Positions 1 to 20,715 of a DNA stretch of 20,715 nt are shown here, in pieces. Source of the stretch: a virus. The notes below the pieces were generated by a model that was not told where the DNA came from, searched no databases, and saw nothing but the letters and a program-made list of their open reading frames with translations. Position 1 is the first letter of the stretch, and the number at the start of each line of letters is the position of its first letter. Location of the stretch: IMG/VR virus record IMGVR_UViG_3300031772_006809, positions 1 to 20,715 of that record. One strand, written 5' to 3'. The position numbers and the translations under genes are program-made.

Positions 1-500
1 CCTCCCACAAGGCTCCGCTCCTTGATCTCGTCTGCCCGCCGTGCCTGTTCCCGACTGAGGGCGAGCCAGTGTTGCTTGTAGATCTCTACCTGCATCTGGA
101 GGGCCTCCACCGCCGCCTTCTTCGTGACCAGCGCGCGGGTCAGCTTTGTCAGAATAGGGTCGCTGTCAACCGACACGGCCTTGAGGACTTCCTTGACCTG
201 GCGCTTCTCGCTGGAGAGCTTACCCATGGCACGCCCCAGGAGGAGATCGTATATCGTCTCGAACGCGTGTAGGTCAATTGCTGCCATCCCTAGCAGCCTG
301 GTACTGTAGCCCTGCCAGCCTGACAGCCGTCCCATAAGCTGCCCGAGCTGGGTCGAGGTCAGTGCTGTGACGTCGTTAGGCCACTCGTACTCCTCCGCGA
401 GACCGGCAGGTCGTTTCGGCAGCGGCAGCCCACTCTTCTTGAGTAGTTCCTCGGCATGGCGAACCGCGTCTTGATAGCTCCAACCAACATCTGCGCGCAT
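1..500 (-). CDS. Unknown phage protein, 3' end cut off by window edge
   Basis: I read this gene directly from the minus strand; it stays open to the left edge, so about 166 codons are visible and the C-terminus is missing. The ATG at 498-500 follows AAAAGAGG with 9 bases of spacing. The frame is also open upstream to a GTG at 555-557, directly after the stop of the Cas4-like gene, so a 19-residue longer form is possible. The visible protein is helical and charged, with a conserved-looking stretch around residues 20-60 (LPLPKRP, then LTSTQLGQLMGRLSGW) and a likely coiled coil after residue 90. Small proteins of this look are common beside phage recombination genes, but I do not recognise a named family and assign no function. 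Confidence 0.75.
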   Translation of the reverse strand, partial: MRADVGWSYQDAVRHAEELLKKSGLPLPKRPAGLAEEYEWPNDVTALTSTQLGQLMGRLSGWQGYSTRLLGMAAIDLHAFETIYDLLLGRAMGKLSSEKRQVKEVLKAVSVDSDPILTKLTRALVTKKAAVEALQMQVEIYKQHWLALSREQARRADEIKERSLVG

Positions 501-557
501 CGCTTTTAGCCTCTTTTCGTAACCGGAAACGCAATGGCCTGCATCACGCCAACTCAC

Positions 558-1361
558 TCATCGTTTCGCCCTCTTCAGTCTGCGCGTGATCTCCTGAGCC
601 GCAGCCGCATCGCCGCCTTGAAGGCGAAAACAGAGTTCACGATGCCAGCAGGCACGGCAGGTCGGGTGGCTCCGCAAGAATGGAGCCTCGATCAGCCGTC
701 CCTCGACACACGCGACCTGCGCGACTTCCGCGTTGGCCAGCAGCTTGCGCCACATAGCCTCGTCGTAGGTGATCAGGTAGGTCTTGTACTCTTGCGTGTC
801 CTTGTCCTCGAACAGCAAGAACCCGTCCATCTTGATCGGGCACGCCCGCAGGTAGGTCAGCAACTGCCCGACGTACTTAGGGTGCAGCTTCGCCAGGCTG
901 TAGAGGTTCGAGCGCCCGTCACCTGGGGGCGGCAGTCGCTTGAAACCGCCGCTTGAGATACTCTTCAGGTCGCCCAGGAGTAGCTCGTTCTTGAGATCGG
1001 TAGGACGCCGGACGATGAGATCTGCTGTCCCGCCGACCATCAAGGGGTCGCGCATCGTCAGCTTGATATCCCACGCCCGAAGCATTCCCTGCTCAGCGAA
1101 GTAGGCAGTCCAGCGGATGTGCATAGACTTGCCGTTGTCGAAAATGCGCCCCAGGCGGGCCTCCACGGCAGACTTGTGCCCCAGAAGGCCAAACTGGATG
1201 CTACGCTGGCACGGATCGACCGCGCCGGACGGGTGGAGATGGCAGCTTGGTGCCCACCAATCCTCCGGCTGGCGCTTACTGAAGAACTCGTCCATAACCG
1301 GCGTCAGCCAGTCGCTCGCCGCGAGGCTGCGCATCAGGCCGAGCAAGCCGCCCTCAGCCAT
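558..1361 (-). CDS. Cas4/RecB-like PD-(D/E)XK nuclease with Fe-S cysteines
   Basis: This 267 aa protein is probably a DNA exonuclease of the Cas4/RecB/AddB type. The nuclease core is visible as D114 in GGTADLIV, then D131-x-K133 in LLLGDLKSI, then the QxxxY motif at Q166-Y170. Four cysteines, C51 in DPCQR and C235, C238 and C244 near the C-terminus, match the spacing of the Fe-S cluster known from Cas4 and AddB, in which one Cys precedes the nuclease core and three follow it. The ATG at 1361 overlaps the stop of the upstream nuclease gene by 8 bases (ATGGCTGA), and AAGGAG lies upstream. It sits downstream of recA, so a role in end resection for recombination or in host DNA breakdown is inferred. 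There are no adjacent CRISPR genes, so a role in spacer acquisition is not supported. Confidence 0.85.
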   Translation of the reverse strand: MAEGGLLGLMRSLAASDWLTPVMDEFFSKRQPEDWWAPSCHLHPSGAVDPCQRSIQFGLLGHKSAVEARLGRIFDNGKSMHIRWTAYFAEQGMLRAWDIKLTMRDPLMVGGTADLIVRRPTDLKNELLLGDLKSISSGGFKRLPPPGDGRSNLYSLAKLHPKYVGQLLTYLRACPIKMDGFLLFEDKDTQEYKTYLITYDEAMWRKLLANAEVAQVACVEGRLIEAPFLRSHPTCRACWHRELCFRLQGGDAAAAQEITRRLKRAKR

Positions 1362-1695
1362 TCCAGCCGTTCTCCTTTGCGCGCTGCCTTCGCTCGCGCA
1401 GCCTATCCTCCAGTGCCCCCGCGAAGAAGGGCTTGAGTCCGTACTCGATCAGCGCGCCCTCGTCCGCCATCATCTCCGCGTCAATGCGAAGGGTATGTAT
1501 CCCGAACGTCTCCCACAGCCAGTCATCCCGCCGAATATCCCGTGTAGTCCAGTGGCTCGGCCCGTCGTATTCGACGGCACAGTGGAGTTCCGGCAGGTAG
1601 ATATCCAAAGAGTACACCCCTGCCGGTTGCTCGGCGACCGTTACGTAGCCGAGATCACTGATGAGACTAATCAGTCTCTGTTGCGGTTTCGTCAT
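1354..1695 (-). CDS. Small DUF559/Vsr-like endonuclease-fold protein
   Basis: With the start at the ATG 1693-1695 the product is 113 aa. An upstream in-frame start at 1785 would add 30 Arg/Pro-rich residues lying wholly inside recA and is less likely. The core resembles the DUF559/Vsr branch of restriction-endonuclease folds: LDIYLPEL with D31, then AVEYDGPSHW with E42 and D44, then RRDDWLWETFGIHTLRI, the usual strand-helix-strand end of this family. Catalytic residues are probably D31 and E42. It overlaps the 3' end of recA by 29 bases and the start of the Cas4-like gene by 8 bases, so it is translationally embedded in the recombination cassette. It could nick mismatches, resolve junctions or be a stand-alone homing-type nuclease; the sequence does not decide between these. 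Confidence 0.75.
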   Translation of the reverse strand: MTKPQQRLISLISDLGYVTVAEQPAGVYSLDIYLPELHCAVEYDGPSHWTTRDIRRDDWLWETFGIHTLRIDAEMMADEGALIEYGLKPFFAGALEDRLRERRQRAKENGWNG

Positions 1696-2722
1696 CTCCG
1701 TCGGCGGCGGCTCCTGCAGGCGTCGTGCCTTCGAGGGCCTCGCGGACGGCGTCCCAGAGATGGGCTTTGACCTTCTCATTCTCATCTAGCCAAGCGATCA
1801 GCTTGGCCCTCCCGAAGAACTTTTGATCCCCGAACTCGTAGTGTGGGGGCCTCCCCTTGAGCAGCCCCAGGTCGACAGCGACGTCGACTAGCCCTGCCGT
1901 CAGCTCTAGGTGCCCGCTCTTGAAGTAGAACGGGATGGCACAGTGCTGGAAGGGCGGGGCCTGCTTGTTCTTTTCTGTGCGGAAGCCCATGTTGTATCCG
2001 ATGCGGCGCTGATCCTCACCCTTGCGCGGTGACTTCTCTGTTATCCAGCCCTCGCGGGTCACGCGGATGATACCCCACGCCCAGTATTGCTGCCCTACGC
2101 CTCCAGGCAGGGTCTCCCCCGCGCCCAGGCGCTGGCCACCAATCGACTGGCGTGTCTGGTTCGTGAACAAGATCACGCTGCGGGTGTTGGCATCGAGTAG
2201 GCGTCGACACCCCGCGTTGATCAGACGGGCCTGCCCGCCAACCACGATCTTCTCCATATCCTCTTCCGCCTCGGCGGTAGGCACCATCGCAGCGAGGCTG
2301 TCCACTACGATCAGATCGACTGCCTCCCTGGCTAGATCTAGGACGATGTCGAATGCGTCCTCTCCCCTCCCAGGCTGCGCCACCAGCAAGTGTGCAGTGT
2401 TGATGCCGACCTTACTGAACCACTCCTCGTTGTAGGACTTCTCCGCGTCGATGTAGGCCGCCGTCAAGTTCGCCGCCTGTGCCGCCTTGATCGCTAGCTG
2501 AGTCAAGTAGGTCTTGCCCACGGCGTAGCGCCCTATCACCAGGTAGAAGCGCCCGCGCGCGAGCCCCCCGCCGAGCATGTCGTCCAGCGGGGGAACCCCG
2601 AGCTTGATCTCCTTGAGCTTCAGTGACGAGTCGTTCCCGAACAGGAGGACGCTCTTCTTCCTCTTCTTGTTCACAGTCTCTCGTATCTCACGAAGCCGGT
2701 CGGTCGACTTTACCTCGGCCAT
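1667..2722 (-). CDS. recA: RecA/UvsX-like recombinase
   Basis: This 351 aa ATPase forms filaments on ssDNA and catalyses strand exchange in phage recombination and recombination-dependent replication. Walker A is GRYAVGKT at residues 64-71. The segment YIDAEKSYNEEW at 90-101 holds the catalytic Glu (E94). Walker B is DLIVVDSLAAMVP with D141. FTNQTRQSIGG around 186-196 is the RecA sensor/L2 start. The C-terminus is short and acidic (DGDDETATETD), like the regulatory tail of RecA proteins. Walker A differs from the bacterial GPESSGKT, so this is a divergent phage type closer to UvsX-like proteins. AAGGAAGG precedes the ATG at 2722. The start overlaps the zinc-ribbon gene by 35 bases. Confidence 0.93.
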   Translation of the reverse strand: MAEVKSTDRLREIRETVNKKRKKSVLLFGNDSSLKLKEIKLGVPPLDDMLGGGLARGRFYLVIGRYAVGKTYLTQLAIKAAQAANLTAAYIDAEKSYNEEWFSKVGINTAHLLVAQPGRGEDAFDIVLDLAREAVDLIVVDSLAAMVPTAEAEEDMEKIVVGGQARLINAGCRRLLDANTRSVILFTNQTRQSIGGQRLGAGETLPGGVGQQYWAWGIIRVTREGWITEKSPRKGEDQRRIGYNMGFRTEKNKQAPPFQHCAIPFYFKSGHLELTAGLVDVAVDLGLLKGRPPHYEFGDQKFFGRAKLIAWLDENEKVKAHLWDAVREALEGTTPAGAAADGDDETATETD

Positions 2723-2909
2723 CCTTCACCTTCCTTGCGCGCGCCAACTCGTCATACGTGCGCGGAGAGACCACGAAGTTGCGGCTCGTGTGACAGACAC
2801 GGCAGTCGCCCGTCAAGGCGATGCCTGGTGGCTCAGTGTATTCATTGCACGTTCGCAAACGCGTCATTGTCCGTGACTGCTTGCAGACATCACAGTGAGC
2901 GGAGATCAT
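2688..2909 (-). CDS. Small zinc-ribbon-like protein
   Basis: This 73 aa protein carries two CxxC pairs, C6/C9 and C36/C39, spaced as in a zinc ribbon, followed by a basic C-terminal tail rich in Lys and Arg. That pattern suggests nucleic-acid or protein binding, but no named family is recognised. The ATG at 2909 overlaps the TGA of the upstream 219 aa gene as ATGA, so the two are probably coupled in translation. The 3' end overlaps the start of recA by 35 bases. The setting in the recombination cassette suggests an accessory factor for replication or recombination; this is inference only. Confidence 0.7.
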   Translation of the reverse strand: MISAHCDVCKQSRTMTRLRTCNEYTEPPGIALTGDCRVCHTSRNFVVSPRTYDELARARKVKDGRGKVDRPAS

Positions 2910-3565
2910 TCTCCGGCGGCCTTCCGCGCCATCGCCGCGATCGTGTTGATGTTGACCTTGGCCTTCTCCGTGAATGCCTCCAGCGCGGCAACGCGCTCGG
3001 TCAGGCTCGTGCCGGTTTCGGACTCGATTATCTTGTCGTCCACCAGCTCACCGATGGTGTCGTTGATCCGCACGAACGCGATGACTCCGGCGTCTAGCGC
3101 CATCTTGACCTGGGCCGCGACATCGCCATAGGGGTCGATGCCCTTAATCGCCAAAGCAGGCCGGATGTTCCCGAACTGGGCCGAAGGGATCGTCGCACCC
3201 AGATCAACATCGACTCGCAGATCGGGGTACCTCGCGGGGTTTGGCTTCGCGCCCACATCTGCCGTCAGCTTGTGCGACGGGAACTTCCCTGGGTTCGCGG
3301 GCTTCGCGCCCTCCTCTACAGACTCCCCCACACTACGAGGCTTTGTCTCCTCGAGCGGCAGGACAACCTGCTCAGCCGTGTCTGCTGGTGCCTCCGGCTG
3401 GGCCTTACCAGCGGAGGTCGGGGTCTTCGGCGGGGGTGCTTTCGGCGTCGGTGCCGAGGTCGACGAGGTCTTCGCCTGCAGCGGGGGTGCTCCTTCGGGG
3501 GGCGGCTGCTTCATGAGCCGTTCGCGAAGTGTCTCCCGTGGGGTCGGTGTCTCCGGTGCGTCCAT
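2906..3565 (-). CDS. Unknown 219 aa phage protein with low-complexity N-terminus
   Basis: The ATG at 3563-3565 follows GGAGGA at good distance, so I accept this start even though it places the first 161 bases inside the upstream gene in another frame. Residues 1-75 are low-complexity, rich in Pro, Ala, Thr and Lys, and probably disordered. Residues about 110-185 look folded (RYPDLRVDVDLGATIPSAQF, then KGIDPYGDVAAQVKMALDAG). The end is helical and could be a coiled coil (TERVAALEAFTEKAK). The pattern of a beta segment, then a helix with repeated Ala, resembles small conserved phage proteins found in replication regions, but I cannot name the family. A later ATG at 3514 lacks a ribosome site. 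The gene ends in an ATGA overlap with the zinc-ribbon gene. Confidence 0.75.
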   Translation of the reverse strand: MDAPETPTPRETLRERLMKQPPPEGAPPLQAKTSSTSAPTPKAPPPKTPTSAGKAQPEAPADTAEQVVLPLEETKPRSVGESVEEGAKPANPGKFPSHKLTADVGAKPNPARYPDLRVDVDLGATIPSAQFGNIRPALAIKGIDPYGDVAAQVKMALDAGVIAFVRINDTIGELVDDKIIESETGTSLTERVAALEAFTEKAKVNINTIAAMARKAAGE

Positions 3566-4187
3566 ATGCTACATCCTCCAGCGAAGCCAGCGTCGGGATG
3601 ACGCTAGCGATGTCAGCGCGGAACGGGGCGGGAGCGTCCGCGATAAAGCTATACTCGGTCGCCAGCTTCTCGCCCGACCGGACTAGGGTGTAATCGCGAT
3701 CCGTGATGGAGTTCAGCCGAATGTAATAGGTGTCCATAACCTTCGCCAGGCGTGACCCTGCCAGCAAAAGCCGAGGGGCCTCGACCGGCTCGCGATAGCA
3801 AACCTGGTTGCCAAAGATAACCTGCTCCCACGGCTTCGTTCCGGCGCGCGTAGAGGGGTTCTGCGTGACGTGGTCGATGAAGTAGACCCACAGCCAGTAG
3901 AGAGAGAGAAGCCGCGCCCGCTCAGAGTCATCCTTCATGCTGGCGCAAACCTCGCATGTCTCATCCTCCGTGCAGAGGATGGGATCGCCTACCCGAAACT
4001 TCCCCGTCGACGTGGGAATCTGCAAGCGGTGGAATTTGCCCACCACAAAGTCCGTCTGCTCGGTTAGGACTCTGATCTTAGCGGCCTCCCCGCTCGCACG
4101 CAAGATGAGATAGCGACTAGGGCCAAAGTCCTGCGACTGCCTATTCAGATACTCTTGTAGGGCTTCGCGCCCATGACTAACAGGCAA
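3405..4187 (-). CDS. Candidate zinc-containing ssDNA-binding protein (gp32-like pattern)
   Basis: This 260 aa protein starts at TTG 4185-4187, chosen because AAGGAGG stands 6 bases upstream. It shows H53 (KFHRL), then C72, C78 and C81 (ILCTEDETCEVC), a His-Cys-x5-Cys-x2-Cys set resembling the zinc site in the core of T4 gp32. The middle is rich in aromatic and beta segments (SLYWLWVYFIDHV, YYIRLNSI), as in OB-fold proteins. The last 60 residues are low-complexity and end acidic (EDLVDLGTDAESTPAEDPDLRW), like the partner-binding tails of single-stranded DNA-binding proteins. No other SSB is visible among the replication genes, which supports the call. The evidence is pattern-based, and a different zinc protein remains possible. 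The 3' end overlaps the next gene by 161 bases. Confidence 0.55.
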   Translation of the reverse strand: MPVSHGREALQEYLNRQSQDFGPSRYLILRASGEAAKIRVLTEQTDFVVGKFHRLQIPTSTGKFRVGDPILCTEDETCEVCASMKDDSERARLLSLYWLWVYFIDHVTQNPSTRAGTKPWEQVIFGNQVCYREPVEAPRLLLAGSRLAKVMDTYYIRLNSITDRDYTLVRSGEKLATEYSFIADAPAPFRADIASVIPTLASLEDVAYGRTGDTDPTGDTSRTAHEAAAPRRSTPAAGEDLVDLGTDAESTPAEDPDLRW

Positions 4188-4671
4188 GGGTTGCCTCCTT
4201 TCGCTTTTCTAAGAATCTGCGAATCTCGTCTCTGGCGCGGTAGAACCGCCGGTGATCCGATTTGGTGTCGAATGCAGCGCGGGCACCGCGATTGCCATTC
4301 TCTAAGATGACCTGGATGAACCGGATCGCGTCCTTGCTCAGGCCCGCGCGCTCCAGATCGATCTGGAACTCTGCGTCTTCCAGGTTGCGCTCCGAGGAGC
4401 TGCTAGGCACGAACTCGGCCCTTTCCTCCAGGGCGGTGCGGCCCGCGTTTCGGCGGGCTGACCGATGCATGTCGAGCACGCAGTTGCGCGCCACCATCCT
4501 GAAGTATACAGGAAGTGGATGGCTCAGATAGGGAGTTTTCGTGACGATTTCGTTGAGTTTTATCAGCAGTGCCTGCTCGACGTCGTCGGCATCGAGCCCC
4601 ATCGAGGGAGCCACGTTGCACCAATAGCTGATAAAGGGCCTACACTGTGCTGTGGCCTTGTCAAACGTCAT
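4177..4671 (-). CDS. Sigma-70-like RNA polymerase factor
   Basis: This 164 aa protein resembles an ECF-type sigma factor. Residues 22-75 match region 2: an acidic GLDADDVEQALLIKL segment, then YFRMVARNCVLDMHRSARR, which looks like the -10 recognition and melting helix with its Arg-rich end. Residues about 110-157 (LSKDAIRFIQVILENGNRG, then RRFYRARDEIRRFLEK) could form a region-4 helix-turn-helix, though it is divergent. It may redirect host RNA polymerase to phage promoters. AAGGAGG stands 9 bases before the ATG at 4671, and a candidate promoter lies immediately upstream, so it may be separately regulated. The 3' end overlaps the next gene by 11 bases. Some phage sigma-like proteins are degenerate, and activity is not certain. 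Confidence 0.7.
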   Translation of the reverse strand: MTFDKATAQCRPFISYWCNVAPSMGLDADDVEQALLIKLNEIVTKTPYLSHPLPVYFRMVARNCVLDMHRSARRNAGRTALEERAEFVPSSSSERNLEDAEFQIDLERAGLSKDAIRFIQVILENGNRGARAAFDTKSDHRRFYRARDEIRRFLEKRKEATLAC

Positions 4672-4694
4672 CTGACATCGCCTCCTTCACGGAC

Positions 4695-4723
4695 AGCATA
4701 AGCCTTGCTCGCCAACAAGTCAA
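4695..4723 (-). promoter_or_regulatory. Candidate sigma-70 promoter for the sigma-like gene
   Basis: On the minus strand TTGACT (4718-4723) and TATGCT (4695-4700) are separated by exactly 17 bases. This matches 5 of 6 and 4 of 6 consensus positions. It lies in the 48-base gap between the primase stop and the sigma-like start, one of the few gaps in this module. Transcription would begin near 4688 and give a short leader that holds the AAGGAGG site. Confidence 0.55.
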
Positions 4724-5610
4724 GCATCTGGCACCCACAAAGTCGACGCCTTTTCTAGGGATTCGGCGATTTCGCTGCACGTGCACTCGCAGGGGTCTTT
4801 GTGTGGCAACGCAGCCACACCCGCCCTGCCCCGCAGCAACTTGGTGCCCCGCTTCGCCGCGTCGTGCCCCGCCTTGTCCTGGTCGAAGCACAGCGTAACC
4901 CGCAGGCTTCGTGCGTTGACCCGTTCGGCCTGGGCTTTGCTCATGGACATCCCCAGGATGGCCGCCGCTGTGCGGAAGCCGCACTGGTGCATCCACATGG
5001 CGTCCAAGGGGCCTTCCACCAAGATCACAGGTGCGTCCTGCAACCAGTCGATGTGATCCCAGCCGAACAGGATGAGCGACTTCGGCATATGAGGGGTGTA
5101 CTCGTACTTCGGGTAGCCCTCCGGAACCGGCGGCACGTGCCGATAGATCAGGCCAACGGTATCTCCCTCCCAGATGACAGGGATGACAACCGCCTGCCGC
5201 GCCAAGTCCCAGCCCACCTTCCAGGCCCTGAGTGTGTCAGGGGTAAAGCCCCGCTCGATCATGTAGTGGTGTGTCTTGCCCTCGATGTAGAAGAACTCCG
5301 GCGGGCCGACGACTTCCTTCTCCTCCCCCACCGTCAGGATGGGCGATTCTGGCATGGTGCTCACATTGGACTCGCTGTCGATCCAGTATTGTGCAGTCTT
5401 GTAGCTGCACCCAAGGATGCGCTGCACCAACGTGAGCAAGCCACCCCCGCCGCAGCCGGTGTAGCAAGTCCAGGCACCCGTGACCGTGTTAATGGCAAAG
5501 CTGGGGCGGTGGTCGTCATGCAAAGGACAGAGCCCGATCAGCTCGTTGTCGGACTCGCTCGTGATGTCGAGCCCTAGCCGCCTGACTGCCTGGCGAACGT
5601 TAATCTGCAT
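4720..5610 (-). CDS. DNA primase with CHC2 zinc finger and TOPRIM domain
   Basis: This 296 aa protein makes RNA primers for phage replication. The zinc finger is C28-P-L-H31 with C49 and C53, in the order known for DnaG and T7 gp4 primases (CPLHDDHRPSF, then WTCYTGC). The TOPRIM domain follows: E199 and D203 in VILVEGPLDAMWM, then D243 and D245 in LCFDQDKAG. It lacks a fused helicase, and the DnaB-type helicase is encoded just upstream with an 11-base overlap (ATGCAGATTAA), so the two probably work as a pair. The ATG at 5610 has GGAGGAG about 10 bases upstream. It is shorter than bacterial DnaG, with no clear helicase-binding C-terminal domain, as in many phage primases. Confidence 0.9.
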   Translation of the reverse strand: MQINVRQAVRRLGLDITSESDNELIGLCPLHDDHRPSFAINTVTGAWTCYTGCGGGGLLTLVQRILGCSYKTAQYWIDSESNVSTMPESPILTVGEEKEVVGPPEFFYIEGKTHHYMIERGFTPDTLRAWKVGWDLARQAVVIPVIWEGDTVGLIYRHVPPVPEGYPKYEYTPHMPKSLILFGWDHIDWLQDAPVILVEGPLDAMWMHQCGFRTAAAILGMSMSKAQAERVNARSLRVTLCFDQDKAGHDAAKRGTKLLRGRAGVAALPHKDPCECTCSEIAESLEKASTLWVPDA

Positions 5611-6898
5611 CGCGCGACATCTCCTCCCGCAGCTCCTCCGCAGATATCTGCCGGATATCCCCGATGTCTACATCCCAGTAAAGGTGCACACGGATCGTAA
5701 TCGGCTCGCCGTCCCGCGTCTTAGGCACCTTTAGGTAGCGCATGTGCTGCTGACGCGGCGGCATCGCCAAAGCGAAAACGCGGTCGCTGTCCTCCATCAA
5801 GGACTTACCATAGGCACCGTGCTGGAGATCGGGCTCCGCACCAGTCGCCTTCATTGCCTCGCGGACGACCTGCATGCCGACGATGATCACCATCCCGTTT
5901 CGCTGGGCCAGCCCTTTTAGCATTTGACCAGCCTCGGCGATGACCTTCCACTGCTCATCCTTGGTGCCACCAATGAGATGGAAGCCGTCGATCACCAGCA
6001 TGTCAGGTCGGTGCGCAGCAACGAGCGCAGCAATATCCTTGAGAGCAAACTTGCCTGATGGAGTATCAGTGCTGTCCACCGTAACCCAGCGGTGCTCACC
6101 ACTCAAGGCTCCCAGCCACTTGTCGTAGAGTTCGAGATCAATCGAGCCGTTTATCAGCGCCTTGTTGCTGATCGTCACGCCGTTAAGCTGTGCTAGAATG
6201 GAGTCCATACGGAATTCGGTCTTTCGCTTGCTCATCTCCGGCGAGATGTAAAGGATACGCCTTCCGTTGTTGTAGGCAACGCAAGCGAAGAAGTTTAACA
6301 ACCACGACTTGCCAATGGTGCTTCGGCCTATGATCGTGATCAACTCGGCGGGTTCCCAGCCAACGCCGGTCTCGTCGAACAGCGGCAGGCCCGTCGGTAT
6401 CCCGATGATCTCTCCGCGCGCCCGCATCTCGCTGCGGCCCTTCACATCTGCAAGGCGCTCCCTCGCGCCCGCATCGCTGTAGCCCACATGCTCGGACGCC
6501 CCCGCCTGCAGGTGGGAGAGCCCCGTGATCACCTTCTCGATGGCGTCCTCGGGCTCACCATACCACAGCTCGGTCATCTGCTCCTGCATCGTGAACTGCC
6601 CCTTGCGGATCAGTTCCTGCTTCCGTAGCGTCCGCGCCAGGGAATCGACATCGGTGACGGTCTTGTCCGGCGTGAACTGGTAGATCGTCAGCAACTCGCT
6701 ATCGCTCGGAGGCAGTTCCGTCTCCAAGATGCGCCGCTCGATGTAGGTAAAGAGATCGCGGTAGGCAGGCTGGGAGAACGAATCCGCCGAGACGTTTGCA
6801 CGCCGGAGTTTTGTCAGGTCGCTCGTCGTCCGGAGTGCGGAGAGAAGAAGCCGCTCAACTACTTCAGGAGCGACTTGTGTGGGCGGAAGGTTGTCCAA
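5600..6898 (-). CDS. dnaB: Replicative DnaB-type helicase
   Basis: This 432 aa protein is the likely fork helicase. The C-terminal RecA-like ATPase shows the entry motif GIPTGLPLFDE at about 166-176, Walker A GRSTIGKS at 191-198, ISPEMSK at 218-224, Walker B MLVIDGFHLI with D304, GMQV at 341-344 where DnaB has its sensor motif, and the late AYGKSLMEDSDRV segment. The N-terminal 130 residues are helical, as in the DnaB collar. I chose the TTG at 6896-6898 because GGAGG precedes it at 6 bases; this gives a 35-base overlap with the gene before it. The primase follows with an 11-base overlap. No recognisable loader is nearby, although the unknown gene upstream is a candidate by position. Confidence 0.9.
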   Translation of the reverse strand: MDNLPPTQVAPEVVERLLLSALRTTSDLTKLRRANVSADSFSQPAYRDLFTYIERRILETELPPSDSELLTIYQFTPDKTVTDVDSLARTLRKQELIRKGQFTMQEQMTELWYGEPEDAIEKVITGLSHLQAGASEHVGYSDAGARERLADVKGRSEMRARGEIIGIPTGLPLFDETGVGWEPAELITIIGRSTIGKSWLLNFFACVAYNNGRRILYISPEMSKRKTEFRMDSILAQLNGVTISNKALINGSIDLELYDKWLGALSGEHRWVTVDSTDTPSGKFALKDIAALVAAHRPDMLVIDGFHLIGGTKDEQWKVIAEAGQMLKGLAQRNGMVIIVGMQVVREAMKATGAEPDLQHGAYGKSLMEDSDRVFALAMPPRQQHMRYLKVPKTRDGEPITIRVHLYWDVDIGDIRQISAEELREEMSRDAD

Positions 6899-7340
6899 GG
6901 AAGGCCTCCAACAGCTTGTCTAGCTCGGCCTTTGCCGCTGCTGCCGACTGGGTATCGTCGGCCTCTACTGCATCCTCCCAGGACGCTAGCGGGAGATAGC
7001 AGAGTTGGCGCAGATGGGCGTCCGCCACGTAGTAGGCCAAGTAGGCGTAGCGCCCCATGCCCGCAGGCATCTTGTAGTCGGAGTGCAAGCGCGAGTAGGC
7101 CCGCACGTCCAGGGTGTTCCAGACCTCCCCGCCCATGTCTAGCTCCCGCGCATCCATTGCCTGCAACAGAACGAACGTGACGTCGTAGGGATCGGGGTAG
7201 TCGGACAGAATCTCACGGATGAGCTTCTCTACCGTGGTAAAGCGAAACGTGCCCCCGCCCAGGTTGTCGTGGAGTCGCCGGAGCACGCCCGCGATGTCCG
7301 TCGCGGTCTTGAGCGCAGCGGGATACGCTGAGATCACCAT
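6864..7340 (-). CDS. Unknown helical protein upstream of the helicase
   Basis: This 158 aa protein has no motif I recognise. It is mostly helical, with a Tyr-rich central part (VRAYSRLHSDYKMPAGMGRYAYLAYYVADA) and an Ala- and acid-rich C-terminal helix. Its ATG lies inside the end of the upstream gene (7-base overlap, ATGGTGA), and its 3' end overlaps the helicase start by 35 bases, so the three are translated together. Phage helicase loaders often sit next to the helicase and are of similar size, so a loader role is possible by position only. No ATP-binding motif is present, which rules out a DnaC-type loader. Confidence 0.65.
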   Translation of the reverse strand: MVISAYPAALKTATDIAGVLRRLHDNLGGGTFRFTTVEKLIREILSDYPDPYDVTFVLLQAMDARELDMGGEVWNTLDVRAYSRLHSDYKMPAGMGRYAYLAYYVADAHLRQLCYLPLASWEDAVEADDTQSAAAAKAELDKLLEAFLGQPSAHTSRS

Positions 7341-7834
7341 TTGATGAGATCGCTCAGCAGATCGGTGGGTTTCGTTTCCGGTTCCGTTTCTGGCTCAGGT
7401 TCGCCCGCCTTGATCTTGGTGTGCAAGAGCCGGAAGCTGACCTTGCCGGAGTCGATACAGGCTTCTAGCTGCTCCCGCGTCACCTCTTCGTTGTTGACCG
7501 CGTCGCGCAGGGCCTCGTACTGAAGCTCGTAGGTAGTCGTTACCACTTCCTGCGTTTTCACCACACGGTGAAACACCTCGGATGGGAGAACAAGCTCGAG
7601 ACGGTCGTAGTGCACGGTCGGGGAGCCGAACGCCACGATACGCTGCAAGCGTCGGCCTGTGGCCTTGACGTCGTAGCTATAGCGGGTGTCCGCCCCAACC
7701 ATGGCAGTTGCCAGCTCGAAGAAGGCTTGACGCAGTTCCTCGCGCTCCTTCTCCGCGTCGGCCTTGGCCTTCTCCGCTGCAAGTAGCTTCGTGGAGAGTT
7801 CCTCCAGGGCCACGATAGTGTTATCGACGCTCAT
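7334..7834 (-). CDS. Unknown coiled-coil protein
   Basis: This 166 aa protein begins with a strong coiled coil at residues 8-45 (repeated Glu, Lys, Ala and Leu in EKAKADAEKEREELRQ), followed by a beta-rich middle (RRLQRIVAFGSPTVHYDRLELVLP). It then has a helical part and an acidic linker of PETEPETKP type before a short C-terminal LLSDLIKW tail. A short conserved tail after an acidic linker can be a partner-binding peptide, for example for a helicase or SSB; this is inference. The ATG overlaps the upstream TGA as ATGA, with AAGGG close by. No family is recognised. Confidence 0.68.
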   Translation of the reverse strand: MSVDNTIVALEELSTKLLAAEKAKADAEKEREELRQAFFELATAMVGADTRYSYDVKATGRRLQRIVAFGSPTVHYDRLELVLPSEVFHRVVKTQEVVTTTYELQYEALRDAVNNEEVTREQLEACIDSGKVSFRLLHTKIKAGEPEPETEPETKPTDLLSDLIKW

Positions 7835-8046
7835 CCCTTGACCTCGAACGGGAAGGGCTCCGCGTTCCAGCCGGTGCTCAGGAATAGGAGTGGCAGGTCA
7901 ACACTAAGAACGCCGTGGCGCAAACCCACCTCAGCGCCCACGCCCAGGTGGGCGATGGGCATGACCTCAAAGGACACGAACAGCCTGACCGACGTCAGGG
8001 GAATTCGCACTGCGAATTCTCTGTATACGTAAAAGTGCTTGAGCAT
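7831..8046 (-). CDS. Unknown 71 aa protein
   Basis: This small protein starts at an ATG behind a perfect AAGGAGG site 5-6 bases upstream, which is the main support that it is real. It is rich in hydrophobic beta-type residues (RIPLTSVRLFVSFEVMPIAHLGVGAEVGL) but has no clear membrane span or signal peptide. It joins the coiled-coil gene through an ATGA overlap. I do not recognise it. Similar short beta-rich proteins are common between phage replication genes. Confidence 0.6.
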   Translation of the reverse strand: MLKHFYVYREFAVRIPLTSVRLFVSFEVMPIAHLGVGAEVGLRHGVLSVDLPLLFLSTGWNAEPFPFEVKG

Positions 8047-8056
8047 GCAGCCCTCC

Positions 8057-8395
8057 TTAGATGTGCAAGTCCCTCGGCATCTCAGGGGTGCCAGGAACGA
8101 TAAGCCTCGGGCTCACGCGGTGCGTGCCGTGCTTCCTGATGTAAAAGCGCATGGGCTGCAAGCCCGCTTGCTTGATCACCCACAGATTGATGCAGGAGAC
8201 GCAGTAGGGATTGAACTCCCCCTTCGGGCCGTCGAAGTCCACCGACGGATCGATAGCCATCAGTGGCCCCATGTGCCCGTGCTCGCAGCGCACGTATCCC
8301 TCTTCGTCTTGGCCAGGGCGCTCGCCCAGTTCAGGGTGAGCCTCTCGCTCGCGCAGCCCTTCCGCGACTAGCTTGTCAACGATGTCGTCACTCAT
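8057..8395 (-). CDS. Small Cys/His protein, possible zinc ribbon
   Basis: I place the start at the ATG 8393-8395, which follows GGGGAGACC and overlaps the polymerase stop by 8 bases (ATGAGTGA); a longer reading inside polA is less likely. The 112 aa product carries C37, H39 and H41 (RCEHGH) and C65/C68 (YCVSC), a plausible split zinc site, with an acidic stretch between them. The first 30 residues are charged and helical. The family is not recognised. Its close coupling to the polymerase gene suggests a role in replication, but nothing in the sequence shows which. Confidence 0.68.
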   Translation of the reverse strand: MSDDIVDKLVAEGLREREAHPELGERPGQDEEGYVRCEHGHMGPLMAIDPSVDFDGPKGEFNPYCVSCINLWVIKQAGLQPMRFYIRKHGTHRVSPRLIVPGTPEMPRDLHI

Positions 8396-11015
8396 GTTGG
8401 TCTCCCCAGCAGCGCGTGATCTCAACATCCACCTTCAGAGGAACAGGGAACCATATTGAGGAGTCCAGTTCCAGCAGAGGCAGATGCTCCATAACCTGCT
8501 TGATCATCGACACGTAGTAGTCGACCACGTCCTCCCGAATCTCGAACAGAAGCGCGTCATGAATCCAGGCCACTATCCGGACTTCGTCACGTGGTAGTAT
8601 ACCAGACAATCCTAGCGTGATGAGAACTTCCGGCGTGTAGATTCGCCCCATACTCCAGTAGGTGAAGTCGCTAGCGGTGGCTTGCACCGGCGAGTTGATT
8701 GCTTGCCGCTCCGTGTAGCCCCACACCGACCGATCCGACGAGTCGATATCTGGTAGGTGCCTCATGCGCCCGAGTAATGACTCGACCTGCTTGTCTTCGC
8801 GCACCAGCCTGCGCTGCAGTTCGTGCCCTTCCACCACGCCTGGGTGCTGCTCGAAGAACACACGCCGGTCTTCCTCCGCCTCCGGCAGAGTCAGCCTGAC
8901 GCCGTAGTTGCGGAAGGCGTATCCCTGATACTTGGGTGCACCCATCCCATAGAGGTAGCCGAAGTGCCGCGCCTTCACACGGTTGCGCTGCTCCTTCGTG
9001 ACCTGTTCGGGCGGTATCCCTAGAACGTCCGCCGCGCCCATGCGGTGGGGATCACCCCGAGGATCGTCGTCGGGCATAGCGAACGTCCGCAGGAAGGGCT
9101 CGTCATCCCACATCGCTGCCGCAACCCGCAACTCGATCTGGGCGTAGTCAAGCGACACTAGCTTGTAGCCAGGTGGTGCGCAGATCACCGACCGGACGCG
9201 CGGGTCACGCGCCGTCTGCTGGACGTTGGGCTTCTCCGCCGACGCACGACCCGTCACGGTTCCCCACGGATTGTAGTAGGGGTAGAGCCGATGCGTGTCG
9301 GGATCGATCAGCTTCGGCCAGCCCTTCACCTTCTTGGTCTTGGTGCCTACCTGCTCCGTCCCCAGATACGTATCCAACAGCTTCTGGACTTCCTTGATGT
9401 CGAGATAGAGGTCAATGGCCGGATACTCTTCACGATCGTAGGCCAGCTTCTTTTCGGAGACTACAGGCCGCTTAGTCTTCTCCGTCCGCTCCGTGATCGG
9501 AACGCCCTGGCCACTCGGCGGCGGGCCGTAAATCCAGTTGATAAGGAAGGCCTGGTTGCGCAGTTGCTCCAGCTTGACGCCGAACTCCTCGAACATGCGC
9601 TGCTGCAGTACACCTAGCAACTTCCGCAGGTCGTTCGCGTGCTCGGGCAGTCGGTCGGGGTCGACGTAGACTCCGTTCAGCTCCATCTCGATGAGCGCAC
9701 GATAAGCGGGTAGCAACACCATGTTGTGCAGTCGCGCCAGCTTAGGGTGCTCGAGTAGGCGTCCGTATTGCAGCTTATCCAAGCGGTGCGTCCAGACCGC
9801 GTCCTGCGCGTTGTAGTCCAGAAGGTCGCCGAGAGACAACGGGTCGCCCCGTATCGTGCACGGGCCGATGCCCTCCTTGAAGTCAACGTCCGCCGCGTAG
9901 TTGGGTGCGCCAAGCTCGTCGCGGACAATCTGTTTCAAGTGGTGTCCCTTAGGCTCGTTCTCGTTCAGTAGGTGGGAGATCACCTTGGTGTCGCGGGGAT
10001 GCTTAGCCATCTTCCAGATATCGAATCCCCTGAGCCGCGCCAACCAGCGAAGGTCGAACTTCGTCGCGTGGTTTGTGACCTGCTTCTCATAGAGCAGGCG
10101 GAAGATCTCCTCGTAGAGTGCATCGAGTGCATCCCCGATCCAGGGCGAGTAAGGGTGGTCAAGCGGAATCGCCCATCCGGTCTTGCCGTCTCCGCACAAG
10201 GCGATGCTAAGGATACGTGCCCCTGGCCGATAGTCGACCAGGCCGGTCGTCTCAATGTCCGCCGCGATCACGGCTGCCTGCCCGAGCGCGTCGAGGCACT
10301 CCATCGCGGTATCCGCGTCTAGGACGTGTCGGGTCACGATGTCCTGAGCAGGAACCTCACCCTTGATCAGCCGAACGAACTTCTCGAGGTCAGCCCAGAA
10401 TCTATCTAGTCTGCGCTGATCCCGCATCACCCAAGAGGGGTGAAAGGTCGGGAGGAAGGTGCGATCCTCGTCCTCATAGTAGATCTCTCCGCCCCGCGCC
10501 GAGGTGATCTTCCCCTTCCCTGTCAAGGCCCTAAGGGCCTCGTCGCCCAGGAGGATAACAAAGCGAGGGTTGACCTCCCGCAGCTCTGCCTGCAAGTAGG
10601 GATTGCAGGCCTTGACCTCTTTGGCGGTCGGCGGGATGCGCTTCCCGTCTGATGTCTTGAGTTTGCACTTGAGGACGTTTGACAGGTAGACTTGATCCGG
10701 AGGCAGCCCCACCTCCTCTAGCGCTTTGCGTAGGAACTGGCCGACTGGCCCCACCCAGACACGCCCTGCCTTGTCCTCATCAGGCCCAGGTGACTCGCCG
10801 ATCACGGCGACGTCGCAGGGGACTGGCCCCTCGCCCATGATGCAAACGTGCTTGCACCCGTCCCACAGCGGGCAACGACGGCAGGAGGGATTCCCGTCCA
10901 TGGTCGCCGCCAGCTCGGACATGTCCAGAACGCGAGACCGCCGAGTCCGAGCCTGCTTCGCCCTGAACTCGTTGGTATCGAATAGGGAGGGGGCTTCGAA
11001 TTCGTTTTTGCGCAC
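8388..11015 (-). CDS. polA: Uracil-DNA glycosylase / A-family DNA polymerase fusion
   Basis: This 875 aa protein joins two enzymes. Residues about 40-215 are a family-4 UDG: C45/C48, C117 and C137 fit the four Fe-S ligands, GESPGPDED (73-81) is motif 1, SNVLKC carries the usual Asn, and FHPSW (H192) is motif 2. Residues about 245-415 are a DEDDy proofreading exonuclease (D253/E255, D321, Y401/D405). The polymerase follows: motif A SLDYAQIELR (D623), motif B with R677, K681, F685 and Y689, and motif C IHDALLFE (D820). No 5' nuclease domain is present. The site equal to E. coli F762 is Phe, which surveys of viral PolA link to virulent phages. Motif C has HDA where HDE is usual. It starts at GTG 11013-11015 behind GAGGGG, 13 bases after the DUF932 gene. 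Confidence 0.93.
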   Translation of the reverse strand: MRKNEFEAPSLFDTNEFRAKQARTRRSRVLDMSELAATMDGNPSCRRCPLWDGCKHVCIMGEGPVPCDVAVIGESPGPDEDKAGRVWVGPVGQFLRKALEEVGLPPDQVYLSNVLKCKLKTSDGKRIPPTAKEVKACNPYLQAELREVNPRFVILLGDEALRALTGKGKITSARGGEIYYEDEDRTFLPTFHPSWVMRDQRRLDRFWADLEKFVRLIKGEVPAQDIVTRHVLDADTAMECLDALGQAAVIAADIETTGLVDYRPGARILSIALCGDGKTGWAIPLDHPYSPWIGDALDALYEEIFRLLYEKQVTNHATKFDLRWLARLRGFDIWKMAKHPRDTKVISHLLNENEPKGHHLKQIVRDELGAPNYAADVDFKEGIGPCTIRGDPLSLGDLLDYNAQDAVWTHRLDKLQYGRLLEHPKLARLHNMVLLPAYRALIEMELNGVYVDPDRLPEHANDLRKLLGVLQQRMFEEFGVKLEQLRNQAFLINWIYGPPPSGQGVPITERTEKTKRPVVSEKKLAYDREEYPAIDLYLDIKEVQKLLDTYLGTEQVGTKTKKVKGWPKLIDPDTHRLYPYYNPWGTVTGRASAEKPNVQQTARDPRVRSVICAPPGYKLVSLDYAQIELRVAAAMWDDEPFLRTFAMPDDDPRGDPHRMGAADVLGIPPEQVTKEQRNRVKARHFGYLYGMGAPKYQGYAFRNYGVRLTLPEAEEDRRVFFEQHPGVVEGHELQRRLVREDKQVESLLGRMRHLPDIDSSDRSVWGYTERQAINSPVQATASDFTYWSMGRIYTPEVLITLGLSGILPRDEVRIVAWIHDALLFEIREDVVDYYVSMIKQVMEHLPLLELDSSIWFPVPLKVDVEITRCWGDQHE

Positions 11016-11028
11016 TGCCCCTCGCTCG

Positions 11029-12066
11029 TTAGTTGCTGGTGACCGCGAACCGCGCCGCCGTGGCCGGAGACATGAGTGCTCCCGCTGCCGTCTCCCACTT
11101 CAGCCGAAGGTGGGGGTTCGCGGAGTCCCGCCCCAGGCGAGACAAGGCGTTGTAGAGCCCATAGATGGTGGCGTCTTCGCTGTGCAGGGCCTCGATCAAA
11201 TCGGTGCCCAGTCTCCGTGGGATACGCCCGAGCCGGAGAACGTCTCGCAGCCAGGGCTTGCGGGCCTCGTCAGCCTCGTCGCCCTCAGCAAGCGCGAACG
11301 ACGGAAGCGCCATGTCTGCCATCTCAGGCAAGACGCGCGCCCGTGCCACCACGATGCCGTAGGCCTCTTCGACATACTCGAAGGCACGATCGAGGACTGC
11401 GTCGTGATCCTGCCAGCCGATCTGCCGCGCGCGCTTGGCGAATCCCACATCGTGGGTCACCGCGCCGTTCGAGCAGACCAGGCGGTAGAACAGGGCCTGA
11501 ACATCCAGGTAGCCCTTGATGGACTCGTGGTTGATCAGGTCGATGCCACACTCGATGATGTCGCCGACCTTTGGCGTCACGCGCGCCTCCGCTGTCGGAG
11601 CGGTGATGCGCAGCCGCAGGTCTTCGTTGCGCAGGATGAATTCCTTGAGCACCGGCGTCTCGAGCTGTGGGTAGTGCCCGACGTACTCTTCGGCGCGCTC
11701 GACCAGCCGCGAGTGGGAGATCGGGGTGTAGCTGTCCTTCATCGCGCCGACGATCGCACCGTTCGAGACAGCCAGCTTGATACTCCCCCGCTGCCGAGGG
11801 AACCAGTAGTTGAAGTTGTGCGCCGCCAGGTCGCTCGGGGCCTGGGCGATGTAGCGCAGGGGCAGGCCGGTAGGCCGGAGTAGCTTGGACAAGGCCAGCT
11901 CGGTCGCAGGGCCGTTGAAGTCGCCCGCGAGGATATGGCCGGTCTGTGAGTCCATGCGCAGTTCGCTGCGCGGGATAGTGATGTAAGTAGGCTGGTTGCT
12001 CAGCGCGGCTGCCCGCGCCTCTTCGAAGGTCGTGCCCTTCACGGGCACAACTGAAGCCAGTCTCAC
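11029..12066 (-). CDS. DUF932 phage/plasmid-like protein
   Basis: This 345 aa protein belongs to the DUF932 family, found in phages and plasmids, with no settled function. The signature is visible: MKDSYTPISHSRLVERAEEYV in the middle, then GIDLINHESIKGYLDVQALF followed by YRLVCSNGAV, which matches the family's usual YRLVCTNG. I chose the GTG at 12064-12066 because GGAGG stands 7 bases before it. The ATG at 12084 would add six residues and has no ribosome site, since the GGAGG lies inside that extension. It is the first gene after the extended -10 promoter and directly precedes the polymerase, so it is likely an abundant early product. A role in replication or in taking over the host cell is possible but unproven. 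Confidence 0.85.
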   Translation of the reverse strand: MRLASVVPVKGTTFEEARAAALSNQPTYITIPRSELRMDSQTGHILAGDFNGPATELALSKLLRPTGLPLRYIAQAPSDLAAHNFNYWFPRQRGSIKLAVSNGAIVGAMKDSYTPISHSRLVERAEEYVGHYPQLETPVLKEFILRNEDLRLRITAPTAEARVTPKVGDIIECGIDLINHESIKGYLDVQALFYRLVCSNGAVTHDVGFAKRARQIGWQDHDAVLDRAFEYVEEAYGIVVARARVLPEMADMALPSFALAEGDEADEARKPWLRDVLRLGRIPRRLGTDLIEALHSEDATIYGLYNALSRLGRDSANPHLRLKWETAAGALMSPATAARFAVTSN

Positions 12067-12109
12067 CAGGATGCCTCCTTCCATAGCTGAAACGTGGTTT
12101 TACGAGCGT

Positions 12110-12118
12110 ATTATAGCA
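12110..12118 (-). promoter_or_regulatory. Extended -10 promoter (TGCTATAAT) for the replication module
   Basis: The minus strand carries a perfect TATAAT (12110-12115) preceded by TG and one base, the extended -10 form that works without a good -35. The -35 position (around 12133-12138) shows no match. It lies just past the stop of the 84 aa gene and about 45 bases before the DUF932 start. Transcription would start near 12103. It is the best promoter in the window and sits exactly at the late/early module boundary. Confidence 0.7.
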
Positions 12119-12121
12119 CGA

Positions 12122-12376
12122 CTAGCGGAGCCGCCTGGGGCTTTTGATGAAGGATTTTGGTCGAACTCGCGGGGGCTCGGCTAGGCCAGAGGGGTAGTCT
12201 CCCCCGTTGACCACAAAGGTCACATCAACCGCCAGCGCGGGAGTGCCATCCGGCAGCATCCTCGCCTCGCGGTCGCGCACCACCTTGTCGTTGAAACTGC
12301 GCAGGGTGAACGTCCCATCCGCGTTGAAGATCAATAGGCGATAGGGGAAGTAGTCTGGTGCTTCTAATCTAGCCAT
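12122..12376 (-). CDS. Unknown 84 aa protein at the module junction
   Basis: I choose the ATG at 12374-12376 because GGGAGG stands 5 bases upstream. The product has a beta-rich N-terminal half (YFPYRLLIFNADGTFTLRSF) and a basic C-terminus (RVRPKSFIKSPRRLR) that could bind nucleic acid or be unstructured. No family is recognised. It lies after the last tail-lysis gene and before the early promoter, so it is probably read through from the tail operon. Its last codons end 3 bases before the extended -10 box. Confidence 0.65.
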   Translation of the reverse strand: MARLEAPDYFPYRLLIFNADGTFTLRSFNDKVVRDREARMLPDGTPALAVDVTFVVNGGDYPSGLAEPPRVRPKSFIKSPRRLR

Positions 12377-12400
12377 GGATGCCTCCCAGGTTCCAGTCCT

Positions 12401-12471
12401 CCGGCCCTGTGTGGCCGGTAACGCCCCCTCCAGCACAGAATGTGGGGGTGGGTGCCTCTCTTAGACATTCT
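12401..12471 (-). other. Two inverted repeats in the junction gap
   Basis: The 93-base gap between the lysin stop and the 84 aa gene holds two inverted repeats. One is a 6-bp stem CCGGCC/GGCCGG (12401-12406 and 12413-12418) with a 6-base loop. The other is a 7-bp repeat AGAATGT/ACATTCT (12437-12443 and 12465-12471) around 21 bases, the outer arm touching the lysin stop codon. Neither is followed by a T-run in the direction of transcription, so neither is an ordinary intrinsic terminator. They may be RNA folds that attenuate transcription or protect the 3' end of the tail mRNA. Confidence 0.35.
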
Positions 12472-13822
12472 ACACGACACAGGGCACGTAGAAGGCGGGG
12501 TTGCGCCGAAAGGCGCAGGCCTCGTCGATACACCCACACAGAAGGTCTGGCAAGTAAGCCATTCGTACCTCGAAGTGAAGGTGGATGCCCGTGGAGTATC
12601 CGGTCGTGCCGGTGAGCCCGATACTCGTCGTCCAATCAATCCACGTATTCTGTGTCACAAAGACCTGGCTAAGGTGCGCGTAGGCGGTCTCGATCATCGC
12701 GGTGTAGCGGTTATCTGCATGGCGCAGGACGACGTGGTTGCCCCAAGAATCATCATATCCCACGCGGGCTACATAAACCTTGGTGGTGCCGTCCGCCCAG
12801 CCCGCCGCCGGATAGATGCTCATATTCACACCGAAGCAGTCCAGGTCTACTCCCGAGTGGCCGCCGCTACAGCGTCCGCCCGAACAGTCTGGCAACGCCC
12901 CCGTGCAATAGTAGGCACGAAAGGACTCTCCGTAGCGCTGGCTCACGGCAAAACTGCCCTGTAGCGGACATTGCCACACTAGGCCGGATGGCGCGCCGCC
13001 GCCGCCGCCTGAGCACGGCCCGCCCTCGTTAGGCATCGGAGGCATAGGCCTGGGCGAAGGCGTATCCGACGGCAGCAGAGGCATGGGCCGCACAGACGTT
13101 GTGTTTGCGGGTAGCTCTGGCATAGGACTCGGCTCGCAGTTAGGATCAACTGGTGATGGAGGAGTGCTCCCCTGCAGCCAAGCCTTAACAGAGTCAGCCA
13201 TGTTAAGAAAGCAGTTTTCTATGTTCTGGATGCGGTATTCGGAGCAAGGGATGCAGCCTGGAGGAGAGCAAGGGTGCCCGCTGCCCGTTGCAACGTTACA
13301 GACGTTCGCTCGCCAGTCGCCGTTCTCGACCCAGTAGCGGTTGATTGCATCGCGAATGGGCGGCAACGCGATCAAGAGATGGGTAGACGGATCATGAAGT
13401 TCGTCAGGCACGCACATCCACGCGCTTGCCTGCCCCCCACACGTGTTTAGCTGGAACGGGCCGTGAGAGGTGTAGGCCAAACCATAGTAGTGCTCTTGCG
13501 CCTTTTGATACGGGGTCTTCGTCCCGCCGTCGCAGATAGGTGAGCACATATCACAGTTACCGCACTCGCCACAAGAGCAGCAGTCACAGACATACGCGCC
13601 GTCCGCGTCTACCCGCCAGCCGCTTTCCGCCGCGCCGATGGCCAGGTAGGTGATGATCTTGTCAGCCGTGCCTCCGATCGGGTTTGCAACAGGGTAGGCT
13701 ACATGACCTGCCGAACGCACGAAGTCATACAAGGCAATCCACCAGTCCCACGGTATGGAGTAGCTACCGAATGTGACCGGAGACTGTGCCTGCGCCGTTA
13801 GCTGAGGGAAGTCAATCGGCAT
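12470..13822 (-). CDS. Two-domain wall hydrolase: lysozyme-like plus M23 endopeptidase
   Basis: From the ATG at 13820-13822 the protein is 450 aa. Residues about 40-180 look like a transglycosylase/lysozyme fold: AIGAAESGW with catalytic E66, and later SHGPFQLN at 119-126. Between these lies an insert with eight Cys in residues 79-97. A linker rich in Pro and Met (about 215-275) leads to an M23 metallopeptidase with zinc ligands H322 and D326 (GGHSGVDLD), then H383 (AYAHL) and H414/H416 (GIHLHFEV). It should cut both glycan and peptide bonds of peptidoglycan. Its place among tail genes suggests it is carried on the virion to open the wall during DNA entry, not a holin-paired endolysin. No signal peptide is evident. 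A GTG start at 13858 is possible. It overlaps the upstream gene by 11 bases. Confidence 0.85.
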   Translation of the reverse strand: MPIDFPQLTAQAQSPVTFGSYSIPWDWWIALYDFVRSAGHVAYPVANPIGGTADKIITYLAIGAAESGWRVDADGAYVCDCCSCGECGNCDMCSPICDGGTKTPYQKAQEHYYGLAYTSHGPFQLNTCGGQASAWMCVPDELHDPSTHLLIALPPIRDAINRYWVENGDWRANVCNVATGSGHPCSPPGCIPCSEYRIQNIENCFLNMADSVKAWLQGSTPPSPVDPNCEPSPMPELPANTTSVRPMPLLPSDTPSPRPMPPMPNEGGPCSGGGGGAPSGLVWQCPLQGSFAVSQRYGESFRAYYCTGALPDCSGGRCSGGHSGVDLDCFGVNMSIYPAAGWADGTTKVYVARVGYDDSWGNHVVLRHADNRYTAMIETAYAHLSQVFVTQNTWIDWTTSIGLTGTTGYSTGIHLHFEVRMAYLPDLLCGCIDEACAFRRNPAFYVPCVV

Positions 13823-14543
13823 CGGGAAACGTCCGCACCAGGGGAATATTGACCACACGGCCCCGAAAGGTCGTTGTCTCTGGGTTCTTCGGGTCTACTA
13901 GAAGAGCACACCCACCGGCGGGGGGCTCGAGATAGAGGTTTCCACCTAGTATCGGCTCGAGGACGTCATCGTAGCTCACGTCGGCCACCGTCACCTCTTG
14001 GCCGTTCGGCCTATGCAGCATAGAGGAGGCAGCCCCATCCGCTAGCCTCACACGAACCTCGAAGTGAAGGTGCATCCCTGTCCACGTATCGCCACAACTT
14101 GCGGAGTAGCCGTTGCAGATCTCCCCGATAGGCTGGTAGAAATCGATCCAGGCTCCCATCACCACGTTGGGCGCAATATTCATCAAGTGGGAGTACTCCG
14201 TCTCTATCATATAGCCGAAGCCTGGGTGGATATGCTGCAGGATAACGTAGTTGCCGTGGTGGGCGTCGTAGGCCGTCTTCTTGACCAGGGCGTTCATTTG
14301 CCACTTCAGATTATTCACCCCTGGGCTCCATAGGCACCATGTCGCAGAGAAAACGCTCAGATCAGTCCCACTGATGTAGGTAAAATCAATTCCGGTGTGC
14401 CCGCCGCATGTGACATAGCCAGGCGCGCCGAAGTAGTTGTTGGTGTGGTACTTGTAGTAAACGGGCTGCTGCAGCTCGAATACCCCAGGAGAGGGAAACT
14501 GGATAGGGAAGCGATCGGTCATCGCGGCAAAGGTGTGTATCAA
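13812..14543 (-). CDS. M23 family peptidoglycan endopeptidase
   Basis: This 243 aa protein is a single M23 (lysostaphin-type) metallopeptidase. The ligands are all in place: H49 and D53 (GGHTGIDF), H119 (EYSHL), and H158/H160 (GMHLHFEV). It is clearly related to the M23 domain of the next gene, sharing HTGID/HSGVD, MIET, GNYVILQH/GNHVVLRH and HLHFEV blocks, so the pair looks like a tandem duplication. I accept the TTG at 14541-14543 because GGAGG stands 9 bases before it; the ATG at 14522 lacks a ribosome site. The C-terminal 75 residues after the peptidase (ADVSYDDVLEPILGG, then PAGGCALL) may be a small attachment domain to the tail. It probably acts during DNA entry. Confidence 0.88.
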   Translation of the reverse strand: MIHTFAAMTDRFPIQFPSPGVFELQQPVYYKYHTNNYFGAPGYVTCGGHTGIDFTYISGTDLSVFSATWCLWSPGVNNLKWQMNALVKKTAYDAHHGNYVILQHIHPGFGYMIETEYSHLMNIAPNVVMGAWIDFYQPIGEICNGYSASCGDTWTGMHLHFEVRVRLADGAASSMLHRPNGQEVTVADVSYDDVLEPILGGNLYLEPPAGGCALLVDPKNPETTTFRGRVVNIPLVRTFPDAD

Positions 14544-14544
14544 T

Positions 14545-14979
14545 CTAGGGCTCCTCCACCTGGATATCCCCGCGCACGTTGAGCTTGTGCTCTATGACGG
14601 TATTGGGCGCAACCACCGAGTAGAGCCACCGGACAAGCCCAAGCAGAGCTGCCCACTGCACTTGCGGAGGGTCATCGGCGGCAAGGCCGGACACGGCGAT
14701 CCACACGTTTTCTTCCCCGCCCTTTTCCGGCCACGAGACGAGTTTGACGTCGGTATCATAGGCCTGCTCTACGCGCCCATCCAGGTAGACTATGAAGTGT
14801 GCCACGTAGAATGCCCCAACATCCGCCAGGTTGTAGCTCGGGCGCATCAGGTCGGCGAGCGTCTGGGCGTCGTCCTTGTCCGTCTGAAATATGTAGAGCC
14901 CGATCCTAGTGGGGTAGCTACCGGCAACAGCCTTGTTAGACGGCCCCGCTACCTGGGTGGCCAGGCCGTAGAACGCCAT
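14545..14979 (-). CDS. Amidase_2/PGRP-fold protein, apparently missing a metal ligand
   Basis: This 144 aa protein resembles the N-acetylmuramoyl-L-alanine amidase (Amidase_2/PGRP/T7 lysozyme) fold. Aligned by eye, IGLYIFQTDKDDAQ takes the place of the first strand and zinc His (usually IHHT or LHTT). The segment VAHFIVYLDGRVEQA matches YHFLIDRDGRVYQ, NVWIAVSGL matches the GIALVG strand, PPQVQWAALLGLVRWLY matches the helix before the last strand, and VIEHKL (H131) matches IGHRD. The first zinc His is replaced by Gln (Q32), and no Cys or Asp clearly supplies the third ligand. It may therefore bind the wall without cutting it, or act as a tail structural part. It lies among wall hydrolases, 1 base after the Cys-rich gene. 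The assignment is inference from pattern. Confidence 0.55.
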   Translation of the reverse strand: MAFYGLATQVAGPSNKAVAGSYPTRIGLYIFQTDKDDAQTLADLMRPSYNLADVGAFYVAHFIVYLDGRVEQAYDTDVKLVSWPEKGGEENVWIAVSGLAADDPPQVQWAALLGLVRWLYSVVAPNTVIEHKLNVRGDIQVEEP

Positions 14980-14980
14980 C

Positions 14981-15529
14981 TTAGCGGTGCCCCTTAAGCG
15001 ACTCCGGCACCGGCCTCGGCGGACGCGCCTCTCTAGTCTCTTCCGGCCCGCTATATAGCTCGCCGGTAGCCAGGGTGTGGGCCAACCGCTCCTCCGGAGT
15101 CACCAGGCCGTTCTGCAGCGGCATCGGAGGCCCGTCATAGTGCTCCTCCGCCGGATGGATTAGCTCTTCGGCGGTGTAGCCGACCTCGTCAAAGGTCGCG
15201 GTGATGCCCTCCCCCAGGCCTTTCAGAAGCTCGGCGATATCGATCATCTCCCGAGGGGCCGGTGCACCGAGCAGCGTCAACTCCACCTGTAGAATGTCCT
15301 TCTGGAGCATGTAGATGAACAGCCGCCCGCGTCCAGTGATATCCCGCAGGCAGGTGTGATAGGCGGGCAGGCCCCGCTGGGCGTGCTTCTTGAGCTTCCC
15401 CACGAAGTTCGCGCAGATGCAATCGGCAGTCGAGCCCAGGATGCGAGCGACGTCTCCGCCGACGCAACACGGGCATGTCCCTGGCTGCACTCCGGTCACC
15501 GTCACCCTGATGTAGTTTTGACCTGGCAT
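14981..15529 (-). CDS. Cys-rich 182 aa tail-region protein
   Basis: The ATG at 15527-15529 follows GGAGGCATAAG, a strong ribosome site that overlaps the stop of the hub gene, so I prefer it to an earlier in-frame start. The first 60 residues are Cys-rich (C19, C21, C22, C37, C39, C60: TCPCC, then DCICANF), suggesting a metal site or disulfides. The next part is beta-rich (RLFIYMLQKDILQVELTLLG), and the last 60 residues are Pro- and Glu-rich and probably unstructured. I do not recognise it. By position between the baseplate hub and the wall-lysis genes it is probably a small virion protein. Confidence 0.7.
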   Translation of the reverse strand: MPGQNYIRVTVTGVQPGTCPCCVGGDVARILGSTADCICANFVGKLKKHAQRGLPAYHTCLRDITGRGRLFIYMLQKDILQVELTLLGAPAPREMIDIAELLKGLGEGITATFDEVGYTAEELIHPAEEHYDGPPMPLQNGLVTPEERLAHTLATGELYSGPEETREARPPRPVPESLKGHR

Positions 15530-15530
15530 C

Positions 15531-17288
15531 TTATGCCTCCACAATAATCCGGAACGCGGTATCCCATCCTAGCTCCAACCACCCGCGCGTCTGGTCTCCT
15601 GTGTTCCATGCCTCTGACGCCGAGTAGCCCATGAAGTGTGCCCACCGAAGCTTGATGTAGTCCTTGTGCGCATCCATAACTCCGTATCCCACCCAGCGCC
15701 CGTCCTCCTCGCGATACATCGTGGGGGCGGTGGAGATGGTGTTCTTGAACAGGCACTCCGAGTTGACCTCGTAGCCGTGGTTGTGGCAACCGCCGCAGGA
15801 AGCCGCGTTGTTTATCTTGGCGATCTGCACGTAAACGTTTCGGGGCATGACCCCCAAGTGATGGTAGAACCCGTAGTCGGAGCTACCGACCTGCTCGGAC
15901 AGGGTATTCCACCAAGGACTAACGTAGTGCTGCCCCGAAATCCCCTGGCGGGCTACGGCCTGAAGCGCTGCCAACTTCAGACCGTACTCATTGAGCGGCA
16001 AGCCGAGGTCGACAGTTGTAATGCCCTCCGGCGCTTGATACGTCAAACGGTTGACAACGAAGAACTGCGCCGAGATGCCAGGTATGCCCTGAACGTAGAT
16101 CAAGTAGCCAGGCAATGGCGGATCGCCATAGGCGTCACGGGGGTAGCCTACAGTGGTCAGCGTCATCTTGCGGCCTGTGTAGCCAAAGGCTGCGCCATCG
16201 GCCTGCAACTTGGCCTGTGCCACACGCGTCAGATTGGCCTTGGTCGTTTCCCCTATCCGCACCTCGCTGGCATCGCGCTGGACGCGGAAGTAGCCTTCGC
16301 TGGGGTTCCAGTAGTTTTCCTTGTTGTAGCTCTCGTGGTAAGTATCGTTTGCGTCACCAGGTGTGATCTGGCCGAACAGCTCGACGTTGGCCGTAGACTC
16401 CAGCCCCGAAACGTCACCGGTGCCCATCGCGTAGGCCCGCGTGTAGACGTCGTAAGAGTGGTCAAAGACCTGGTAGTCGGTGATCGTCACGCGATTCGCA
16501 CCGTGCTCCTTCCAGGCCCAGACGATGTTCTGGTTGAGCGCCCACGCGTTTCTCCCGCGCGGGAACACAACGAAGCGAGCTGGGGACTCCCACAGTCCCT
16601 GCCGGAAGTCCCACCCCATCCGCCGCCGCCGAGAGTTGTCAGTCCAGGTGCCGGTGTCGGCAAGCTCCTGAATCGTCTGAAGGATCGTCTTCGTGGGGGC
16701 ATGCAGGTAGTCTGGCGAGATGTAACTAGAAAAGGTATCGATGCCATCCGTCGGCGTGTGTGCAGCGAATGCGTGACGAGGGCTTAAAGCTAGCGCGACC
16801 ATCACGGCGTAGAGCGGACGTCCGCAGCCATTATATGCACTACTAGGGTCTTCACCAGACCCACACCCCGTGTTTACGCCAGGGATACCCATTCTCCAGT
16901 TCGGAACGTAGGTGTTTGAGGCGTCAGCGGGCATGCACCCCGCACAGCCGTTGTTCATCGGATGGCCTACGGTATTGTCGGCCAGCGCTGCCAGATAGTC
17001 CCTAGCACGTATCTGCCAGATGTGGCCCACGCCGGTCTGGTGGATAGGCTTCACCTCGTCAATCCGGCCCGAAAACATCCCCGCGCCCGAGCCCCAGTTC
17101 ATGTCCTTCACACGGATGCACGACAGTAGCGCGGGCGGCGTGCCGCCCGTGGCCCCGCACTCTACCGTTATCTGACTAGGGTGGTTAGAAAGATACTCCA
17201 CCTTGACTCGGTAAACGTGCGCGAGATCGTACCAAGCTCCTGGGTATGCTCCGCCCTCGCCGTATTGGACTAGAGGCATCCTAGACAT
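15531..17288 (-). CDS. Baseplate hub-like tail protein
   Basis: I start this 585 aa protein at the ATG 17286-17288, after GAGGACG, instead of further upstream inside the preceding gene. Its layout fits a baseplate hub of the gp27/gpD kind. The beta-rich N-terminal part (CIRVKDMNWGSGAGMFSGRIDEV, then HIWQIRARDYLAALADN) is followed by a central TILQTIQELADTGTW segment typical of these proteins. A second beta domain (GDPPLPGYLIYVQ, then FVVNRLTYQAPEGITTVDLG) comes next, and the last 120 residues look like an added domain. Several Cys pairs are unusual (CAGC near 115, CGGCHNHGY near the C-terminal part). It follows the tape measure and baseplate genes and precedes the wall enzymes, the usual hub position. 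It could also be a tail tip protein of a siphovirus. Confidence 0.6.
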   Translation of the reverse strand: MSRMPLVQYGEGGAYPGAWYDLAHVYRVKVEYLSNHPSQITVECGATGGTPPALLSCIRVKDMNWGSGAGMFSGRIDEVKPIHQTGVGHIWQIRARDYLAALADNTVGHPMNNGCAGCMPADASNTYVPNWRMGIPGVNTGCGSGEDPSSAYNGCGRPLYAVMVALALSPRHAFAAHTPTDGIDTFSSYISPDYLHAPTKTILQTIQELADTGTWTDNSRRRRMGWDFRQGLWESPARFVVFPRGRNAWALNQNIVWAWKEHGANRVTITDYQVFDHSYDVYTRAYAMGTGDVSGLESTANVELFGQITPGDANDTYHESYNKENYWNPSEGYFRVQRDASEVRIGETTKANLTRVAQAKLQADGAAFGYTGRKMTLTTVGYPRDAYGDPPLPGYLIYVQGIPGISAQFFVVNRLTYQAPEGITTVDLGLPLNEYGLKLAALQAVARQGISGQHYVSPWWNTLSEQVGSSDYGFYHHLGVMPRNVYVQIAKINNAASCGGCHNHGYEVNSECLFKNTISTAPTMYREEDGRWVGYGVMDAHKDYIKLRWAHFMGYSASEAWNTGDQTRGWLELGWDTAFRIIVEA

Positions 17289-17301
17289 ATCACGTCCTCG
17301 C

Positions 17302-17766
17302 TTAGGTCGGCGGCCAGGCGATGACCGCAAACGTCAGGGAGTAGTCCCAGAACGTCCGGCCCGCTGTCTTCTCTACTTGGCCGCCCATATACACGGTCTT
17401 GTAGGTGATAACCTGCCCGTCTCGCTTCCAGTAAGTCAGCATAACCGTATACTGCGGGTTCGTTGCCGCGTTGTAGGCCACCATCAAGTCCTTCCATGAC
17501 TTGCGGATGCTCTCCAGCAACTGCCACACCGTCACCAGGCCGTAGCCCTGGGTCACGTCCTCAATAATGCCCTTGAGCGTGATGGTCTGTGCCATCTCTC
17601 CGAAGTCGATGGCGAACGCGCGGGGCGTTCCGTTGGTGTAGACGCCAGGCATCGGCATGACCGAGATCGGACGGCTTAACTGGTGAACGGACTGCTCCGT
17701 GCGCAGCCAGAACTGCGGGAAGGTTCCAGGGGTGATCAGAACAACCTCGTAGCCCTCAGCAGTCAT
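17302..17766 (-). CDS. Tail/baseplate protein, second of a tandem related pair
   Basis: This 154 aa protein is related to its upstream neighbour. Shared blocks are SVMPMPGVYTNGTPRAFAIDFG against NPMPMVNKATTGEPVAFVLDLG, then TLKGIIED against RLEGIVYD, and the ends WDYSLTFAVIAWPP against WSFVMLLNVIRWG. Both are beta-rich with one central helix (LLESIRKSWKDLM here). Position between tape measure and hub points to a distal tail, tail tip or baseplate ring component. In myophages this slot often holds a LysM-type baseplate protein, in siphophages a Dit protein; I cannot decide. It ends 13 bases before the hub start. Confidence 0.65.
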   Translation of the reverse strand: MTAEGYEVVLITPGTFPQFWLRTEQSVHQLSRPISVMPMPGVYTNGTPRAFAIDFGEMAQTITLKGIIEDVTQGYGLVTVWQLLESIRKSWKDLMVAYNAATNPQYTVMLTYWKRDGQVITYKTVYMGGQVEKTAGRTFWDYSLTFAVIAWPPT

Positions 17767-17767
17767 T

Positions 17768-18265
17768 CTAGCCCCACCTTATCACGTTCAGTAGCATCAC
17801 GAAGCTCCAATAGGGTTTTGCACCCACACGGGTCAGGGTTAGCTCCGCCAGTAGAACCGTGAAACTCACCCACGACGGGTTGTCCATCGCCAGGATCAGT
17901 GTCGAGGCGTTCACGGGCTCCAGACCCATATCGTAGTTCTTCCAGCTCGTCCGGAAGATGGTCTCGATCTCCGGCCATGATGCCCACGTATCGTTCTTGT
18001 CTATGTCTTCGGGCACGAAGCCCACCTCTGACTGGCTATCGTAGACGATGCCCTCCAGCCGGATACCCTCGCTCATCATGCCGAGGTCAAGGACGAAGGC
18101 AACCGGCTCGCCGGTCGTGGCCTTGTTAACCATCGGCATGGGATTGACGGAGGGGTTGCGGTTAGGAACGATCTGAATCCTCTCGACGTGCAGCCGCCGC
18201 GTTACCCATCCGCCATACACTCCTGGGGTCTGGAGTTTAATGTCTACGCCGGATAGGTCGGCCAT
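17768..18265 (-). CDS. Tail/baseplate protein, first of a tandem related pair
   Basis: This 165 aa protein is the longer member of the related pair. A beta-rich first half (VDIKLQTPGVYGGWVTRRLHVERIQIV) leads to the shared NPMPMV, EPVAFVLDLG and IRLEGIVYD blocks, a helix (WPEIETIFRTSWKNYDMGLE), and a beta-rich end with KPYWSFVMLLNVIRWG. GGAAGG stands 6 bases before its ATG, and that ATG shares one base with the tape measure stop (TAATG). Function is inferred only from its place between tape measure and hub: a ring or adaptor protein at the lower end of the tail. Confidence 0.65.
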   Translation of the reverse strand: MADLSGVDIKLQTPGVYGGWVTRRLHVERIQIVPNRNPSVNPMPMVNKATTGEPVAFVLDLGMMSEGIRLEGIVYDSQSEVGFVPEDIDKNDTWASWPEIETIFRTSWKNYDMGLEPVNASTLILAMDNPSWVSFTVLLAELTLTRVGAKPYWSFVMLLNVIRWG

Positions 18266-19341
18266 TACTTACCTTCCCTGCCCGCGTCGGCGGCCCGCCG
18301 CTGCTCTTCTTCTCTGATGGCCTTCGCAGTCGCTACAGGGTCTCCCGCGCCGTTGATCTGGTTGTTATGGGTGATGTTGTAGACCCGCGCGTCTACACTC
18401 CCCGTCTGTGCGGGTGGAGCCGCTCCGCCCCCTCCACCGCCGAGGACGCTCTGCACTATCCGCGTTGCAGAACCGACTCCTGGTGCCAAGACATTAAGTG
18501 CCGACATCGCCTGACCACCAGTTGGTAGCTTGCCTTCGGTTAGCCGCCCGATCCCCTCAATCCCACCGAATGTGTCTTTGATGTCTGAGAGGAAGCCCAG
18601 CGGACTTGACCTCTTTACCGCCTCGCCCACAACAGCTTGGAACCCTGCCCCCGCACGCGAGGCCTGGTCTCCTACAACAGGAATGTTGCCCATCCACTGC
18701 TGCAGGGTCTTACCTGGCCCGCCCATCTTCTCGTCGATCGCCCCGACAATCTTCTGGCCCATTACTATCAATACTGCCCCGATAGCGTCCGCGACTCCCT
18801 GCCAGTCCCAGTTCTGCAACGCCGTCCACATGTCTTTCAGGTGCGGCCCGATATCGGTCTTGACGAACTCCATGAAGTCCAGAACGCCCTTGCTTATCGC
18901 CTCCAGCAGACCGGACGTGATCAACCACTGGATCAGCATGGACTCGCCTAGCAGGATCGCGTTGAAGAGCGGGATGAAGGGCATCATGAGGAGATCAATC
19001 GCGGCCCCGAACATCTTACCCATTGCGCCGAGATAGCTCTGGGCCACCCTGCTGGACGCCAGGATACCCTGGATGCCAAGGTTGATCCCCATCATGGCGG
19101 CAACCGGCTTGAATATGGACATGAAGGTAGGGCTAGTCCGAACGGCCTTCTCAAGGTTGATCGGTATGCCCCGAGTCTTCGCCTCAGTGCTGCCTGCCGC
19201 GCCGGTACCACCTGCTGCGCCCGCCTCAACTGTAAGGGGGCTCGGCATGTGCTCGAGGACTCGCGCGAAGTCCTCGGCGCTCAAGATCATCTTGACCTTG
19301 ATTTCGCCCTCGTCTCCGCCTGCGTTCAGTTCGTCAGCCAT
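18265..19341 (-). CDS. Short tail tape measure protein
   Basis: This 358 aa protein stands directly after the frameshifted tail chaperones, the standard position of the tape measure. It is largely helical, with hydrophobic stretches at about 76-95 and 112-146 (IDLLMMPFIPLFNAILLG, then LIQWLITSGLLEA) as in tape measures that insert in membranes. Gly- and Ala-rich segments (GAAGGTGAAG near 41-50, GGGGGGAAPPAQTG later) lie near both ends. Most tape measures are longer than 600 aa; at about 0.15 nm per residue this one would set a tail of roughly 50 nm, so a short-tailed myophage-like or small siphophage particle is implied. The ATG lies 3 bases after the stop of the frameshift product. Confidence 0.75.
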   Translation of the reverse strand: MADELNAGGDEGEIKVKMILSAEDFARVLEHMPSPLTVEAGAAGGTGAAGSTEAKTRGIPINLEKAVRTSPTFMSIFKPVAAMMGINLGIQGILASSRVAQSYLGAMGKMFGAAIDLLMMPFIPLFNAILLGESMLIQWLITSGLLEAISKGVLDFMEFVKTDIGPHLKDMWTALQNWDWQGVADAIGAVLIVMGQKIVGAIDEKMGGPGKTLQQWMGNIPVVGDQASRAGAGFQAVVGEAVKRSSPLGFLSDIKDTFGGIEGIGRLTEGKLPTGGQAMSALNVLAPGVGSATRIVQSVLGGGGGGAAPPAQTGSVDARVYNITHNNQINGAGDPVATAKAIREEEQRRAADAGREGK

Positions 19342-19344
19342 TAG

Positions 19345-19928
19345 TTATCGCCTCGCGTCTGCCTCAGCCTGCTGCTTCTCCTGAGCAAATCGGTTGATGT
19401 GGAAGTATGCCCAGACGTCATCCTCTGACATCGCCTTCAAGTCAGCATACGGAATGCCTACCTGAAGTAGGGCGAACTCCACCGCCTTGCGAGCAATCAG
19501 TCCGTCACTCGGACTGAGGTAGCGCGCTGTGAGTGCGCCCTCTACTCTTTTTTTGTTGCCTCAGCCTTGGCTGCCCAGTCCATCGGATGCGGCACTATTG
19601 TCACCAACTGATCGCCTACCTCACGGCTCATGCCACGAAGGGTAATCAGGTTAATGGTAAATGGGGCCTGCTCGATCATGCGCTTCAGGCACTCCTCGTA
19701 GTAGGACTCAAGATGAAACCTGGTGCGCATGTTCCCCGCCTCGTCCGAGTAGTACTCCGTAGCGGCGCTCAGCGCCAGGTTGCGCTCCCAGAACGACAGG
19801 TCACGGTAGACTATCGTGCCGGTCTTGTCTCCTACCCGAATGACCAGTTCCTTGACGCCGGACGTTTCCGCCATCACATCGGCCAGTGTTAGACTGCCCT
19901 CTTGAACCACTCTCGCCGGTTTCGCCAT
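19345..19928 (-). CDS. Frameshifted tail assembly chaperone (G-T type product)
   Basis: The ribosome can slip one base back on the A-run at 19548-19554, after codon 127 of the 128 aa chaperone, and continue in an open frame to a TAA at 19345-19347. This adds 67 residues (beginning RVEGALTARYLS, ending AQEKQQAEADARR) and gives a product of about 194 aa. I translated the extension by hand; it has no stop and protein-like composition, with WAYFHINRF typical of tail chaperone extensions. It has no good start of its own, and the tape measure begins 3 bases later. This matches the lambda gpG/gpGT arrangement conserved in tailed phages. The extended protein would recruit tape measure and tail tube subunits during tail assembly. 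Confidence 0.82.
19498..19516 (-). other. Perfect hairpin downstream of the slippery site
   Basis: A 7-bp perfect stem CAGTCCG/CGGACTG with a 5-base loop lies about 31 bases after the slippery run on the transcript. Typical frameshift-stimulating folds sit 5-9 bases away, so it may not stimulate directly. A weaker fold, GAGG and GCGC pairing with GCGC and CCTC, lies closer to the site. Confidence 0.35.
19542..19928 (-). CDS. Tail assembly chaperone, zero-frame product (G-like)
   Basis: This 128 aa protein ends with ATKKE at the stop right behind the A-run, as in lambda gpG, so it is the short form of the frameshift pair. The ATG at 19926-19928 follows a perfect AAGGAGG at 6 bases. The protein has a beta-rich first part (VKELVIRVGDKTGTIVYRDLSFWERN) and a helical middle (RTRFHLESYYEECLKRMIEQA). 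The layout is that of small phage chaperones that hold tape measure protein before tail tube assembly; I call it from the genetic arrangement more than from sequence similarity. Confidence 0.78.
   Translation of the reverse strand: MAKPARVVQEGSLTLADVMAETSGVKELVIRVGDKTGTIVYRDLSFWERNLALSAATEYYSDEAGNMRTRFHLESYYEECLKRMIEQAPFTINLITLRGMSREVGDQLVTIVPHPMDWAAKAEATKKE
19548..19554 (-). promoter_or_regulatory. Slippery heptamer A AAA AAA for -1 frameshift
   Basis: In the chaperone frame the codons read ACA AAA AAA GAG TAG, so seven A's precede G and both lysine tRNAs can re-pair after a slip of one base. The zero-frame stop follows two codons later, and the -1 frame is open for 68 codons. This is a classical phage tail-chaperone frameshift site. 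Confidence 0.82.
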
Positions 19929-19939
19929 TGCTGTCCTCC

Positions 19940-20431
19940 TTATGCTACCCCTGGATTGCCACTCAGGGCGATCCAGTCCATCCAGTCTTCTACCGCCTGC
20001 AACCCGTCTGGGCCGCCGACGAATCCTCGCTCTTTGTGAATCAACCCCTGCTCGGGGTCATACTTCCACTCAGGGTGGGCCGCCAGCCAGTCCGTCCAGA
20101 TTCTCTCGACTCGCTCGCACCAGGCTCGTTGCCGCGCGAACGGCAGGGCTGTAATATCGTATTCCAGGCCGTCTCTGTTCTTAGCCTCCCTGTGGTAGCC
20201 GTCCTGTGCGCCCTGGATGCGTTCTCGAACCTCATCGTCGGGTATAACCCGAACCGTAGGATCACCCAGATACTGGTCGCTCGGGTCATGGAACCAGCGA
20301 AGGGCCTTGACCAGCTCGGCGCAAACCGCGTCCGCGACCACCTGAGGCACGGTGGCGTCTGCCTCCGTGTCTACCTGGTAGGTCTCGAGGTCAAAATCCT
20401 CGGGAAATACCTGTCCCCAGATATAGAACAC
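19940..20431 (-). CDS. Unknown 163 aa protein upstream of the tail chaperones
   Basis: This protein starts at GTG 20429-20431, behind GAGGGG, overlapping the stop of the NUMOD3 gene. It begins with an acidic segment (PEDFDLETYQVDTEADATVP) followed by helix, is rich in Trp (WFHD, RIWTDWL, WKYD, EDWMDWI), and ends ALSGNPGVA. The position, directly before the tail chaperones, usually holds a tail tube or tail completion protein, but the composition does not look like a tube protein. I recognise no family. It ends 11 bases before the chaperone start. Confidence 0.62.
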   Translation of the reverse strand: MFYIWGQVFPEDFDLETYQVDTEADATVPQVVADAVCAELVKALRWFHDPSDQYLGDPTVRVIPDDEVRERIQGAQDGYHREAKNRDGLEYDITALPFARQRAWCERVERIWTDWLAAHPEWKYDPEQGLIHKERGFVGGPDGLQAVEDWMDWIALSGNPGVA

Positions 20432-20715
20432 TAAGCCGCCCCTCGCTTTGTTGCACTGATTTTCGCGCGGGTCTCAAGACTAAGCGTGCGACCCGTAAGC
20501 GCCGCGCTAACCCGCGCGCGGGATTCGGCTGAGTGCACACGACCCCGACTAGCGGCTCCTATTTTTGCCAGGGCTGCGGGGGTGTGCCTGCGGCCTAGCC
20601 AACAGGTGGCCCTCGGTATCCCCTTGCCACCCTCTCCGTTCCTGTTGCCCAGCATCGCGGCGCTGATCGAGGCCCGATGCTTGGCGGACAAAGGTCGGCC
20701 CGTGTTCTTGCCCTT
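20431..20715 (-). CDS. NUMOD3-repeat protein, 5' end outside window
   Basis: The frame is open to the right edge, adding eight upstream codons (KGKNTGRP) before the first possible internal start, a TTG at 20689-20691, so this is the C-terminal part of a longer gene. At least four repeats of the NUMOD3 type (G-[RK]-x-x-[ST]-x-E/A-x-[RK]-x-x-I/V-S/G-x-A) are seen: GRPLSAKHRASISAAMLG, GRRHTPAALAKIGAASRG, GRVHSAESRARVSAALTG and GRTLSLETRAKISATKRG. NUMOD3 is the DNA-binding repeat found with GIY-YIG and HNH homing endonucleases. The catalytic part, if any, lies outside the window. The gene is freestanding between structural genes and overlaps the start of its neighbour by 3 bases, as for an invaded intergenic site. 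Confidence 0.78.
   Translation of the reverse strand, partial: KGKNTGRPLSAKHRASISAAMLGNRNGEGGKGIPRATCWLGRRHTPAALAKIGAASRGRVHSAESRARVSAALTGRTLSLETRAKISATKRGAA

Follow-up and report, generated by a model that had tools for sequence, protein, structure and literature searches.

A uracil-DNA glycosylase domain with an altered active-site loop on a proofreading family-A phage DNA polymerase

Results

Gene and domain architecture

The stretch of DNA analysed here (the window), 20,715 bases long, is an entire virus fragment from IMG/VR. Genes for RecA, a Cas4-type exonuclease, a primase, a DnaB-like helicase and a DNA polymerase all lie on one strand, and a 110-kb relative is collinear with the window. 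The polymerase gene encodes 875 aa from a GTG start, its reading frame running from 11015 to 8388, and joins a uracil-DNA glycosylase (UDG), a DEDD exonuclease and a family-A polymerase in a single frame. The features of the locus are as follows.

558..1361, minus strand, Cas4-type exonuclease (phrog_1990, phrog_1706)
1667..2722, minus strand, RecA-like recombinase (Pfam RecA, 7e-43), in the same replication region as the polymerase
4720..5610, minus strand, DnaG-type primase with Zn ribbon and Toprim (domain match)
5600..6898, minus strand, DnaB-like replicative helicase (domain match; phrog_19)
8388..11015, minus strand, UDG-exonuclease-PolA fusion gene
8391..9305, minus strand, family-A polymerase palm/fingers, aa 571-875 (Pfam DNA_pol_A; Klenow fold match)
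9741..10334, minus strand, DEDDy 3'-5' exonuclease domain, aa 228-425 (Pfam PF01612; residues invariant in alignment)
10368..10895, minus strand, UDG-fold domain, aa 41-216 (Pfam UDG; AF2; structural match to family-4 UDG)
10434..10442, minus strand, UDG motif 2, HPS, aa 192-194 (H192 corresponds to TthUDGa H155)
10620..10664, minus strand, active-site loop KLKTSDGKRIPP, aa 118-132 (exceeds the family-4 loop in length and has nothing equivalent to N89; similar to the UdgX R-loop but for the missing His)
10773..10799, minus strand, UDG motif 1, GESPGPDED, aa 73-81 (E74, S75 and E80, aligned to TthUDGa E41/G42/E47)

All three domains scored above the curated Pfam cut-offs: UDG at aa 61-210 (1.6e-29), the 3'-5' exonuclease (PF01612) at aa 231-412 (8e-6) and DNA_pol_A at aa 508-872 (8e-60). 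The polymerase residues D623, K681 and H819/D820 were present, and the exonuclease residues D253, E255, D321, Y401 and D405 were invariant in the alignment, so that motifs A, B and C and the DEDDy residues of a proofreading family-A polymerase are all in place. AF2 modelled the full-length protein with a pLDDT of 88.9 and a pTM of 0.85. A fold search with this model returned Klenow-type chains and was uninformative on the UDG part; hence the UDG domain was modelled separately (pLDDT 97.0, pTM 0.92). Its best structural match was the family-4 UDG of S. tokodaii (VIA Z 27.1, rmsd 1.3, 173 residues), with UdgX nearly equal (Z 25.7, rmsd 1.9, 175 residues), and the Klenow fold was matched by aa 223-872 (Z 34.2, rmsd 2.7). 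Pfam, the conserved residues and AF2 thus agree with an earlier sequence-only reading, which had placed a UDG, a DEDDy exonuclease and PolA in one gene.

The 110-kb viral contig carries an 82% identical homologue of the fusion protein. Domain order is the same in the closest relatives, L001 (82% identity), L036 (81%) and MW202455 (34.5% over 94% of the length). No near DNA match for the window was found in the phage collection, and no plasmid place covered 80% of the fusion protein.

Several other features of the window were observed. A small gene at 1354-1785, with a weak DUF559 match below the cut-off, overlaps the RecA gene. At 12470-14543 lie two adjacent genes, the first encoding an M23 peptidase, which are apparent paralogues and both match a single gene of the relative. 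Two small neighbouring genes at 17302-18265, about 25% identical when compared via the relative's copies, are probably a duplication, and NUMOD3 motifs at the edge (20431-20691) suggest a homing-endonuclease gene.

The uracil pocket and the active-site loop

The UDG domain has all four Fe-S cysteines of family 4 (C45, C48, C117 and C137), as had been claimed. A fifth cysteine, in VCIMG (aa 58; window 10842-10844), is conserved in the window and in relatives L003, L037, L038 and L043. In another fusion clade (L171, L173, L179, L181, L187 and L189) the third Fe-S cysteine is replaced by His (TNLVKH or TNLIKH); UdgX likewise has KH there.

The pocket of TthUDGa is formed by E41, G42, E47, F54, N80 and H155, and the water is positioned by N89 (PMC5387724). 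On alignment, six of these seven positions were matched in the window, by E74, S75, E80, W87, N113 and H192. The sequence-only reading had named E74, D79 and H192 as catalytic; E74 and H192 stand, the counterpart of E47 is E80 and not D79, and the N89 equivalent is missing. The Ser of motif 1 occupies the family-4 Ala/Gly position, so that the clade to which the window belongs (the window clade) has GESPG where family 4 is defined by GE(A/G)PG (PMC10359453). An R aligns with N89; the loop alignment is uncertain here, but the loop holds no Asn at all. This Asn is lost in the window clade and few other fusions. In TthUDGa, N89A lowers k2/Km about 7-fold and H155S about 2500-fold (PMC5387724).

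In UdgX the R-loop (KRRIH) sits at the same place, and H109 takes over the role of N89 (PMC10359453). The window clade has GKRIPP or GKRVPP without the His, and GESPG instead of the UdgX motif GEQPG. The NCBI UDG_fam4 cut-off of 125.3 bits was missed by three clade members (112.6 for the window, 101.1 and 102.5) and passed by six of the seven other fusions tested. The UdgX model (TIGR03914) outscored the family-4 model in the window clade (136 against 113 bits for the window) and in none of those seven. Because the window scores below the family-4 cut-off and, at 136.2 bits, also below the UdgX cut-off of 189.95 bits, the label "family 4" describes a structural resemblance and not clean membership; the earlier assignment holds for the fold, and fails on the score, the missing N89 and GESPG. 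Changing UdgX H109 to A, S, G, Q, C or K confers conventional UDG activity (PMC10359453), and a UdgX-like loop without the His is therefore compatible with ordinary excision. The loop is the sole new element of the window clade; the UDG-exonuclease-PolA architecture was already known.

Selection on the UDG domain

The window was compared with L001 and L030, which are 77-81% identical to it in the UDG domain. dN/dS was 0.12-0.13 for the UDG domain, 0.056-0.057 for the exonuclease and 0.14-0.15 for the palm/fingers, figures that are approximate because dS is about 1. Judged by these ratios, the UDG domain of the window clade is not decaying and is under purifying selection. The pocket residues were invariant across three distinct sequences of the clade. 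UDG distances correlated moderately with polymerase distances (rho 0.39), as against 0.76 for the exonuclease and polymerase.

Distribution and decay of the pocket

A UDG domain was matched in 88 GenBank phage records and, among the matches listed, most were annotated as polymerase. We sampled 122 alignable fusions from IMG/VR and GenBank. The six pocket residues were kept in 85 of the 122, a sample biased towards intact domains because it was partly drawn with UDG queries, and 79 of those 85 also kept N89. On a FastTree tree of the exonuclease and polymerase columns (128 rows; the direction of change is unrooted), the label intact or degenerate switched 12 times, at least 11 of them on well-supported branches. 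These changes are probably mostly losses with the domain retained, loss being the simpler reading. Motif 1 is broken in SPO1, LysYB1, Pseudomonas PMBT14 and Serratia phages, and much of the pocket is lost in Gordonia, Streptomyces and Curtobacterium phages.

Intact UDG domains are thus common among phage polymerases, and decay of the pocket with retention of the domain is recurrent. The sequence-only reading had considered an intact UDG odd on a phage polymerase; the survey says otherwise, and SPO1 itself has lost the pocket residues. Hosts of the relatives include Pseudomonas, Serratia, Streptomyces and Rhizobium besides Thermus, so that the hot-habitat explanation offered earlier finds no support. 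The UDG-exonuclease-PolA protein is a widespread phage replicase.

Neighbouring nucleotide-metabolism genes

The sequence-only reading had proposed searching for the fusion in other phages together with dUTPase or base-modification genes; most of the sampled fusions adjoin thymidylate-synthase-like and dCMP-deaminase genes. Where at least 6 kb of upstream DNA was available, most fusions adjoined a cluster encoding thymidylate kinase, MazG or dUTPase, a protein of an unnamed family, a thymidylate-synthase-like protein of divergent sequence, and dCMP deaminase. A ThyA-like neighbour was found for 32 of 43 intact fusions, 28 of 30 degenerate ones and 5 of 15 PolA without UDG. Pfam gives the cluster's ThyA-like protein a score of only about 28 bits (L003 3676-4509, L005 6214-7056, L004 4649-5530); since ThyX also occurs in MW202455, the gene may encode a pyrimidine hydroxymethylase and not a thymidylate synthase. 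The unnamed family (phrog_34294/phrog_13667; no Pfam match) adjoins the ThyA-like gene in most UDG-PolA phages (L005 5429-6217, L004 3591-4652, L003 2909-3679).

ThyA, ThyX, trimeric dUTPase and dCMP deaminase were not found in the window or in three relatives (20.7, 109.9, 38.1 and 29.2 kb; all fragments), the dUTPase result being weak because the search also missed the annotated dUTPase gene of a relative. The earlier statement that the window has no other base-modification gene is borne out for uracil and thymine, and on the same four fragmentary contigs we set aside the idea that the window phage modifies its DNA with uracil or hydroxymethyluracil. A phage dUTPase as the cause of pocket decay was also rejected: the dUTPase model was derived from decayed clades, and intact loci carry a weakly MazG-like gene instead. 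Among the ORFs scanned, neither the window nor the 110-kb relative yielded an AP endonuclease family. In the latter (G001), genes for an NT5C-type 5'-nucleotidase and a dATP/dGTP diphosphohydrolase lie close together (57299-57820 and 59340-59621), and unusual nucleotide-pool control is possible there.

Discussion

On balance, our preferred reading is that the UDG module of this replicase binds uracil, probably excising it slowly, and also acts as a structural component. The pocket residues and the selection on them suggest uracil binding and slow excision; recurrent decay with the domain retained suggests a second, structural role. At the fork, in single-stranded or freshly synthesised DNA, the UDG domain would flip uracil, arising by deamination of C or misincorporation of dUMP, into its pocket and would hydrolyse the glycosidic bond without UdgX-type cross-linking. 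With the water-positioning Asn replaced, excision would probably proceed more slowly than in standard family-4 enzymes. The resulting abasic site would then pass to host base-excision repair or to recombination, a RecA gene being nearby, and the domain may in addition hold DNA or serve as a structural part of the replicase. Against excision, no AP endonuclease was seen in the scanned ORFs, and excision lacking a repair partner could harm the phage. The missing N89 equivalent, the Ser in motif 1, the score below the family-4 cut-off and the moderate UDG-polymerase distance correlation also count against this reading. In many relatives catalysis is dispensable, as repeated decay of the pocket shows. 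The results support the part of the sequence-only reading in which a proofreading family-A polymerase, related to the SPO1 type, carries a uracil-binding UDG domain that is apparently functional.

Excision ahead of the fork would create a worse lesion than the uracil itself. This counts for a domain that senses uracil and does not excise it, binding template uracil and stalling or slowing the polymerase as do the read-ahead pockets of archaeal family-B enzymes, with the altered loop blocking hydrolysis. Loss of the water-positioning Asn has left the binding residues E74, N113 and H192 in place, and the structure of the phiLo polymerase, which has the same architecture, is titled "modified template". 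However, loss of N89 by itself only weakly lowers TthUDGa catalysis, and H192, the main leaving-group residue, is kept although pure binding would not strictly require it; we regard such a sensor as unlikely. A related proposal, which we hold to be doubtful, is that the UdgX-like loop without the cross-linking His turns the window clade's domain, on a replicative polymerase, into a sensor of uracil or into an excision module that is slow and coupled to the fork, distinct from both family 4 and UdgX.

It is likewise improbable that the domain is purely structural, its fold holding DNA or another part of the replisome for processivity and its pocket an evolutionary residue. The 11-12 or so changes of pocket state across the polymerase tree, through which the domain persists, and its retention in SPO1 and LysYB1 despite a broken motif 1, would fit, and a role in processivity has been suggested for phages (PMC5135824). 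The pocket residues are nevertheless invariant in the three distinct window-clade sequences and kept in most sampled fusions. Far less probable still is a role of the UDG in destroying host or competitor DNA that contains uracil, or in policing DNA made during base-modified replication. Many fusions lie in the cluster with divergent ThyA-like, dCMP deaminase and MazG/dUTPase genes, and SPO1 has a dUMP hydroxymethylase near its polymerase, but the four window-clade contigs, all fragments, show no ThyA, ThyX, dUTPase or dCMP deaminase, and the cluster accompanies degenerate pockets no less often than intact ones. For the attack on host DNA raised by the sequence-only reading we found no evidence.

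Both processivity and repair have been proposed for the uracil glycosylase on phage replicases. Related polymerases in the survey form natural pairs, one pocket intact and the other decayed, and the window clade changes solely the water-positioning residue and its loop; together these make the question of role directly testable.

Comparison with known systems

The family-A polymerase of Thermus phage phiLo has a solved structure (PDB 9QHS, released March 2026), for which our literature search found no paper. Like the window protein it carries a UDG with HPS and an intact motif 1 (GEAPG in phiLo); it differs in being 1142 aa long, its UDG is about 32% identical to that of the window over 174 columns, and the window clade has GESPG and a longer loop. 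An N-terminal UDG is described on the polymerases of the Bacillus phages SPO1 and Shbh1 (PMC5135824), which share the UDG, exonuclease and polymerase with the window. The SPO1 polymerase has, however, lost motif 1 (QENPF) and lacks the Fe-S cysteines. Pseudomonas phage PaBG, of the Lupandier group and a jumbo phage lineage, has a DNA polymerase I described as a single protein that unites UDG, 3'-5' exonuclease and polymerase, its UDG modelled on 1ui0 (PMC7412058); by that description it has the same three-part architecture.

Among the stand-alone enzymes, the family-4 UDGs (TthUDGa, TM0511 and S. tokodaii) resemble the window domain in fold (Z 26-27), in the four cysteines and in the equivalents of N80, E47 and H155, whereas the window has Ser in motif 1, Trp for F54, no N89 equivalent, a score below the NCBI cut-off and a fused polymerase. 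UdgX of M. smegmatis shares with the window clade the longer loop, in which GKR occupies the same position, and is set apart from it by the cross-linking His109, by GEQPG and by a model cut-off above the window's score.
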